Below are positions 1 through 64,000 of a stretch of 64,000 nt of DNA, piece by piece. Positions within the stretch are counted from its first letter, which is position 1. Every line of letters starts with the position of its first letter. The position numbers and the translations under genes were made by a program. This DNA is from Pseudacidovorax sp. NFM-22 (GTDB taxonomy: Bacteria > Pseudomonadota > Gammaproteobacteria > Burkholderiales > Burkholderiaceae_C): contig NZ_JACBFY010000001.1 of NCBI RefSeq assembly GCF_021401245.1, positions 310,001 to 374,000 on the forward strand, written 5' to 3'. The notes under the pieces were generated by a model, which ran no database searches, was not told where the DNA came from, and saw only the letters and a program-made list of their open reading frames with translations.

Positions 1-1
1 G

Positions 2-106
2 GCGGCGGCGATGGCCGTGCGCTCGGACGGCCGCGCCGATCTGCGGACGGTCGACGTGCAGGCCCTGCGGCGCCAGCTGCTGGCCGACGGCGCCTGCCTG
101 GCCTGA
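2..106 (+). CDS. C-terminal end of an unidentified protein (partial)
   Basis: An open frame enters from the left edge and ends at a TGA at 104-106, giving the last 34 residues of a protein. Nearly every codon ends in G or C, as in the real genes nearby, which supports coding. The tail reads ...[13 protein letters not shown]. The fragment is too short to assign a family, and no function is offered. Confidence 0.5.
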
Positions 107-155
107 TGCGCACCCGCCAGCCTGTCGCCGCCCGCTGAACGAGCGCCGGTTTCCT

Positions 156-190
156 CCCTCTCCCCTCGCGGGAGCGGGCCGGGGAGAGGG
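156..190. repeat. 10-bp inverted repeat, possible terminator or dispersed palindrome
   Basis: CCCTCTCCCC at 156-165 pairs perfectly with GGGGAGAGGG at 181-190 around a 15-nt GC-rich loop. It lies between the partial gene and dapC. No T-run follows, so it is not a classical intrinsic terminator. Palindromes of this CT/GA-rich kind are often dispersed in high-GC proteobacterial genomes. Confidence 0.45.
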
Positions 191-244
191 GGCGACGGCG
201 ACGACAACAGCCGCCCCGCGGTGCACCGGCTGTCCGCCTCCCCC

Positions 245-250
245 GATAAT
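245..250 (+). promoter_or_regulatory. -10-like element close to the dapC start
   Basis: GATAAT lies 8 nt before the dapC ATG and stands out in very GC-rich DNA. The best -35 match at 17-nt spacing is only three of six. If used, the mRNA would be nearly leaderless. This is a pattern call only. Confidence 0.3.
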
Positions 251-258
251 CCGCGCCC

Positions 259-1467
259 ATGAATCCCCTGCTCGACAGGCTGCAGCCCTATCCCTTCGAA
301 CGGCTGCGGCAGCTCTTTGCTGGCGTCACGCCCAGCCCCGCCCACTCGCCCATCAGCCTGGGCATCGGCGAACCCAAGCATCCCACCCCGCCCTTCATCA
401 AGCAGGCCCTGATCGAGGGCCTCGATTCGCTCTCCGGCTACCCGGCCACGGCCGGCGACCTGAAGCTGCGCGCTGCCTTCACCGACTGGCTGCGAACGCG
501 CTACGGCCTGGCGCTCGATCCGGCCACGCAGGTGCTGCCGGTCAACGGCTCGCGCGAGGCGCTGTTCGCGCTGGCGCAGACGGTGGTCGACAGCAGCCGC
601 ACCCCGCGGCCCATCGTCGTCTCGCCCAATCCCTTCTATCAGATCTACGAGGGCTCGGCCCTGCTGGCCGGCGCCGACGTCTGGTACGCACCCAGCGACC
701 CGGCCCGCAACTTCGCGGTGGACTGGGACAGCGTGCCGGCCGAGGTGTGGCAGCGGACCCAGCTGGTGTATGTCTGCTCGCCGGGCAACCCCACCGGCGC
801 CGTGATGCCGCTGGACGAGTGGCGCAAGCTCTTCGCCCTCTCGGACGAGCACGGCTTCGTCATCGCCTCGGACGAGTGCTACAGCGAGATCTACTTCCGC
901 GACGAGCCCCCACTGGGTGGTCTGGAGGCCGCGGCCAAGCTGGGCCGCGACTTCCGCCGGCTGATCGCGCTCACGTCGCTTTCCAAGCGCAGCAACGTTC
1001 CCGGCCTGCGCAGCGGCTTCGTGGCGGGCGACGCCGAGATCATCAAGCGCTTCCTGCTCTACCGCACCTACCACGGCAGCGCCATGAGTGGCCTCGTGGC
1101 CGCCGCCAGCATCGCGGCCTGGGGCGACGAGACCCATGTGGTGGACAACCGCGAGCAGTACCGCCGCAAGTTCGCGGCCGTCACGCCGATCCTGGAGCCG
1201 GTGCTGGACGTGCGCCTGCCCGACGCCAGCTTCTACCTGTGGGCCGGCGTGCCCGCAGCCTGGAACGGCGACGACGCGGCCTTCGCCCGCGCCCTGTACG
1301 CTCAATACAATGTGACGGTGCTGCCCGGCAGCTACCTGGCGCGCGAGGCGCAAGGCAGCAATCCCGGCCGCGGCCGCGTGCGGATGGCCCTGGTGGCCGA
1401 CACCGCCGAATGCACCGAAGCCGCGCGCCGCATCGCCGAATTCGCCACCCAGGCACCTTCGGCCTGA
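259..1467 (+). CDS. dapC: Succinyldiaminopimelate aminotransferase DapC
   Basis: 402-residue fold-type I PLP aminotransferase. It transfers the amino group from glutamate to N-succinyl-2-amino-6-ketopimelate in the succinylase branch of lysine/meso-diaminopimelate synthesis in the cytoplasm. Visible landmarks are the SPGNPTG loop (Asn177), Asp205 and Tyr208 in the SDECYSE stretch, and the PLP lysine Lys243 in TSLSKRSN. Length is normal for the family. dapD follows after 44 nt and dapE lies further downstream, so three steps of the same pathway are clustered, which separates DapC from related ArgD or AspC enzymes. Confidence 0.93.
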
Positions 1468-1511
1468 GCCGCGCCCCCTTCTTCTCGCCTCTCCCTTCGA
1501 GTCCGAACCCA

Positions 1512-2345
1512 ATGACCCAGCAACTGCAACAGATCATCGACGCCGCGTGGGAAGACCGCGCCGCCCTCTCCCCCAGCCAGGCCCCCAAGGAAGTGGCCGA
1601 CGCGGTCGAGCACGTGATCGTCCAGCTCAACAACGGCAGCCTGCGCGTGGCCACCCGCGAAGGCGTGGGCCAATGGACGGTGCATCAGTGGGTCAAGAAG
1701 GCCGTGCTGCTGTCCTTCCGCCTGAAGGACAACGAGCAGATCCAGGCCGGCAGCCTGGGCTTCTACGACAAGGTGCAGACCAAGTTCTCGCACCTGTCGG
1801 CCGATGAACTCAAGCAGGCCGGTGTGCGCATCGTGCCGCCCGCCGTCGCCCGTCGCGGCAGCTACATCGCCAAGGGCGCGATCCTGATGCCCAGCTACGT
1901 CAACATCGGCGCCTACGTGGACGAAGGCACCATGGTCGACACCTGGGCCACCGTGGGCAGCTGCGCGCAGGTCGGCAAGAACGTGCACCTCTCGGGCGGC
2001 GTGGGCCTGGGCGGCGTGCTGGAGCCCCTGCAGGCCAACCCGACCATCATCGAGGACAACTGCTTCATCGGCGCCCGCTCCGAAGTGGTCGAGGGCGTGA
2101 TCGTCGAAGAGAACTCGGTGCTGGGCATGGGCGTGTACATCGGCCAGAGCACGCCGATCTTCAACCGCGACACGGGCGAGATCAGCTACGGCCGCGTGCC
2201 CTCGGGCAGCGTGGTCATCAGCGGCAACCTGCCCAAGAAGACCAAGTCCGGCCAGGACTACAGCACCTACGCCGCCATCATCGTGAAGACGGTGGACGCG
2301 CAGACCCGCTCCAAGACAAGCCTGAACGACCTGTTGCGCGACTGA
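1512..2345 (+). CDS. dapD: Tetrahydrodipicolinate N-succinyltransferase DapD
   Basis: 277 residues. The enzyme succinylates tetrahydrodipicolinate with succinyl-CoA, the step that commits the pathway to the succinylase branch. An N-terminal helical domain is followed from about residue 105 by the hexapeptide-repeat left-handed beta-helix typical of the family ([42 protein letters not shown]). The ATG at 1512 begins MTQQLQQI, the usual DapD N-terminus. The frame is open further upstream, but that extension overlaps dapC out of frame and is not real. A hairpin terminator follows at once. Confidence 0.95.
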
Positions 2346-2359
2346 CCCTGCCGGGCACC

Positions 2360-2382
2360 GGCCGCCTGCGGGCGGCCTTTTT
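2360..2382 (+). terminator. Intrinsic terminator after dapD
   Basis: GGCCGCC (2360-2366) and GGCGGCC (2371-2377) form a perfect 7-bp GC stem with a 4-nt loop, followed directly by five Ts. It separates dapCD from pilU. Confidence 0.85.
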
Positions 2383-2424
2383 CTTGCAAGCACCACCACA
2401 CGCCGTATTCACTCTGGAGCCGCC

Positions 2425-3579
2425 ATGGGAACGATGGAGCGCATTCTTCGACTGATGGCCGAACGCCAGGCCTCCGATGTTTACCTGTCGCCGAAGGCTG
2501 CCGCGCTGATCCGCATCAACGGCCAGTGCATGCCGATCAACGGCCAGATCCTGCCCGTGTCGGCGCCGCTGGAGCTGCTGCGGGAGATCATCGACGACAA
2601 GCGCATGGCCGAGTTCGAACGCACCGGCGAGCTCAACACCGCCGTGCCGCTGCGCGACGTGGGCAGCTTCCGGGTGAGCGCGATGCGCCAGCGCGGCAGC
2701 TGCGCGGTGGTGGTGCGCTTCATTCCCGTGACCGTGCCGCCTTTCGATACGCTGGCCCTGCCACCCATCCTCAAGACGCTGGTCATGGAGCGCCGGGGGC
2801 TGATCTTGATGGTCGGCGCCACGGGTTCGGGCAAGTCGACCACGCTGGCCTCGATGCTGGACCTGCGCAACGAGAGCACGCCCGGCCACATCCTCACCAT
2901 CGAGGAGCCGATCGAGTTCGCCTTCCAGAACAAGAAGTCGGTGGTCAACCAGCGCGAAGTGGGCCATGACACGGCCACGCTGGAGACCGCGCTGAAAAAC
3001 GCGCTGCGCCAGGCGCCCGACGTGATCCTGATCGGCGAGATCCGCGACCGCGAGACCATGAGCGCCGCGCTGGCCTATGCGCAGTCGGGCCACCTGGTGC
3101 TGGCCACGCTGCATGCCAACAACGCCTACCGCGCGCTCAACCGCATCCAGAGCTTCTACCCGGTGGAAGTGCGCTCGACGCTGCTCAACGACATGGCCAG
3201 CGGCCTGCGCGCCGTGATCGCCCAGCGCCTGCTGCGCACGCCGCAGGGTGCGCGCGTGCCGGCCGTGGAGGTGATGCTCAACACGGCGCTGGTGCGCGAC
3301 CTGATCGAGCGCGGCGACTTCGACGGCATCAAGGACGCCATGGAACACTCCATGGCCGAGGGCTCGCAGACCTTCGAGGAAGCGATTGCCCGGCTGGTGC
3401 TGGAGGGCAAGGTCAGCCGCGACGAGGCTCTGGTGCACGCCGACTCGCCCGCGAACCTGATGTGGCGCCTGCAGAACGAAAACCGTCCGCGCGAGCCCGG
3501 CAAGGCCGAGCCCTCGCTGATGCAGCAGACCGAGGCGCCGACGTTCACGGACATCACGTTGGATGTGCATCCGGGCTGA
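2425..3579 (+). CDS. pilU: Type IV pilus retraction ATPase, PilU type
   Basis: 384-residue PilT/PilU-family secretion ATPase, a cytoplasmic hexameric motor that drives pilus depolymerisation. The N-terminal PAS-like domain (about 1-110) carries the ASDVYLSP motif. Walker A is GATGSGKST from residue 131, an Asp box surrounds TIEEPIEF, Walker B is VILIGEIRDRETM, and the His box is HLVLATLHANNA. The length and the extended C-terminal tail fit PilU (about 380 residues) better than PilT (about 345). It sits alone among lysine-synthesis genes; no other pilus gene is in the window, so its PilT partner must be elsewhere. Confidence 0.85.
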   Translation: MGTMERILRLMAERQASDVYLSPKAAALIRINGQCMPINGQILPVSAPLELLREIIDDKRMAEFERTGELNTAVPLRDVGSFRVSAMRQRGSCAVVVRFIPVTVPPFDTLALPPILKTLVMERRGLILMVGATGSGKSTTLASMLDLRNESTPGHILTIEEPIEFAFQNKKSVVNQREVGHDTATLETALKNALRQAPDVILIGEIRDRETMSAALAYAQSGHLVLATLHANNAYRALNRIQSFYPVEVRSTLLNDMASGLRAVIAQRLLRTPQGARVPAVEVMLNTALVRDLIERGDFDGIKDAMEHSMAEGSQTFEEAIARLVLEGKVSRDEALVHADSPANLMWRLQNENRPREPGKAEPSLMQQTEAPTFTDITLDVHPG

Positions 3580-3680
3580 CACCCTCCATGCCGCTTGCGC
3601 GGGCCGGGGCGGCCGCCGGAGGTGGCTGCTCTCCGGGCACGTCCAGGCCTGCGCAGGCAGGCCCGGAGCTGCGGCCCTCA

Positions 3681-3799
3681 GCCCCTCTCTGGCGCCTTCG
3701 GCTTGGAGGGGGGCGCACCCGGCGGCCTGGCCTTCCACAAAGCTCAGGACAGGACGAAGCCAATTCCGCGGATGCACTCGCATGGCCTGCTCCGCGGCC
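3681..3799 (-). repeat. Dispersed palindromic repeat, family R1, copy 1 with an inserted segment
   Basis: Most of the 338-nt gap between pilU and dapE is a repeat also present near 13.7 kb and 18.7 kb. Read on the minus strand it shares the blocks GGCCGCGGAGCAGGCCATGC, CGGAATTGGCTT, GGCCGCCGGGTGCGCCCCCC and CCAAGCCGAAGGCGCC. Unlike the other copies it carries about 24 nt (3733-3756) inside the palindrome. That insert resembles a worn copy of the other REP-like family (CTTCGACAAGCTCAGG). Apart from this, no gene is visible between 3580 and 3917. Confidence 0.75.
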
Positions 3800-3917
3800 T
3801 TTTGATCAGAGGCTGAACGGCTGCCTCTGGCGAATTGATCCGGTGACGGGTCTGGTCCGCCGCTATTGACCCGGATGTCCGCTTCTCCGGCACATCCCTT
3901 TTATTACCGCCATCGCC

Positions 3918-5087
3918 ATGACCCGAACCCTGCAACTCGCCGAAGAACTGATCGCCTGCCCTTCCGTCACGCCCGAAGACGCACAGTGCCAGCAGATCCT
4001 GGGCGAACGCCTGGCGCGCCTGGGCTTCACGCTCGAGACCATCGTGAGCGGGCCCGACGACTTCCGCGTGACCAACCTGTGGGCCGTGCGCGGCGCGCCG
4101 ACGGCGCCGACGCTGGTCTTTGCCGGCCACACCGACGTGGTACCGACCGGGCCGCTGGAGCAGTGGACCAGCCCGCCCTTCACTCCGACGCACCGCGACG
4201 GCAAGCTCTACGGCCGCGGGGCCTGCGACATGAAGAGCTCACTGGCGGCCTTCGTCGTCGCCATCGAGGAATTCCTGGCCGCCCATCCCGACCCCACGCT
4301 TCGCCTGGCCCTGCTGCTGACCAGCGACGAAGAAGGCCCCGGCGTCGATGGCACGGTGGTGGTCTGCAACCAGCTGGCGGCGCGCGGCGAGCGGCTGGAC
4401 TACTGCATCGTCGGCGAACCCACCTCGGTCAGCCGCTGCGGCGACATGATCAAGAACGGCCGCCGCGGCACCATGAGCGGCAAGCTGACGGTGCACGGCG
4501 TGCAGGGCCACATCGCCTATCCGCACCTCGCCAAGAACCCCGTGCATGCCTTCGCGCCGGCCCTGGCCGAGCTGGTGGCCATCAACGCCGCTGGCGGCTG
4601 GGACCCGAAGCCCAACCCCTACTTCCAGCCGACCAGCTGGCAGATCAGCAACATCCATGCGGGCACCGGCGCGAGCAACGTGATCCCGGGCCATGCGGTG
4701 ATCGACTTCAACTTCCGCTTCTCCACCGAGGTCACGGCCGAGGCGCTGCAGCAGCGCGTGCAGTCGGTGCTCGATGCGCACGGCGTCGAGTACGAACTCA
4801 AATGGACCATCGGCGGCCAGCCCTTCCTGACCACGCCCGGCGCGCTGGTCGAGGCCGTGCAGGCGGCCATCCGCGACGAGGCCGGCATCGAGACCGAACT
4901 CTCCACCAGCGGCGGCACGAGCGATGCGCGCTTCATCGCCAAGGTCTGCGCGCAGGTGGTGGAGCTGGGCCCGGTCAACGCCAGCATCCACAAGATCGAC
5001 GAGCACATCGAGGTCGCGGCCATCGAGACGCTCAAGAACATGTACCGCCGCACCATCGAGCGGCTGGAGGCCGTCGCCCATGTCTGA
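3918..5087 (+). CDS. dapE: Succinyl-diaminopimelate desuccinylase DapE
   Basis: 389-residue M20-family metallohydrolase that hydrolyses N-succinyl-LL-diaminopimelate to LL-diaminopimelate and succinate. Di-zinc ligands are visible: His71 and Asp73 in FAGHTDVVP, Asp104 in GACDMK, the catalytic Glu138-Glu139 pair in SDEEGPGV, and a C-terminal His in SIHKIDEH. Length is standard. The last 8 nt overlap prmB, which points to translational coupling. With dapC and dapD upstream it completes three of the four succinylase-branch steps. Confidence 0.95.
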
Positions 5088-5967
5088 AGACACCGCTCTG
5101 ACGGTGATGGCGCTGGTGCACGAAGCCGAGCAGCGCCTCGCCCAGTCCGGCGTCGCCTTCGGCCACGGCACCACCAACGCCTTCGACGAGGCCGCCTGGC
5201 TGGTGCTGTGGCGCCTGCGCCTGCCGCTGGACCAGCTGGACGAGAACGCCGACCGCGCCGTCGCGCCCGGCGCCGCGGCGCAGGTGCGCGCGCTGGTGGA
5301 AGAGCGCATCGCCACCCGCAAGCCCGCCGCCTATCTCACCAAGGAGGCCTGGCTGCAGGGCGTGGACTTCTACGTGGACGAGCGCGCCATCGTGCCGCGC
5401 AGCTTCATCGCCGAACTGCTGGCCGACGCCAGCATCGACAACTGGCTGGGCGAGCACACGCAGCGCGTGCTGGACCTGTGCACCGGCAACGGCAGCCTGG
5501 CCGTGCTGGCCGCCATGGCCTGGCCGGAGGTGCAGGTGGATGCAGCCGACATCTCGCCCGAGGCGCTGGAGGTGGCGGCCATCAACGTCGCACGCCACCA
5601 GCTCGATGCCCGTGTGCGCCTGCTGCAGTCCGACGGCCTGGCCGGCGTCGACGGCGTGTACGACCTCATCCTGTGCAACCCGCCCTACGTCAACGCCGCT
5701 AGCATGGCCGCGCTGCCGCAGGAATACCGCGCCGAGCCCGAACTGGCCCTGGCCGGCGGCAGCGACGGCATGGACTTCGTGCGCCAACTGCTCGCCGACG
5801 CTCCCGCCCGCATGAGCCCCCAGGCCGTGCTGGTGCTGGAGATCGGCAACGAGCGGCCTTTCTTCGAGGCCGCCTTTCCCCACCTCGAGGCCGTCTGGCT
5901 CTCGACCAGCGCCGGCGACGACCAGGTGCTGCTGCTGACCCGCGACGCCCTCGTCGCCCATCCATGA
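5080..5967 (+). CDS. prmB: Ribosomal protein L3 N5-glutamine methyltransferase PrmB
   Basis: 295-residue class I SAM-dependent methyltransferase that methylates a glutamine side chain on ribosomal protein L3. The SAM-binding motif [13 protein letters not shown] and the signature NPPY ([10 protein letters not shown]) are present. The N-terminal helical domain and the [19 protein letters not shown] stretch mark PrmB rather than PrmC, which acts on release factors. The ATG at 5080 gives MSEDTALTV and overlaps the dapE stop by 8 nt. Upstream in-frame sequence is a shadow of dapE. The gene overlaps the next one by ATGA. Confidence 0.9.
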
Positions 5968-8033
5968 TCATCCTGAACAACGTCGTTTTGCGCCGCGGCA
6001 CCAAGGTGCTGCTCGACAGCGCGAGCGTCACCCTCAATCCCGGCGAGAAGGTCGGCCTGGTCGGCCGCAACGGCGCCGGCAAGTCCACCCTGTTCGCCCT
6101 GCTCAACGGCACCCTGCACGAGGACGGCGGCGACTTCAGCATCCCGAAGCAGTGGCGCATGGCCCAGGTGGCCCAGCACATGCCCGAGACCGAGGACTCG
6201 GCCACCGACTTCGTGGTGGCCGGCGACACCCGCCTGGCCGAGGCCCGCGAGGCGCTGGCCAAGGCCGAGGCCCTGCACGCCGCCGACCCCGACGATGCCG
6301 ACGCCGGCATGGCGCTGGGCCAGGCCTACAGCGACATCGCCGACGCCGGCGAGCACGACGCCGTGCCGCGCGCGCAGGCCCTCATCATGGGCCTGGGCTT
6401 CAAGCTGCACGAGCTGGACCGCCCGGTCAACAGCTTCTCGGGCGGCTGGCGCATGCGCCTGCAGCTGGCCCGCGCGCTGATGTGCCCCAGCGACCTGCTG
6501 CTGCTGGACGAGCCCACCAACCACCTGGACCTGGATGCCCTGGTCTGGCTCGAAGCCTGGCTGCAGAAGTACGACGGCACCATGCTCGTCATCAGCCACG
6601 ACCGCGAGTTCCTGGACGCCGTGACCAACGTCACCGTGCACATCGAGCAGGCCAAGCTGACGCGCTACGGCGGCAACTACAGCAAGTTCGAGGACATGCG
6701 CGCGCTGCGCATGGAGCAGCAGCAGATCGCCCACGAGCGCCAGCAGGAAAAGATCGCCCACCTGCAGAAGTTCATCGACCGCTTCAAGGCCAAGGCCAGC
6801 AAGGCCAAGCAGGCGCAAAGCCGCGTCAAGGCCCTGGCCCGCATGGAGCGCGTCGCGCCGCTGCTGGCCGAGGCCGAATTCACCTTCAGCTTCAAGGAGC
6901 CGGCCAACCTGCCCAACCCGATGCTCAGCATCACGGGGGCGAGCTTCGGCTACATGCAGGAAGACGGCAGCGCCACCACCATCCTGTCTGGCGTGAGCCG
7001 CGGCGTGCTGGCCGGCCAGCGCATCGGCATCCTGGGCGCCAACGGCCAGGGCAAGTCCACCTTCGTGAAGACGGTAGCGCACGACCTGCCGCTGGTCTCG
7101 GGCACCGTGACCGAGGGCAAGGGCCTGGCCATCGGCTACTTCGCCCAGCAGGAGCTGGACGTGCTGCACGAGACCAGCAACCCGCTGGAGCACATGGTGC
7201 GTCTGGCGCGCGAGTTGGGCTCGGCCGCGCCGGCCGCCCGCACCGAGCAGGACCTGCGCGGCTTCCTGGGCAGCTTCAACTTCAGCGGCGACATGGTCAA
7301 GCAGCCGGTGGGCACCATGAGCGGCGGCGAGAAGGCACGCCTGGTGCTGGCCATGATGGTCTGGCAGCGCCCCAACCTGCTGCTGCTGGACGAGCCGACC
7401 AACCACCTGGACCTGGCGACGCGCGAGGCCCTGGCGATGGCGCTGAACGAGTTCGAGGGCACGCTGATGCTGGTGAGCCACGATCGCGCCCTGCTGCGCA
7501 CGGTCTGCGACGAGTTCTGGCTGGTGGGCCGCGGCGAGGTGCGCGACTTCGACGGGGACCTGGACGACTACCAGCGCTACCTGCTGGACGAGTCCAAGCG
7601 GCTGCGCGAAGAGGCCAAGCAGGCGAATGCGGCGGAGGTGGCGGCGGCATCCGCGGCAGCGTCCTCGCCTCCCAAGGCGGTGGTGCCGCAGGCATCCGCC
7701 CCCGCTCCGGCCGTAACCGCTTCTCCTGCCACCGTATCGACATCGGCGGCACCCGCCGTGGACGGCCGCACGCAGCGCCAGAACGACGCCCGCGAGCGCC
7801 AGCGCCTGGCCGAGCAGAGTCGTCCGCTGCGAAAGGAACTGGCCAGCCTCGACCAGCGCATGGCCCAGGCCAACGCCGAGAAGAGCGCACTGGAAGCGCG
7901 CCTTGCCAGCCCCCTGCCGCCGGCGGAGATCGCGGAAGCCGGCAAGCGCCTCAAGCAGCTCGGCGACGAGATCGAGGCGATGGAAGAGCGCTGGCTAGAG
8001 CTGTCGGAGGCGCTGGAAGGCATTGGCTCCTGA
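5964..8033 (+). CDS. yheS: ABC-F ATPase, YheS type
   Basis: 689-residue soluble protein with two ABC ATPase domains and no membrane segments, the arrangement of ABC-F translation factors that act on ribosomes. First Walker A is GRNGAGKST (about residue 35), first signature FSGGWRMRLQ, Walker B LLLLDEPTNHLDLDALVW. The charged inter-domain linker with KAKQAQSRVKAL is typical. Second Walker A is GANGQGKST and second signature MSGGEKARLV. A 45-residue Ala/Pro linker leads to a C-terminal coiled coil. The N-terminus ([18 protein letters not shown]) and the linker match YheS better than Uup or EttA. The start ATG overlaps the prmB stop. Confidence 0.88.
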   Translation: MIILNNVVLRRGTKVLLDSASVTLNPGEKVGLVGRNGAGKSTLFALLNGTLHEDGGDFSIPKQWRMAQVAQHMPETEDSATDFVVAGDTRLAEAREALAKAEALHAADPDDADAGMALGQAYSDIADAGEHDAVPRAQALIMGLGFKLHELDRPVNSFSGGWRMRLQLARALMCPSDLLLLDEPTNHLDLDALVWLEAWLQKYDGTMLVISHDREFLDAVTNVTVHIEQAKLTRYGGNYSKFEDMRALRMEQQQIAHERQQEKIAHLQKFIDRFKAKASKAKQAQSRVKALARMERVAPLLAEAEFTFSFKEPANLPNPMLSITGASFGYMQEDGSATTILSGVSRGVLAGQRIGILGANGQGKSTFVKTVAHDLPLVSGTVTEGKGLAIGYFAQQELDVLHETSNPLEHMVRLARELGSAAPAARTEQDLRGFLGSFNFSGDMVKQPVGTMSGGEKARLVLAMMVWQRPNLLLLDEPTNHLDLATREALAMALNEFEGTLMLVSHDRALLRTVCDEFWLVGRGEVRDFDGDLDDYQRYLLDESKRLREEAKQANAAEVAAASAAASSPPKAVVPQASAPAPAVTASPATVSTSAAPAVDGRTQRQNDARERQRLAEQSRPLRKELASLDQRMAQANAEKSALEARLASPLPPAEIAEAGKRLKQLGDEIEAMEERWLELSEALEGIGS

Positions 8034-8159
8034 GCTCAGGTGCGCGCAAAAGGGGGCGCCGATCGTCGATGACCCGGTAGCGCGGGCTGATCGAGCGTTG
8101 GGGCGGATGACACCCTGTGTGATGCGTCTGCTCGATTCGGGACGCTGGACGCTCCGCCA

Positions 8160-8390
8160 GCCCCGGCCCGCCCGGCCGCCTCGCCCACAGGCTGCGCCGC
8201 TCGCTGAACGCTCGCGGAACCTGCGGTGCTCGCCGGATGAGCGCGCGGCGTAACTCGCTACGCGCTTCGCGCTGCGCTCAAACAAACGCCGCGAGTCAGT
8301 CACGACCGGCGCGCGGGGGCCGCGGGCCTCGCTCATCCGGCTGCGCGCCTCGGCGCATCCTGAGGGCAAGTCGGCCGGGCGGGCCGGGGC
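8160..8390 (-). repeat. Structured repeat R3, copy A (possible structured RNA)
   Basis: A 231-nt element closed by a perfect 19-bp inverted repeat (8160-8178 with 8372-8390). Nested inside are a 12-bp stem (8232-8243 with 8330-8341), an 8-bp stem (8244-8251 with 8286-8293) and a side hairpin (8308-8316 with 8320-8328, one mismatch). Conserved single-strand blocks shared with copy B, read on the minus strand, are GCCGAGGCGCGCAG, GGCGAGCACCGCAG and CGAGCGTTCAGCGA. The stems differ in sequence from copy B but still pair. I do not recognise a named RNA or element family. Confidence 0.75.
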
Positions 8391-8618
8391 CGGCTCCAGG
8401 GTGATCGGGCGTGGTACTCGCCTTTGGCGTGTCTTTCCAAACGCCGGACCGTTGGGCGGCCGCCGGCCGACTGACACACTCCCGCCCTTCTCTCCCGCAG
8501 CGCGCCGCCGCTCAGATCACCCATCAGCCATTCGGGCTGAAGACAACCCCGGCCAGTCACCCGCCAACCGTTCAGGCTGGAGACAGCGCAGGTCAGCTCG
8601 CCCCAACAGCCGTTCAGG

Positions 8619-8713
8619 CTGAGCTTGTCGAAGCCAGGGCACGTGGGGATCAACGCCCTTCGACAAGCTCAGGGCGAACGGGTTGATGGACTCAGGGCGA
8701 ACGGGTTGATGGA
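8619..8713. repeat. REP-like palindrome (family R2) with a tandem 23-nt duplication
   Basis: CTGAGCTTGTCGAAG at 8619-8633 is mirrored perfectly by CTTCGACAAGCTCAG at 8658-8672, the classic paired arrangement of this dispersed palindrome. A 23-nt unit starting CTCAGGGCGAACGG is then duplicated head to tail (8668-8690 and 8691-8713). Weaker CCGTTCAGGCTGG-like copies lie at about 8565-8620. The same core sequence is repeated inside the kinase gene near 44 kb. Confidence 0.8.
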
Positions 8714-8804
8714 CTCACCGACTGGGCAAGCGTGCTGATTGGGTAGGCATGCGGAAGGGCCCCTTGGAGCCTGACCAAGGCCAACACCCGCCGATCACCC
8801 CCAA

Positions 8805-9045
8805 GCCCGGCGGGAGCGGCCCCCAGGGCGCGGCCGTTGGGCGTGCCGAGGCGCGCAGCCTGGCGAGTGAGGTGCGCGAGCATCGCGCACCGGCCGTAAC
8901 TGACTCGTGGCGCTTGTCCGAGCGGAGCGCGTCAGCGCGCAGCGAGTTGCGCCACGCACTCGCCAGGCGAGCACCGCAGGGGACCCCGAGCGTTCAGCGA
9001 GGGGCACGCACATCGGCCGCGCCCTGGGGGCCGCTCCCGCCGGGC
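8805..9045 (+). repeat. Structured repeat R3, copy B (possible structured RNA)
   Basis: Second copy of the element, in opposite orientation to copy A. It is closed by a perfect 32-bp inverted repeat (8805-8836 with 9014-9045). Internal stems are 12 bp (8858-8869 with 8957-8968) and 8 bp (8906-8913 with 8949-8956), plus a perfect 8-bp side hairpin (8871-8878 with 8884-8891). The 12-bp and 8-bp stems lie directly side by side, as in copy A. Shared unpaired blocks are at 8845-8858, 8966-8979 and 8987-9000. The 8034-9201 gap holds no convincing gene beyond these repeats. Confidence 0.75.
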
Positions 9046-9201
9046 GCCCGCGCGGAGACAACGGTCCGAAGACCCCGCATGCGACCACAGCGCCGGCTTC
9101 GCCCTTGCCTCGCCTTGCCATCGGCAGCGGTTGGCCTCAAGCGCCGAACTGTCGGCGCGGCCATGCCTGGCAACGTGACGCAAATCCCGCCTTCCGAAGA
9201 C

Positions 9202-10176
9202 TTAAACGTCCAGCACCAGCCGCTTCCCCGTGCAGCGCGAGACGCAGATCATCATGGTCTTGCCCGACTGCCGCTCGATCTTGGTGAGGATGCCGTCCTG
9301 GTGGTCCAGCTCGCCGTCGAAGTCGAGCACGGGCGTCTCGCAGGCGCCGCACACGCCTTCCTTGCAGCTGTGGTCGGGGTTCAGCCCGGCGTCGATCAGC
9401 GCGTCCAGGATGGACTTGCCACCCGGCACCGGCACCGTCTTGCCGCTCTTCTCGCAGACCACCTCGAAGCCGTGCGTCTCCACCGGCGACTCGACCACCA
9501 CGGCGGCGAAGCGCTCGATGTGGGCGTTGGCGTAGCCCAGCTGCTCGCAGGCCTTTTCGAAGGCATCGAGCATGGGCGTGGGGCCGCAGCAGTAGAAGTG
9601 GCTGTCGGCGCCGCGGCCTTCCAGCAGTTGGGCCAGCTTGGGCGGGCCGCCTTGCTCGTCGTCGAAGTGCCAGGTCACGGGCACCTTGGCCTCGGCGGCC
9701 AGGGCGGTGATGGGCTCGACGAAGGCGGCTTCCTTGCGGGTGCGGGCGCAATACACCAGCTCCACCGGCCGGCCCAGGGCCACCAGGCGCTGCAGCATGC
9801 AGAAGATCGGCGTCACGCCGATGCCGCCAGCCACCAGCACGCTCCTGGGCGCGTCCTCGTGCAGTTCGAAGTTGTTGCGCGGGGCCGAGATGTCGATCAC
9901 CTGCCCCACGCGCAACTGCTGATGCACGAACTTCGAGCCGCCACGGCTGTTGCGGTCGTTGAGCACGCCCACCACGTAGCGGCCGCTGTCGCTGCAGGGA
10001 TTGCACAGCGAATAGCTGCGCACCAGGCCGTTGGCGAGGTGCAGGTCGATGTGCGAGCCCGCGGCGAAGGCGGGAAAGCTCACGCCGGCCGTGGCCGGGC
10101 GGAATTCGACGCTGACGATGCCATCGGCCTCGTGGCGCATCGTGTGGACCAGGGCTTTGAGCGTGGGGGCGGACAT
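9202..10176 (-). CDS. Flavin/2Fe-2S oxygenase reductase (phthalate-reductase type)
   Basis: 324-residue class IA-type reductase that passes electrons from NAD(P)H through flavin and a plant-type 2Fe-2S centre to a Rieske oxygenase. The N-terminal flavin-binding barrel includes RSYSLCNP, the nucleotide-binding part includes VAGGIGVTPI and CCGPTPML, and the C-terminal ferredoxin domain has CKEGVCGAC with a further Cys downstream. The start at 10176 (MSAPTLKALV) fits the usual N-terminus. It is the last gene of the minus-strand cluster, 149 nt after the oxygenase gene, so the two are very likely partners. Confidence 0.9.
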   Translation of the reverse strand: MSAPTLKALVHTMRHEADGIVSVEFRPATAGVSFPAFAAGSHIDLHLANGLVRSYSLCNPCSDSGRYVVGVLNDRNSRGGSKFVHQQLRVGQVIDISAPRNNFELHEDAPRSVLVAGGIGVTPIFCMLQRLVALGRPVELVYCARTRKEAAFVEPITALAAEAKVPVTWHFDDEQGGPPKLAQLLEGRGADSHFYCCGPTPMLDAFEKACEQLGYANAHIERFAAVVVESPVETHGFEVVCEKSGKTVPVPGGKSILDALIDAGLNPDHSCKEGVCGACETPVLDFDGELDHQDGILTKIERQSGKTMMICVSRCTGKRLVLDV

Positions 10177-10325
10177 GGCGAAAGATCTCTCTGGACTTGT
10201 CGGTGTGTTTGGAAGGGAAGCGCGCCCTTCCCTCAGGGGCCGGCACGGCGGCGAGCGCGCAGCGCCCGCATCATAGGCAGCGAGCAAGGCGCATGCCGCC
10301 CGCTGCCGATCCGCCCCTCGGGCGA

Positions 10326-11363
10326 TCAGGCCTGGGCCGTCTGCTTCGCCTCGATCTGCTGCTGCGCCAGGTTGCGCAGGTGGCGCCGCAGCCGCACGAT
10401 GCCCAGGTCGTGCTGGTACAGGTTCTCGTGCTGGTTGGCGTCGGGCTCCATGTCCTCCAGCATCACGCGGTCCTGCTCCAGCACGCGCCAATGGCGCTGC
10501 TCCAGCCGGTTGCGGTACAGGAAGCGCCAGGTGTCGCGCTCCCAGCCCTTGGGCAGCTTGCGCACGCGCCAGTGGAAGACGGCCGCCAAGCCGGTGGAGA
10601 TGGGCGTGTAGCTGCCCACGATGATGAAGTTGCCGCCGGGGCCGCCGGTCTTCGGATACGGGATCTCCAGACGCATCCAGTGGATGCCGGTGTCGCCCCA
10701 TTCCGTCCAGTCGAAATTGACGTTGCGCTGGCCTTCCTTCTCGAAGACGAAGCCGGTGTCGGTGGCGCGAATGCCGAACTTGGCCTTCGAATCGCCCTCG
10801 GCCATGGAATGCGACTGCTTGTGCAGGAAGGTGCCGTGCATCGGGTCCATGACGTTGTCGAGCACGTAGCGGTAGTCGCCCTTCCACTCCGTGTAGCAGA
10901 GGAAGTGGCCGTACTCGGCGTCGTTGGTCAGTTCCTCCGGCAGCACCAGCGGCGGAGGCTCGTCCACCGGCTCGCTGCTGTTGTAGAGGAAGACGGCACC
11001 GGCCGCTTCCTTGACGTGGAAGTGGCGCGTGGCCCGCGTGCCTTCGAGCTTGCAGCCGGGGCTGCCCGGCACGCGGGTGGTCACGCCGTCGCAGCGCACC
11101 TCGACGCCGTGGTAGGGGCAGGACAGCCGGTCGCCCAGCACCACGCCCTGCGACAGCGGCGCGCCGCGGTGGGGGCAGCGGTCTTCCAGGGCGTGCAGCA
11201 CGCCGTCGAAGTCGCGCCAGAAGGCCAGCTTGCGGCCCAGGCGGCGCAGGGAGACGGGCTTCTCCTTGATGAAGGAGGACGGGCAGATCGGGTACCAGAG
11301 GTCCTTGAGACCGACTTCGAGCAGCTGGTCGACCGGATCGGCGTGGATGGCGATGGTGGTCAT
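10326..11363 (-). CDS. Rieske non-heme iron oxygenase, alpha subunit
   Basis: 345-residue aromatic-ring oxygenase or O-demethylase component. The Rieske cluster is bound by Cys63/His65 (CPHRG) and Cys82/His85 (CPYHG). The mononuclear iron site is visible in DNVMDPMHGTFLH, with His176 and His181 and the bridging Asp nearby. The short single-subunit form and the neighbouring flavin/ferredoxin reductase suggest a vanillate- or phthalate-like two-component system; no beta subunit is present. The substrate cannot be read from sequence. It follows a small protein gene and precedes the reductase. Confidence 0.9.
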   Translation of the reverse strand: MTTIAIHADPVDQLLEVGLKDLWYPICPSSFIKEKPVSLRRLGRKLAFWRDFDGVLHALEDRCPHRGAPLSQGVVLGDRLSCPYHGVEVRCDGVTTRVPGSPGCKLEGTRATRHFHVKEAAGAVFLYNSSEPVDEPPPLVLPEELTNDAEYGHFLCYTEWKGDYRYVLDNVMDPMHGTFLHKQSHSMAEGDSKAKFGIRATDTGFVFEKEGQRNVNFDWTEWGDTGIHWMRLEIPYPKTGGPGGNFIIVGSYTPISTGLAAVFHWRVRKLPKGWERDTWRFLYRNRLEQRHWRVLEQDRVMLEDMEPDANQHENLYQHDLGIVRLRRHLRNLAQQQIEAKQTAQA

Positions 11364-11391
11364 GGGATGTTCCTCGCTTGCGTCGTGGGGT

Positions 11392-11616
11392 TCAGGGCTG
11401 TTCCGACAGGATGGCGATTTCCTGGCGGTAGACCTCTTCGGTCCAGGGCTTGCCGCTGGGGCTGGCCAGGCCGCTGTCGTTGAGCGCCTGCACCAGGCCC
11501 GGCAGGTCGTGCACGCCGGCGCCGAAGGCGCGCTCGATGGCATCGCCCAGCAGGTCTTCGTAGGTGGTGGGGGTGCGCTTGCGCGCCTGGTGGGGCTCGA
11601 GGTAGCGGTCGGTCAT
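11392..11616 (-). CDS. Small recombinase-like helix-turn-helix protein
   Basis: 74 residues from the ATG at 11616 (MTDRYLEPHQ). A longer start 12 nt upstream is possible, but GGAG lies at ribosome-binding distance from the shorter one. The C-terminal half (LVQALNDSGLASPSGKPWT, then EEVYRQEI) resembles the short helix-turn-helix segment found in serine recombinases. Small proteins of this kind are known beside Rieske oxygenase genes, but their role is not established. It lies 28 nt upstream of the oxygenase start and is probably co-translated with it. Confidence 0.7.
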   Translation of the reverse strand: MTDRYLEPHQARKRTPTTYEDLLGDAIERAFGAGVHDLPGLVQALNDSGLASPSGKPWTEEVYRQEIAILSEQP

Positions 11617-11672
11617 GGTGTGCTCCATCGGGGGGCGGGAATGCGTTGTTCGGTCGAAGGCGGTGCGCCGGC

Positions 11673-12662
11673 TCACTCGGCCTTGATGCCGCGGCTCTTG
11701 ATGACGCCGGCCCACACGGCCGTCTCGTCCTTCATGGCCTTGGCGAAGGCGGCGGGCGCCATGGTGGCCTGGGTCATGCCCTGGGCCTTGAGCTTGTCCT
11801 GGATCTCGGGCTGCGCCAGGATCTCGGCGGCATCCTTGGCCAGTTGCTCGGCCACCGCCGGCGGCGTGCCGGCCGGGGCCAGCAGGCCGTACCACGACGT
11901 GACGTTCACGCCCTGGATGCCCTGCTCCGCCAGCGTCGGGATCTCCGGTGCCACGGGCGTGCGCTGGGCCTCGGTGATGCCGATGGCCACCAGCTTGCCG
12001 CTGTTGATGAAGGGCAGCGCGGCCGGCAGGTTGGTGAACATCAGCGGCACGATGCCGGCCACGGTGTCGTTGAGGGCCGGCGCCGTGCCCTTGTAGGCGA
12101 CGTGCAGCATGTCGATGCCGGCCTGCTGCTTGAACAGCTCGCCCGCCAGGTGCAGGCCGCTGCCGATGCCCGGCGAGGCATACGACAGCGCGCCCGGCTT
12201 GGCCTTGGCCTGGGCGATCAGGTCCTTCGCGTTCTTGATGCCCGACGCCGGCGAGGCCACCACTACGTTGGGCGCCTTGGCCAGCATGGTGATCGGCACG
12301 AAGTCCTTCTCGATGTTGAACGGGAAGTTCGTCATCAGCGTCGGGTTGATCGTCAGGTTGCCCGCGGGCACCACCAGCAGGTTGTGGCCGTCGCCCTTGG
12401 CCCGCTTGATCTTGTCGATGCCGATGTTGCCGGCCGCGCCCACGGCGTTCTCCACCACGGCCGGCTGGCCGTAGCGCTTGCTGAGGCCGTCGGCCAGGAA
12501 GCGCGCCAGCGCATCCACCGGGCCGCCCGCCGGGAAGGGCGAGACGATGTTGAAGCGCTCGCTGGCGAGCTGCTTGTGCACCTCGGCGGGCGTCTGGGCC
12601 CAGGCCGCGCCGGTGGCGAGAAGGCCGCAGAGCGTGGCGACCAGGAAGGACTTGCGTTGCAT
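11673..12662 (-). CDS. Bug-family periplasmic binding protein (TctC type)
   Basis: 329-residue tripartite-tricarboxylate-type solute receptor. A signal peptide (MQRKSFLVATLCGLLATGAA, then WAQ) precedes the mature two-lobed domain. Family marks include FPAGGPVDALARFLADGLS, a VENAVGAAGNIG stretch (normally KPGAGGNIG) and YASPGIGSGLHLAGELF. No TctA/TctB membrane subunits are nearby, as is common for the many orphan Bug proteins of Burkholderiales. Context suggests it binds the substrate, or an intermediate, of the surrounding aromatic pathway. It starts 6 nt from the stop of the VOC gene. Confidence 0.88.
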   Translation of the reverse strand: MQRKSFLVATLCGLLATGAAWAQTPAEVHKQLASERFNIVSPFPAGGPVDALARFLADGLSKRYGQPAVVENAVGAAGNIGIDKIKRAKGDGHNLLVVPAGNLTINPTLMTNFPFNIEKDFVPITMLAKAPNVVVASPASGIKNAKDLIAQAKAKPGALSYASPGIGSGLHLAGELFKQQAGIDMLHVAYKGTAPALNDTVAGIVPLMFTNLPAALPFINSGKLVAIGITEAQRTPVAPEIPTLAEQGIQGVNVTSWYGLLAPAGTPPAVAEQLAKDAAEILAQPEIQDKLKAQGMTQATMAPAAFAKAMKDETAVWAGVIKSRGIKAE

Positions 12663-12667
12663 GACGA

Positions 12668-13636
12668 TCACTTCTTTTCTGTCAAAAACTTGCCCGAGGC
12701 GTCCACGCCCTTCTGCCGCCGCGTGTGGCCGTCCAGGCCGCCATCCACGGCCCATTCGGCAAACACCGTCGGGCCCGGCTCGAAGTCGCGCGCGGCCCAT
12801 TCGGCCGTCAGCTGGTCCTCGTCGGCGTAGTACTCGATCAGGCCGCCGGCCGGGTTCTTGAAGTACCAGAAGTAGGCCGAGGAGATCGGATGCCGGCCCG
12901 GGCCGAGTTGCGTTTCCCAGCCGCAGCGCGAGAAATGCAGGCCGCCGCCGAACACCTCGTGGATGTCGCGCACGGTGAAGGCCACGTGGTTGATGCCGCG
13001 CTTGCCCGTGGGCAGCTGCAGCAGGAACAGGTCGTGGTGGCCGCCGATGTCGGCGCAGCGCAGGAAGGCGCCGCGGCCCGGATAGCGGTCGGAGGCGACG
13101 AAGCCGAAGCGGCTGGCGTAGAAGGCCTCGCAGGCCTTCACGTCGGCCACGAAGAAGACCACGTGGCCCACCTCGATGGGCGTGGCCCGGTCGTAGATCG
13201 GGCTGGGCTGGTTGACGCGGGCCTTGTCGGCCCAGGTGTTCACCCGGGCGCACTCGATGTCGATGGTCTTCTTGCGGCTGACCTGCAGGCGCACGGCCAG
13301 GCCATTGGGGTCGGTGCAGCCGATGCGGCGGCCGCCGGCCACCTCGCCGTCGACGAAGCCCGCATCGCCGCGGATGGCGTCGGCATAGCGGTCGAGGTCG
13401 GCAGCGCTTTCCACGCCCCAGACCACTTCGCGCAGCGTGGGGCCGTCTTCGATGGCAGGCGGCAGGCCGGCCTTGTCCATGGCGACCACGACGATGCGGC
13501 AGCCGTTGAGGCTTTCGAACACCAGCTCGTCCGCACCTTCGTGCGCCAGGGTCAGGCCCCAGTCCAGGAAGAAGCGGCGGCTCGTCGCGAGGTCGTCCGT
13601 GCCGTAGGTGATCTGATCGATGCCGAGAACGCTCAT
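12668..13636 (-). CDS. Two-domain VOC protein, extradiol dioxygenase-like
   Basis: 322 residues with two vicinal-oxygen-chelate modules: residues about 1-120, and about 150-290 starting at IEVGHVVFFVADVKACEAFY. The second module has the metal-type pattern His (GHVVFF), His (GINHVAFTV) and Glu (LIEYYAD), the 2-His-1-Glu facial triad of extradiol ring-cleavage enzymes. The arrangement resembles 2,3-dihydroxybiphenyl or catechol 2,3-dioxygenases. With a Rieske oxygenase and an alpha/beta hydrolase in the same cluster, meta-cleavage of a diphenol is the simplest reading, but the substrate is unknown. Confidence 0.82.
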   Translation of the reverse strand: MSVLGIDQITYGTDDLATSRRFFLDWGLTLAHEGADELVFESLNGCRIVVVAMDKAGLPPAIEDGPTLREVVWGVESAADLDRYADAIRGDAGFVDGEVAGGRRIGCTDPNGLAVRLQVSRKKTIDIECARVNTWADKARVNQPSPIYDRATPIEVGHVVFFVADVKACEAFYASRFGFVASDRYPGRGAFLRCADIGGHHDLFLLQLPTGKRGINHVAFTVRDIHEVFGGGLHFSRCGWETQLGPGRHPISSAYFWYFKNPAGGLIEYYADEDQLTAEWAARDFEPGPTVFAEWAVDGGLDGHTRRQKGVDASGKFLTEKK

Positions 13637-13687
13637 CTCATTGACTCCAGATATTGCAGTCCGACGGCACTGGCACCGAACGGACTT

Positions 13688-13751
13688 TGCGGGGGCACCC
13701 GCGGAACTGGCTCTGCCAGGCCGCCGGGTGCGCCCCCTTGAGGGGGGATTC
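13688..13751 (+). repeat. Dispersed palindromic repeat, family R1, copy 2
   Basis: GGGGGCACCCGCGGAACTGG is followed by GCCAGGCCGCCGGGTGCGCC, giving a hairpin around GGCTCTGCC with a terminator-like look. Copies 1 and 3 near 3.7 kb and 18.7 kb share the core. It occupies most of the 150-nt gap between the aldehyde dehydrogenase and VOC genes and so interrupts the otherwise tight operon. Confidence 0.75.
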
Positions 13752-13786
13752 GGCTACACGAAGTGAGCAAGAAACGGGGGTGGGCA

Positions 13787-15262
13787 TCATTTGGACCAGG
13801 GGATCGGCTGCTCGTTGGTCCCCCAGTACATGCTCTTCTGCTCCATGTACTGGAAGATGCCTTCGCGGCCCTTCTCGCGGCCCAGGCCCGAGTCGCGCCA
13901 GCCGCCGAAGGGCGTGGAGACCGAGAACTGCTTGTAGGTGTTGACCCAGACGGTGCCGGCCTGCACCGCGCGGCCCAGGCGCCAAGCGCGCTTGAAGTCG
14001 CGGCTCCACACGCCCGCCGCCAGCGCATAGACGCTGTCGTTGGCCTGGGCGATCAGTTCCTCTTCGTTGTCGAAGGGCATGGCCACCAGCACCGGGCCGA
14101 AGATCTCTTCCTGCGTGATGCGGGCGTTGTTGGTCAGGCCTTCGAGGATGGTGGGCGTGTAGAAGTAGCCCTTGTCGAAGGCCGCGCCCTGCGGACGCAC
14201 GCCGCCGGTGCGGATGCGCCCGCCTTCGCTGACGCCCAGGTCGACGTAACGCTCGATGCCCTCGCGGTGCTTGGCGGTGATCAGCGGGCCCATCTGTGTG
14301 CGCTCGTCCGACGGATCGCCCACACGCAGGTTCTTGGCCGCCTCGGCCACGCGGGTCACGAACTCGTCATAGATGCCGCGCGCCACGAACAGGCGCGAGC
14401 CGGCGATGCACGACTCGCCCGAGCTGCTGAAGATGCCGTAGAGCACGCCGGCCACGGCGTGGTCGAGGTCGGCGTCCTCCAGCACCATGGTGGGCGACTT
14501 GCCGCCCAGCTCCAGCGAGACCGGCATCATCTTGTCGGCCGCGATGTGGGCGATGTGCTTGCCGGTGGTGGTGCCGCCGGTGAAGGAGACGCGCTTGACC
14601 AGCGGGTGCTTGGTGATGGCATCGCCGATCACCGAGCCCTTGCCCGGCAGCACGCTGACGATGCCGCGCGGTACGCCGGCCTCTTCGCAGATCTTCGCCA
14701 GTTCCAGCGCCATCAGCGGCGTGACCTCGGCCGGCTTGACCACCACGGCATTGCCGGCGGCCAGGGCGGGCGCGAGCTTCTGCGCCTCGCTGGCGATGGG
14801 CGAGTTCCACGGCGTGATGGCGGCCACGACGCCCATGGGCTCGTGCACGCTCATCGTCACGAAGGGGCCGCGCGAGGGCGTGATGGTGTCTTCCAGCGTC
14901 TCCAGCGCGGCGGCGAAGAACTGGAAGGTGCCGGCGGCGCTGGCGACCAGGGCGCGGGTCTCGCTGATGGGCTTGCCGTTGTCCAGGCGCTGCTTCTGCG
15001 CCAGGTCTTCGGCACGTTCGCGGATGATGGCCGCCACGCGGTGCAGCACGGCGGCGCGCACATGGGGCAGCATCTGGGCCCAGCCGCTGGTGCGGAAGGC
15101 CACGTCCGCACGGGCGATGGCCTCTTCCACGTCGGCCAGGCTGGCGGCGCGCAGGCGGGCGATGGGCTCGCCGGTCGCCGGGTACAGGCTCTGGTACTCA
15201 TCGCCGCCGCCCAGGCGCCATTCGCCGGCCACGTTGATGGGGAGCAGTTCCAGGTTGGGCAT
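13787..15262 (-). CDS. NAD(P)-dependent aldehyde dehydrogenase
   Basis: 491-residue aldehyde dehydrogenase of the betaine-aldehyde/hydroxymuconic-semialdehyde group. Visible residues are the oxyanion Asn153 (PWNSP), the general-base Glu251 (ELGGKSP) and the nucleophile Cys285 (SGESCIAG); the Rossmann loop is FTGGTTTGKH. Length is normal. It lies 28 nt downstream of the aspartate-dehydrogenase-like gene in transcription order and probably oxidises an aldehyde formed after ring cleavage or decarboxylation by the neighbouring TPP enzyme. The actual substrate is inferred only from context. Confidence 0.9.
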   Translation of the reverse strand: MPNLELLPINVAGEWRLGGGDEYQSLYPATGEPIARLRAASLADVEEAIARADVAFRTSGWAQMLPHVRAAVLHRVAAIIRERAEDLAQKQRLDNGKPISETRALVASAAGTFQFFAAALETLEDTITPSRGPFVTMSVHEPMGVVAAITPWNSPIASEAQKLAPALAAGNAVVVKPAEVTPLMALELAKICEEAGVPRGIVSVLPGKGSVIGDAITKHPLVKRVSFTGGTTTGKHIAHIAADKMMPVSLELGGKSPTMVLEDADLDHAVAGVLYGIFSSSGESCIAGSRLFVARGIYDEFVTRVAEAAKNLRVGDPSDERTQMGPLITAKHREGIERYVDLGVSEGGRIRTGGVRPQGAAFDKGYFYTPTILEGLTNNARITQEEIFGPVLVAMPFDNEEELIAQANDSVYALAAGVWSRDFKRAWRLGRAVQAGTVWVNTYKQFSVSTPFGGWRDSGLGREKGREGIFQYMEQKSMYWGTNEQPIPWSK

Positions 15263-15289
15263 CGGGGGCTTCTCTCTCGTGTTTCGTCG

Positions 15290-16093
15290 TCAGATGACCA
15301 GGGGCGCCACGCGGCTGCGCAGCGCGCGCACCGCGCTGTACACGGTCAGCGCCGAGGTCTTGGGATTGGCGGCCAGCGGCTGGTTGCGCATGGTCAGCTC
15401 GAAGCGGCCGAAGGCGCCGTCGGCCTCCACCTGGTGCACGTTCTCGGTCACGGCCGGGTCGGCGATCAGGCGCACCGTGGTGCGGTCCAGGCCCAGACCG
15501 GCCAGCGACACGGTGGCCGCCACGTTGGCGTTCTTGGGGAACAGGCGCGCGGCATCGCGGGCGCTGCCCTCGAAGATCACCGCCTCGGCCGCCAGTGCGT
15601 CGAGGTCACGGCCCTCCTCCGCCGGCGTGCCCTTCCAGGCGCGCGGCGGCTTGCGGCCGGTGTAGCGCACCGTCTCCAGCCCGCCGATGCGGGCGGCGGC
15701 CAGGGCGTCGATGGCGCCGATGGCACCGGCGATCAGCTGCACCTGCGTGCCGCCTTCGCGGGCCGCGGCCTCCAGCTGCTCCGGCAGGCCGGGCGCCGAC
15801 AGCGCGCCGACCGAGGCGACGATGGCGGGAATGCCGCGCTTGAGCGCCGGCAGCACATGCTGCTCGATGGCGGCATGGCCGGCCGCTTCGACCACCAGGT
15901 CGATGCCGTCGGCCGGCACGGCCTGCAGCACCTGCGCGCCGGGGGCGAGCCGTGCGGCCACCTCCTGCGCCGCGGCCTCACTGCCCGCAGGCACCACGAT
16001 GGCCGCCGCGGCCAGGCCAGCGTCGGCCTTCACCAGTTCCAGCAGCGCGGTGCCGATGGCGCCGCAGCCGATCAGGGCGAATTTCAGGGCCAT
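15290..16093 (-). CDS. L-aspartate dehydrogenase-like NAD(P) oxidoreductase
   Basis: 267 residues with an N-terminal Rossmann fold (FALIGCGAIGTALLELV) and the C-terminal aspartate dehydrogenase domain (LFPKNANVAATVSLAGLGLD, then TVRLIADP). Family members interconvert L-aspartate and oxaloacetate plus ammonia via iminoaspartate; NadX uses this in NAD synthesis. No other NAD genes are here. Its place between a TPP enzyme and an aldehyde dehydrogenase suggests a catabolic amino-acid or imine step. The frame is open upstream, but the ATG at 16093 (MALKFALIG) puts the Rossmann motif at the expected distance. Confidence 0.85.
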   Translation of the reverse strand: MALKFALIGCGAIGTALLELVKADAGLAAAAIVVPAGSEAAAQEVAARLAPGAQVLQAVPADGIDLVVEAAGHAAIEQHVLPALKRGIPAIVASVGALSAPGLPEQLEAAAREGGTQVQLIAGAIGAIDALAAARIGGLETVRYTGRKPPRAWKGTPAEEGRDLDALAAEAVIFEGSARDAARLFPKNANVAATVSLAGLGLDRTTVRLIADPAVTENVHQVEADGAFGRFELTMRNQPLAANPKTSALTVYSAVRALRSRVAPLVI

Positions 16094-16101
16094 GGCTTTC
16101 C

Positions 16102-17793
16102 TCAAGCGGCCGGGGCCGCAGGGACTTGGTCCATCTTGTTCACCGGCGGACCGGCGAAGTTGGTCTTGAAGCCACCGATGGCGCGCATGTCGATCTCGAG
16201 CAGGAAGGGACCCTTGCGCGACCAGGCGCCGTCGAGCACGCCGGGCAGCCCGGCCAGGTCCGTCACCCGGGCATGCGGCAGCTGGATCGAGGCGCACAGC
16301 TGCGCATAGTCGGGCGTGTGCAGCTCGACATAGCAGCGGCGGCCGCCGTAGGAGGCGTCCTGGATGTTCTGGATCACGCCGTAGCGCTGGTCGTTCATCA
16401 GCACGATGAGCGCGTCGCACTCTTCCTGCACCAGCGTGGCCAGCTCGCCCAGGTTGAGGATGAAGCCGCCGTCGCCGGCCAGGGCCAGCGTCTTGCGGCC
16501 GGAGCCGGTCTCGGCCGCACCCACGGCCGCGCCGATGGCCATGGGCATGCCCATGCCGATGCCGCCACCCGTGGCATGCACGCCGGCATTGGCCTCGAAG
16601 AAGCGCAGTTCGCGGTTGCCCCAGGTGCTGTTGGAAACCGTGACGTCGCGCACCCAGTTGAACTGGCGGCCAGCCTGCTTCTGCAGTTGCTGCACCAGCG
16701 CGGTGTAGGGGCCCAGGCCGTCGTGCAGCGTGGCGACCACCTCGTCGTGGGTCTTGCGCAGGTCGGCCAGCAGCTCCGGGTCGGCCTTCCAGCCGCGGGC
16801 TTCCAGGCGGTCGGCCAAGCCATTGAGCACCAGCGCGGAATCGCCCCAGACGAAGCCGTCGTCGGCATAGCAGCGGCCCTGCTGGGCGGCATCGGCGTCG
16901 ATGCGCAGCAGCGGGCGCGGCAGCTTGAGTTCGTACTTCAGCGTCTCGTTGCTGCGCAGGCGCGAGCCCACCACCAGCATGGCGTCGCAGCGCTGGTAGA
17001 AGGCTTCGACCGGCTTCTGGATGTTGTAGGCGCCCAGCGAGGCGGGGTCGTCCTCGGCCACGATGCCGCGGCCCTGTACGGTGCTGACGATGCCGAAGCC
17101 CAGCGCCTTGAGGCGGGCCACGGCCGCGCCGGCATGGCGGGCGCCGCCGCCCAGCCACAGCAGCGGACGGCGCTTGGCGGCCAGCTGTTCGGCCAGCGCA
17201 TCGATGGCGGCCTCGCTCGGCACCGGCACCGTGATGGGCAGCGGGGACAGGTCGGCCGGCATCTCGATCAGCGACTGCTGGATGTCGATCGGGATCTCCA
17301 CGCTCACCGGGCCGGTGGGCGCGGTCTGGGCGGCCTGCACGGCGGCCTTGAGCGTCGACAGGCAGGTCTCGGCATTGCGCACGCGGAAGGCGGCCTTGGA
17401 GACGGCCGTCAGCATGGCGAGCTGATCGGGCGCCTCGTGGATGTACGCCAGGTTCTGGTCCAGGTACTGGGTCTCGATCTGGCCGGTGATGTGCAGCAGC
17501 GGCGTGCCGGCGTTGCGCGCCTCGACCAGGCTGCCGGCGATGTTGCCGGCGGCCGGGCCGGTGCTGGTGATGCACACGCCCAGGCTGGAGGTGGAGCGGG
17601 CATAGGCATCGGCCATGTTGCCGGCGCCGGCCTCGCCGCGGGCCATCACGAAGCGCGTCTGGCCGCGCAACGCGAAGGCGTCCAGGATCGGCATGTTGTG
17701 GATCGAGATCACGCCGAAGGCGGCCTTGACCCCGCACTGTTCGAGGAAGGCGGCGACGACCGTGCCGACGGTGACTTTGGGGGTGGAGGTCAT
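16102..17793 (-). CDS. Thiamine diphosphate-dependent enzyme, acetolactate synthase-like
   Basis: 563 residues with the three-domain plan of the pyruvate-oxidase/acetolactate-synthase superfamily. The catalytic Glu is in RGEAGAGNMADAYAR (about residue 53). The cofactor-binding motif is GDGGFILNLGELATLVQEEC, followed by NDQRYGVI. Decarboxylases and carboligases of this fold act on 2-oxo acids, so it may decarboxylate an oxo-acid product of the pathway and hand an aldehyde to the aldehyde dehydrogenase downstream. It starts 30 nt after the SDR gene. Biosynthetic IlvB is unlikely because no small subunit gene is present. Confidence 0.85.
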   Translation of the reverse strand: MTSTPKVTVGTVVAAFLEQCGVKAAFGVISIHNMPILDAFALRGQTRFVMARGEAGAGNMADAYARSTSSLGVCITSTGPAAGNIAGSLVEARNAGTPLLHITGQIETQYLDQNLAYIHEAPDQLAMLTAVSKAAFRVRNAETCLSTLKAAVQAAQTAPTGPVSVEIPIDIQQSLIEMPADLSPLPITVPVPSEAAIDALAEQLAAKRRPLLWLGGGARHAGAAVARLKALGFGIVSTVQGRGIVAEDDPASLGAYNIQKPVEAFYQRCDAMLVVGSRLRSNETLKYELKLPRPLLRIDADAAQQGRCYADDGFVWGDSALVLNGLADRLEARGWKADPELLADLRKTHDEVVATLHDGLGPYTALVQQLQKQAGRQFNWVRDVTVSNSTWGNRELRFFEANAGVHATGGGIGMGMPMAIGAAVGAAETGSGRKTLALAGDGGFILNLGELATLVQEECDALIVLMNDQRYGVIQNIQDASYGGRRCYVELHTPDYAQLCASIQLPHARVTDLAGLPGVLDGAWSRKGPFLLEIDMRAIGGFKTNFAGPPVNKMDQVPAAPAA

Positions 17794-17823
17794 GGGTATT
17801 CCGGAATCGAAGACGGGGCTGTT

Positions 17824-18654
17824 TCAGGCTGCTCTGGAGTGGCCGCCGGAGACATCGATGTGGCTACCGCTGGTGTAAGACGAGAAGGGCGAAACCAGGA
17901 AAGCCAGCGCGCGCGCTGCTTCCACCGGCAGGCCCAGCCGGCCCAGCGGGATGTGCTTCTTGGTGGCCAGGTCGGCGCTCCACGTGGCCCAGTCCTGCGA
18001 CTTGTCCTCGCGCGCTTCGAAGCGGCGGCGCCATTGGCCCGACTCGACCAGTCCGATCAAGATGCCGTTGACGCGCACGCCCTGCGGCGCGAACTCGGTG
18101 GCCAGCGAGCGCACCAAGTTCAGGATGCCGGCGCGCGCGGCCGAGGTGGCGACCATGTGCGGCTCGGGCTGGCGGGCCAGCAGCGAGTTGGCGCAGGCGA
18201 TGGCGGCATCGCCCAGCCGCTGGCGCTCGGCCACCAGCTGCGGCAGGAAGGCGCGGGTCGGATGGATGATGGAGAAGAACTTGAGCTTGAGCTCGTCCAT
18301 CCAGGCCTGGTCGTCGGTGTCGGCGAAGGTGGAGACCCGGCCCTGCCCCGCGTTGTTGACCAGCATGGCGGCCGGGCCGAGCGCGGCCAGGCTCTCGGCG
18401 GCGAAGGCCTTGACCGATTCGGCGTCGAGCACGTCGCAGGTGCGGGCGAAGAGCTTCGCACCGGGGAATTGCTCGCGCAGGCCGGCGACGGCCCCGTCGA
18501 GCCGCTCGGCATTGCGGCCGCACAGCGCGACGGCGGCGCCGGCCGACAGCAGCACCTGCACGGTGGCCAGGCCGATGCCCGAGGATCCGCCCGTGACGAC
18601 GGCCGTGCGGCCAGCCAGGGCGTCCGCGGCGAGGAAGGAAGACAGAACGTTCAT
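17824..18654 (-). CDS. SDR-family protein with altered catalytic residues
   Basis: 276-residue Rossmann protein of the short-chain dehydrogenase/reductase family: cofactor loop TGGSSGIGLA (21-30), NNAG at 100-103. The catalytic Ser157 is in place, but the Tyr-x-x-x-Lys motif is replaced by Thr170 and Arg174 (ATSAARAG). Spacing from Ser157 to Thr170 is 13 residues, exactly where the Tyr should be, so this is a true substitution and not a shift. It may be a non-reducing SDR relative or use another acid/base. The start at 18654 was chosen to give the usual short N-terminus; the extra upstream frame runs through repeat R1. Confidence 0.85.
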   Translation of the reverse strand: MNVLSSFLAADALAGRTAVVTGGSSGIGLATVQVLLSAGAAVALCGRNAERLDGAVAGLREQFPGAKLFARTCDVLDAESVKAFAAESLAALGPAAMLVNNAGQGRVSTFADTDDQAWMDELKLKFFSIIHPTRAFLPQLVAERQRLGDAAIACANSLLARQPEPHMVATSAARAGILNLVRSLATEFAPQGVRVNGILIGLVESGQWRRRFEAREDKSQDWATWSADLATKKHIPLGRLGLPVEAARALAFLVSPFSSYTSGSHIDVSGGHSRAA

Positions 18655-18680
18655 GGGCAAAGGTCTGAACAGAATCAAAT

Positions 18681-18800
18681 GGCCGCGGAGCAGGCCATGC
18701 CAGAGCACCCGAGGAACTGGCTTTGCCAGGCCTCTGGGTGCGCCCTCCTCCAAGCCGAAGGCGCCAGGGAGGAGGGAGCCGCGAAGCGGCTTGGGAGGTG
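18681..18800 (+). repeat. Dispersed palindromic repeat, family R1, copy 3
   Basis: This copy starts GGCCGCGGAGCAGGCCATGC and continues with CCGAGGAACTGGCTTTGCCA, GGTGCGCCCTCCTCCAAGCC and GAAGGCGCCAGGGAGGA, ending in a second hairpin (AGCCGCGAAGCGGCT). It fills the 156-nt gap between the IclR gene and the SDR gene and lacks the insert found in copy 1. Confidence 0.78.
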
Positions 18801-18810
18801 CCCTTTCATG

Positions 18811-19653
18811 TCATCGGCGCAGGGGGATGACCTTGCGCGTCATGCCCGGATGGGCGCCGTCGAGCAGGCCGGAGATCTCGTCAGCAGCAGCGCGGACGCG
18901 GTTCACCAGCTGGTCGACCGGGCCTTCGTCGATGTGCGCGGTGGTGAAGGTGGCGCCCAGTGCCGCGATGGTGTGGCCGGCGCGGTCGCGCACCGGCGCG
19001 GCGATGGTCGAGATGTTGCTTTCGAAGAAGCCCTCGCCCAGCACGTAGCCATGGTCGCGCACGGTCTGGACCATGTCGAACAGGGCGTTGACGGTGCGCG
19101 GCGTGTTGTCCGAGAAGACCTCGAGCTTGTCCTCGGGGTACAGCGCGCGCAGCTGCGGCAGGCTGAGGTCCGCCAGCAGCACATGGCCGAGCACGGTGGC
19201 ATGGGCGGGCAGGCGCGTACCCACCGTGACCGCACTGCGGAAGGGCGTGGGCGAGGCGGTCTTGGCCACGTAGACGATGGAGCGGCCATCGCGCACCACC
19301 ATGTTGCAGGCATGGCCGATGTCTTCCGACAGGCGGGTGAGCACCGGCAGGCCCAGCTCGGTCAGCTCCAGCGAGGCCAGGTATTCGAAGCCCAGGCGCA
19401 GCACGGCCAGGCCCAGGCGGTAGTCGCGGCCGCTCTCGGTCTTCTCGATGAAGCCCATGTTCTCCAGCGTGGAGAGCAGGCGGAAGACGGTGGAACGCGG
19501 CAGGTTGAAGCGGCGCGCCAGCTCCGGGGCGGAGAGCGTGGGCGTGTCGCGGCTGAATTCGCACAGCAGGCGCAGGCCGCGCTCCAGCGCGGGGACGTTG
19601 TAGCGGTCGCCGCTGTCGTCGCTGGGGGCGTCGGGGGTGTCGGTCTGGCTCAT
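18811..19653 (-). CDS. IclR-family transcriptional regulator
   Basis: 280 residues. The N-terminal winged helix-turn-helix (LSAPELARRFNLPRSTVFRL, about residues 40-60) is followed by the IclR effector-binding domain, including GHACNMVVRDG, RLPAHATVLGHVLLA and GFFESNISTIAAPVRD. It lies inside the minus-strand catabolic cluster in the same direction, so it probably regulates this pathway in response to a pathway acid. A palindrome of suitable type is found upstream of the first cluster gene at 22027-22045. Activator or repressor mode cannot be read from sequence. Confidence 0.92.
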   Translation of the reverse strand: MSQTDTPDAPSDDSGDRYNVPALERGLRLLCEFSRDTPTLSAPELARRFNLPRSTVFRLLSTLENMGFIEKTESGRDYRLGLAVLRLGFEYLASLELTELGLPVLTRLSEDIGHACNMVVRDGRSIVYVAKTASPTPFRSAVTVGTRLPAHATVLGHVLLADLSLPQLRALYPEDKLEVFSDNTPRTVNALFDMVQTVRDHGYVLGEGFFESNISTIAAPVRDRAGHTIAALGATFTTAHIDEGPVDQLVNRVRAAADEISGLLDGAHPGMTRKVIPLRR

Positions 19654-19666
19654 GGTGTCTCTCTCC

Positions 19667-20551
19667 TCACGCGTCTTGTTCTTGGGCGGCGGCCATCAGC
19701 AACTGAGCGACGGGCGCCGGCTGCTCCACGTAGCAGGCATGGCCGGCGCCGGGCAGCAGGGCCAGTTCCACGCCACAGGCCCGGGCCACCTCGCCGCAGG
19801 CCAGGGGCGTGGTGACCACGTCCTCGCTGCCGCAGAGCACCTGCACCGGCATGGCCGGTGGCAGGTAGGCCAGCAGGTCGTCGCCGGTCAGCAGTTCGAC
19901 CGCCTGGCGATAGCCGGCATCGTTGAGCCGACCCATGTTCCAGCGCACCCACTGGCGGGCACGCTCGCTGGCGTTGTCGGAGACGAGCCGCGCGCTGCGC
20001 TGCGTGGCCATTCCGGCGATGCCCAGCTGGTCGAGCGTGGCCAGGCGCTCGGTGCGCACCTTCTGCGCTTGGGCCTCGCGGCCGGCCGCGCCATAGCCCC
20101 GGGCCGGGCTCATCAGCACCAGCCGCGCGATGCGGCCGGCCAGGGGCGCCCCGGCATGCACGGCGCCGCCGGCCATCAGCGCACCCAGCGAATGGCCGAC
20201 AAGCACGCAGCGCGCAATGCCCAGCGCGTCCAGCAGGCCCGCCAGGCGCGCGGCGTAGTCGGTGGCGCGCGGCGCCGGCCGGGCCACGGGCGTGGAGGTG
20301 CCATAGCCGGGCGCGTCCCAGGCGATCAGCCGTGCGCCGCCTTCGAGCGCGTCGGCCACGCCCAGCCAGGAGGCCGAGCCCGACCCGATGCCGTGCAGGC
20401 ACACCAGCGGCAGGCCGCCTGCGCCCTGCCCCGCCTCGCGCACGGCCACGACGCCGCCCTGGGCCAGGGCCACCTCACGGACGGGGAAGCGGCGGTCGAG
20501 GGCCTCGACTTCGGCTTCGGGCAACGGAGCGGGGGCGGCAGCAGCGGTCAT
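19667..20551 (-). CDS. Alpha/beta hydrolase, possible meta-cleavage product hydrolase
   Basis: 294 residues. The nucleophile elbow is GHSLGALMAGG and the oxyanion region is LVCLHGIGSGSASWLG. The acid (GSEDVVTTP) and His (PGAGHACYVEQP) complete the triad. A 7-residue longer start exists at 20572, but MTAAAAPAP at 20551 is preferred. In aromatic pathways hydrolases of this kind split the C-C bond of ring-fission products; here a VOC extradiol-like enzyme and a Rieske oxygenase belong to the same cluster. An ester or enol-lactone hydrolase role is equally possible. Confidence 0.83.
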   Translation of the reverse strand: MTAAAAPAPLPEAEVEALDRRFPVREVALAQGGVVAVREAGQGAGGLPLVCLHGIGSGSASWLGVADALEGGARLIAWDAPGYGTSTPVARPAPRATDYAARLAGLLDALGIARCVLVGHSLGALMAGGAVHAGAPLAGRIARLVLMSPARGYGAAGREAQAQKVRTERLATLDQLGIAGMATQRSARLVSDNASERARQWVRWNMGRLNDAGYRQAVELLTGDDLLAYLPPAMPVQVLCGSEDVVTTPLACGEVARACGVELALLPGAGHACYVEQPAPVAQLLMAAAQEQDA

Positions 20552-20591
20552 GGGCAAGCTCGGGTCGGCCAATGGCAGGGGCAGCGGGCGA

Positions 20592-21143
20592 TCAGCCGCG
20601 CTTGACCTTGGTCAGCGGATGGTCGGCGGGGTAGGTCGGCGTGATGGGCTTCTTGGCGCCCAGCATCACGCACATCAGCGCGTCCTCGTCGCCGATGTTG
20701 ATCTCCTCGCGGTACACGCCGGGCGGCACCGAGATCAGGTCGCGGTCGGTCATGACGGTCTCGTAGCGCTCGCCCTCGGGCGTGGTCAGCACCACCTTGA
20801 GCTTGCCGCGGATCAGGAAGAACACTTCTTCCACATCGATGTGCAGGTGCGACGGGCCTTCGTGGCCGGCCGGGATCACCATGGTCGAGAAGGTGAAGTG
20901 CTCGGCTGGCACGGTGTTGTTGTCCGAGGCGACACCGGTGCCGCCAGTGCCCACGTAGCGCATCTGGGCGCGGCGGTACTTGGGGTCGAAGTCAGCCTGG
21001 AACTTCAGGGCGTCCCAGTCGTACTGGCGGGTGGAATAACGCGCGATGCGCGTGTTCATCCACTGCTCCAGGCTGGCGCCTTCGGGGCGCTCCCAGCTGG
21101 GCTTGGAAGGATCGAGTTGCTGCTGCACGGACAGGTCGGTCAT
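20592..21143 (-). CDS. Cupin-domain protein
   Basis: 183 residues with one conserved beta-barrel cupin domain at about 85-165. Motif 1 is GPSHLHIDVEEVFFLIRGKL, with metal-type His residues and Glu, and motif 2 is SVPPGVYREEINIG. Motif 2 has Tyr where many cupins have a His ligand, so metal binding may rest on motif 1. The 80-residue N-terminal extension contains many aromatic residues (QYDWDALKF). Cupins in aromatic clusters may be dioxygenases, isomerases or sensors; the sequence does not decide between them. It sits 41 nt from both flanking genes. Confidence 0.75.
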   Translation of the reverse strand: MTDLSVQQQLDPSKPSWERPEGASLEQWMNTRIARYSTRQYDWDALKFQADFDPKYRRAQMRYVGTGGTGVASDNNTVPAEHFTFSTMVIPAGHEGPSHLHIDVEEVFFLIRGKLKVVLTTPEGERYETVMTDRDLISVPPGVYREEINIGDEDALMCVMLGAKKPITPTYPADHPLTKVKRG

Positions 21144-21184
21144 GGGGCTCTCCTACAAACGGGTTCGGGGACGGAAGGCGGGAA

Positions 21185-21991
21185 TCAATTGAGCACGAAG
21201 CCGCCGTTGACGGGCAGCAACTGGCCGGTGACGAAGCGCGACAGCGGCGACAGCGCGAACAGCACCGCGCCGCACACATCGGCCGCCTGCTGCTCGCGCG
21301 GCAGGGCGCGGCCTTCGAGGTATTTGTCGTGGCGTGCCTTGGGCACGTATTCGGTGGCCTCGACCAGCGTCAGGCCGGGCGCGATGGCGTTGACCGTGAT
21401 GTTGGCACCACCCCATTCACGCGCCAGCGAACGGGTCATGGCCGCCACGGCGCCCTTGCTGGCCACATAGGCCAGCAGGTTCTGGGCGCCCCAGAGGGCG
21501 GTGTCGGAGGCCAGGTTGACGATGGCGCCGCGGCCGCTGGCGGCCAGCGCGCCGTGGCAGGCGCGGCTCATGAGCCAGGTGCCGCGGACGTTGACGTCCA
21601 TCACGCGGTCCCACATCTCGATCTCCAGCGCATGCGGATCGCGGCCACCGGAGTTGGTGATGGCACCGTTGTTGACCAGGCCGTCCAGCCCGCCGAGCAG
21701 GCGCACCGTCTCGTCGGCGCAGGCGGTGACGGAGGCGGGATCGGTCAGATCCAGCGCCAGCGCATGCACCTCATGGCCCTGCCCGCGCAGCGCGGCGGCT
21801 TCGCTGGCGGCCAGCTCGGCCAGGATGTCCGCTATGACCACGCGCCCGCCGGCCTGTGCGATGCACTTGGCAAAGGCCAGCCCCAGCCCACGCGCACCGC
21901 CCGTCACCAGCACGCGCCGGCCGGCCAGCAGGGTGGGCGGAATCTCGGCCATCAGGCTGCGCAGGCTCTCGGGGTCGGGCGTCATGTTCAT
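21185..21991 (-). CDS. SDR-family oxidoreductase
   Basis: 268-residue short-chain dehydrogenase/reductase with an intact active site: cofactor loop TGGARGLGLAF, NNGA at about 107-110, Ser162, Tyr175 and Lys179 (AYVASKGA). The C-terminal PVNGGFVLN is typical of classical SDRs. It is the first gene of the minus-strand cluster and directly follows the candidate IclR-type operator. A likely role is dehydrogenation of a hydroxyl or dihydrodiol intermediate, which is inference from context. Confidence 0.88.
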   Translation of the reverse strand: MNMTPDPESLRSLMAEIPPTLLAGRRVLVTGGARGLGLAFAKCIAQAGGRVVIADILAELAASEAAALRGQGHEVHALALDLTDPASVTACADETVRLLGGLDGLVNNGAITNSGGRDPHALEIEMWDRVMDVNVRGTWLMSRACHGALAASGRGAIVNLASDTALWGAQNLLAYVASKGAVAAMTRSLAREWGGANITVNAIAPGLTLVEATEYVPKARHDKYLEGRALPREQQAADVCGAVLFALSPLSRFVTGQLLPVNGGFVLN

Positions 21992-22006
21992 CGGGCGAAT
22001 CCGTTT

Positions 22007-22022
22007 GTTTCTTTAGAGAAAC
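22007..22022. promoter_or_regulatory. Short palindrome upstream of the SDR operon
   Basis: GTTTCT (22007-22012) and AGAAAC (22017-22022) form a perfect 6-bp inverted repeat with a 4-nt centre, 16 nt upstream of the SDR start. It lies in the leader of the minus-strand operon, next to the larger GTTCAT/ATGAAC palindrome, and could be a second regulator site or simply part of the leader. Confidence 0.35.
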
Positions 22023-22026
22023 GCAT

Positions 22027-22045
22027 GTTCATATATGGAATGAAC
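22027..22045 (-). promoter_or_regulatory. Candidate IclR-type operator
   Basis: GTTCAT (22027-22032) and ATGAAC (22040-22045) form a perfect inverted repeat with a 7-nt AT-rich spacer, in an otherwise very GC-rich genome. IclR-family regulators commonly bind palindromes of this length and type, and one is encoded in the operon. The site lies 36 nt upstream of the first structural gene and just downstream of promoter-like elements, where binding would block or modulate transcription. Confidence 0.55.
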
Positions 22046-22049
22046 GGAG

Positions 22050-22076
22050 ATTAATGCAGCGGTCTGCGGTCGTCAA
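22050..22076 (-). promoter_or_regulatory. Candidate promoter of the aromatic catabolic operon
   Basis: On the minus strand, TTGACG (22071-22076) and ATTAAT (22050-22055) resemble -35 and -10 boxes with a spacer of 15 nt, slightly short of the 17-nt ideal. Transcription would start at about 22040, inside the palindrome at 22027-22045. The position relative to the operon is right, but the match is only moderate. Confidence 0.4.
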
Positions 22077-22211
22077 GCCGATCCGGCGAAGCGTCGCGCG
22101 CGTGGAGCCTGCCTATCCTCCAAATGGATGAAGCTGGGACGCAACAGCCGTGGAGCCCGAGCCGGAGACGCTCCCTAAACTGCGCCCGCCGCCTCTGGCG
22201 GACACACTTTG

Positions 22212-22232
22212 TTGACAATTTGCCTCAGGCAA
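22212..22232 (+). promoter_or_regulatory. -35-like box with adjoining palindrome before the lipoprotein gene
   Basis: A perfect TTGACA (22212-22217) is followed at once by the 13-nt palindrome TTGCCTCAGGCAA (22220-22232). No good -10 box is seen at the right distance, only an A-rich stretch. GAAAGAGGGG just before the ATG at 22255 can serve as ribosome-binding site. Confidence 0.35.
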
Positions 22233-22254
22233 GAAAAGAAAGAGGGGCGCTCAC

Positions 22255-23643
22255 ATGCGCAATGGGAATCCAAGGAGAACTGCCGGCCTGAAATGGGCCA
22301 TCGGGCTGGGCTGCGTGCTCGCACTGGCGGCCTGTGGGGGTGGAGGCGGCGGCGGTGGCGGAGGTTTCTTCCTGCCGCCGGCTGCCGCCCCGCAGGCCCC
22401 GCAACTGGCCGTCGCGGCCGACGGGACGACCGTCGCTGCCGAGGGGGACGCCTATGTGGTGAAGCCCGGCCAGGTGATCACGGTGAAGTCCAACCAGACC
22501 GTGAGCTGGAGCGGCAGCTCGCCCAGCGGCAAGGTGACCGCCGTGGGCACCAGCAGCAGTGACCAGCAATGGCAGGCGCGCCTGGCCAACGCCAACCTGG
22601 GTGCCACCGAGGACTATCCGCTGGTGGCCACGGCCAACTCGGGCCAGACGACCACGGTGCGCCTCAAGGTGCGGGCGGGCGACAGCCGCAATGGCAAGTT
22701 CATGGCTTTCGTGTCGAACGGCAGCCGGCAACAGCTCAAGGCGGACTTCGACCTGGGCAGCCTCGAGTTCGTCGATACGTCGGGCGCAAGCAATGTGGGC
22801 ACCCTCGTGAAGCCGGCCAGCGGCAGCGCCGTCTACGGGCTGCTTTCGAACCGCGAGACCACGGCGCAGCGCATTTCCGGGCTGCAGGTGCTGCCCGATA
22901 CGCTGGTGGGCAGCTTCCCCTTCCTGGTCCCGGGTGCCAGCCCCGCCGCTTACGCGCCCTTCCCCTTCGTCGCCACGCGTGCGCTCATCACGACGGCGGC
23001 GGATCTGGACGGCAACTTCAACCGCTTCCGGGTCAACTACAGCGGCACCACCAAGGACTCGTCCATCAGTCAGGTCCAGTTCGCCGGCTCGGGGACGCTC
23101 TTTGTGCGCTGCAACGAGGTGGCCATCACCCGTGTGGACGACTGCCCGGCGGGGTCCCTGGCCACCGCCACACTGGCGCCGGATCCGACGACGCCCGGTC
23201 TGTGGCGTGTCACGAACAGCAGCGGGGTCTACGAAGGCCGCGTGTCGGTCGCACGGGTTGGCAGCGAGAAGATGCTGCTCGTGGCGGGTCCCAGCGCCAC
23301 CGATCCGAGCTCGGCGCAATTCAGCGTCGGCCTGCCGGAGCAGCCTGGTGGCTGGACGTCGTTCAACAACGCCTTCGGCTGGTCCATCCTCGGCACGCAG
23401 GATCAGTCCACGGCCGACCTGAGCACCTACACGCTGAGATCCGCATCGGCCGCCGGCGTCGTCCAGACCGCGCTGACGCTGAACACCCTGGGCTCGGTCG
23501 GGCCCAAGGGCATGATGGGAAGCTCCACGGGGGACGGCCGCTACTACTTCGTCGCCCGCTCCGCGCAACTCGAGATGGTGATCGGCGCGCGGGGCAACAC
23601 CGCCACCGCCGGCTTCTTCCACCTGGGCGTGATCAGCAACTGA
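22255..23643 (+). CDS. Gly-rich lipoprotein of unknown function
   Basis: 462 residues. A charged start (MRNGNPRRTAG) and a hydrophobic helix end in the lipobox LAAC, predicting signal peptidase II cleavage and lipid attachment at Cys27. Ten consecutive Gly residues follow, a flexible tether. The rest is rich in Thr, Ser, Gly and Val and looks like an all-beta, surface-exposed or periplasmic domain. Only one Cys pair is obvious in the mature part (FVRCNEVAITRVDDCP). I do not recognise the family. The gene stands alone, divergent from the aromatic operon and convergent with the DadA-like gene. Confidence 0.75.
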   Translation: MRNGNPRRTAGLKWAIGLGCVLALAACGGGGGGGGGGFFLPPAAAPQAPQLAVAADGTTVAAEGDAYVVKPGQVITVKSNQTVSWSGSSPSGKVTAVGTSSSDQQWQARLANANLGATEDYPLVATANSGQTTTVRLKVRAGDSRNGKFMAFVSNGSRQQLKADFDLGSLEFVDTSGASNVGTLVKPASGSAVYGLLSNRETTAQRISGLQVLPDTLVGSFPFLVPGASPAAYAPFPFVATRALITTAADLDGNFNRFRVNYSGTTKDSSISQVQFAGSGTLFVRCNEVAITRVDDCPAGSLATATLAPDPTTPGLWRVTNSSGVYEGRVSVARVGSEKMLLVAGPSATDPSSAQFSVGLPEQPGGWTSFNNAFGWSILGTQDQSTADLSTYTLRSASAAGVVQTALTLNTLGSVGPKGMMGSSTGDGRYYFVARSAQLEMVIGARGNTATAGFFHLGVISN

Positions 23644-23689
23644 TCTTCGGCCCTGCGGCGCGGCCGCCCACGCCGCCGCGCCACAGGGA

Positions 23690-24985
23690 TCAGCCGAAAC
23701 GCGCCGGATCGAAAGGCGCGAGCGCCGCCGGACGTTCTGCCCGCCCCAGCAGCTCGGCCACCCATTGGCCGGTCCTGGCCGATCCGCCCAGGCCCACATG
23801 GCCGTGGCCGAAGGCGAGCACCACATCCGGCGTGGCGCGCGCATGGCCGATGCAGGGCAGCCCGTCTGGCAGGCTGGGGCGATGCCCCAGCCATTGCCGC
23901 ACGACAAGCGCCTCGCCCGCCGCGCCCTCGCCCAGGGCCGGGAACATCAAGACGAGATGCCGGCGCAGGATCTCCGCCCGGCGCCAGTCGGGCCCGGCGG
24001 CCAGGCCGGCGATCTCCACCTGGCCCGCGGCACGCAGGCCCGGCACCATGGCATGCACGATCAGCTTGCCGTCCGCGGCCATCATGGGCGTGCGCGGGCC
24101 CAACGGCAGCGCGCCTTCGAGCATCACGTGGTAGCCCCGCTCCGACTCCAGCGGCACCGGCGAGCCGGCCGCCCGGGCCAGCGCCGCGGAACGTGCGCCC
24201 GCGCTGATGACGGCGGCGTCGCAGGCGATGTCGCCCGCGGCCGTCCGCACTGCCCGCAGGCGGCCGCCTTCGATCTGCAGGCCCGTCGCCGGCGCCTTGA
24301 GCAGGCGCGCGCCCATGGCCTGCGCATGGCGTGCCAGGGCCGCGACGTAGGCGCCGGGATGCCGGCAGTGCCCGGCCTCGGCCACGTGGATGCCCAGGGT
24401 GTAGCGGCGGTCCAGGTCCGGCTCCTCGGCGGCCAGGCGGGCGGCGTCCCACTCGGTCCACTGCACGCCGGTGCGTGCCCGCACGCGCCAGGCGAGCGCC
24501 TCGGATTCGAACTCGGCCCGGGAGCGGTACACATGCAGCAGGCCCCGATGCTCGATCAAGCCGGGCACGCCGGCGTCGGCCGCCAGCCGTGCGTGGAGCA
24601 CGGGCGAATCCGCCAACATCAGCCTCAGCGCATCGGCCGTGCGCTGCACGCGTTCCTCGGTCCAGCCCGACGCCAGGTAGCGCAGCAGCCAGGGCAAGGC
24701 GCGGGGCAAATGGCGCCAGCGCAAGGCCAGCGGACCCAGCGGGTCGAGCAGCCAGGCTGGAACCTTGCGCCAGGCCCCCGGCAGCGCTGGCGGGATCACC
24801 GAATGCGAGGACAGCCAGCCCGCATTGCCGTAACTCGTCGCCTGCTCGCCGCCGGGCTCGCCGGGCTCCAGCAGCGTCACGCGCCAACCCCGGCGCAGTG
24901 CCTCGATGGCGCTCGCACACCCCACCGCCCCGGCACCGATCACCACCACATGGCGCCCCGTGCGCCCTTCCATCGTCGATTGCAT
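23690..24985 (-). CDS. DadA-like FAD-dependent D-amino acid dehydrogenase/oxidase
   Basis: 431 residues (427 if ATG 24973 is used). The N-terminal dinucleotide-binding motif is VVVIGAGAVGCASAIEALRR with a following acidic residue (LLEPG). TSYGNAGWLSSHSVIPPALP matches the FAD-contacting region of DadA-family enzymes, and the C-terminal GHGHVGLGGSARTG closes the flavin site. Family members oxidise D-amino acids or related secondary amines and feed electrons to the respiratory chain. No alanine racemase or other dad gene is adjacent, so the substrate is open. Confidence 0.83.
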   Translation of the reverse strand: MQSTMEGRTGRHVVVIGAGAVGCASAIEALRRGWRVTLLEPGEPGGEQATSYGNAGWLSSHSVIPPALPGAWRKVPAWLLDPLGPLALRWRHLPRALPWLLRYLASGWTEERVQRTADALRLMLADSPVLHARLAADAGVPGLIEHRGLLHVYRSRAEFESEALAWRVRARTGVQWTEWDAARLAAEEPDLDRRYTLGIHVAEAGHCRHPGAYVAALARHAQAMGARLLKAPATGLQIEGGRLRAVRTAAGDIACDAAVISAGARSAALARAAGSPVPLESERGYHVMLEGALPLGPRTPMMAADGKLIVHAMVPGLRAAGQVEIAGLAAGPDWRRAEILRRHLVLMFPALGEGAAGEALVVRQWLGHRPSLPDGLPCIGHARATPDVVLAFGHGHVGLGGSARTGQWVAELLGRAERPAALAPFDPARFG

Positions 24986-25028
24986 CCGCGCATCGTAGAG
25001 GGCGGCCTGTCGCCCATGGGGTGCCGCC

Positions 25029-25034
25029 CATAAT
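25029..25034 (+). promoter_or_regulatory. -10-like element before the P1 peptidase gene
   Basis: CATAAT lies 9 nt upstream of the ATG at 25044, the same near-leaderless arrangement seen before dapC. No convincing -35 box is visible. Confidence 0.3.
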
Positions 25035-25043
25035 CGGCGCCCT

Positions 25044-26084
25044 ATGTCAGCCCCTGCTCTTCCCGACCTGCCCTATTCGGGCGCCATCACCGACGTCGCC
25101 GGCATCGAGGTCGGCCACCACACCGACAGCCGTCGCCCCACCGGCAGCACCGTCATCCTGGCGCGCGAAGGCGCCGTGGCGGGCGTGGACGTGCGCGGCG
25201 CCGCCCCCGGCACCCGCGAGACGGACCTGCTTTCTCCCGGCAACTTCGTCCAGCAGGTGCACGCCATCCTGCTGGCCGGCGGCAGTGCCTGGGGGCTGGC
25301 GGCGGCCGACGGCGTGGTGCGCTGGCTGGAGGAGCGCGGCGTGGGCCTGGACGTGCGCTTCGGCCGCCTGCCCATCGTGCCCGGCGCGGTGCTCTTCGAC
25401 CTGCCGGTGGGCGACGCCCGCATCCGTCCTGACGCGGCCAGCGGCTACGCGGCCTGCGAGGCCGCCTCCACCGCCGCGCCCGCCGAAGGCAATGTGGGCG
25501 CCGGTGCCGGCGCGCTGGTGGGCAAGCTCTTCGGCGCCCAGCATGCGATGAAGGGCGGCATCGGCACCGCCTCGGTCAAGGTGGGCGGCGTGACGGTCGG
25601 CGCCCTGATCGCCTGCAATGCACTGGGCGATGTGCTGGACCCGGACACCGGCGAACTGCTGGCCGGATCGCGCACGGACGATGGCCGCGCCCTGCGCGAC
25701 ACCCGCCGCAGCCTGCTGCGTGGCGAGCTGCCCAAGCCCTTGCTGGCCGGCACCAACACCACCATCGGCGTGATCGCCACCGACGCCGTGCTGACCAAGG
25801 TGCAGGCCCAGCGGCTGGCGGCAGTCGCCCACGACGGCCTGGCCCGCGCCATCAACCCGGTGCACACCATGAGCGACGGCGACACCCTGTTCGCCCTGGC
25901 GACCGGCCGCGTGGCGCTGGAGGACGAGGCGCCGGGAATGACGGTGCTCTCGACCATGGCGGCCGAGGTGGCGGCCCAGGCCACGGTGCGTGCCGTGCTC
26001 GCGGCGCGGGCCATCGCCACGGCGCAGCTGTCGATCCCGGCCGCGCGCGACTGGCCGCAGCGCCAGGACGGACGCGCACGATGA
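25044..26084 (+). CDS. P1-family aminopeptidase (DmpA type)
   Basis: 346-residue self-processing hydrolase of the DmpA/BapA family of N-terminal nucleophile-like enzymes. The N-terminal ITDVAGIEVGHHTD and AILLAGGSAWGLAAADGVV stretches are typical. The likely autocleavage site is before a Thr in AGTNTTIGVIATDA (about residue 237), giving alpha and beta chains with the new N-terminal Thr as nucleophile. Family members cleave N-terminal L- or D-residues or beta-amino-acid peptides. It overlaps the following TAXI gene by ATGA, suggesting a coupled uptake/hydrolysis pair. Confidence 0.86.
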   Translation: MSAPALPDLPYSGAITDVAGIEVGHHTDSRRPTGSTVILAREGAVAGVDVRGAAPGTRETDLLSPGNFVQQVHAILLAGGSAWGLAAADGVVRWLEERGVGLDVRFGRLPIVPGAVLFDLPVGDARIRPDAASGYAACEAASTAAPAEGNVGAGAGALVGKLFGAQHAMKGGIGTASVKVGGVTVGALIACNALGDVLDPDTGELLAGSRTDDGRALRDTRRSLLRGELPKPLLAGTNTTIGVIATDAVLTKVQAQRLAAVAHDGLARAINPVHTMSDGDTLFALATGRVALEDEAPGMTVLSTMAAEVAAQATVRAVLAARAIATAQLSIPAARDWPQRQDGRAR

Positions 26085-27442
26085 AACGCCTTTCGCGCAG
26101 CCTGATGCTGGCCCTGCTGGGCCTGCGCGACCTGCTGCTGTCGGCCGGACCGCTGGCGCTGATCGCGGTGGGCGTGCTGGTCGCGGCCTACATCTACCTG
26201 GATCCGCAGCCGCCGCGCACCGTGCGGCTGGCGACCGGGCCGCAGGGCAGCGCCTACGCGACCTTCGGCGAGCGCTATGCGGCCGCCCTCCGGTCCAACG
26301 GCATCACCGTGCAGCTGATCGGCACCGATGGCTCGCTGGAGAACCTGCGCCTGCTGCGCGAGGGCCGGGCCGACCTGGGTTTCGTCCGCGGCGGCGTGGC
26401 CGATCCGGTCGCCGACCCGGAGGCCGGCATCCTGTCGCTGGGCGCCCTCTTCTATGAACCGCTGTGGGTCTTCTACCGGCCCGCGGCCGTGCACCGGGCC
26501 GATGCCGGGCGGCCCCCTGGGCAGGTCCAGGCCGAGCTGCCCTCGCTGGCCGGCCTGCGCCCGCTGCGGCTGGGCACCGACCGGGCTGGCAGCGGCGTGC
26601 CGGAACTCGTGGCGCGGATGCTGTCGGCCAACCGCATCGACGCCGCCCGCATGCGCATCAGCGCACAGGCGCCCGACGATGCCGCCGCGGCCCTGATCGC
26701 TGGCCGGCTGGACGCCATCGTGCTGGCCTCGGCGCCCGAATCCCCGCGGGTGCAACAGCTGCTGCGCACGCCCGGCATCGCCCTGCTGGACCTGGGCCAG
26801 GCCGAGGCCTACACCCGCATCTTTCCCTTCCTCACCGCGGTGACGCTGCCGCGCGGCGTGGTCGACCTGGCCTCGGATGTGCCACCCCGGGACCTGTCGC
26901 TCGTGGCCACCACGACCTCGCTGCTCACCCGCGAGGACACGCATCCGGCGCTACGCCAGCTCTTCGCCCAGGCCGCGCAGACCCTCCACGGCCACGCCGG
27001 CTGGTTCAACCGGGCGCGGGAGTTTCCCAACACCCGGGCCAGCGAACTGCCGGTCAGCACCGAGGGCGACCGCGCCATCAATGGCACCCCGCCCGTCTGG
27101 CAACGCTGGCTGCCCTTCTGGGCCAGCAACCTGCTCGAACGCATGTGGCTGGTGATCGGCGGCCTGATCGTGCTGCTGCTGCCGCTGTCACGGGTGGTGC
27201 CGCCGCTCTACACCTTCCGCGTGCGGCGGCGGGTGTTCCGCTGGTACGCACGGCTGCGGGACATCGAGGCACGCATGGAGTCCGACCCCGGCGCGCGCGA
27301 CGCCCTGCTCGACGAACTGGACGAACTCGACCGCGTGGCCAACAAGGTGACGGTGCCCCTGTCCTATGCCGAGGAGTTGTACGCCTTGCGGCACAACATC
27401 GAGCAGGCCCGGCGGCGCCTGCTTGCGCGGCCCAGAGGCTGA
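26081..27442 (+). CDS. TAXI-family solute-binding protein with C-terminal membrane anchor
   Basis: 453 residues. An N-terminal hydrophobic segment (about 20-40) is followed by a periplasmic TAXI/TRAP-type ligand-binding domain beginning TVRLATGPQGSAYATFGERY; FPNTRASELPVST lies near its end. A second membrane helix (MWLVIGGLIVLLLPLSRV, about residues 350-370) leads to a cytoplasmic, coiled-coil-like tail. This anchored layout differs from soluble TAXI receptors and lacks adjacent TRAP membrane subunits, so a sensing or scaffold role is possible. Translation is coupled to the P1 peptidase by a 4-nt overlap. Confidence 0.82.
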   Translation: MKRLSRSLMLALLGLRDLLLSAGPLALIAVGVLVAAYIYLDPQPPRTVRLATGPQGSAYATFGERYAAALRSNGITVQLIGTDGSLENLRLLREGRADLGFVRGGVADPVADPEAGILSLGALFYEPLWVFYRPAAVHRADAGRPPGQVQAELPSLAGLRPLRLGTDRAGSGVPELVARMLSANRIDAARMRISAQAPDDAAAALIAGRLDAIVLASAPESPRVQQLLRTPGIALLDLGQAEAYTRIFPFLTAVTLPRGVVDLASDVPPRDLSLVATTTSLLTREDTHPALRQLFAQAAQTLHGHAGWFNRAREFPNTRASELPVSTEGDRAINGTPPVWQRWLPFWASNLLERMWLVIGGLIVLLLPLSRVVPPLYTFRVRRRVFRWYARLRDIEARMESDPGARDALLDELDELDRVANKVTVPLSYAEELYALRHNIEQARRRLLARPRG

Positions 27443-27498
27443 GGGCGGCCCGCCTTCGAGCCCCCGCCCACGCACGGCGGACTGCGGGCTGCGCAGAC

Positions 27499-27535
27499 GC
27501 TCGGAGGCTCGGAGGCTCGGAGGCTCGGAGGCTCG
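27499..27535. repeat. Tandem 8-nt repeat
   Basis: GCTCGGAG is repeated four times and then partly a fifth time, perfectly, in the gap between the TAXI and response-regulator genes. Exact short tandems of this kind slip during replication. The rest of the 321-nt gap (27443-27763) holds only an AT-rich patch at 27640-27675, a plausible promoter zone for the next gene, with no gene recognised. Confidence 0.8.
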
Positions 27536-27763
27536 TCATGATGGGCGATGGCGACGCGTGGCGCCGTGGTGGCCAGCGCTCCCGCCGGCTGCTCGGCGGC
27601 ACCGGACTCACTCTTGCCACATCCGGCGCCTCTGCTTCTGAATATCATCGGCGGTTAACCAAAATTAACATCTAAACGGCATTTCCCGCCGTTCGACCAC
27701 CGCCATGACCTGCTGCTGCCGGCGCCGCGCGCGCCTGCTGTCGCCCACCTCCCGGGGGCGCTC

Positions 27764-28396
27764 ATGATCCATGTCATCACCTGCGACCCCTTCGGCGTCG
27801 TGCGCCGCGGCATCCGCGAATTCCTGGCGGAAGCGGTGGACGTGCGGCTCAGCGGCGAGGCAGCCAGTGCCGAGGAACTCAAGCGGATGCTGCGCACCAC
27901 CCAGTGCGACGTGCTGCTGCTGGCCCTGGCCCTGCCCGGCCGCAGCGGGCTGGACGTCCTGGCCGACCTGGTGGAGGCCGGCTCGACGGTCAAGGTGCTG
28001 GTGTATTCGGGCGAGCCGGAACAGCAGTACGCCGTGCGATGCCTGCGTGCCGGCGCCTACGGCTTCCTGTCGAAGGCGTCCGACCCGCGGCTGCTGGTCA
28101 CGGCCGTGCGCATGGTGGGCCAGGGCCAGAAATACCTGAGCCCCGAGGCCACCCAGTTGCTGGCCGACACGGTGGCCCGCCCCGACGCCGAGGCGCCGGC
28201 CCACCAGTTGCTGTCGAACCGCGAACTGGAGACGCTGGTGCGCATCGCCTCGGGCAAGACCATGGCGGACATCGCGCGCGAGTTCATGCTCAGCCCGAAG
28301 ACCGTCAACGTCTACCGCATGCGGGTGCGCGAGAAGCTGCACCTGAACAACGATGCGGCGCTGACGGCCTACGCCATCCGCAACCAGCTGATCTGA
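27764..28396 (+). CDS. NarL/LuxR-type response regulator lacking the phospho-acceptor Asp
   Basis: 210 residues: a receiver domain (1-120) and a C-terminal LuxR-type helix-turn-helix (150-205; LSNRELETLVRIASGKTMAD, SPKTVNVYRMRVREKL). In the receiver, the acidic pocket keeps only Asp8. The phosphorylation site after beta-3 reads DVLLLALALPGRSG, with Ala54 where Asp is expected. Ala (GCC) differs from Asp (GAC) by one base. The conserved Lys (GFLSKAS) remains. It is therefore probably phosphorylation-independent. No histidine kinase is adjacent. Confidence 0.88.
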   Translation: MIHVITCDPFGVVRRGIREFLAEAVDVRLSGEAASAEELKRMLRTTQCDVLLLALALPGRSGLDVLADLVEAGSTVKVLVYSGEPEQQYAVRCLRAGAYGFLSKASDPRLLVTAVRMVGQGQKYLSPEATQLLADTVARPDAEAPAHQLLSNRELETLVRIASGKTMADIAREFMLSPKTVNVYRMRVREKLHLNNDAALTAYAIRNQLI

Positions 28397-28417
28397 GACA
28401 GCCGTGGAGCGGCCAGG

Positions 28418-29653
28418 TCAGGCCTGGCGCCGCAACCAGGCCGAGGCGCCTTCGGCCGCAACCACGCCGCTGGCCATGCAGGCGTTGAGCAGATAGCCGC
28501 CGGTGGGCGCTTCCCAGTCCAGCATCTCGCCGGCGCAGAAGACGCCGGGCAGCCCGCGCAGCATCAGCCCTTCGTCGAGGTCGTCGAAGCGCACGCCGCC
28601 GGCGGTGCTGATGGCCTCGTCGACCGGGCGGGGCCGCAGCAGGGTCAGCGGCAAGGCCTTGAGCGTCGCGGCCACGCGTGCGGCATCCTGCATGGCCGCC
28701 TTGTCCAGCACCTCGTGCAGCAGCGCGGAACGCACGGCATCGAGGTTGAGCCGGCTCTTGAGATGGCTGCCCATGGAGCGGCTGCCGCGCGGATGGGCCA
28801 CCGCGGCCAGCACGCGTTCGGGCGTCCAGTCGGGCAACAGGTCCAGGGTGGCCGTTGTCTGGCCGATGGCCGCGATCTCGTCGCGCAGCAGGGCCGAGGC
28901 CGCATAGACCAGGCTGCCTTCCACGCCCGTGGACGTCACGACGAACTCGCCCTTGCGGCGGAAGTGGCGGCCATCGCGGTCCCGCACGTCGAGCACCACC
29001 GACTTGAGCGGCTGGCCCGCGAAGCGCTCGGCGAAGAAGGAGGTCCAGGCCACGTCGAAGCCGCAGTTGGCCGGCCGCAGCGGCGCGGCGGTGACGCCAC
29101 GCGCGGCCAGCGGACCGACCCACGCCCCGTCCGAGCCCAGCCGCGGCCAGCTGGCGCCGCCGCAGGCCAGGATGAGTGCATCCGCACGCACCGTCGTCCC
29201 GCTCTGCGGCGTGTCGAAGCGCAGCGCACCGTCGTCCTGCCAGCCCGTCCAGCGATGGCGCATGTGCAGGCGCACGCCGCTCGCACGCAGCCGATGCAGC
29301 CAGGCGCGCAGCAGCGGCGCGGCCTTCATCTCGCGCGGGAAGACGCGGCCCGAGGTGCCGACGAAGGTCTCGATGCCCAGCGCGTGCGTCCAGGCGCGCA
29401 GCGCATCGGCATCGAAGCGGCGCAGCAGCGGCTCGACCTGCGCACGACGCTCGCCATAGCGCGAGGCAAAGGCATCGAAGGGTTCGGCGTGGGTGAGGTT
29501 GAGGCCGCCGCGGCCGGCGAGCAGGAACTTGCGGCCCACGGAGGGCATGGCGTCGTAGAGGTCGACGGTGCAGCCGGCGGCGACGAGGCGCTCGGCCGCC
29601 ATCAGGCCGGCCGGGCCGCCGCCGATCACGGCCACATTCGAAAGCTTGGTCAT
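28418..29653 (-). CDS. HI0933/BaiN-type NAD(P)/FAD flavoprotein
   Basis: 411 residues. The N-terminal FAD motif is VAVIGGGPAGLMAAERL and the GRKFLLAGRGGLNLTHAEPF region is the signature of the HI0933-like family. The C-terminal FAD-binding element is GVFCAGEMLDWEAPTGGYLL. Members are widespread, and most have no proven substrate. The start at 29653 (MTKLSNVAV) places the FAD motif close to the N-terminus; a start 9 nt upstream is possible. It is divergent from trxA, with 149 nt between the two starts. Confidence 0.85.
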   Translation of the reverse strand: MTKLSNVAVIGGGPAGLMAAERLVAAGCTVDLYDAMPSVGRKFLLAGRGGLNLTHAEPFDAFASRYGERRAQVEPLLRRFDADALRAWTHALGIETFVGTSGRVFPREMKAAPLLRAWLHRLRASGVRLHMRHRWTGWQDDGALRFDTPQSGTTVRADALILACGGASWPRLGSDGAWVGPLAARGVTAAPLRPANCGFDVAWTSFFAERFAGQPLKSVVLDVRDRDGRHFRRKGEFVVTSTGVEGSLVYAASALLRDEIAAIGQTTATLDLLPDWTPERVLAAVAHPRGSRSMGSHLKSRLNLDAVRSALLHEVLDKAAMQDAARVAATLKALPLTLLRPRPVDEAISTAGGVRFDDLDEGLMLRGLPGVFCAGEMLDWEAPTGGYLLNACMASGVVAAEGASAWLRRQA

Positions 29654-29802
29654 CGGCCGCATTGTCGCGTCGCGTGCCTCGGCTATCGGCGGCATAGCCG
29701 CAGCCTGCCACGCCGCACAGGCCTTTCTGTCACAATGAAATCAACCTTTCGCCGCTCCCTGCGAGCATCCCTTTCACCGCGAACGTAGCCAAGGCAGACA
29801 TC

Positions 29803-30135
29803 ATGGCCAGCGAACTCATCAAGCACATCTCCGACTCCTCCTTCGAAGCCGACGTCCTGCAGTCCGACAAGCCCGTGCTGGTCGACTACTGGGCCGAGTG
29901 GTGCGGCCCCTGCAAGATGATCGCGCCCATCCTGGACGAGGTCTCCAACACCTACGACGGCAAGCTGCAGATCGCCAAGATGAACGTGGACGAGAACCGC
30001 GAGATCCCCGCCAAGTTCGGCATCCGCGGCATCCCCACGCTGATGCTGTTCAAGAACGGCCAGCTCGCCGCCACCAAGGTCGGCGCCATGAGCAAGGCGC
30101 AACTCACCGCCTTCATCGACCAGCAGCTCGCCTGA
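29803..30135 (+). CDS. trxA: Thioredoxin 1
   Basis: 110-residue thioredoxin with active site WCGPCKM (about residues 33-39), the cis-Pro loop [11 protein letters not shown] and the standard length. It reduces protein disulfides in the cytoplasm, using electrons from thioredoxin reductase. The ATG at 29803 gives [19 protein letters not shown], the usual start. It lies upstream of rho, a trxA-rho order seen in many proteobacteria, and a terminator separates the two. Confidence 0.97.
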
Positions 30136-30155
30136 TCGCCTCCTGCTCCAAATGA

Positions 30156-30192
30156 AAAGGCCGACGCACCCTTGCGCCGGCCTTTGTTTTTT
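30156..30192 (+). terminator. Intrinsic terminator after trxA
   Basis: AAAGGCCG (30156-30163) pairs with CGGCCTTT (30178-30185), extended inward by CGCA/TGCG, and is followed by GTTTTTT. It sits 20 nt past the trxA stop. Confidence 0.9.
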
Positions 30193-30334
30193 CCTGTCAT
30201 AATTCCTGGCATTCGCCGGCCCCAACACAAGGGCACGGTTCGAGTCCAAGGCTTCCGGGGCATCTCTCTCGCCCTGACGCAAGCCCCCCTCCTCTCCCAC
30301 CGTCACCAAGCATCTCCGCCCGCGGGGCCATTCC

Positions 30335-31600
30335 ATGCACCTGAACGAACTCAAGGCACTGCACGTCTCCGAACTCCTGAAGCAGGCCGAAGCGCTCGAG
30401 ATCGAAAACGTCGGCCGCATGCGCAAGCAGGAGCTGATGTTCGCCATCATCAAGAAGCGGGCGAAGGCCGGCGAGCAGGTGTTTGCGGACGGCGTGCTGG
30501 AGATCCTGCCCGACGGCTTCGGCTTTTTGCGCAGCCCCGACACCAGCTTCACGGCCAGCACCGACGACATCTACATCAGCCCCAGCCAGGTGCGGCGCTT
30601 CAACCTGCACACCGGCGACATGATCGAGGGCGAGGTGCGCATTCCCAAGGACGGCGAGCGCTACTTCGCGCTGACCAAGCTGGACAAGGTGAACGACGGC
30701 GCGCCCGAGGCGAACAAGCACAAGGTGATGTTCGAGAACCTCACGCCGCTGTTCCCCAAGGAGCAGATGAAGCTGGAGCGCGACAACTTCAAAAGCGAAG
30801 AGAACATCACCGGCCGCGTGATCGACATCATCGCTCCCATCGGCAAGGGCCAGCGCGCGCTGCTGGTGGCGCCACCCAAGAGCGGCAAGACGGTGATGAT
30901 GCAGCACATCGCGCACGCCATCGCCGCCAACTACCCCGAGATCCACATGATGGTGCTGCTCGTGGACGAGCGCCCCGAAGAAGTGACCGAGATGCAGCGC
31001 TCGGTCAAGGCCGAGGTGATCGCCTCCACCTTCGACGAACCCGCCGCCCGCCACGTGCACGTGGCCGAGATGGTGATCGAGCGCGCCAAGCGCCTGGTCG
31101 AGCTCAAGAAGGACGTGGTGATCCTGCTGGACTCCATCACCCGCCTGGCCCGTGCCTACAACAACGTGGTGCCCTCCTCCGGCAAGGTGCTGACCGGCGG
31201 CGTGGACGCCAATGCCCTGCAGCGGCCCAAGCGCTTCCTGGGTGCGGCTCGCAACGTGGAAGAAGGCGGCTCGCTCACCATCATCGGCACCGCGCTGGTG
31301 GACACCGGCAGCCGCATGGACGAAGTGATCTTCGAAGAGTTCAAGGGCACCGGCAACTGCGAAATCCACCTCGACCGCCGGCTGTACGAAAAGCGCGTGT
31401 TCCCGTCCATCCAGCTCAACCGCTCGGGCACCCGCCGCGAAGAGCTGCTGCTGGCACCCGAGGTGCTGCAGAAGACCCGCATCCTGCGCCAGTTCATGTA
31501 CAACATGGACGAGATCGAGTCCATGGAGATGGTGCTCAAGAGCATGAAGGCCACCAAGACCAACGTCGAGTTCTTCGACATGATGCGCCGCGGCGGCTGA
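30335..31600 (+). CDS. rho: Transcription termination factor Rho
   Basis: 421-residue hexameric RNA-dependent ATPase that ends transcription at rut-containing sites. The N-terminal helical and cold-shock RNA-binding domains (about 1-125; [32 protein letters not shown]) precede the ATPase core with Walker [10 protein letters not shown] (about 176-184), Walker [14 protein letters not shown] and the Q/R-loop regions ([15 protein letters not shown]). Length and order are standard. No extra N-terminal insertion is present. Confidence 0.98.
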
Positions 31601-31625
31601 TTAGCCGGCCTTCCGCCCCCCTCCG

Positions 31626-31652
31626 AAACGCCGCGCCTTGCGCGGCGTTTTT
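31626..31652 (+). terminator. Intrinsic terminator after rho
   Basis: AAACGCCGCG (31626-31635) pairs perfectly with CGCGGCGTTT (31641-31650) around a 5-nt loop; the T-run continues to 31652. Confidence 0.92.
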
Positions 31653-31784
31653 CATTGGTGCGCGCGCTTCTTGACGGTGCGCCCGCGCACCACGCCACCT
31701 CACCCGCGCCCCCGCGTAGCCAGCCTTTCACGCCCCGTACTGAGGGAAATCAAGGATCTGCGAGCTGGCACGCATCGTGCGTAA

Positions 31785-31806
31785 TGTCATCTGTCGACAG
31801 CTGACA
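31785..31806 (+). promoter_or_regulatory. Candidate GntR-type operator before the amine catabolic operon
   Basis: TGTCATCTGTCGACAGCTGACA is a 22-bp inverted repeat with a single mismatched pair and the central core CTGTCGACAG. FadR/FCD-type GntR proteins typically bind short palindromes with a GTCGAC- or GTNNAC-like centre. The site ends 20 nt before the ATG of the first operon gene, and a GntR-FCD regulator is encoded inside the operon at 42091. Confidence 0.6.
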
Positions 31807-31826
31807 GTAATTGACGGAGCGTTGTG

Positions 31827-32615
31827 ATGCTGATGCAGGACCTGACCCCCAAGACCTTTTCCGATGCCGAGCGCCAGGTGCGCGAGGACCTGGCCGCGGC
31901 CTACCGACTGGTGGCGCACTACGGCATGGAGGACAGCATCTACACGCACATCTCCGCGCGGGTGCCGGGCACCGAAGGCGAATTCCTCATCAACCCCTTC
32001 GGCATGCTGTTCCGCGACATCACGGCCTCGTCGCTGGTCAAGATCGACACCGAGGGCCGCATCCTGGAGCCCTCGCCCTACGACGTGAACCCCGCCGGCT
32101 TCACGATCCACAGCGCGGTGCACATGGCCCGGCACGACGCCATGTGCGTGCTGCACACCCACACCGTGGCCGGCGTGGCCGTGTCCTCGCTCGCCTGCGG
32201 GCTGCAGCCGTGCAACCAGTGGGCGCTGCAGTTCCACAACCGGGTCGTCTACCACGACTTCGAGGGCATCGCGCTGGACCACGGCGAGCGCGAGCGCCTG
32301 ATCGCCGACCTCGGCCCCACGGCCCGCGTGCTGATCCTGCGCAACCACGGCCTGGTGACGCTGGGCCGCACGGTGGCCGAGGCCTTCATCCTGATGCACA
32401 ACCTGGAGCGCGCCTGCCGCGTGCAACTGGCCATCCAGGCCAGCGGCCAGCCGATCCATCCGGTGCCCGAGGAAGTCTGCGAGCTCACGGCCCGCCAGTA
32501 CGAAAGCGGCGACAGCAACCGCCTGCCCGGCGCCACCGACCCCGATGCGCGCGAATGGCGCGCCCTGCTGCAGCGGCTGGAGCAGCCCACGGCCGCCGCC
32601 TCCTTCCGCGACTGA
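31827..32615 (+). CDS. Class II aldolase/adducin-family protein
   Basis: 262 residues. The metal-binding His pair is in VLHTHTVAGVA and a third His is in ILRNHGLVTLG, with FLINPFGMLF upstream, all typical of the fuculose-aldolase/adducin fold. Characterised relatives are zinc-dependent sugar-phosphate aldolases or decarboxylases. GGAG at 31815-31818 supports the ATG at 31827 over the GTG three bases upstream. It is the first gene of the operon, directly behind the palindrome, and may cleave a hydroxylated intermediate. The true substrate is unknown. Confidence 0.85.
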   Translation: MLMQDLTPKTFSDAERQVREDLAAAYRLVAHYGMEDSIYTHISARVPGTEGEFLINPFGMLFRDITASSLVKIDTEGRILEPSPYDVNPAGFTIHSAVHMARHDAMCVLHTHTVAGVAVSSLACGLQPCNQWALQFHNRVVYHDFEGIALDHGERERLIADLGPTARVLILRNHGLVTLGRTVAEAFILMHNLERACRVQLAIQASGQPIHPVPEEVCELTARQYESGDSNRLPGATDPDAREWRALLQRLEQPTAAASFRD

Positions 32616-32664
32616 CCCCATCCCCCACCAACGCCAACTTGCGCTGACTGAAAGGAAGCCTGAC

Positions 32665-34230
32665 ATGCAACGTCGTCGACTCATCCAACTGGGCGCCACC
32701 GGCCTGGGCGTCTCCATCGCGGGCGTGCCGCTGCACCTGCTGGCGCAGGAAAAGCGTAGCGGCACCATCAACGTGCTGGTGCAGCCCGAGCCGCCGGGCC
32801 TGATGCTGGGCATCGTGCAGAACGGCCCCACGCAGATGATCGCCGGCAACATCTACGAAGGCCTGCTGCGCTACGACGAGAAGCTTGATCCGCAGCCGCT
32901 GCTGGCCACCTCGTGGACCGCCAACAAGGAAGGCACGGTCTACACCTTCAAGCTCAAGCCCAACGTGAAGTGGCACGACGGCAAGCCCTTCACCTCGGCC
33001 GACGTGGTGTTCTCGGCCGACGTCTTCCTGCGCAAGACGCATGCGCGCTTCCGCGCCAGCCTGCAGCAGATCGACACCATCAAGGCGCTGGACCCGCTCA
33101 CCGTGGAGTTCACCCTCAAGCAGCCCTTCGGCCCCTTCATGGGCATCTTCGAAACCGGCACCATGCCGATGATCCCGAAGCACATCTACGAGGGCACAGA
33201 CTTCCTGACCAACCCGGCCAACGCCACGCCCATCGGCACCGGCCCGCTCAAGTTCAAGGAATGGGTCAAGGGCTCCTACATCCAGCTGGTGGCCAACGAC
33301 CAGTACCACCAGCCGGGCGTGCCCAAGGTGGAGAACGTGTATTTCCACGTCATTCCCGACGCGGCCTCGCGGGCCGCGGCCTTCGAGTCCGGAAAGATCG
33401 ACATCGCCCCCGGTGGCTCGGTGGAGTACTTCGACGTGGCACGCCTGTCCAAGCTGCCCGGCGTGGAGGTCACGACCAAGGGCTGGGAGTTCTTCGCGCC
33501 CCATTCCTGGCTGTGGATCAACAACCGCAAGGCGCCGATGGACAAGGTCAAGTTCCGCCAGGCGGTGATGCATGCCATCGACCGCGACGCCATCGCCAAG
33601 GTGGCCTGGCAGGGCTACGCCAAGGCGGCCACAGGGCCCTTCAACAGCCATATCAAGTTCTACAGCGAGGACGTGCCCAAGTACCCGCGCGACATCGCCA
33701 AGGCCAAGAAGCTGCTCGACGAGGCCGGCTACAAGGGCGAGACCCTGCGCCTGCTGCCCCTGCCCTACGGCGAGACCTGGCAGCGCCAGGCCGAGATGGT
33801 GCGCCAGCACCTGGGCCAGGCCGGCATCAAGATCGAGATGACGCCCACCGACGTGGCCGGCTGGAACCAGCGCCTCAACGAATGGGACTACGACCTGGCC
33901 TTCACCTACGTCTATCAGTACGGTGACCCGGCCCTGGGCGTGGCCCGCAACTACACCAGCAGCAACATCGCCAAGGGCTCGCCCTTCAACAACGTCGAGG
34001 GCTATTCCAACCCCAAGGTCGACGAGCTGTTCGCCGCCGGCGCGGTCGCGGCCGACCCCGAGAAGCGCAAGGCCCTCTACCTCGAAGTGCAGAAGCTGCT
34101 GCTGGAGGAAGCGCCCGTCGCCTGGCTGCACGAGATCAACTTCCCCACGCTCTACCGCAGCAAGGTGAAGAACCCGGTGAGTTCGGGCATCGGCCTGAAC
34201 GACAGCCTGGGCCGCGCCTCCATCGGCTGA
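32665..34230 (+). CDS. ABC transporter substrate-binding protein (peptide/opine type)
   Basis: 521-residue family 5 extracellular solute-binding protein. The N-terminus carries a twin-arginine-like motif (MQRRRLIQLG) before a hydrophobic stretch ending near LAQ, so Tat export is possible. Family marks include LLATSWTANKEGTVYTFKL, LKPNVKWHDGKPFTSADVVF and FRQAVMHAIDRDAI. It delivers peptides or related compounds to the permeases encoded next. The spacing (19 nt to the permease gene) indicates one transcript. The ligand cannot be read from sequence. Confidence 0.9.
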   Translation: MQRRRLIQLGATGLGVSIAGVPLHLLAQEKRSGTINVLVQPEPPGLMLGIVQNGPTQMIAGNIYEGLLRYDEKLDPQPLLATSWTANKEGTVYTFKLKPNVKWHDGKPFTSADVVFSADVFLRKTHARFRASLQQIDTIKALDPLTVEFTLKQPFGPFMGIFETGTMPMIPKHIYEGTDFLTNPANATPIGTGPLKFKEWVKGSYIQLVANDQYHQPGVPKVENVYFHVIPDAASRAAAFESGKIDIAPGGSVEYFDVARLSKLPGVEVTTKGWEFFAPHSWLWINNRKAPMDKVKFRQAVMHAIDRDAIAKVAWQGYAKAATGPFNSHIKFYSEDVPKYPRDIAKAKKLLDEAGYKGETLRLLPLPYGETWQRQAEMVRQHLGQAGIKIEMTPTDVAGWNQRLNEWDYDLAFTYVYQYGDPALGVARNYTSSNIAKGSPFNNVEGYSNPKVDELFAAGAVAADPEKRKALYLEVQKLLLEEAPVAWLHEINFPTLYRSKVKNPVSSGIGLNDSLGRASIG

Positions 34231-34249
34231 GCACGCAGCGCACGCACCC

Positions 34250-35221
34250 ATGAAACGCCTGCAGTTCATGCTCACCCGTGTGGCGCAGGGCCTCGTGGCC
34301 CTGGTGCTGATCGCCACCGTCAACTTCATGCTGGTGCGTGCGGCGCCCGGAGACCCGGTGTCGGTGATGGCCGGCGAGGCCGGCGCCTCCGACCAGCAGT
34401 TCGTCGACCAGCTGCGCCGCGAGTTCGGGCTGGACCAGCCGCTCGGCACGCAGCTGGCCACCTACCTGGGCCATGTGGTTCGGCTGGACCTGGGCTTCTC
34501 GTACCGGCAGCAGCAGCCGGTGGCCAAGCTCATCGCCGACCGACTGCCGGCCACGCTGCTGCTCACCGGCAGCGCCTTCGCGCTGTCGCTGATCTTCGGC
34601 GTTGTGCTGGGCGCGCTGGCGGCGCGCAAGCCGGGCTCCTGGCTCGACAGCGCCATCACGGTGGTGGCGCTGGTGTTCTACGCCACGCCGCTGTACTGGC
34701 TGGCCATGATGGCGGTGCTGCTCTTCACCGTGCAGATGAACTGGCTGCCGGGCTTCGGCTACATGACGGTGGGCTCGGGCCTCTCGGGCCTTTCCCTGGC
34801 CTGGGACATCGCGCAGCACCTGGTGCTGCCCTCGCTGACGCTGGCCCTGTTCTTCATGGCCGTGTATGCCCGCATGACGCGCGCCTCGATGCTCGAAGTC
34901 GCGCAGATGGATTTCGTGAAGACCGCCCGCGCCAAAGGCGTGAAGCCCGGCCGCATCCAGCGCGCGCACATCCTGCGCAACGCGCTCCTGCCGGTGGTGA
35001 CGCTGGCGGGCATCCAGGCCGGCAGCATGATCGGCGGCGCGGTGCTCACCGAGACTGTCTTCGCCTGGCCTGGCATCGGCCGACTGATGTTCGATGCCCT
35101 GCTGCAGCGCGACTACAACCTGCTGCTGGGCTGCTTCCTGGTGACGGCCGCCATGGCCATCCTGTTCAACCTGATCACCGACCTGGTCTATACCCTGGTC
35201 GATCCGCGCATCCGGCTGTGA
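34250..35221 (+). CDS. ABC transporter permease, DppB type
   Basis: 323-residue inner-membrane protein with about six transmembrane helices. The periplasmic loop after the first helix has the family stretch APGDPVSVMAGEAG, and the cytoplasmic ATPase-coupling region reads DFVKTARAKGVKPGRIQRAH. It forms the channel with the DppC-type protein encoded next (22-nt gap). The short start MKRLQFMLTRVAQGLVALVL is typical. Confidence 0.92.
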   Translation: MKRLQFMLTRVAQGLVALVLIATVNFMLVRAAPGDPVSVMAGEAGASDQQFVDQLRREFGLDQPLGTQLATYLGHVVRLDLGFSYRQQQPVAKLIADRLPATLLLTGSAFALSLIFGVVLGALAARKPGSWLDSAITVVALVFYATPLYWLAMMAVLLFTVQMNWLPGFGYMTVGSGLSGLSLAWDIAQHLVLPSLTLALFFMAVYARMTRASMLEVAQMDFVKTARAKGVKPGRIQRAHILRNALLPVVTLAGIQAGSMIGGAVLTETVFAWPGIGRLMFDALLQRDYNLLLGCFLVTAAMAILFNLITDLVYTLVDPRIRL

Positions 35222-35243
35222 CGCCGACAAGGAGCCCACGGCA

Positions 35244-36089
35244 ATGAACAACTCCGGTTTCTGGCGGCGCTTCTGCCGCAACAAGGGCGCGGTCTTCGGC
35301 CTCGTGGTGCTGGTGCTGCTGGCGCTGATGGTGGCCTTCGGCCCGTTGCTGGCCACCAACGACCCCTGGGACATGGTGCAGTCGCCCTTCCTGCGGCCCG
35401 GGCAGGAAGCCGGCTTCCTGATGGGCACCGACACCATGGGCCGCGACATCTTCTCGGGCGTGGTGCGCGGCGCGCGTATCTCGCTGCTGATCGGCGTTGT
35501 ATCCACCGTGGTGTCGCTGCTGATCGGCGTGGGCCTGGGCGCCGTGGCCGGCTACTTCGGCGGCTGGATCGACGCGGCGCTGATGCGCTTCACTGAGCTG
35601 TTCCAGGCCGTGCCCAGCTTTGCGCTGGCCCTGGTGCTGGTGGCGATCTTCCAGCCCTCGGTGGGCTCGATCGTGACGGCCATCGCGCTCGTCTCGTGGC
35701 CACCGGTGGCGCGTCTGGTGCGCGGCGAGTTCCTCACGCTGCGCCAGCGCGACTTCGTGGCGGCGGCGCAGCTGGCAGGCCAGTCCACGCCGCGCATCAT
35801 CCTCACGCAGATCCTGCCCAACGCCACCTCGCCCATCGTGGTGATGGCCTCGCTGATGATCGCCTCGGCCATCCTGCTGGAGAGCAGCCTGAGCTTCATG
35901 GGCCTGGGCGACCCCAACCAGATGAGCTGGGGCTACATGGTGGGCACCGCCCGCACCGTGCTGCGCCAGGCCTGGTGGATGGCGGTGTTCCCGGGCCTGG
36001 CCATCGTGCTGACGGTGCTGGCGCTGAACCTGGTGGGCGAAGGCCTGAACGACGGACTCAACACCCGGCTGGGAGGCCGCACCCGATGA
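35244..36089 (+). CDS. ABC transporter permease, DppC type
   Basis: 281-residue inner-membrane permease. It begins with the characteristic cytoplasmic stretch FCRNKGAVFGLVVLVLLA, followed by GTDTMGRDIFSGVVRGARIS and the coupling region RQRDFVAAAQLAGQSTPRII. Its end overlaps the ATPase gene by ATGA. Together with the DppB-type partner it completes the membrane channel of the importer. Confidence 0.92.
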   Translation: MNNSGFWRRFCRNKGAVFGLVVLVLLALMVAFGPLLATNDPWDMVQSPFLRPGQEAGFLMGTDTMGRDIFSGVVRGARISLLIGVVSTVVSLLIGVGLGAVAGYFGGWIDAALMRFTELFQAVPSFALALVLVAIFQPSVGSIVTAIALVSWPPVARLVRGEFLTLRQRDFVAAAQLAGQSTPRIILTQILPNATSPIVVMASLMIASAILLESSLSFMGLGDPNQMSWGYMVGTARTVLRQAWWMAVFPGLAIVLTVLALNLVGEGLNDGLNTRLGGRTR

Positions 36090-37741
36090 ACGCCCTGCTC
36101 AAGCCGCTGCCCGAACCCGAGGCCGAGGACGCCGTGCTGCGCGTCGAGGGCCTGGACATCTGCCTGCCGCCCGGCGGCGACCGCTCGCTGGCCGTGAAGG
36201 GCGCCAGCTTCGACCTGCTGCCCGGCCGCACACTGTGCGTGGTGGGCGAATCGGGCTCCGGCAAGTCGATGATCGCCAACGCCATCATGGGCCTGCTGCC
36301 CAGGCCGCATGTGGCGCCGGTGGCCGGCCGCATCCTCTTCGAGGGCACCGACCTGCTCACGCTCACCGAAGCCCAGATGCGCGAGCTGCGCGGCCGGCGC
36401 ATCGGCATGGTGTTCCAGGAGCCGATGACCGCGCTCAACCCGGTGATGCGCATCGGCGACCAGCTGGCCGAGGTCTTCGATTCGCACCTCACGCTGCCGG
36501 CTGCCGAGAAGCGCCGCCGCATCGTGGCCGCGCTGGCCGACGTGGGCCTGCCCGACCCCGAACTGCTGGCCGACAGCTACCCCTTCCGCCTGTCGGGCGG
36601 CCAGCGCCAGCGCGTGATGATCGCCTGCGCCCTGCTGCTGGAGCCGCGCCTGCTGATCGCCGACGAGCCCACCACGGCGCTGGACGTGACCACCCAGGCG
36701 CAGATCCTCACGCTGATGCGCGAGCTGCAGCAGCGCAAGGGCACGGCCCTGCTCTTCATCACGCACGACTTCGGCGTGGTCTCCGAGATCGCCGACCACG
36801 TGGTCGTGATGCAGACCGGCGTGGCCGTCGAAGCCGGCCCGGCGCACGAGGTGCTGATGCACCCCAAGCACGAGTACACCCGCAAGCTGATCGCCGCCAT
36901 CCCGCAGGGCCGCCTGCGCGAGCCGGCCGCGGCCACGCAGGAGGACTACGTGCTGCAGGTGCAGGACCTGCGCAAGACCTACGTGAGCGGCGGCGGCCTG
37001 TTCAGCAAGGGCCGCCGCGTCGAGGCGGCCAAGGGCATCGGCTTCCAGCTGCGCCGCGGCGAGACGCTGGGACTGGTGGGCGAATCGGGCTCCGGCAAGT
37101 CGACCGTCGGCCGCTGCATCGTGGGGCTGGAGCCCTTCGACAGCGGGCGCGTCCTGTTCAAGGGCAAGAGCCTGCTTTCCGGCGCGGCCATGCGCCGTCA
37201 GACGCAGGGCAAGGTGCAGATGGTCTTCCAGGACCCGTATGCCTCGCTCAATCCGCGCCACCGCATCGGCCCCACGCTGGCGGCCGGGCCCATCGCCCAG
37301 GGCGTGCCCAAGGCCGAGGCCATGGCCCGCGCGCTGGAGCTGCTGCGCCTGGTGGGCCTGGGCCCCGAGGCGGCCGATCGCTATCCGCACGAGTTCAGCG
37401 GCGGCCAGCGCCAGCGCATCGGCATCGCCCGCGCCCTGGCCATGGAGCCCCAACTGCTGGTGGCCGACGAGCCCGTGTCGGCGCTGGACGTGTCGGTGCA
37501 GGCGCAGGTGCTGCAGCTCTTCGCCGAGGTGCGCGAGCGCTTCAAGCTGGCCATGGTCTTCATCACCCACGACCTGCGCGTGGCCGGCGAGATGTGCGAC
37601 CACATCGCCGTGATGCAGCGCGGCGCCGTCGTCGAATACGGCCCGGCCGCCCAGGTGCTGACCGACCCGCAACATCCCTACACCCGCATGCTGATCGAGG
37701 CGGTGCCGCGCCTGACGGCCGAGAAGGAGCCCATCCGTTGA
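36086..37741 (+). CDS. Double ABC ATPase of the peptide importer (fused DppD-DppF type)
   Basis: 551 residues with two complete ATPase modules in one chain, as in GsiA-type proteins. First module: Walker [10 protein letters not shown], signature [10 protein letters not shown], Walker [14 protein letters not shown]. Second module (from about residue 290): Walker [10 protein letters not shown], signature [10 protein letters not shown], Walker [14 protein letters not shown]. Each module ends with a C-terminal peptide-transporter extension ([31 protein letters not shown]). The start overlaps the permease stop, and the stop overlaps the next start. Confidence 0.93.
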
Positions 37742-38670
37742 CCACCATCGCCCTCTTGAGCGCCAACTTGGACATGGGCTACCTGCTGCCCGCCTTCCGC
37801 GCGGAGTTTCCCGATGCCGAGCTGCGCACCATGGACGACCTGGGCCCACTGGACGCCATCGACGCGGCCGTCTGCTGGGCTCCCCCTGCGGGGTTGATGG
37901 CGCGCATGCCCAGGCTGGCGTTGATCCAGTCGCTGGGCGCCGGCATCGACCACATCACGGCCGACGCTGCCCTGCCCGACGTTCCGGTGTGCCGCATCGT
38001 CGACACCGACATGGCCTCGGGCATGGCGGCCTACGTGACCTGGGCCGTGATCCACGGCCAGCGCCACATGGGCCGCTACCTCGCGAGCGCGGCGGCCGGG
38101 CGCTGGGAGGAAGCGTCCGTCCAGCCACCGCGCGCCCACCGCGTCGGCATCGCCGGCCTGGGCACCCTGGGGCTGGCCTGCGCCCGCGCCCTGATGGCGC
38201 TGGGCTACAGCGTCCGCGGCTGGAGCCGCAGCCCGCGCGAGGTGCCTGAGGGTCTCGCCTACTTCCACGGCGCAGCGCAGCAGGCCGAGTTCCTGGCCGG
38301 CTGCGACACGCTGGTGTGCCTGCTGCCGCTCACCGAAGAAACAGCCGGCATCCTGGGCCGCGATCTCTTCGCACAACTGCCGCGCGGGGCGCACCTGGTC
38401 AATGTGGGCCGTGGCGCCCACCTGGTGGAGACCGACCTGATCCCGGCGCTGGACGCCGGCCACCTGGGCGCCGCCACGCTGGACGCCTTCGTGCAGGAGC
38501 CGCTGCCGGCCGAGCACCCCTTCTGGCGCGACCCGCGCATCGTGGTCACGCCCCACATCGCCACCCGCACCCAGCCGGCCGTCATCGCCCGGCAAACCCG
38601 CCTGAACCTGGAACGCATCCGCGCCGGCCAGGCCGCCGAAGTCGCCGTGGACCTCCAACGCGGCTACTGA
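37738..38670 (+). CDS. D-2-hydroxyacid dehydrogenase, glyoxylate/hydroxypyruvate reductase-like
   Basis: 310 residues from a TTG start that overlaps the ATPase stop (TTGA), with AAGGAG at 37725-37730 as ribosome-binding site. No ATG is better placed: the first in-frame one is 12 codons in. The NAD-binding motif is VGIAGLGTLGLACARALMAL. The catalytic Arg is in LVNVGRGAHLVE, the Glu in FVQEPLPAEHPFW, and the His in VTPHIATRT. It resembles the GhrA branch. It may reduce a 2-oxo acid formed by the transaminase encoded next. Confidence 0.87.
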   Translation: MTTIALLSANLDMGYLLPAFRAEFPDAELRTMDDLGPLDAIDAAVCWAPPAGLMARMPRLALIQSLGAGIDHITADAALPDVPVCRIVDTDMASGMAAYVTWAVIHGQRHMGRYLASAAAGRWEEASVQPPRAHRVGIAGLGTLGLACARALMALGYSVRGWSRSPREVPEGLAYFHGAAQQAEFLAGCDTLVCLLPLTEETAGILGRDLFAQLPRGAHLVNVGRGAHLVETDLIPALDAGHLGAATLDAFVQEPLPAEHPFWRDPRIVVTPHIATRTQPAVIARQTRLNLERIRAGQAAEVAVDLQRGY

Positions 38671-38698
38671 GACGAACGAGCCAAGAGAAACCCAGACC

Positions 38699-40060
38699 AT
38701 GAACGCCCGCACCCCCAACGCCGCCGCAGACGTCGCGGCCCATCTGCATTCGTACACCAACCTCGCCACCCACGGCCAGGTGGAGCCGCTGCTCATCACG
38801 CGCGGCGACGGCATCCATGTGGAGGACGAATCCGGCCGCCGCTATATCGAGGGCATGTCGGGCCTGTGGTGCGCCTCGCTGGGCTTCAGCCATCCGCGGC
38901 TGGTGCAGGCCGGCATCGATGCGCTGCAGACGCTGCCGTACTACCACACCTTCAACCACCGCAGCAATCCGGCCGCGGCGCAGCTGGCCGAGCGCCTCCT
39001 GGCGCTGGCGCCGGTGCCGATGGCGCGCGTGTTCTTCGCCAACTCGGGCTCCGAGGCCAACGACTCGGCGGTGAAGATGATCTGGTACTACTTCAACGCC
39101 ATCGGCAAGCCGGCCAAGAAGAAGATCATCGGCCGCGACCGCGCCTACCACGGCGTGACGGTGGCCTCGGCCAGCCTGGGCGGCCTGGCGGCCAACCATG
39201 CGGACTTCGACCTGCCCATCGATCGCATCCTGCGCACCGGCAGCCCGCACCACTACCGCGACGCGCTGCCCGGCGAGTCGGCCGAGGACTTCGCCACCCG
39301 CCGCGCCGACGAGCTGGAGCAGTTGATCCTGAACGAGGGCCCGGACACCGTGGCCGCCTTCTTCGCCGAGCCGGTGATGGGCGCGGGTGGCGTGATCGTT
39401 CCGCCGCCCACCTACTTCGAGAAGATCCAGGCCGTGCTGCGCAAGTATGACGTGCTGCTGGTGGCCGACGAGGTGATCTGCGGCTTCGGTCGCACGGGCG
39501 AGATGTTCGGCTCCACCACCTTCGGTATGCGGCCGGACATCCTCACCTGCGCCAAGTCGCTGTCCTCGGCCTACGTGCCGATCTCGGCCGTGATGGTGTC
39601 GCAGCAGATCCACGAGGCCATGGCCGCCAACAGCGGCCGCATCGGCACCTTCGGCCATGGCTATACCTACTCGGGCCATCCCGTGGCGGCGGCCGTGGCG
39701 CTGGAGACGCTCAAGGTCTACGAGGACGAAGGCATCCTGGCCCGCACCCGCGCACTGGCGCCACGCTTTGCCCAGGGCCTGGCCACCCAGGCCGAGCGCC
39801 GCATCGTGGGCAACATGCGCGCCGTGGGCCTGATCGGCGCGCTGGAGCTGATGCTCGACGGCGCCGCCCGCACGCCCTTCGACCCGGCGCTGAAGGCCGG
39901 CTACCAGGTGGCGCAGTACGCGCAGGAGGAAGGCCTGATCGTGCGCGCCATGGGCGACACCGTGGCCCTGTGCCCGCCGCTCATCATCACGCCGGCCGAG
40001 ATGGACGAGATGTTCGCCCGCCTGGGCCGCGCGCTCGACCGCTTCGAGAAGACGCTCTGA
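38699..40060 (+). CDS. Class III omega-aminotransferase
   Basis: 453-residue PLP enzyme. Landmarks are the phosphate-binding FFANSGSEANDSAVKM, the Asp of VLLVADEVICGFGRTGEMFG, and the PLP lysine in ILTCAKSLSSAYVPISA (about residue 286). Close relatives transfer amino groups from omega-amino acids, polyamines or taurine-like amines to pyruvate or 2-oxoglutarate. It follows the hydroxyacid dehydrogenase by 28 nt and precedes a deacetylase-fold amidohydrolase, which suits breakdown of an acetylated amine. Confidence 0.9.
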   Translation: MNARTPNAAADVAAHLHSYTNLATHGQVEPLLITRGDGIHVEDESGRRYIEGMSGLWCASLGFSHPRLVQAGIDALQTLPYYHTFNHRSNPAAAQLAERLLALAPVPMARVFFANSGSEANDSAVKMIWYYFNAIGKPAKKKIIGRDRAYHGVTVASASLGGLAANHADFDLPIDRILRTGSPHHYRDALPGESAEDFATRRADELEQLILNEGPDTVAAFFAEPVMGAGGVIVPPPTYFEKIQAVLRKYDVLLVADEVICGFGRTGEMFGSTTFGMRPDILTCAKSLSSAYVPISAVMVSQQIHEAMAANSGRIGTFGHGYTYSGHPVAAAVALETLKVYEDEGILARTRALAPRFAQGLATQAERRIVGNMRAVGLIGALELMLDGAARTPFDPALKAGYQVAQYAQEEGLIVRAMGDTVALCPPLIITPAEMDEMFARLGRALDRFEKTL

Positions 40061-40074
40061 GCGAGGCCACGACG

Positions 40075-41127
40075 ATGCAGGCCTTCTTCTGCCCCGACCA
40101 GCTGCTGCACCAGCCGCAGCAGTACATGCGCATCGGCCGCATCCACAAGCCGGCCGACCTGCCCGCCCGCGCCGAGGCGCTGCAGGCCACGCTGCAGGCC
40201 CATGGCATCGCCGTGCAGGTGCCGGCCGACGCCGGCCGCACGCCGCTGGAGGCGGTGCATGCGCCGCACTACCTGGACTACCTGGCCGGCGCCTACGAAG
40301 GCTGGCAAAAGCTCGCCCGCCCCGGGCTGGAGCCGGGCATCGAGGTGCTGCCCAACCTGTCGCCCTACTACGGCGTCGCGCCCGGCGAACGGCGCCCGCC
40401 CTGCCCCAGCCCCTCGTTGCTGGCGCAGACCGGCTACTACGTGGGCGACCTCGCCTCGCCGCTCGGGCCGCACAGCTGGCGCTCCATCCTGCGCTCGGCC
40501 CACACCGCGCATGCGGCAGCGATGGCTGTGGCCGGCGGCGAGCGGCTGGCCTATGCGCTGTGCCGCCCCTCCGGCCATCATGCGCACCACGACCGCGCCA
40601 GCGGCTTCTGCTACGTCAACAACAGCGCCGTGGCGGCCGAGGCGCTGCGCCAGCACTTCGGCAAGGTCGCCGTGCTGGACGTGGACGCCCACCATGGGGA
40701 CGGCACGCAGAACATCTTCTATGCCAGCGCCGAGGTGCTGACCGTCTCGACGCATGCCGATCCGGCCGGCTACTTTCCCTTCTACACCGGCTATGCGCAC
40801 GAGCGCGGCGCCGGGGCCGGCGAGGGCTTCAACCTCAACCTGCCGCTGGCCCATGGCAGCGGCAATGCCGAGTTCATCGCGGCGCTGGACCAGGCGGTGG
40901 CCGCCATCGAGCGCTTCGCGCCCCAGGCGCTGGTGCTGCCCATGGGCTTCGACACCTACCGCGACGACCCGATCAGCGTGCTGCGCCTGGACTTCGACGC
41001 CTACCGCGCCGTCGGCGAACGCCTGCGTGCGCTGGCCCTGCCGACGGTCATCGTGCAGGAAGGCGGCTACATGGTGGAGGCGCTGGGCCCGGGGCTGGCG
41101 GCGCTGCTGGCCGGGCTGAATCCGTGA
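40075..41127 (+). CDS. Histone deacetylase-fold amidohydrolase 1
   Basis: 350-residue arginase/deacetylase-fold zinc hydrolase. The active site is visible as RPSGHHAHHDRASGFCYVNN (tandem His), VLDVDAHHGDGTQNIFY (Asp and His zinc ligands) and PMGFDTYRDDP (Asp ligand); the Gly-rich VQEGGYMVE closes the pocket. Bacterial members deacetylate acetylpolyamines, acetoin-related compounds or other N-acetyl or N-acyl amines. It lies 14 nt after the transaminase gene. A second, only distantly similar paralogue is 2.7 kb downstream. Confidence 0.9.
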   Translation: MQAFFCPDQLLHQPQQYMRIGRIHKPADLPARAEALQATLQAHGIAVQVPADAGRTPLEAVHAPHYLDYLAGAYEGWQKLARPGLEPGIEVLPNLSPYYGVAPGERRPPCPSPSLLAQTGYYVGDLASPLGPHSWRSILRSAHTAHAAAMAVAGGERLAYALCRPSGHHAHHDRASGFCYVNNSAVAAEALRQHFGKVAVLDVDAHHGDGTQNIFYASAEVLTVSTHADPAGYFPFYTGYAHERGAGAGEGFNLNLPLAHGSGNAEFIAALDQAVAAIERFAPQALVLPMGFDTYRDDPISVLRLDFDAYRAVGERLRALALPTVIVQEGGYMVEALGPGLAALLAGLNP

Positions 41128-41170
41128 TCGCTCGCCAAGCCCAGTCGCAAGCGCTGCCGGGATCTGGCCG

Positions 41171-42094
41171 ATGAGCGCCCTGGCCGCCACGGCCTCGCCG
41201 CTGCCCAACTGGCGCCACGGGCCGGGGGCGGGTGTGCTGCTCTTCCTGGGTGCGCTGCTGCTCTTCGCCTTCTACGACGCCTTCGCCAAGCAGATGGTCG
41301 CCAGCCATGCGCCGGTGGTCGTCAACCTGTCGCGCTACGTCTGCATCAGCACCGTGGGCCTAGGCCTGCTGCTGCGCCACGGCCAGTTGCGCTTCTGGCG
41401 CCAGCCGCACCAGGGCCTGCTGCTGGCGCGAAGCAGCATGCTGGCCCTGGTGGCCACCTGCTTCATGACGGCGCTGGTGACCATGCCGCTGGCCGAGGCC
41501 ACGGCCATCTACTTCACGGCGCCGCTGCTGATGGTGGCGCTGGCGCCCAGCCTGCTGGGCGAGCGGGTGCGCCGCGCCCAGTGGCTGGCCGTGGCGGGCG
41601 GCTTCGCGGGCATGCTGCTGATCGTGCGGCCGGGGCACGATCTGCCGCTGGCGGGCACGCTGCTGATGGCCGTGTCGGCCGCAGGCTATGCGCTGTTCCA
41701 GGTCTTCACGCGCCGGCTGTCTGGCGTGGTGCCGGCACCGGTGCAGTTCGCGCATACGGCCTTCGTCTGCCTCGCCGTCACGCTGGTGCTGGCGGCACTT
41801 TCAGAGGACGTCCAGGTCCCGCCCTGGCCGCAGGCCCTGGTGCTGCTGGCGGGCGGCCTGGCCAGCGGCGGTGCGCAGTTGCTGCTGCTGGCGGCCTTCC
41901 GGCGCACCCAGGCCTCGACGCTGGCGCCGCTCAACTATGTGCAGTTGCTGCTGGCCGTGCTGATCAGCGCCTTTTGGTTCCAGCGCCCGCCCGATGGCCT
42001 GGCGATGGCGGGCATGGCCTGCATCGCGGTGGCCGGTGTGTATCTGGCACGATCCGCCGCAACGCCACGACAACGACATCCGGAGACTGCGTGA
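41171..42094 (+). CDS. DMT-superfamily transporter (EamA domains)
   Basis: 307 residues with about ten hydrophobic helices in two five-helix EamA repeats (YDAFAKQMVASHAPVVVNLS; AEATAIYFTAPLLMVALAPS). Drug/metabolite transporters of this kind export amino acids or metabolites or take up small organic compounds. It is embedded in the catabolic operon and overlaps the following regulator gene by 4 nt, so it probably handles a pathway compound. Confidence 0.87.
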   Translation: MSALAATASPLPNWRHGPGAGVLLFLGALLLFAFYDAFAKQMVASHAPVVVNLSRYVCISTVGLGLLLRHGQLRFWRQPHQGLLLARSSMLALVATCFMTALVTMPLAEATAIYFTAPLLMVALAPSLLGERVRRAQWLAVAGGFAGMLLIVRPGHDLPLAGTLLMAVSAAGYALFQVFTRRLSGVVPAPVQFAHTAFVCLAVTLVLAALSEDVQVPPWPQALVLLAGGLASGGAQLLLLAAFRRTQASTLAPLNYVQLLLAVLISAFWFQRPPDGLAMAGMACIAVAGVYLARSAATPRQRHPETA

Positions 42095-42780
42095 ACGCCG
42101 CCCTGCCCACATCCGCCCCCGCCTTCGCCTCGATCCAGGCGCCCGACCTGGTCGGGCTGATCCAGGCCGAGCTGCAGCGGGCCATCCTCGAAGGCCGCAT
42201 CGGTCCCGGCGACCGCGTGGTCGAGGCCGAACTGGCCCGCCAGATGGGCGTGAGCCGCGCGCCCGTGCGCGAGGCGGCGCGCCGGCTCGAAAGCCTGGGC
42301 CTGCTGGTTTCGCGCCCGCGTCACGGCTTCACCGTGCGCACGGTCAGCACCAAGCAGATCGACGACCTCTATGCCGTGCGCATCACGCTGGAGGTGATGG
42401 GCGCCACGCTGGCCTGCCGCCACGCCAGCGACGCGCAGCTCGATGCCATGGCCGGCCGCGTGGACGACATGGTCGCCCGCGCCGCCACACTGAGCCAGGC
42501 CGAGCGCGTGACGCTGGACCTGGACTTCCATGCCGCGCTCTGCGCCCTGTCGGGCAACGACTACCTGCAGCAGCTCTTCTCCAACATGGTCAACGAGGTA
42601 CGCATGTTCCTCGCGCTGACCGAGGACAGCTATGGCGACCCGGCCTCGCTGGCCCAGACGCACGAACCCATCGCCAACGCCCTGCGCCGCCGCGACGCGC
42701 CGGCCGTCGAGCAGGCGCTGCGCTTCCACCTGGAGGACGCACGCGAGCATGTGGCGCGGCTGCGGCTGGCCACGCGCTGA
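42091..42780 (+). CDS. GntR-family regulator (FCD domain)
   Basis: 229 residues from the GTG start at 42091, which overlaps the transporter stop (GTGA) and has CGGAG upstream. The N-terminal winged helix-turn-helix (ILEGRIGPGDRVVEAELARQ, MGVSRAPVREAARRLESLGL) precedes an all-helical FCD domain (about 85-215) with metal-type Asp and His residues (LDLDFHAALCALSGN, QTHEPIANAL, RFHLEDAREHV). Such regulators sense small carboxylates or amino compounds. The palindrome at 31785-31806 before the operon is its likely binding site. Confidence 0.92.
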   Translation: MNAALPTSAPAFASIQAPDLVGLIQAELQRAILEGRIGPGDRVVEAELARQMGVSRAPVREAARRLESLGLLVSRPRHGFTVRTVSTKQIDDLYAVRITLEVMGATLACRHASDAQLDAMAGRVDDMVARAATLSQAERVTLDLDFHAALCALSGNDYLQQLFSNMVNEVRMFLALTEDSYGDPASLAQTHEPIANALRRRDAPAVEQALRFHLEDAREHVARLRLATR

Positions 42781-42822
42781 ACCTTCTTTTTTGTCTCTTG
42801 CTGCCCTGACGTCCCACCGCCC

Positions 42823-43851
42823 ATGAAAGTCATCTACAGCGACCGCCACGTCGGCCACGATCCGCAGCAGTTCATCGTGCGCGGCAAGTTCAAGCGCAGC
42901 AACGAGCAGCCCGAGCGCGCCCATCTGCTGCTGCAGGCCGCACGCGAGCAGGGCCACGAGGTCGTCGCCCCCGAGGACCACGGCCCGGGCCCACGCGCGG
43001 CCATCCACACGCCGCAGTACCTGCGCTTCCTGGAGACGGCCTGGGCGCGCTGGCAGCAGCTGGACGATCCCTCCTTCGAGGTGATCCCCAATGTGCATCC
43101 CTTCCCGGGCCAGCCCTTCACCTATCCCGACAGCCTGGTCGGCCAGGCGGGCTACCACCTGGGCGACATGGCCTGCTCGCTGGGCCAGCACACCTGGGAG
43201 GCCGCCGTCTGGTCGGCCCACACGGCCACGCATGCGGCGCAACTGGTGCTGGACGGCGAACGCGCCGCCTATGCCCTGTGCCGTCCGCCGGGCCACCATG
43301 CCTATGCCGACCGGGCGAACGGCTTCACCTACCTCAACAACGCCGCCATCGCCGCGCAGCACCTGCGCCGGCGCTTCGACCGCGTGGCCATCGTCGATGT
43401 GGATGTGCACCACGGCAACGGCACGCAGGGCATCTTTTGGCGCCGGCGCGACGTGCTCACGGTCTCGCTGCACGGCGATCCGCATTTCTGCACGCCCTTC
43501 TTCACCGGCCATGCGCACGAGCATGGCGAGGGCGATGGGCTGGGCTTCAACCTGAACGTGCCGCTGGCGCGCGGCACCGACACCGAGGCCTACCTCGTCG
43601 CCCTGCGCAGCGCCCTGGACGCCGTCCGCGCCTATGCGCCAGGCGCCGTTGTGGTGGCACTGGGGCTGGACGCCCACGAGCACGACCCCTACCGCGCGCT
43701 GGCCGTCAGCACCGAGGGCTTCGCCCGCATCACCGGCGAGATCGCCCGGCTGGGCGTGCCCACGGTGCTGGTGCAGGAGGGCGGCTACCTGTCGCCCGAC
43801 CTGGGGCCCAACCTGCGCAGCGCGCTGGGCGGTTTCGAGGCGGCGGCATGA
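42823..43851 (+). CDS. Histone deacetylase-fold amidohydrolase 2 (acetylpolyamine amidohydrolase-like)
   Basis: 342 residues. Active-site motifs are RPPGHHAYADRANGFTYLNN, VDVDVHHGNGTQGIFW and LGLDAHEHDP, with VQEGGYLSPDLGPNL near the end. The N-terminus (MKVIYSDRHVGHDPQQFIVR, then GKF) resembles that of acetylpolyamine amidohydrolases, which release acetate from N-acetyl polyamines. It overlaps the kinase gene by ATGA. Having two different deacetylase-fold enzymes in one operon suggests a substrate with two acyl groups, or two related substrates. Confidence 0.9.
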   Translation: MKVIYSDRHVGHDPQQFIVRGKFKRSNEQPERAHLLLQAAREQGHEVVAPEDHGPGPRAAIHTPQYLRFLETAWARWQQLDDPSFEVIPNVHPFPGQPFTYPDSLVGQAGYHLGDMACSLGQHTWEAAVWSAHTATHAAQLVLDGERAAYALCRPPGHHAYADRANGFTYLNNAAIAAQHLRRRFDRVAIVDVDVHHGNGTQGIFWRRRDVLTVSLHGDPHFCTPFFTGHAHEHGEGDGLGFNLNVPLARGTDTEAYLVALRSALDAVRAYAPGAVVVALGLDAHEHDPYRALAVSTEGFARITGEIARLGVPTVLVQEGGYLSPDLGPNLRSALGGFEAAA

Positions 43852-45461
43852 GCCTGCAAGCGCCGCCGACCGCCCAGCCCGTTCGCCCTGCGCCCGAAGC
43901 GCCAGACGGTCCCCAACCCGTTTGCCTTGCGCCTGAAGCACCCGACAGCCCTCAACCCGTTCGTCCTGAGCCTGTCGAAGGGCGAAACGGCGCGCTGGTC
44001 GATGTGCCCCGGCTTCGACAGGCTCAGCCCGAACGGACAGTGGGCGATCCACTGCCAACAAACCCCGATCTCCAACCCGTTCGCCCTGAGCCTGTCGAAG
44101 AGCGAAACGGCGCACCGGCCGCTGCGCCCCGGCTTCGACAAGCTCAGCCCGAACGGACAGGGGGCGATCCATTGCAAACGAACCCCGGCCTCCCACCCGT
44201 TCGCCCTGAGCCCGTCGAAGGGCGAAACGGCGCACCGGCCGATGCGACCCGGCTTCGACAGGCTCAGCCCGAACGGACGGGGAGCGATCCACTGCAAACA
44301 GACCCCGCTTCCCAACCCGTTCGCCCTGAGCCTGTCGAAGGGCGAAACGGCGCGCCGGCTGATGTGCCCTGGCTTCGACAGGCTCGGCCCGAACGGACGG
44401 GGAGCGAAGACGACGCTTTCGAGCAGTTGCCCGAAGCTGCCGTCCTGTGCGCGCCTCCAGCGCCGGTCGGCCTGGACGACGCCACATCACTGCTTCGACG
44501 CCACTACGGACTCGCGGGCTCCCTGACGCCGCTGGGCGGCGAGCGCGATGCCAACTTCCTGGTCCAGCCTGCGGATGGCGGCGCGCCACGCATGCTCAAG
44601 GTTTCGCACCCGGTCGAGAGCGCCGTCGTCGCCGACTTCCAGACGCAGGCGCTGCTGCACCTGGCCGCGACCGCGCCGGACCTGCCGGTGCAGCGCCTCC
44701 TGCCCATGCGCAGCGGCGCGTTCTCTGCGGTGGACACCACGTTGGGCGACGCCCCGCGCGTCATCCGCCTCTTCAGCTACCTGCAAGGCCTGCCCCTGCC
44801 CAAGGCCCCGCCCACTCCGGGGCGGGCCGCCCATGCGGGCGCGCTGCTCGCGCGGCTGGATGCCGCCCTCGCCGGCCTGTCCCATCCCGCGGGCGAATTG
44901 CCCCTGCCCTGGGACCTTCAGCGCGCCCTCGGCACCCGCAGCCTGCTGGCGCATGTGGACGACCCCGCCCGCCGCGCGCTCGCCCAGGCGGCGCTGGACC
45001 GATTTGCCGTCGACGCGCTGCCGGTGCTGCGCACACTGCCGCGCCAGCCCATCCACAACGACTTCAATCCCTCCAACCTGCTGGTGGCCCCGCAGGCGCC
45101 CGAGCGCCTGGTCGGCATCCTGGACTTCGGCGACATGGTCGCCGCACCGCGGATCGTCGACCTGGCGGTCGCGGCCTCTTACCAGCTGGACGCGCAGGCG
45201 CCCGCCGAGAGCATCGCGGCCTTCGCCGGTGCGTACCACGCGGTCACGCCGCTTTCGACGCAAGAGCGGACGCTGCTGCCAATCCTGGTCGCCACGCGCC
45301 TGGCCATGGTGGTCGCCATCAGCGGCTGGCGGGCGGCGCGGGAGCCGGCCAATGCGGCGTACCTGCTGCGCAACAACGGCGCCTCCTGGGCACGACTGGC
45401 GGCGCTGGCTGCCCTGCCTGCCGCCGCGCTCGACGACGCGCTGCGCCACGCCTGCCCCTGA
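43848..45461 (+). CDS. APH-fold small-molecule kinase with an N-terminal tail made of translated REP repeats
   Basis: 537 residues from the ATG that overlaps the amidohydrolase gene. Residues about 205-537 form a phosphotransferase of the aminoglycoside/choline/hydroxylysine kinase fold: N-lobe GGERDANFLV, catalytic loop HNDFNPSNLLV (about 402-412), metal-binding ILDFGDMVA. Residues 36 to about 187 are four 40-residue repeats beginning PVRPEPVEGRNGA and containing LRQAQPERT; two shorter worn copies precede them. These are translated dispersed DNA repeats, not a protein domain. The typical kinase is about 330 residues, so the tail is extra. The downstream phospho-lyase-type gene suggests hydroxylysine or ethanolamine kinase activity. 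Confidence 0.85.
   Translation: MSLQAPPTAQPVRPAPEAPDGPQPVCLAPEAPDSPQPVRPEPVEGRNGALVDVPRLRQAQPERTVGDPLPTNPDLQPVRPEPVEERNGAPAAAPRLRQAQPERTGGDPLQTNPGLPPVRPEPVEGRNGAPADATRLRQAQPERTGSDPLQTDPASQPVRPEPVEGRNGAPADVPWLRQARPERTGSEDDAFEQLPEAAVLCAPPAPVGLDDATSLLRRHYGLAGSLTPLGGERDANFLVQPADGGAPRMLKVSHPVESAVVADFQTQALLHLAATAPDLPVQRLLPMRSGAFSAVDTTLGDAPRVIRLFSYLQGLPLPKAPPTPGRAAHAGALLARLDAALAGLSHPAGELPLPWDLQRALGTRSLLAHVDDPARRALAQAALDRFAVDALPVLRTLPRQPIHNDFNPSNLLVAPQAPERLVGILDFGDMVAAPRIVDLAVAASYQLDAQAPAESIAAFAGAYHAVTPLSTQERTLLPILVATRLAMVVAISGWRAAREPANAAYLLRNNGASWARLAALAALPAAALDDALRHACP
43953..44408. repeat. Four tandem 120-nt REP-pair units inside the kinase gene (family R2)
   Basis: The units start at 43953, 44073, 44193 and 44313 (the last truncated), with an exact 120-nt (40-codon) period. 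Each unit contains CTGAGCCTGTCGAAG and its inverted partner CTTCGACAGGCTCAG (minor variants), plus the small palindrome TTCGCCCT/AGGGCGAA. Core palindromes are better conserved than the spacers. No stop codon arises in the kinase frame. The same family is found at 8619-8713. Confidence 0.92.
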
Positions 45462-45483
45462 CTCGCCTCTACGCGCCCTGCCC

Positions 45484-46758
45484 ATGCCCGCCACCACTGC
45501 CGACCTGATCGAACGCCGCGCCCGTCTGCTCGGCCCCAGCTACCGCCTGTTCTACGACGAGCCGCTGCACCCGGTGCGCGGCGAAGGCGTGTGGCTGTTC
45601 GACGCCGAGGGCCGCCGCTACCTGGACGCCTACAACAACGTCGTCTGCGTCGGCCATGCACATCCGCAGGTGGTCGAGGCCATCGCGCGGCAGGCCGCCA
45701 CGCTCAACACCCACACGCGCTACCTGCACGAGGGCGTGCTCGACTATGCCGAGCGCCTGCTGGCGACGATGCCCGCCGAACTGGGCCATGCCGTGTTCAC
45801 CTGCACCGGCAGCGAGGCCAACGACCTGGCGCTGCGCATCGCCCGCACCCACACCGGCGGCGAGGGCGTGATCATCACGAGCTTCGCGTACCACGGCGTC
45901 ACCGCCAGCCTGGCCGAGGCCTCGCCCTCGCTGGGCCGCTATGTGGAGTTGGGCCGCGCGGTGCGCACCGTGCCCCCACCGGATGGTGACGACCTGGACG
46001 CCGAAACGCTGGGCCGGCACTTTGCGGATGGCGTGCGCCGCGCCATCGCCGACCTGCAGGCCGCCGGCATCCGGCCCGCCGCGCTGCTGGTGGACACCGT
46101 CTTCTCCAGCGACGGCATCTTCACCGGCCCACGCGGCTTCCTGCAGGAAGCCGTCGCCGCGATCCGCGAGGCCGGCGGCGTATTCATCGCCGACGAGGTG
46201 CAGCCCGGCTTCGGCCGCACCGGCGAGGCCTTCTGGGGCTTCGCCCGCCACGGCGTGGTGCCGGACATCGTCACGATGGGCAAGCCCATGGGCAATGGCC
46301 ATCCGGTCGCTGGCCTGGCCGTGCGGCCCGAGGTGATGGCGGCCTTCGGCCGGCAGTGCCGCTACTTCAATACCTTCGGTGGCAATCCGGTCTCGATGGC
46401 GGCTGCAAGCGCGGTGCTCGACGTGCTCCAGGACGGTGGGCTGCAGGCCAACGCGCAGGCGGTCGGCGACCATCTGATGGCGGGCCTGCGACAACTCGGC
46501 GAAAAACATGCGCTGATCGGCCAGGTGCGTGGCGCGGGCCTGTTCATCGGCGTCGAACTGGTCACCGACCGCGCCCGCCGCACGCCGGCCACAGCCGAGG
46601 CAGCGCGCGTCGTCAACGGCCTGCGGCAGGCCGGCGTGCTGCTCAGCGCCACGGGCGAAGCGGCCCACATCCTCAAGCTGCGGCCGCCCCTGGTCTTCGA
46701 ACGCGCCCATGCCGACCTGCTGGTGCAGACGCTGGACGACGTGCTGGCCCGACTCTGA
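45484..46758 (+). CDS. Class III PLP enzyme, phospho-lyase-type (AGXT2L-like)
   Basis: 424 residues. PLP-enzyme motifs are TCTGSEANDLALRIA, VFIADEVQPGFGRTGEAFWG and the PLP lysine in IVTMGKPMGNGHPVAGLAVR (about residue 265). MGKPMGNGHP and NTHTRYLHEGVLDYAERLLA are characteristic of the group that includes ethanolamine-phosphate and 5-phosphohydroxylysine phospho-lyases, which eliminate phosphate and ammonia and do not transaminate. The upstream kinase would make the phosphorylated substrate, a pairing known from that pathway. Start ATG 45484; longer upstream frames are shadows of the kinase gene. Confidence 0.85.
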   Translation: MPATTADLIERRARLLGPSYRLFYDEPLHPVRGEGVWLFDAEGRRYLDAYNNVVCVGHAHPQVVEAIARQAATLNTHTRYLHEGVLDYAERLLATMPAELGHAVFTCTGSEANDLALRIARTHTGGEGVIITSFAYHGVTASLAEASPSLGRYVELGRAVRTVPPPDGDDLDAETLGRHFADGVRRAIADLQAAGIRPAALLVDTVFSSDGIFTGPRGFLQEAVAAIREAGGVFIADEVQPGFGRTGEAFWGFARHGVVPDIVTMGKPMGNGHPVAGLAVRPEVMAAFGRQCRYFNTFGGNPVSMAAASAVLDVLQDGGLQANAQAVGDHLMAGLRQLGEKHALIGQVRGAGLFIGVELVTDRARRTPATAEAARVVNGLRQAGVLLSATGEAAHILKLRPPLVFERAHADLLVQTLDDVLARL

Positions 46759-46772
46759 ATCTGGAACCGCCC

Positions 46773-48077
46773 ATGGCTGCCATCCCGACCCCCGACCAAC
46801 TGCGCGACGCGGCCCAGGCCCTGACGCCCTGGATGATCGACACGCTCAGCGCCTTCGTCGCCGCGCCCAGCCCCTCCGGCGCCGAGCAACCGGCTGCCGA
46901 CTTCCTGGAAGGCCTGATGCAGGACATGGGTCTGGACTGCGAGCGCATCGTTCTCGACAGCCGGCAGATCGAGGGCTTGGCCCTGTTCTCCTGCCCCTGC
47001 GATCCGGACGGCGGCCGGCACAACCTGCTGGCCCGCCACCTGCCGCCGGCAGGCACGAAGGGCCGCTCGGTGCTCTTCAACGGCCACCTGGACGTGGTGC
47101 CGACCGGCCCGGAATCGCTCTGGACCACCGGCCCCTACCTGCCGCGCGTGGAAGACGGCTGGCTCTACGGCCGCGGCGCCGGCGACATGAAGGGCGGCAT
47201 CGTCTGCGCGCTGGCCGCGCTCCGGTTGCTGCGCACGCTGGGCTTCACCCCGGCCGGCACGGTCGGCTTCAACGCCGTGCTGGACGAAGAGAACACCGGC
47301 AACGGCACGCTCGCCACCCTGCATGCGCTGCAGACCGCCCGGGCCAAGGCGAAGCTCACCGACTTCGACGCCGTCATCATTCCCGAGCCCTTCGGCGAGA
47401 CGCTGATGAGCGCCCAGGTGGGCGTGAGCTGGCTGTTCGTCACCCTCACCGGTCGGCCCGCCCACGTCGCCTACATGGGCCAGGGGCTCAACCCCATCGA
47501 GGCGGCGATGGCGATCATGGCCGACCTGAAGGAGCTGGAAGCCGAGTGGAACCGGCCCGAGAACCGCCACCCTGCCTTCGCCGACGTGGCGCACCCGGTC
47601 AACTTCAACCTGGGCCGGATCGAGGGCGGGGAATGGAATTCCTCCGTGCCCTGCACCTGCACGCTGGGTCTGCGCATCGGCTACTACCCCGGCATGGACC
47701 CGGCGGACGTGGAGGCCCAGGTCGGCGCGCGCATCCGCGCCAAGGCCCACGCGCTCAACCCAGCCCTGGTGGTCGAGATCGACGCACGCGGCCACCGCTC
47801 GCCCGGCTGCGTCTACGACCTGGAGGCGCCCGCCATGCGCACGCTGGCCGACGCCCACGAGAAGATCGCCGGTCAGCGGCCTGCGCGCCTTGCCTGCACG
47901 GCCACCACCGATGGCCGGCACTTCCGGCTGATGAGCGACATCCCGGTGACCAACTACGGGCCCGTCGCGCGCCACATCCACGGCATCGACGAGGCCGTGT
48001 CCCTCGAAAGCATGCAGCGCGTGACGGCCGCCATGGCCCAGTTCATCGTCGACTGGTGCGGCGTGGTGAAGGCCTGA
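46773..48077 (+). CDS. M20-family deacylase (ArgE/DapE group)
   Basis: 434-residue zinc hydrolase. Metal-site motifs are NGHLDVVPTG, GRGAGDMKGG and VLDEENTGNG, with a late His in ARHIHGIDEAVSLESM. The dimerisation-domain insertion lies between about residues 220 and 340. Members remove acetyl, succinyl or formyl groups from amino acids. It is the last gene of the operon, 14 nt after the phospho-lyase-type gene, and could deacylate the compound before phosphorylation. It is clearly different from the biosynthetic DapE at 3.9 kb. Confidence 0.88.
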   Translation: MAAIPTPDQLRDAAQALTPWMIDTLSAFVAAPSPSGAEQPAADFLEGLMQDMGLDCERIVLDSRQIEGLALFSCPCDPDGGRHNLLARHLPPAGTKGRSVLFNGHLDVVPTGPESLWTTGPYLPRVEDGWLYGRGAGDMKGGIVCALAALRLLRTLGFTPAGTVGFNAVLDEENTGNGTLATLHALQTARAKAKLTDFDAVIIPEPFGETLMSAQVGVSWLFVTLTGRPAHVAYMGQGLNPIEAAMAIMADLKELEAEWNRPENRHPAFADVAHPVNFNLGRIEGGEWNSSVPCTCTLGLRIGYYPGMDPADVEAQVGARIRAKAHALNPALVVEIDARGHRSPGCVYDLEAPAMRTLADAHEKIAGQRPARLACTATTDGRHFRLMSDIPVTNYGPVARHIHGIDEAVSLESMQRVTAAMAQFIVDWCGVVKA

Positions 48078-48121
48078 ATGCCCCGTCGCGCCCTGCACTG
48101 GCGCTCTGTGAACTGCCGCGC

Positions 48122-48127
48122 TAGAAT
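48122..48127 (+). promoter_or_regulatory. -10-like element before rpmE2
   Basis: TAGAAT stands out in GC-rich DNA 75 nt upstream of the rpmE2 start. The sequence 17 nt further up has little similarity to a -35 box. Position and gene class make a promoter here plausible. Confidence 0.4.
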
Positions 48128-48202
48128 CGAGGGCTTTTCGCGGCAAGTGCTGGCACGATGGTTGTGCACAGTGGCTCCCGCATCGACGCTCAAGGAATCA
48201 CC

Positions 48203-48466
48203 ATGGCCAAAGAAGGCATCCATCCCGACTACCGCGAAGTCCTGTTCCTGGACCTGTCCAACGGCTTCAAGTTCGTCACCCGCTCCTGCGTGAACACGCG
48301 CGAGACCGAGACCTTCGAAGGCAAGGAATACCCCCTGTACAAGCTGGACACTTCCAGCGAGTCGCACCCCTTCTACACCGGCACCCAGAAGTCGGTGGAC
48401 AACATGGGCGGCCGCGTCGAGAAGTTCCGCAACAAGTTCGGCAAGAGCGCGCTGTCCTCCAAGTAA
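48203..48466 (+). CDS. rpmE2: 50S ribosomal protein L31, type B
   Basis: 87 residues. The N-terminus [20 protein letters not shown] and the C-terminal [10 protein letters not shown] match type B L31. The CxxC zinc-binding cysteines of type A L31 are absent; only one Cys (SCVNT) is seen. This zinc-free form is used in many bacteria and replaces the zinc form under zinc shortage where both exist. A terminator follows. Confidence 0.93.
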
Positions 48467-48505
48467 GCCGTCTTTGCACACAGCGCCGCCCCGTGCGGTG
48501 CACCG

Positions 48506-48541
48506 AGGGCAGCCCGGATCTCCGTGCTGCCCTTTGTTTTT
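48506..48541 (+). terminator. Intrinsic terminator after rpmE2
   Basis: AGGGCAGC (48506-48513) pairs with GCTGCCCT (48526-48533) and is followed by TTGTTTTTT. It lies about 40 nt beyond the rpmE2 stop. Confidence 0.88.
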
Positions 48542-48605
48542 TCTCCCATGCGCCGCCCGATGATCCGGGCCGCACGCCCGCCCGCCAGACCGTGAGCCCC
48601 GCGCA

Positions 48606-50342
48606 TTGAGCCCCCCCAATCCCGCCATCGTTGCCCAGAACGCCGTGCGCCGCCTGCCCCGAGCGGCGCTGTTGCTGCTGTGTGCCGCCTACCTGATGCC
48701 CGGCCTGCTCGGCCGGGGGCCGTGGAAGAGCGCGGATGTCGCCTCCTTCGGCTACATGGCGGCGCTGGCCGAGGGCGGCGGCGGCTTGGCACGCTGGCTC
48801 GATCCGCTGCTGCTGGGCCTGCGGCCGGAGATTCCGGCCCTGCTGCCCTACTGGATCGGGGCCTGGGCGATCCAGCTCTCGCCCTCGTGGCTGCCGCCGG
48901 ACTTGGCGGTGCGCATCGTGTTCGCGTTGATGCTGTGGTGCACCTTCACCGCCACCTGGTACGCGGTCTATTACCTGGCACGGACGCCGCGGGCCCAGCC
49001 GGTGGCCTTTGCCTTCGGTGGCGAGGCCCGGCCGACCGACTATGCGCGCGCGGTGGCCGATGGCGGCCTGCTCGCGCTGATCGCCAGCCTGGGCCTGGCC
49101 CAGTTGGGCCACGAGACCACACCGGCGCTGGCACAGCTCTTTTTCGCCTCGCTGCTGTTCTATGGCGCCGCGGCGCTGCCCTATCGGCGCGCGGCGCCCC
49201 TCACCGCCTTCGGCATTGGCGCGCTGGGGCTGTCGCTGAGCGGTGCGCCCTCCATGGGCCTGATCCTGAGCGGTGGCTGCGCGGTGCTGGCCTGCCGCGA
49301 ATGGCTGCTCGGCCAGCGTGAGCCCGACGGCGACGCCAGCCCGGTGTACGACAGTACCGGCGTCCTGGGGCTGGCGGCGCTGGCGTTGATCGGGGCAGCC
49401 GTGGCGGCAGCCCTGGGCCAGTTCCACTGGAACCTCTCCCTGCCCGGCAGCGACCCCAACGAGCGCCTCATCGCCGAGGCGCGCGGGCTGCTCAAGCTCT
49501 TCCTGTGGTTCACCTGGCCCGCCTGGCCGCTGGCGATCTGGACGCTGTGGCGCTGGCGCCGGCAACTGACGGCCCGGCATGTGGCGCTGCCGCTCGGCTT
49601 CATGCTGGCGGCGTCGTTCTCGACCATCTTCACCGACTTCGGTGAACGCTCGCTGCTGATCGGCCTGCCCGCCTTCGCCACGCTGGCGGCCTTTGCGCTG
49701 CCCACCTTCCGGCGCAGTGTCTCGGCGCTGATCGACTGGTTCACCCTGCTCTTCTTCAGCGGCGTGGCGCTGTTCATCTGGGTGTACTGGATCTCGCTGC
49801 ACACGGGCGTGCCCGCCAAGCCGGCGGCCAACGTCTACCGCCTGGCGCCGGGCTTCGTGCCCGACTTCTCCTGGATCGGCTTCGGCCTGGCGCTGGCCGC
49901 CACCATCGCCTGGGCCTGGCTGGTGCGCTGGCGCACCGGGCGACACCGCGCCGCGCTCTGGAAGACGATGGCCCTGCCCGCCGGTGGCGCCGCGCTGTGC
50001 TGGCTGCTGCTGATGACCCTGTGGCTGCCGCTGCTCGACTACGCCCGCAGCTACGAGCCCCAGGTGCGCGCCCTCTCGCAACGCATGGGCGCGCAGCCCG
50101 GCTGCGTGGACGAGCTGGGCCTCAACCGCGCCCAGATCGCCGCACTGCGCCACCACGGCCGCATGGCGCTGCAACCGCTGGCCGACGGCAGCCAGTGCAC
50201 CTGGCTGCTGGTGCATCCGGACTACCTGTTCAGCCTGCCCAACCGGGTCCGCATGGCCGACTGGCATTTCGAGGGCACCTTCCGCCGGCCCACCAGTCCC
50301 AGCGACGACCTGCTGCTGTTCCGCCGACAGGCACCGCAGTGA
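48606..50342 (+). CDS. Polytopic membrane protein, glycosyltransferase-39-like
   Basis: 578 residues from a TTG start (MSPPNPAIVAQ); an in-frame GTG 13 codons later is an alternative, and no ATG occurs before residue 31. About ten or more hydrophobic helices are seen, with LMPGLLGRGPWKSADVASFG in the first periplasmic loop, like the acidic loop of ArnT/GT39 lipid-linked sugar transferases. A soluble C-terminal part (about 470-578) follows. The glycosyltransferase link is weak and rests on topology. It overlaps the MATE gene by 4 nt, so the two are translated together. Confidence 0.7.
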   Translation: MSPPNPAIVAQNAVRRLPRAALLLLCAAYLMPGLLGRGPWKSADVASFGYMAALAEGGGGLARWLDPLLLGLRPEIPALLPYWIGAWAIQLSPSWLPPDLAVRIVFALMLWCTFTATWYAVYYLARTPRAQPVAFAFGGEARPTDYARAVADGGLLALIASLGLAQLGHETTPALAQLFFASLLFYGAAALPYRRAAPLTAFGIGALGLSLSGAPSMGLILSGGCAVLACREWLLGQREPDGDASPVYDSTGVLGLAALALIGAAVAAALGQFHWNLSLPGSDPNERLIAEARGLLKLFLWFTWPAWPLAIWTLWRWRRQLTARHVALPLGFMLAASFSTIFTDFGERSLLIGLPAFATLAAFALPTFRRSVSALIDWFTLLFFSGVALFIWVYWISLHTGVPAKPAANVYRLAPGFVPDFSWIGFGLALAATIAWAWLVRWRTGRHRAALWKTMALPAGGAALCWLLLMTLWLPLLDYARSYEPQVRALSQRMGAQPGCVDELGLNRAQIAALRHHGRMALQPLADGSQCTWLLVHPDYLFSLPNRVRMADWHFEGTFRRPTSPSDDLLLFRRQAPQ

Positions 50343-51682
50343 GCGAGCGGCGCCTCATCGCCCGCCACGCCGGCACGGTGCTGGTCGGCCAGATGGCGAC
50401 CATGGCCTTCGGCGTCACCGACACCGTGGTCGCCGGTCGGTTCGATCAGGAGGCGCTGGCGGCGCTGTCCATCGGCGCGGCCATCTTCATCAGCGTCTTC
50501 GTGGCGCTGACCGGCACCCTGCAGGCCCTGCTGCCGGTCTGGGCCGAGCTGCACGGCGCCGGCCGGCGCGAGGCCATGGGCCGCTCGGTGCGGCAGGCGC
50601 TGTACCTGTGCGCGGCCGCCACGGCGGTCGGCGCGACGCTGCTGCTGTCGCCCGGCCCGCTGCTGGCCTGGACCGAGGTGCCGCCCGCCATGCGCGGCGC
50701 GGTCGGCCAGTACCTGGCCGTGCTGGCCGCGGCCCTGCCGGCGGCGCTGCTCTTCCGCATCTACGCCACCCTGAACCAGTCCATCGGCCGGCCCAGCTTC
50801 GTCACCTGGCTGCAGGTCGGGGCACTGGCGGTCAAGGTGCCGCTGTCGATCTGGCTGACCTTTGGCGGCCTGGGCGTGCCGGCGCTTGGGCTGATGGGTT
50901 GCGCGCTCGCCACGCTGACCGTCAACTGGCTGATGCTGGCCGTTGCGGTGTTGATGCTGCGCCACCGCCCCGAGTACCAGCCCTATCGCCTCTGGCGTCG
51001 GCCCGAGCGGCCGGACTGGCCGCAACTGGGCACCTTCGCCCGGCTGGGCGTGCCGGCGGGCTTGTCGGTGATGGTCGAGGTGAGTTCCTTCACCTTCATG
51101 GCGCTGTTCATCGCGCGCCTGGGCAGCACGGCCACGGCTGCGCACCAGATCGCGTCCAACCTCACCGCCGTCGCCTACATGGTGCCGCTCTCGCTGGGCC
51201 TGGCCACCAGCGCCCGGGTCGGCTACTGGATGGGTGCCGGGCGGCCGGACCAGGCGCGGCGCGCCTGCTGGCAGGGTCTGGCCATGGCAGTGCTGGCCGC
51301 GTTGATGATGGCCGGCCTGCTGCTGGCCTTGCGCGGCACCATCGTCCAGTTCTACACGCGGGAGGCCGCGGTGGCCCATCTGGCCGCGGGGCTGCTGGTG
51401 GCCTGCGCCGCCTACCACCTGGCGGACGCGATGCAGACGCTGTGCATCTTCGTGCTGCGCTGCTTCCGCATCACGGTGGCGCCCCTGCTCGTGTATTGCG
51501 CCCTGCTGTGGGGCGTGGGGCTGGGCGGCGGCTACCGGCTGGCCTACCACGGCCTCGGGCCCTGGCCGGCGCAGCATTCGCCGCTGGCGTTCTGGATCAT
51601 GGCGGCCGCGGCATTGGGCGCCGCGGCGTTGATCCTGCTGGCCCTTCTGCGGCTTGCGGTGGGCCGGGCAGGCCGCCGCTGA
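50339..51682 (+). CDS. MATE-family efflux transporter
   Basis: 447 residues from a GTG start overlapping the previous stop (GTGA). Twelve hydrophobic helices are arranged as two six-helix halves; family stretches include VGQMATMAFGVTDTVVAGRF and HQIASNLTAVAYMVPLSLGL. MATE proteins expel cationic drugs or metabolites using H+ or Na+ gradients. The upstream frame extension is a shadow of the membrane-protein gene. Confidence 0.9.
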   Translation: MSERRLIARHAGTVLVGQMATMAFGVTDTVVAGRFDQEALAALSIGAAIFISVFVALTGTLQALLPVWAELHGAGRREAMGRSVRQALYLCAAATAVGATLLLSPGPLLAWTEVPPAMRGAVGQYLAVLAAALPAALLFRIYATLNQSIGRPSFVTWLQVGALAVKVPLSIWLTFGGLGVPALGLMGCALATLTVNWLMLAVAVLMLRHRPEYQPYRLWRRPERPDWPQLGTFARLGVPAGLSVMVEVSSFTFMALFIARLGSTATAAHQIASNLTAVAYMVPLSLGLATSARVGYWMGAGRPDQARRACWQGLAMAVLAALMMAGLLLALRGTIVQFYTREAAVAHLAAGLLVACAAYHLADAMQTLCIFVLRCFRITVAPLLVYCALLWGVGLGGGYRLAYHGLGPWPAQHSPLAFWIMAAAALGAAALILLALLRLAVGRAGRR

Positions 51683-51709
51683 GCCGGCGCGTCGGCGGGC
51701 CGCCGGGGC

Positions 51710-52132
51710 TCAGCGGCCCTGGATGCCCAGCAGCTCGACCTCGAAGTTCAGCGTGGCATTCGGCGGGATCACGCCGCCCGCGCCGCGGCTGCCGTAAGCG
51801 ATGGCCGGCGGGCACACCAGCTTGGCCTTGCCGCCCACCTTCATCTTCTGCAGGCCCTCGGTCCAGCACGGGATCACGCGGTTGAGGGGGAACTCGGCCG
51901 GTTGGTTGCGGGCATAGGAGCTGTCGAATTCCTTGCCGCTGTCCGGGAAGGTGCCGCGGTAGTGCACCCGCACCGTGTCGGTCGCCGAGGGGCTGGGGCC
52001 GGTGCCCTCCTTGACGCTCTGGTAGACCAGCCCGCTGGGCGTGGTGACGGCGGCGCCCTGGGCGTGAACAGCGCCACAGGCGACGAGAAGGGTGGCGGCA
52101 GCAGCGCCGAGGGCACGCGAAACGATGGTCAT
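51710..52132 (-). CDS. FKBP-type peptidyl-prolyl isomerase, periplasmic or lipid-anchored
   Basis: 140 residues. A signal sequence (MTIVSRALGAAAATLLVACG) contains a lipobox-like LVACG, so the mature protein may be lipid-anchored at Cys19 or cleaved after AVHAQ. The FKBP domain follows: VHYRGTFPDSGKEFDSSY, FPLNRVIPCWTEGLQKMKVG, PPAIAYGSRGAGGVIPPNAT. It catalyses proline cis-trans isomerisation in envelope proteins. It is convergent with the MATE gene, with a 27-nt gap. Confidence 0.9.
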   Translation of the reverse strand: MTIVSRALGAAAATLLVACGAVHAQGAAVTTPSGLVYQSVKEGTGPSPSATDTVRVHYRGTFPDSGKEFDSSYARNQPAEFPLNRVIPCWTEGLQKMKVGGKAKLVCPPAIAYGSRGAGGVIPPNATLNFEVELLGIQGR

Positions 52133-52324
52133 GGGCTCTCCCGAGGTGGAAAAGCGGCGGATCATAAGCCGCGCCCCTGACGCGCCCTGCGCCCCCGCCG
52201 CAGCAGGTCGGGCCGCGCGCGGGCCCGGAACCTGCATCGCTTGTCCTACCCGGTAGCCGGGCGGCGAGCGCGATCATGCGTCGGTCTCCCGCCACGGCCG
52301 GCCCCTCGCCCACCGACACCGCCC

Positions 52325-53725
52325 ATGCGCTACCGCACGACGATCCAGCATCAGGTCTTCGACTTCGGCGATCTCCGCCAGGTGATGGCCTGCGCCAGCC
52401 CCGCGCGCTCGGGCGACTACCTGGCCGGCGTCGGCGCCGCCACCGCGCAGCAACGCATGGCGGCGCGGCATGTGCTGGCCGACACGCCGCTCGGGCAGTT
52501 CCTCAGCGAGGCGCTGGTGCCCTACGAAGAGGACAACATCACGCGGTTGATCCTCGACGGCCATGACGCGGCCGCCTTCGCACCGGTGGCGCATCGCACC
52601 GTGGGCGATTTCCGCAACTGGCTGCTGTCCGATGCGGCGGACACCGCGACGCTGACCGCGCTGGCGCCCGGGCTCACGCCGGAGATGGTGGCCGCCGTCT
52701 CCAAGCTGATGCGCAACCAGGACCTGATCGCCGTCGCCCGCAAGTGCCAGGTCACGACCCGCTTCCGCAACACCCTTGGCCTGCCCGGCCAGCTGGCCGT
52801 CCGGCTGCAGCCCAACCATCCGACCGACGATCTGCGCGGAATCGCCGCCTCCACCCTGGACGGGCTGCTCTATGGCGCGGGCGATGCGGTGATCGGCGTC
52901 AACCCCGTCTCGGACAGCTTGCCGGTGCTCGAGCGGCTCCAGCACATGCTGGCCGAGGTCATCGAGCGCTTCGCCATTCCCACCCAAAGTTGCGTGCTCA
53001 CCCATGTGACCCACACGATGAAGCTCATGGAGCGCGGCGCGCCGGTGGACCTGGTCTTCCAGTCCATCGCCGGCACCGAAAAGGCCAACCTCTCCTTCGG
53101 CGTGACGCCCGAACTGCTCGACGAGGCCTGCGACGCCGCCCGCGCGCTGGGCCGCGGCACGCTGGGCGACAACGTCATGTACTTCGAGACCGGCCAGGGC
53201 AGCGCGCTGTCGGCCAACGCGCACCATGGCGTCGACCAGCAGACCTGCGAGGCGCGGGCCTATGCGCTGGCGCGGCGCTACCGGCCGCTGCTGGTCAACA
53301 CCGTCGTGGGCTTCATCGGGCCGGAATACCTGTTCGACGGCAAGCAGATCATCCGCGCCGGCCTGGAAGACCACTTCTGCGGCAAGCTGCTGGGCCTGCC
53401 CATCGGCTGCGACGTCTGCTACACCAACCATGCCGAGGCCGACCAGGACGACATGGACACGCTGCTGGTGCTGCTGGCCACGGCCGGCCTCACCTTCCTG
53501 ATCGGTGTGCCGGGGGCGGACGACGTGATGCTCAACTACCAGAGCACGTCCTTCCACGACGCCCTCTTCCTGCGCGACACGCTGGGCCTGGCCCGGGCAC
53601 CCGAGTTCGAGGCCTGGCTGCAGCGCATGGGCATCACCGGCGCCGATGGCCGGCTGCAGCCAGGCAGTGCACCGGCGCTGCAGCAGGGCATGGCGCGGCT
53701 GCGCCTTCTGGGAGCCTCCGCATGA
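52325..53725 (+). CDS. eutB: Ethanolamine ammonia-lyase large subunit EutB
   Basis: 466 residues, close to the usual 453-465. The chain is highly characteristic: VPYEEDNITRLILDGHD, TRFRNTLGLPGQLAVRLQPN, DAVIGVNPVSDSLPVLERLQ and SVIGVN-type core loops. With EutC and adenosylcobalamin it converts ethanolamine to acetaldehyde and ammonia. It overlaps eutC by ATGA. No EutA reactivase, permease or microcompartment shell genes are nearby, and no cobalamin riboswitch is visible in the 190 nt upstream. Confidence 0.96.
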   Translation: MRYRTTIQHQVFDFGDLRQVMACASPARSGDYLAGVGAATAQQRMAARHVLADTPLGQFLSEALVPYEEDNITRLILDGHDAAAFAPVAHRTVGDFRNWLLSDAADTATLTALAPGLTPEMVAAVSKLMRNQDLIAVARKCQVTTRFRNTLGLPGQLAVRLQPNHPTDDLRGIAASTLDGLLYGAGDAVIGVNPVSDSLPVLERLQHMLAEVIERFAIPTQSCVLTHVTHTMKLMERGAPVDLVFQSIAGTEKANLSFGVTPELLDEACDAARALGRGTLGDNVMYFETGQGSALSANAHHGVDQQTCEARAYALARRYRPLLVNTVVGFIGPEYLFDGKQIIRAGLEDHFCGKLLGLPIGCDVCYTNHAEADQDDMDTLLVLLATAGLTFLIGVPGADDVMLNYQSTSFHDALFLRDTLGLARAPEFEAWLQRMGITGADGRLQPGSAPALQQGMARLRLLGASA

Positions 53726-54561
53726 ACGCCCTGCCGACCGATCCGGTCCAGGCCGGCACAGGAAACGGCCCGGCGGAAGACCGATCCTCCCCGCCCGTCA
53801 CGCCCGACGCCTGGCAGGCCTGGCGCGCCGCCACGCCCGCCCGGCTGGCCCTCGGGCGCGCCGGCAGCGGCATGCCCACCGACGAGACGCTGCGCTTCGG
53901 CTGGGCGCATGCCATGGCGCGCGATGCCATCCATGCGGCGCTGGACGCCGACGCGCTCGCCCGATCGCTCGAAGAAGACGGCTGGTCCGTCCTGCGGGCC
54001 CGCAGCCAGGCGCCCGATCGGGCGACTTACCTGCGCCGGCCCGACCTAGGACGCAGCCTGGACCCGGCCGACGCCGAGGCCCTGCGCGGGCGCCCGGAAC
54101 GGGGATGCGATCTCTGCCTAGCGGTGGGCGATGGCCTGTCGTCGCTGGCCATCGAGCGCCATGCGCGACCGCTCCTGGCTGCCCTTCGCGCGCAGTTGCC
54201 GGCCGGCCTGCGCATCGCACCCATCGTCGTGGCCACGCAGGCGCGCGTCGCGTTGGCCGACGAGGTGGGCGAGGCCCTGGGCGCCCGCCTCGGCGCGATC
54301 CTGATCGGCGAGCGGCCCGGCCTTTCCAGCCCGGACAGCCTGGGCATCTACCTCACCCACGAACCGCGACGCGGGCGTCACGATGCGCAGCGCAACTGCA
54401 TCTCGAACGTGCGTCCGGAGGGCCTGGGCTACGAGGCAGCCGCCTTCAAGCTCGGCTGGCTGGTGCGTGAAGCGCTGCGCCGCGGCCTGACCGGCGTTCA
54501 GCTCAAGGACGAGAGCGACGACGCGGTGCTCGACGACGACCGCCTGCCGCGCATCGACTGA
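53722..54561 (+). CDS. eutC: Ethanolamine ammonia-lyase small subunit EutC
   Basis: 279 residues. A variable N-terminal arm is followed by the conserved core: TPARLALGRAGSGMPTDETL, DLCLAVGDGLSSLAIERHA, VATQARVALADEVGEALGAR, ILIGERPGLSSPDSLGIYLT and a NCISNVRPEGL stretch near the end. EutC carries much of the cobalamin-binding site at the interface with EutB. The start overlaps the eutB stop; the longer frame upstream is a shadow of eutB. Confidence 0.95.
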   Translation: MNALPTDPVQAGTGNGPAEDRSSPPVTPDAWQAWRAATPARLALGRAGSGMPTDETLRFGWAHAMARDAIHAALDADALARSLEEDGWSVLRARSQAPDRATYLRRPDLGRSLDPADAEALRGRPERGCDLCLAVGDGLSSLAIERHARPLLAALRAQLPAGLRIAPIVVATQARVALADEVGEALGARLGAILIGERPGLSSPDSLGIYLTHEPRRGRHDAQRNCISNVRPEGLGYEAAAFKLGWLVREALRRGLTGVQLKDESDDAVLDDDRLPRID

Positions 54562-54582
54562 TGCAGAGCCTTGTCCGGCGCC

Positions 54583-54684
54583 TCAGCGCAGCAGGCTCAG
54601 GCCATGCGCGATGCCGACGGCAAGGCCGCCGGCATTGATGACGAGACCGAGGAGGCGACGGGGAGCGGTGATGGCGGTGTTCAT
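54583..54684 (-). CDS. Possible 33-residue membrane peptide
   Basis: A short frame begins MNTAITAPRRLLGLV and continues with a hydrophobic, Gly/Ala-rich stretch ending in LSLLR, giving one membrane helix with a basic N-side. It lies antisense in the eutC to AhpD-like gap (54562-54860), just past the eutC stop. No strong ribosome-binding site is visible. It may be chance. The rest of the gap holds nothing I can name. Confidence 0.3.
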   Translation of the reverse strand: MNTAITAPRRLLGLVINAGGLAVGIAHGLSLLR

Positions 54685-54860
54685 GGCCGTCAATGCTAGG
54701 CAGCATGCCCTTTGCTGTGAATTCGAACGTCCTCATCGCAGCCATAGCCAACGCCGCAGGCCATGCGCCCCGGCGCAATCCGCGCGAGCACGGCCCCGGT
54801 CTGCGCTGCCTATGATCGAACGCTGGACCACACAGCCCACCAAGACAGGAGACATCCGCC

Positions 54861-55475
54861 ATGAGCCAACGCTACCCGCTTGCCGAACTCGACCAGGTCC
54901 CCGAAGACATCCGTGCCCGCATCCTGGCCGTGCAGGAAAAGGCGGGCTTCGTGCCCAACGTCTTCCTGGCGCTGGCCCGCCGCCCCGCCGAGTGGCGTGC
55001 CTTCTTCGCCTACCACGATGCACTGATGGAGCCCGAAAGCGTGGGCCGCGCCAGCGCGCTCAGCAAAGGCGACCGCGAGATGATCGTCACCACCACCAGC
55101 GCGGCCAACCAGTGCCTCTACTGCGTGGTGGCGCACGGTGCGCTACTGCGCATCTACGAGAAGAAGCCGCTCGTGGCCGACCAGGTGGCCGTCAACTGGC
55201 GCAAGGCCGACATCTCCGAGCGCCAGCGCGCCATGCTGGCCTTTGCGATGAAGGTGTGCGAGCGGTCGCACGAGGTCGACGAGGCCGACTTCGCCGCCCT
55301 GCATGCCCACGGCTTCGACGACGAGGACATCTGGGACATCGCCGCCATCACCGCCTTCTTCGGCTTGTCGAACCGGCTGGCCAGCTTCAGCGGCATGCAG
55401 CCGAATCCGGAGTTCTTCCTGATGGGTCGGGTGCCGCGCGAGAAGCCGGCCGACAAGCCCGCACGGCCGGGGTGA
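54861..55475 (+). CDS. Peroxidase-related AhpD/carboxymuconolactone decarboxylase-family protein
   Basis: 204 residues. The CxxC-type redox centre is in NQCLYCVVAHGALLRIYEKK, with the His that follows the second Cys as in AhpD-like peroxidases. The N-terminal region (VPEDIRARILAVQEKAGFVP) and the end (FGLSNRLASFSGMQPNPEFF) match the peroxidase-related subgroup of the family. Likely role: thiol-dependent peroxide reduction in the cytoplasm. GACAGGAGAC just upstream of the ATG gives a good ribosome-binding site. Confidence 0.87.
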   Translation: MSQRYPLAELDQVPEDIRARILAVQEKAGFVPNVFLALARRPAEWRAFFAYHDALMEPESVGRASALSKGDREMIVTTTSAANQCLYCVVAHGALLRIYEKKPLVADQVAVNWRKADISERQRAMLAFAMKVCERSHEVDEADFAALHAHGFDDEDIWDIAAITAFFGLSNRLASFSGMQPNPEFFLMGRVPREKPADKPARPG

Positions 55476-55519
55476 GATGGCCGCCTGCCTATGATGGCCG
55501 GCTGCCTTTCCTGTCCTCC

Positions 55520-56155
55520 ATGATTCCTGCGCCTCCCCCCGCTCCAGCCGCTTCCCCATCGGCTGCAGCCACCGACCCTTTGCAGCGCCTGCGCGACGCG
55601 ACGTCCGCCCTGCACGCCCGGCTCGACACCGGATTGCCCATCGCACGCGAGGGTGCCGGCCCCGCCGACTACCTGCGGCACCTTGCCCTGCTGCGCAGTT
55701 GGGTCGGCGTTCTCCAGGAATCGGGCGCCCGCGGCCCGCGCCTGGCAGCGGAGCGAGACGCCCTGGAGGCGGAATTGGCCGAATGCCAGCAGCGGCTGGG
55801 TCTGCAGGCGCCGCGCATCGCATTGGCGGCGACACCTGATCCCGTCTTCCAGGCCGACGGTGCGGAATGGGGACTGGCCTATGTTCTGGAAGGCTCCCGC
55901 CTGGGCGGTCAGGTGCTGCACAAGCGGCTGGCGCCGGCCATGGCACCCCTGTCGCTGGACTACCTGCGCGGCGCAGGCTCCGCCACGGGTGCGCGGTGGA
56001 AGCACTTCGTCGCCGAGCTCCAGACCGCACTGCAAGGCGCCGCCCGGCAAGAGGCCGCGGCGGCAGCGGCGCGCCGCGCCTTCGAACTCCTGCTGCGGTG
56101 CCACGAGGCGCTGCAGACCGGCTCGCCCGAACCGGCCTGCTCTGCTCGCGGCTGA
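55520..56155 (+). CDS. Biliverdin-producing heme oxygenase
   Basis: 211 residues, all-helical heme oxygenase fold. The proximal His is in LRDATSALHARLDTGLPIA (about residue 33), and the distal-helix region reads WGLAYVLEGSRLGGQVLHKR, with the Gly-rich kink of the family. It opens heme to biliverdin, CO and iron, used in iron recovery or in making the chromophore of a bacteriophytochrome. No phytochrome or heme-uptake gene is in the window. The N-terminal 20 residues are a Pro/Ala tail of unclear use. Confidence 0.85.
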   Translation: MIPAPPPAPAASPSAAATDPLQRLRDATSALHARLDTGLPIAREGAGPADYLRHLALLRSWVGVLQESGARGPRLAAERDALEAELAECQQRLGLQAPRIALAATPDPVFQADGAEWGLAYVLEGSRLGGQVLHKRLAPAMAPLSLDYLRGAGSATGARWKHFVAELQTALQGAARQEAAAAAARRAFELLLRCHEALQTGSPEPACSARG

Positions 56156-56198
56156 AGAGGCCCACTGGTGATCCCAGGGCGAGGTCGCCCTGGAGGAA

Positions 56199-57917
56199 TC
56201 AACCGGCCGACGCCTGCCGGCACCCTTCGAAGGCGTCCAGTGTGGGCTTGTAGGTGGGGCTCTTCACGTCCACCAGGCCCATGACGGTGTGAAAGAGGTT
56301 GTCGTGAGTCAGCGGCATGTCCACCGACTTGCGCAGGCAGGCGTCCTGCACACCGGTGCGCCCGCCGAGCCCGCCATCGAGCCAGGCCACGAAGGGCACA
56401 TGCTTCTGAACGTCCGGCGCAAAGGCATAGGGCACGCCGTGCAGGAAAAGGCCGTACTCGCCCAGCGATTCGCCATGGTCGCTGAGGTAGAGCATGCCCG
56501 TGTCGAAGCGGCTGCGGCGGGCCTGGAGCCAGTCGATGGCCTCCCCCAGGAAGCGGTCCGTGTGCGCGATCGAGTTGTCGTAGGCATTGATCAGCTCGCT
56601 GTGCGCGCAGTCGGACAGCGTCACCGTGCGGCACTCGGGCTGGAAGGGCTTGCCGTCCGGCGGCGAGCGGCGGAAGTAGGCGGGGCCGTGACTGCCGATC
56701 TGGTGCATCACCAGCACCACACCGCGCGCCACACGCTCGGGCGGCAAGGCCGCGATGCGCGCGTCCAGGCCCTTGAGCATCACGTCGTCCAGGCATTCGT
56801 CGCCGCTGCACAGCGTGGGGTGGGCCGCAATCTCCTTGGCGTCGTTGGCCTCGACATGGGGCACGCGCTCGCACACGCCCTTGCAGCCGGACTGGTTGTC
56901 GATCCAGAGCACGGCCAGCCCGGCCGCCTGCACCACGTCGAGCAGGTTCTCGTAGTCCTGCTTGCGGCCTTCGTAGCCCTGCTTGCCCAGGTGCGAGAAC
57001 ATGCAGGGCACGGACGCCGCGGTGTTGGTGCCGCAGGAGCGCATGTCGTGGAAGCTCACCACCTTGCGCGCCTTGAGCTCTGGCGTGGTGTCGCGGGCAT
57101 AGCCGTTGATTCCGAAGTGGTCGGCGCGCGCCGTCTCGCCCACCACCAGCAGCAGCAGGCGCGGGCGGCTCTGCCCCGCATAGCTGGCGCCCAGCGCCGC
57201 GCCACCGGAAATCGGCACCAGCTTGCGGCTGCGATGCAGCAAGGGCCGCGTGGCCGCCATGCCGAAGGAATACACGCTGGCCAGCGGATTCATCATGTAG
57301 CGCAGATGGGGCTGGTTGCGCATGAGCGGTGCCAGTTGCCGCGACATGAGCATGCCGCCGCCCACGGTCGTGGCCACTGCCGCGACAAACAGCACCGCAT
57401 TGCGCCACAGCGCACGCAGCGGCCGTTGCGGGATCACCGGCACGCACCAGAGCCACCAGATCGCGGGCACCGCCACGGCCAGCACCCGCAGCGCCATCGT
57501 CAGGCTGAGCAGATCGCGCGCCTCGCCCGGATCGGTCTGCAGCACGTTGAGCGCCATGGACGGGTCCATCACCATCCGGTAGGTGGCCATGTAGTGCTGC
57601 ACCACCGCGGCCACCACCACCAGCAGCATCCACAGCGGTTTCATGAAGCGCGACCAGGCCGTGAGCGACAGCAGCGCCACCAAGCCCCCTCCCAGCAGCC
57701 AGGCCATACCGACGATGTTGGGCATGTAGAGGCTGGGGGCGCGGCCGAGCTCGGCGAGTTCCATCCACAGCGGCCAGTTGGCGGCCAGCAGCAGGTAGGC
57801 GGTGAGCACCAGGACGATCGTGCGCGGCGAGCGCGCGCGCAGCAGCCAGCCGCGGGGACCCGCAAAGTCGGGCGCGGAATACGCGCCCAGACGCGGCGCG
57901 GGAGAGATCAACGGCAT
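56199..57917 (-). CDS. eptA: Lipid A phosphoethanolamine transferase, EptA type
   Basis: 572 residues: five N-terminal membrane helices (about 30-185) and a periplasmic alkaline-phosphatase-fold domain. The metal-site Glu261 is in VVGETARADHFGINGYARDT, the nucleophile is probably Thr299 in SCGTNTAASVPCMFSH, and later ligands are in YLSDHGESLGEYGLFLHG. Six or more Cys residues in the periplasmic domain fit the disulfides of the family. It moves phosphoethanolamine from phosphatidylethanolamine to lipid A phosphates, lowering surface charge and polymyxin binding. It follows the PAP2 gene by 46 nt on the same strand. Confidence 0.92.
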   Translation of the reverse strand: MPLISPAPRLGAYSAPDFAGPRGWLLRARSPRTIVLVLTAYLLLAANWPLWMELAELGRAPSLYMPNIVGMAWLLGGGLVALLSLTAWSRFMKPLWMLLVVVAAVVQHYMATYRMVMDPSMALNVLQTDPGEARDLLSLTMALRVLAVAVPAIWWLWCVPVIPQRPLRALWRNAVLFVAAVATTVGGGMLMSRQLAPLMRNQPHLRYMMNPLASVYSFGMAATRPLLHRSRKLVPISGGAALGASYAGQSRPRLLLLVVGETARADHFGINGYARDTTPELKARKVVSFHDMRSCGTNTAASVPCMFSHLGKQGYEGRKQDYENLLDVVQAAGLAVLWIDNQSGCKGVCERVPHVEANDAKEIAAHPTLCSGDECLDDVMLKGLDARIAALPPERVARGVVLVMHQIGSHGPAYFRRSPPDGKPFQPECRTVTLSDCAHSELINAYDNSIAHTDRFLGEAIDWLQARRSRFDTGMLYLSDHGESLGEYGLFLHGVPYAFAPDVQKHVPFVAWLDGGLGGRTGVQDACLRKSVDMPLTHDNLFHTVMGLVDVKSPTYKPTLDAFEGCRQASAG

Positions 57918-57963
57918 GCCGACAGCGTAGGTGTCGGCACTGAAGTCACCCTGAACCTCTTCT

Positions 57964-58662
57964 TCAGGCTGCGTTCAGTTTGGCGTCAGTTGCGCGCCGG
58001 CGCCGGCCCGTCATGGCCATGTCCACTGCCCAGCCGGCCATCCAGCATGCCCAGCCGCTCCACAGCGTGTGGCTGAGAAAGTGCGCGCCACGCAGCTGCT
58101 GGCCGACGCCCAGCACCAGGCCAGCCACGACGGCCGCCAGGAGCCATCCGCGGGCGAATCCCGGCGAATGCCGCCGCCACACGAACCAGCCGCCGACGAA
58201 GCCGAAGGCCGCCGAGGCATGGCCCGCCGGAAAGCAGTGCCCCGGCCCGCCATCGGCCACGCCCCAGCGCCAGTGCGAGACATGCTCGGCCACGCCGCCG
58301 AAGACGCGCAGGTCCCACGGACAACTGGTCAGGCTGAACTTCTTGAGCAGGGTGACGGCGCCGACGGCCGCCAGCACCGACAGCACCAGCTGCCAGCGCT
58401 CGGGGCGGGACAGCCGGCGCCAGGGGCCCATGGGCAGCCACACGGCAGCCAGCATCCCCAGCACCAGGACCCAGCTGAGCGTCTTGCCCCCTTCGTGCAT
58501 CAGGCTGGCCAGTGCCCAGTTGCTGCGCAGCGGAAAACCGAAAGGCGTGCCCGGCAGGCTGGCCAGCCACAGGTCGCCACCCCCCAGGTCCCAGCCGACG
58601 AGGGCCGCGGTGACGGCCAGTGTCGGCCAGAGGGGGGAAACGGAACGGGAAGACGCATCCAT
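57964..58662 (-). CDS. PAP2-superfamily membrane phosphatase
   Basis: 232 residues with about six membrane helices. Active-site motifs are LLKKFSLTSCPWDLRVFGG (Lys-containing motif 1, with Cys-Pro in place of the usual Arg-Pro), HCFPAGHASAAFGF (motif 2) and LRGAHFLSHTLWSGW (motif 3 His). Enzymes of this kind remove phosphate from lipid A, undecaprenyl diphosphate or phosphatidylglycerol phosphate. It is first in a two-gene unit with eptA, facing a two-component system, which suggests coordinated lipid A phosphate remodelling. Confidence 0.87.
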   Translation of the reverse strand: MDASSRSVSPLWPTLAVTAALVGWDLGGGDLWLASLPGTPFGFPLRSNWALASLMHEGGKTLSWVLVLGMLAAVWLPMGPWRRLSRPERWQLVLSVLAAVGAVTLLKKFSLTSCPWDLRVFGGVAEHVSHWRWGVADGGPGHCFPAGHASAAFGFVGGWFVWRRHSPGFARGWLLAAVVAGLVLGVGQQLRGAHFLSHTLWSGWACWMAGWAVDMAMTGRRRRATDAKLNAA

Positions 58663-58764
58663 GGGCGGCGCGCAGCCTAAGCCCGGGCCGTGAATGCAGC
58701 CTGAAGCGGCCACCTCGGCGGCGGGCGCCGGCCCCGGACGGTGCCCCGCACTAGACTCCGCCCC

Positions 58765-59460
58765 ATGCGCATCCTTCTCGTCGAAGACGACCTCAACCTC
58801 GCCGACGCCGTCTGCAGCTACCTGCGTGCGAAGGCCTTCATCGTCGACGCGGTGCCCAGCCTGGCGGGCGCGCGCGCGGCGCTGGCCAGCGCGCGCTATG
58901 CCGCGGTGCTGCTCGACCTGCACCTGGGCGACGGCGACGGGCTGATGCTCATGCCCGGCCTGCGCACCCTGCCCGAGCGGCCCATCGTCATCGTGCTGAC
59001 GGCCCGCGACCAGGTCAGCGACCGCATCCGGGGCCTGGATGCCGGCGCCGACGACTACCTGACCAAGCCCTACGACCCCGCCGAACTGCTGGCCCGGCTG
59101 CGGGCCGTGGAGCGCCGGCGCAGCAGCGTCGAGTCGGCCACCGTGCGCCTCGGCTCGCTCGAGATCGACCTGGGCAACGACCAGGTCCGCGTGCACGGCG
59201 CGCCGGTCACGCTCACGCAGAAGGAATGGGCACTGCTGCGCGTGATGGCCAGCCGCCCCGACCGCATCCACAGCCGCGAGACCCTGCTCGATGCGCTGTA
59301 CGGCTTCGACGACGACACCGACAGCAACACCCTGGAGGTTTTTGTCAGCCGGCTGCGCCGCAAGCTGGGCCGGTCGCACATCCAGACCTTGAGAGGCCTC
59401 GGCTACCGCCTGGTTCCAGGAGACGACGCGCCCGATGCGGGGCCGGAGACGGGCGCGTGA
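58765..59460 (+). CDS. OmpR/PmrA-type response regulator
   Basis: 231 residues. The receiver domain has Asp8-Asp9, phospho-acceptor Asp51 (VLLDLHLGDGDG), the conserved Thr (VLTARDQVSDR) and Lys (YLTKPYDPAEL). The C-terminal winged helix of the OmpR class carries LTQKEWALLRVMASRPDRIH and RLRRKLGRSHIQTLRGLGYR. The ATG at 58765 (MRILLVEDD) is the standard start. It overlaps the kinase gene by GTGA and is divergent from PAP2-eptA with a 102-nt gap, making that operon its prime target. Confidence 0.93.
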   Translation: MRILLVEDDLNLADAVCSYLRAKAFIVDAVPSLAGARAALASARYAAVLLDLHLGDGDGLMLMPGLRTLPERPIVIVLTARDQVSDRIRGLDAGADDYLTKPYDPAELLARLRAVERRRSSVESATVRLGSLEIDLGNDQVRVHGAPVTLTQKEWALLRVMASRPDRIHSRETLLDALYGFDDDTDSNTLEVFVSRLRRKLGRSHIQTLRGLGYRLVPGDDAPDAGPETGA

Positions 59461-60911
59461 CGACCCGCCCGGCCGCTGCCGAAGGCACTTTCACGCCGGG
59501 CGATGCCGTCAGTGGCGAGCGGCGGGTCCGCCCCGTCTCCGTTGCGGGCGCTCGCGCCGGCAGTGACACCGAAGGCATGCACAAACCCGGGCGCACATCG
59601 CTGGCCGCGCGCCTCACGCGCACACTGATCCTCTCCGTCGGCGCCATCTGGCTGCTGTGCGTGCTGGCCGTCGTCTGGTATGTGGACCGCGAGATCAGCT
59701 TCAACTTCGACAACGAACTGGTCGAGGTGTCGCACCGAATGTTCGACATCGCCGTGGAGCAGTACGACAGCCTCTCCGGCGGCAAGAAGCCCGAGCAGCC
59801 GCTGGTGGCGCCCGCGCCGCTGTTCATCCAGGACGAAGTGGTCTACCAGATGGTCGATGGCGGCACGCGACTGCTGCTGCATTCGTCCAACGCGCGGCCC
59901 GACTACTTCGACGTGCCGCTCGCGCCGGGCTTTGCCGACACGCCGGACTGGCGCATCTACACCGTCCGGCATCCGACGCGCGACCTCTTCCTGCAGGTGG
60001 CCGATCCCATCTCCGAGCGGCGCGAGGCGGTGGACCGCACGCTGTTCGGCCTGATGGTGCCGCTGATCACCGCCCTGCCGCTGCTGGGGCTGGTGCTCTG
60101 GCGCATCGCCCGGCACGAACTGCGGCCGTTGCAGACGCTGGCGGACGAGATCGCCAGCCGCAGCAGCACCGACCTGCGGCCCATCGAACTGGCGGGCCTG
60201 CCGCACGAACTGCGTTCGGTGTGCGACGACGTCAACCACCTGCTGGAGCGGCTGGCCCAGGCCCTGAACGTGGAGCGCGCGCTGGCCGCGAATGCGGCGC
60301 ACGAGTTGCGCACGCCGCTGGCGGCGGCCCGCCTGCGCCTGCAGACTGCGCTGGACCACGGCCTCTCGCGCCAGGACGTGCAGGCTGCGCTCGATTCGCT
60401 GCGGCAGCTGAGTCACCGGGCCGAGAAGCTGCTGCAGCTCTCGCGCGCCGAATCGGGGGCTGCGCTGGCACGGCGGCCGGTCGACCTGGTCAAGCTCGCC
60501 GGCGCGGTGGCCGAGGAGTTCTGGCAGGACGCGCGCGCCGCCGAGCGGCTCACCCTGCATGTGCCCGAGGAGACGATGTCCCCCGTCCAGGGCGACGTGG
60601 ACGCCCTGGCCATCGGCCTGCGCAACCTGATCGAGAACGCGCTGCGCTACGCCCCCGAGGGCGCGGTCGAACTGGAAGTGGTCGCGCCCCGCACGGTGCT
60701 GGTGCGCGACAGCGGCCCGGGCGTGGCACCCGACAAGCTGCAGGCGCTGCGCGAGCGCCACGTCCGGCAGACCGACGACCGCACCGGCTATGGCCTGGGC
60801 CTGTCCATCGTCACCACGATCGCCGAGCACCAGGGGGCCGAGCTGCAACTCCTGTCGCCGCCCCCCGGCCGCGCGCGCGGCTTCGAGGCGCGGCTGTCGA
60901 TGCCGGGCTGA
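59457..60911 (+). CDS. Membrane sensor histidine kinase
   Basis: 484 residues from GTG 59457, or 444 from ATG 59577 (MHKPGRTSLAARL). The later start puts the first membrane helix (LILSVGAIWLLCVLAVVWYV) near the N-terminus and may be the true one. A periplasmic sensor of about 130 residues, rich in Asp and Glu, and a second helix follow. Phospho-His is in ANAAHELRTPLAAARLRL; N-box LRNLIENALRYAP; G-boxes DSGPGVAP and GYGLGLSIV. The acidic periplasmic domain fits a PmrB/QseC-like sensor. It phosphorylates the regulator encoded just upstream. Confidence 0.92.
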   Translation: MTTRPAAAEGTFTPGDAVSGERRVRPVSVAGARAGSDTEGMHKPGRTSLAARLTRTLILSVGAIWLLCVLAVVWYVDREISFNFDNELVEVSHRMFDIAVEQYDSLSGGKKPEQPLVAPAPLFIQDEVVYQMVDGGTRLLLHSSNARPDYFDVPLAPGFADTPDWRIYTVRHPTRDLFLQVADPISERREAVDRTLFGLMVPLITALPLLGLVLWRIARHELRPLQTLADEIASRSSTDLRPIELAGLPHELRSVCDDVNHLLERLAQALNVERALAANAAHELRTPLAAARLRLQTALDHGLSRQDVQAALDSLRQLSHRAEKLLQLSRAESGAALARRPVDLVKLAGAVAEEFWQDARAAERLTLHVPEETMSPVQGDVDALAIGLRNLIENALRYAPEGAVELEVVAPRTVLVRDSGPGVAPDKLQALRERHVRQTDDRTGYGLGLSIVTTIAEHQGAELQLLSPPPGRARGFEARLSMPG

Positions 60912-60913
60912 AC

Positions 60914-61336
60914 TCAGCCGCCGACCAGGGCGCGCAGCCAGTCCGGCAGGGGCTTGGCCTTCTGCGCCGGAAAGTCCACCCAGATGGTCGTGGCGCCACC
61001 CGCGGCGCAGATCACATCGGGCGCCTCGGCGCGGGCCATGGTGGCCCAGCTCTCGAAGGTGGTGCGCGCCGGATCGCTCACGTACATGCGCAGCAGCACG
61101 TCGCCGGGGTACTCGATCTGGCGGTAGAAGTTGCAGAAGGCATTGACGATCACCATGCCCTCGCCCTTCGGATCGGGCTGGAAGCCGATGGAACGCATCC
61201 AGTCGATGCGGGCCGTCTCCATGTAGCGGAAATAGGTACCGTTGTTGAGATGGCCCATGGCGTCCATGTCGCCCCAGCGGACGGGGATGGCCATCTCGTA
61301 GACCAGCTTCTTCTGTTCGGGAATCTCGATGCGCAT
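60914..61336 (-). CDS. Hotdog-fold acyl-CoA thioesterase
   Basis: 140 residues. The catalytic-Asp motif of the 4-hydroxybenzoyl-CoA thioesterase group is VRWGDMDAMGHLNNGTYFRY, followed by the helix ARIDWMRSIGF. Length is normal. It hydrolyses an acyl-CoA to free acid and CoA; the acyl group is unknown. It is convergent with the histidine kinase gene, with 2 nt between the stops. Confidence 0.87.
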   Translation of the reverse strand: MRIEIPEQKKLVYEMAIPVRWGDMDAMGHLNNGTYFRYMETARIDWMRSIGFQPDPKGEGMVIVNAFCNFYRQIEYPGDVLLRMYVSDPARTTFESWATMARAEAPDVICAAGGATTIWVDFPAQKAKPLPDWLRALVGG

Positions 61337-61423
61337 GGCGGCCCATCGTAGGGCCGTCCGCGGGAGCCGCGGGAGCGGTATCTCCCCGGGCCGGCGTCGC
61401 GCATGTGACCAGGGGCTGACCTC

Positions 61424-61429
61424 TAGAAT
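61424..61429 (+). promoter_or_regulatory. -10-like element before ETF-QO
   Basis: TAGAAT lies 68 nt upstream of the ETF-QO start, the same hexamer as before rpmE2. No good -35 is present at 16-18 nt. Confidence 0.35.
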
Positions 61430-61497
61430 GCGCAGTGCTTCACGGCGCGCCAGCCCCACGGCCGCGCCTCCTCGAACCCATCCTCCGATCCCACCCG

Positions 61498-63201
61498 ATG
61501 ACACAAGAAGAGATCCTCGCCCAGTTCGGCCCGCGCGAAGCCATGGAGTACGACGTCGTCGTGGTCGGCGGCGGCCCCGCCGGCCTCTCGGCCGCCATCC
61601 GCCTGAAGCAGCTCGCCGCGCTCAACGACAAGGAGATCTCGGTCGTGGTGCTGGAGAAGGGCTCGGAGCCCGGCGCGCACATCCTGTCGGGCGCCATCAT
61701 GGACCCGCGCGCGCTCACCGAGCTGATCCCCGACTGGCAGGCCAAGGGCGCGCCGCTGAACCAGCCGGTCACGGCCGACACCTTCCTGCTCATGAGCGAA
61801 ACGGGCGCCACCCGCGTGCCCAACTTCATGCTGCCGCCCAACTTCCACAACGAGGGCAACTACATCGTCAGCCTGGGCAACGTGGTGCGCTGGCTCGCCG
61901 CGCAGGCCGAGGAACTGGGCGTGGAGATCTTCCCCGGCTTCCCGGCCGCCGAAGTGCTCTACAACGACGACGGCTCGGTCAAGGGCGTGGCCACCGGCAA
62001 CCTGGGCATCGGCAAGGACGGCGAGCCGACCGAGAACTTCCAGCTCGGCATGGAGCTGCATGCCAAGTACACGCTGTTCGCCGAAGGCGCGCGCGGCCAC
62101 CTCGGCCGGCAGCTGATCAACCGCTTCAAGCTCGACGACGGCCGCGACCCGCAGAGCTACGGCATCGGCATCAAGGAACTGTGGGAGATCGACCCCGCCC
62201 GCCACGAGCCCGGCCTGGCGATCCACACCGCCGGCTGGCCGCTGCCCAATGACACCTACGGCGGCTCCTTCGTCTACCACGCCGAGAACAACCAGCTGAT
62301 CATCGGCTACGTGGTGGGCCTGGATTACCAGAACCCGCACATGAGCCCCTTCGAGGAGTTCCAGCGCTTCAAGACGCATCCGAACATCCGCTGGTACCTC
62401 GAAGGCCAGGACCAGGGCCTCAAGCCCGCCAAGCGCATCTCGTACGGCGCGCGCGCCATCACGGCCGGCGGCCTGCTGTCGCTGCCCAAGACGGTGTTCC
62501 CGGGCGGCGCGCTCATCGGCTGCGAGGCCGGCTACCTCAACGCCAGCCGCATCAAGGGCAGCCACGCCGCCATCAAGACCGGCATGCTGGCCGCCGACGC
62601 CGCCTTCGAGGCGGTGCAGGCCGGCCGCCAGTTCGACGAACTGGCCGCCTACCCCGAGGCCTTCGAGAAGAGCTGGCTGCACACCGAGCTGTACAAGGCG
62701 CGCAACTTCAAGCAGTGGTTCAAGAAGGGCCTGACGGTGGGCACGGTGATGACCGGCATCGAGCAGTTCGTGCTGCGCGGCCACATCCCCTGGACCATCC
62801 ACCGCACAGAGGCCGACCATGCGCGCCTGAAGCCGGCGGCCGAGTGCAAGAAGATCGTCTATCCCAAGCCCGACGGCAAGCTCACCTTTGACCGCCTGAG
62901 CTCGGTGTTCATCAGCAACACCAACCACGAAGAGAACCAGCCGGCGCACCTGACGCTGAAGGACCCGACGGTGCCCACGCGCATCAACCTGCCCCAGTAC
63001 GCCGGCCCCGAGAGCCGATACTGCCCGGCGGGCGTGTACGAGTTCGTGCCGGACGAGGCGGCGGGCGGCGGCAAGGAGCGGCTGCAGATCAACGCGCAGA
63101 ACTGCGTGCACTGCAAGACCTGCGACATCAAGGACCCCACGCAGAACATCGTGTGGGTCACGCCCGAAGGCGGCGGCGGCCCGAACTACACGGGCATGTA
63201 A
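61498..63201 (+). CDS. Electron transfer flavoprotein-ubiquinone oxidoreductase
   Basis: 567 residues. It is membrane-associated and passes electrons from acyl-CoA dehydrogenases, via electron transfer flavoprotein, to ubiquinone. The FAD motif is VVVVGGGPAGLSAAIRLKQL. The 4Fe-4S ligands are in the C-terminal region: SRYCPAGVYEF, then NCVHCKTCDIKDPTQNIVW. The quinone-binding part includes GRQLINRFKLDDGRDPQSYG. Start ATG 61498 (MTQEEILAQFGPREAMEYD). Length matches family members, and it carries its own terminator. Confidence 0.95.
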   Translation: MTQEEILAQFGPREAMEYDVVVVGGGPAGLSAAIRLKQLAALNDKEISVVVLEKGSEPGAHILSGAIMDPRALTELIPDWQAKGAPLNQPVTADTFLLMSETGATRVPNFMLPPNFHNEGNYIVSLGNVVRWLAAQAEELGVEIFPGFPAAEVLYNDDGSVKGVATGNLGIGKDGEPTENFQLGMELHAKYTLFAEGARGHLGRQLINRFKLDDGRDPQSYGIGIKELWEIDPARHEPGLAIHTAGWPLPNDTYGGSFVYHAENNQLIIGYVVGLDYQNPHMSPFEEFQRFKTHPNIRWYLEGQDQGLKPAKRISYGARAITAGGLLSLPKTVFPGGALIGCEAGYLNASRIKGSHAAIKTGMLAADAAFEAVQAGRQFDELAAYPEAFEKSWLHTELYKARNFKQWFKKGLTVGTVMTGIEQFVLRGHIPWTIHRTEADHARLKPAAECKKIVYPKPDGKLTFDRLSSVFISNTNHEENQPAHLTLKDPTVPTRINLPQYAGPESRYCPAGVYEFVPDEAAGGGKERLQINAQNCVHCKTCDIKDPTQNIVWVTPEGGGGPNYTGM

Positions 63202-63206
63202 GCAGC

Positions 63207-63235
63207 AAGGGCGCCGTCGGCGCCCTTCTTCTTTT
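63207..63235 (+). terminator. Intrinsic terminator after ETF-QO
   Basis: AAGGGCGCC (63207-63215) and GGCGCCCTT (63219-63227) form a perfect 9-bp stem with a 3-nt loop, followed by CTTCTTTTT. It may also act on the convergent MFS gene. Confidence 0.9.
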
Positions 63236-63287
63236 TGGCAGGTTCACGGCCCGCGCGGCAGGCCGCCACTGCCTGCACCCACGAGCC

Positions 63288-64000
63288 TCAGGCGCGCACC
63301 GGCACCTGCTGCGCCTGCTCGGCCCGCGCGTCGTGGCCGACCAGCAGCACCAGCACGAAGGCCAGCACCGACAGCAGCGCCAGGAACATCACGGCGAACA
63401 CGTCGTTGCCCATGCGGTCGCGCAGCATGCCGAAGATCGTCGGGCCGATGTAGCCGCCGAGGTTGCCGATGGCGTTGATCCAGGCGATGCCCGCCGCCGC
63501 AGCCACGCCGCTCAGGATGGCGGTGGGAAAGGTCCAGAACACCGGCAGCGCGCTGAAGATGCCGAAAGCGGCCAGCGTCACGGCCGCCATCTTGGGCACC
63601 GGCGCCGCGATGTTGGCCGCAGCGACCAGCCCGACGAAGATGCAGGCCAGCGGAATCAGCAGGAAGGCCTTGCGCTCGCGCCGGGCGTCCGAGGCGCGCG
63701 ACCAGAACAGCATGGCGATGGCGCCCACCAGATAGGGGAAGGCGTTGACGAAGCCCACCTCCACATTGCCCAGGCCGCCGAAGCCCTTGATGATCTGCGG
63801 CAGGAAGAAGCCCAGGCCGTACAGCGGCACCGTGATGCCCATGTAGATGAAGCCCATGGCGATGACGCGCCAGTTGCGTAGCGACTGCGTCCACGAGATG
63901 GCATGCAGCGCCTCGCGGTTGCGGCGCTCGGCGGCCAGCGTGGTGGTGAGCCACTGGCGCTCCTCGCCTGTCAGCCACTTGGCGTCGGCCGGCCCATCGG
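63288..64000 (-). CDS. MFS transporter, anion:cation symporter group (5' end outside the window)
   Basis: C-terminal 237 residues; the gene runs off the right edge. The cytoplasmic central loop (ADAKWLTGEERQWLTTTL, AAERRNREALHAISW) precedes the second six-helix half starting NWRVIAMGFIYMGITVPLYG. FFLPQIIKGFGGLGNVEVGF and INAIGNLGGYIGPTIFGMLR are typical of the ACS family, which takes up carboxylates such as phthalate, glucarate or tartrate. The true start lies beyond 64000; the ATG at 63857 is internal. Confidence 0.87.
   Translation of the reverse strand, partial: DGPADAKWLTGEERQWLTTTLAAERRNREALHAISWTQSLRNWRVIAMGFIYMGITVPLYGLGFFLPQIIKGFGGLGNVEVGFVNAFPYLVGAIAMLFWSRASDARRERKAFLLIPLACIFVGLVAAANIAAPVPKMAAVTLAAFGIFSALPVFWTFPTAILSGVAAAAGIAWINAIGNLGGYIGPTIFGMLRDRMGNDVFAVMFLALLSVLAFVLVLLVGHDARAEQAQQVPVRA

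Follow-up and report, generated by a model that had tools for sequence, protein, structure and literature searches.

Two genes converging with their 3' ends, coding for an ABC-type ATPase and an oxidoreductase, flank two copies of a structured repeat in the analyzed window (the whole stretch of 64,000 nucleotides, C11:310001-374000 of a 6.4-Mb Pseudacidovorax genome labelled G000): unit A on the minus strand and unit B on the plus strand (Table 1). Three 14-nt blocks of B recur identically in A, as stated in the original prediction; their description as unpaired does not hold for 8845-8858 and 8966-8979, which partly pair with each other. The columns joining these two blocks (6-147, 7-146, 9-144, and 10-143) contain standard pairs in 99.5% of the cells of an alignment of 46 units, and column pair 7-146 covaries without exception (GC 23, AT 19, CG 4). 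The inner stems differ in sequence between both copies and still pair, in agreement with the prediction: for the 12-bp stem, A has GCCGGATGAGCG and B has GCCTGGCGAGTG; for the 8-bp stem, A has CGCGGCGT/ACGCCGCG and B has CGTGGCGC/GCGCCACG. The arms of the outer stems are 89% (A) and 95% (B) complementary. What had been overlooked is that the two units behave like the ends of a single composite element.

The spacer carries a REP-like inverted repeat (CCGTTCAGGCTGAGCTTGTCGAAG / CTTCGACAAGCTCAGGGCGAACGG, within 8602-8713), and at 8668-8713 a 23-nt unit (CTCAGGGCGAACGGGTTGATGGA) is perfectly duplicated in tandem. Many other places in G000 and in the congeneric genome G177 were among the matches listed for the REP-like repeat, which was also found in seven Sphingobium plasmid records; it is thus shared well beyond this family.

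Table 1. Features of the A/B locus (window positions; A and B denote the two units).
Feature	Position	Strand	Remarks
ABC-type ATPase gene	5964-8033		PF00005, PF12848
Composite element (A minus, spacer, B plus)	8143-9067	.	bounds are edges of similarity to G000:C16:108571-109394, not mapped ends
Unit A	8156-8394	-	core 8221-8354; outer stem arms 8156-8199 / 8351-8394
Third conserved block, A	8201-8214	-	side hairpin after b3
Block b3, A	8221-8234	-	partly paired with b5
P2 stem, A, 3' arm in unit orientation	8232-8243	-	partner 8330-8341; covaries
P4 stem, A	8286-8293 and 8244-8251	-
Core motif CTGACTC...GC..TTGT..GAGC, A	8276-8299	-	C11:318276-318299
Block b5, A	8341-8354	-	partly paired with b3
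Spacer	8395-8804	.	REP-like inverted repeat 8610-8633 / 8658-8681
Unit B	8805-9045	+	core 8845-8979; outer stem arms 8805-8847 / 9003-9045
Block b5, B	8845-8858	+	partly paired with b3
P2 stem, B, 5' arm	8858-8869	+	partner 8957-8968; covaries
Core motif, B	8900-8923	+	C11:318900-318923
P4 stem, B, 5' arm	8906-8913	+	partner 8949-8956
Block b3, B	8966-8979	+	partly paired with b5
Third conserved block, B	8987-9000	+	side hairpin after b3
Oxidoreductase gene	9202-10176		NAD-binding and Fer2 domains; PF00175, PF00111

Covariation and spread of the folded repeat

Folding energies corresponded to z-scores of -10.1 for B and -8.1 for A, with none of 200 shuffles being equally stable. When a single unit is folded by minimum free energy, its core pairs otherwise than in the covarying fold, and single-sequence folding was not used for the structural plan. 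The tested plan consists of b5 (partly paired with b3), P2 (about 12 bp), the side hairpin P3, CTGACT, P4 (8 bp), TTGTYYGAGC, the hairpin P5, GCGAGTT, and subsequently the return strands. Units were gathered by core motif into alignment A1. Filtering required seven or more of the eight P4 pairs together with a GAGTT-like neighbour, as well as similar b5 and b3 blocks: from 183 units, 160 passed the P4/length filter, 126 the block filter, and 46 were left after removal of near-duplicates.

Within these 46 non-redundant units, which are not independent where they stem from one genome, 96.5% of 1,555 pair cells are paired, and in 25 of 34 pairs both partners have changed. Compensatory cells amount to 345 compared with 96.8 (sd 8.7) in 500 shuffles, and sliding one side of the stems drops the pairing to 25-50%. 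Motif invariance in A1 is given by construction, and its P4 pairing figure is inflated because the rows were pre-filtered for P4 pairing, making these two the weakest part of the covariation evidence; P2, P3, and the b5-b3 pairs were under no selection for pairing, and the core motif does vary among copies found by the model. A second alignment (A2), comprising 16 units from other bacterial families picked by hand from model hits, showed 66 compensatory cells compared with 16.9 in shuffles and a pairing of 94.4% compared with 27-47% when slid; TGT, GAG, and CGAGTT vary little or not at all in A2 as well. Hence, the stems keep the fold through many paired base changes. The original claim of a selected structure had been drawn from two copies, which is insufficient as proof, and is borne out by the 46; neither copies losing the stems nor stems failing to covary, the outcomes named as speaking against it, occurred.

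The core pattern GACTCRYSGCRKTTGTYYGAGC has 23 exact sites in the own genome and its reversed control none; BLAST, too, shows many copies there. Searching Burkholderiales genomes with a covariance model, as proposed with the original prediction, recovered both window copies plus a wide family. The model built from A1 (R1) gave 26 matches in the own genome. In the window alone, it scored B with 115.4 bits (E 4e-23) and A with 109.5 bits (E 7.6e-22), followed by a third match of 13 bits (E 0.55). It matched 173 out of 299 sampled genomes of the own family, covering 89 of 141 genera, and 37 out of 200 genomes of the order, the weaker matches representing a shorter form; strict filters and the few candidates scored render the per-genome counts of these multi-genome searches lower bounds. 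An independent model derived from A2 alone (R2) finds B with 50 bits (E 9e-9) and A with 32.7 bits (E 4.5e-5).

A looser core pattern was present in 27 of the 299 same-family genomes (18 of 141 genera; control matches zero in any row) and in at least 114 stretches of the named collection. Acidovorax, Diaphorobacter, Rubrivivax, Pseudacidovorax, Pseudorhodoferax, Simplicispira, Rhodoferax, Ideonella, Ramlibacter, Hydrogenophaga, Methylibium, Variovorax, Ottowia, Comamonas, and Rivibacter, among others, are the genera listed; Ruania and Saccharopolyspora are also among the matches listed and may be chance. Thereby, A and B belong to one large, diverse, and widespread Burkholderiales family of folded repeats. 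Downstream of many relatives' units (L054-L082 and order-level loci), a hairpin (ACTTTCTTTTGGCG..GCAAAAGAAAGT) is followed by CCGGG...CCCGG. This hairpin is part of a larger composite in the relatives, and none was seen beside the window copies.

The class had not been recognized in the original prediction, and comparison with Rfam 15 likewise gave no match in the window at the curated threshold, while relaxed thresholds returned only chance-level matches far below the gathering score of each family. The family was not found in the open-licence literature searched and is apparently without a name so far. It may or may not be identical with the Burkholderiales-1 motif (Weinberg 2010, PMC2864571), a candidate from this order with doubtful RNA status and without Rfam accession in the table, which is mentioned by no other paper of the literature searched. 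Viral contigs, phages, and plasmids were rejected as carriers: none of the viral contigs contains the exact pattern; a composite of genome G283 matched two of 72,556 plasmid records (Comamonas and Variovorax) and none of 50,697 phage records; a composite of G368 matched one plasmid record over a stretch of 52 nt only.

Outward-facing pairs, their sites, and enclosed genes

All 53 pairs counted in nine genomes face outward. Within G000, 20 of the 26 R1 matches form 10 outward pairs, and four of the other six are located at contig ends. The 26 matches in G283 are completely accounted for by 13 pairs, whose composites end in matching inverted repeats. Eight pairs and five singles were found in G164, six pairs and two singles in G091, and one pair and nine singles in G015, in which 9 out of 11 units are unpaired. 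Twenty loci in four genomes of one other bacterial family (G368, G449, G411, and G322) comprise 15 pairs and five singles. The exception is Pseudorhodoferax (G175 and G069), where neighbouring units approximately 410 nt apart face inward; the genes beside these clustered units are ordinary ones (contractile injection system, ABC transporter, CoxE-like), with no transposase among the ten proteins scanned. End types, ends, and palindromes were judged by eye. By this approach, the outer stems could be sorted into types alpha, beta, and gamma, each with its own internal loops; pairs in G000, G164, and G091 usually combine alpha with beta, while the window pair is gamma-gamma.

Four contigs of the own assembly terminate inside a copy or no more than ~400 nt away from one, so element copies explain assembly breaks. 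Tandem arrays of 5-8-nt units (at least four copies) were observed near 10 of the 26 own loci, representing six distinct sites (L206, L207, L208, L213, L216, and L229); the window itself has one array, at 27499. Slippage at folded ends is possibly the origin of the arrays near copies.

Comparison of sites revealed that window positions 8143-8430 and 8553-9067 are 94-95% identical to G000:C16:108571-109394, with an indel between both stretches. The flanks of this C16 composite are unrelated to those in the window, and the composite is orthologous to G177:C2. In G177, 12 kb separate the genes flanking the window pair; across the 13.4 kb that include these genes, BLAST finds no unit and R1/R2 give chance-level matches only. 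Furthermore, G283 carries 13 similar composites at 13 sites, and two composites of G368 are 98.5% identical over 471 nt. For 8 of the 10 own pairs, the flanking sequences were located in G177, G071, and G255. At these eight sites, G177 bears a pair at five, one unit at two, and an internal deletion at one; the deletion concerns C1, whereas a core has been lost at C3. At C3:125586, the facing stop codons are 15 nt apart in G071 and G255, and G000 has ~970 nt more. Neither R1 nor R2 detected a unit at the six G071/G255 loci corresponding to C3:125586, C14:1110486, and C14:889437; at a further site, both genomes do bear pairs (L385 and L386). Thus, whole pairs recur at unrelated sites and are present or absent at orthologous sites. 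Loss could likewise account for a missing pair at an orthologous site, given the internal deletion and the lost core in G177. No clean target-site duplication was seen by eye in this comparison of species-level genomes, the search for a parent transposon gave none, and at some element ends the similarity declines gradually.

At C14:1110486 and C14:889437, the sister species G071 and G255 harbor unrelated large palindromes in the same gap. These palindromes (L380, L381, L375, and L376) are of the CGAAGG... or GCAGAGG... type and may reflect either replacement of one palindrome by another or a shared insertion preference. One contig of G449 joins the flanks of two element sites at a unit (L401 with L411 and L412), and the elements may be rearrangement points.

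In some relatives, a fraction of the pairs encloses small genes of foreign appearance. In the four genomes of the other family, 5 of 15 pairs enclose 811-1161 nt with a GC content of 0.42-0.46 compared with 0.57-0.60 in the flanks; the remaining ten spacers span 105-248 nt. Six enclosed ORFs were scanned, yielding one 8xMP domain, no family above the cut-off for the others, and no PADLOC match for any of the six. At one orthologous site, the spacer of 124 nt in G368 corresponds to an insert of 1,129 nt in G322, and a low-GC ORF of its own lies immediately outside the pair in G368. Close to one end, three of the five inserts (L397, L404, and L405) share a stretch of approximately 30 nt (AATGTACCGGAGTCGAATTGTTTTGACTAT or variants of it) and look as if derived from one cassette system. 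Where units are widely spaced in G219, G020, and G071, the genes in between (LysR regulator, FemAB/GNAT-like, AMP-binding, and ABC proteins) were discarded as candidates, being maybe host genes and not cargo.

Functional strand, folded molecule, and interpretation

A functional duplex would give equal numbers of G·T and A·C mismatches. The observed counts are unequal in P4 (34 G·T vs 3 A·C in 182 of 183 units scored), in all core stems (29 vs 7, with 4 of the 7 at one column pair), and in the outer stems (54 vs 21, p 1.8e-4; by unit 27 vs 4 of 46). Consequently, it is the CTGACTC strand that folds, and each unit has this one functional strand. The frame of the original prediction, RNA or single-strand DNA, was therefore right, and the asymmetry cannot tell the two apart, G·T being tolerated in RNA and DNA alike.

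The apical loops are more informative in this respect. Among 107 apical hairpins of the 46 units, 42 carry GNA triloops, 39 of them closed by C-G, and neither GNRA nor UNCG loops occur. Single-base shuffles give an expectation of 1.0 GNA loop per set, and the whole window contains 7 of 599. Many P3 loops scored as 8-nt read CCGAAGGA, corresponding to a GNA turn plus one bulged A. Very short DNA hairpins of this type have exceptional stability, and their RNA counterpart is much weaker. For DNA, an "extraordinarily stable hairpin" with a 2-bp stem and a Tm of 76.5 °C is listed in PMC10527192, which cites work on d(GCGAAGC). In the part of PMC2864571 dealing with the STAXI motif, UUCG loops served as an argument for RNA, the same logic reversed. 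The junctions CGAG/CGCAG and GA/GA moreover suggest sheared G·A pairs. The loop repertoire favours folded single-stranded DNA over RNA, an argument depending on loop types, with GNA triloops occurring in RNA too.

On balance, we consider it probable, by a modest degree of confidence, that A and B are the inverted ends of one ~0.9-kb non-autonomous mobile DNA element of MITE/REPIN-like character, whose ends act as folded single-stranded DNA. Each end consists of a core of ~135 nt inside a long variable outer stem. We infer a fold in single-stranded DNA from the C(GNA)G minihairpins formed by the loops and from junctions resembling sheared-G·A modules; it would be needed during strand separation at replication or upon cruciform extrusion. 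An enzyme encoded elsewhere would recognize the folded core at both ends (TTGT, GAGC, GAGTT, and the b5/b3 blocks) and move everything in between, sometimes including passenger genes, with insertion presumably tolerated in gaps downstream of genes. We propose that, with nothing but the shape and the junction letters being read, stem sequences are free to drift as long as they continue to pair.

In terms of known systems, the family resembles REPINs/BIMEs with RAYTs (Bertels and Rainey 2011, PMC3116915) in being extragenic and multi-copy, in inverted palindromic ends that apparently multiply together, and in compensatory stem changes. It differs by an end built from a multi-helix core of 135 nt within a long outer stem instead of a 20-40-nt hairpin, by often two unlike end types per pair, by occasionally enclosed ORFs, and by lacking both RAYT association and the GTAG tag. 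In the 65 nt upstream of the units, which are several times longer than a 20-40-nt palindrome, GTAG was found in 1 and CGTC in 9 of 46 cases. With MITEs it shares short, non-autonomous, inverted-end copies in large number at polymorphic sites, with no own gene in ordinary copies; unlike in MITEs, each end folds on itself to a conserved plan, beyond matching the other end. In IS200/IS605 elements, the transposase recognizes an imperfect single-stranded DNA hairpin at either end, these hairpins being small and on the same strand, whereas the A/B ends are inverted, ~200 nt long, and without PF01797 association. Integron attC sites are read by structure as a single strand, with freely varying stems and conserved bulges, flank small orphan genes, and contain the core sites R'' (RYYYAAC) and R' (GTTRRRY). 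Freely varying stems with conserved bulges and small orphan genes are likewise found in the A/B family, in inverted instead of direct order, and RYYYAAC...GTTRRRY in that order was absent from all 46 units on either strand. Judged by RAYT, GTAG, and attC alike, the A/B family is outside these classes; by analogy, it may work like a REPIN or MITE with integron-like, structure-read ends.

Several other explanations have to be weighed against a mobile element with single-stranded DNA ends. The strong covariation and the strand asymmetry are what would be expected of a functional RNA, and a T-rich tract following the outer stem in several relatives would suit a terminator. A structured non-coding RNA, i.e., a ~200-nt sense-strand transcript or a role in the 3' UTR with genomic multiplication being secondary, appears unlikely to us, though, considering the lack of an Rfam family, the zero GNRA and UNCG loops, and the recurrence of inverted pairs as units. 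Unit orientation relative to same-direction flanking genes is also neutral (36 vs 28, p 0.38, with a hexamer gene caller; 29 vs 30 with a caller using GC by codon position), which speaks against a cis-acting RNA. The hexamer-caller context counts cover 107 of 158 non-own units, 38 having an unknown neighbour and 13 lying inside a called gene. Avoidance of divergent gene gaps depends on the caller, both being home-made: the hexamer caller places 4 of 107 units in such gaps compared with 38 of 227 in the background (p 6e-4), and the cruder GC-by-codon-position caller 13 of 111 compared with 37 of 208 (p 0.20).

The position of the window pair between two converging gene ends, the different large palindromes of the sister species at two orthologous sites, and the lack of an associated transposase (Y1, PF01797 tested) fit BIME-like host palindromes, acting as bidirectional 3'-end/insulator or nucleoid sites and spread by homologous recombination and gene conversion without dedicated transposition; the joined flanks in G449 are as recombination would produce them. 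Double-stranded protein sites leave the one-strand selection unexplained, and the patchiness (173/299), the lineage-specific amplification, and the enclosed low-GC ORFs look selfish, so that we rate this explanation as rather improbable. Strongly disfavoured, with hardly any likelihood left to it, is a REPIN mobilized by a resident RAYT (Y1, PF01797). The inverted doublet, the hairpin with compensatory changes, and the extragenic location are as in REPINs (PMC3116915), and the own genome has one PF01797 match; this match lies ~29 kb from the nearest unit, 43 of the 173 unit-bearing genomes, including G091 (one contig), are without PF01797, and the GTAG tag is virtually missing. Co-occurrence (both 130, unit only 43, PF only 92, neither 34; Fisher p 0.69) led us to reject a Y1/RAYT link as far as PF01797 can show one.

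As an extension of the preferred mobile-element reading, the family could constitute a new class of Burkholderiales mobile DNA with inverted, often unlike, covarying single-stranded DNA ends (GNA minihairpins and G·A modules), a folded-ssDNA recombinase acting in trans, and small orphan genes carried between the ends like an integron cassette whose ends are inverted; this broader proposal is tentative and in our view doubtful. The structure is borne by over half of the genomes sampled from a large bacterial family, yet it matches no Rfam family. If the single-stranded DNA reading is true, nature would offer numerous variants of one large folded DNA, in which conserved letters indicate where a protein is expected to bind, and the search for the binding protein would become direct. 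If ends and passengers move as cassettes, this would be a further route for orphan genes into chromosomes.
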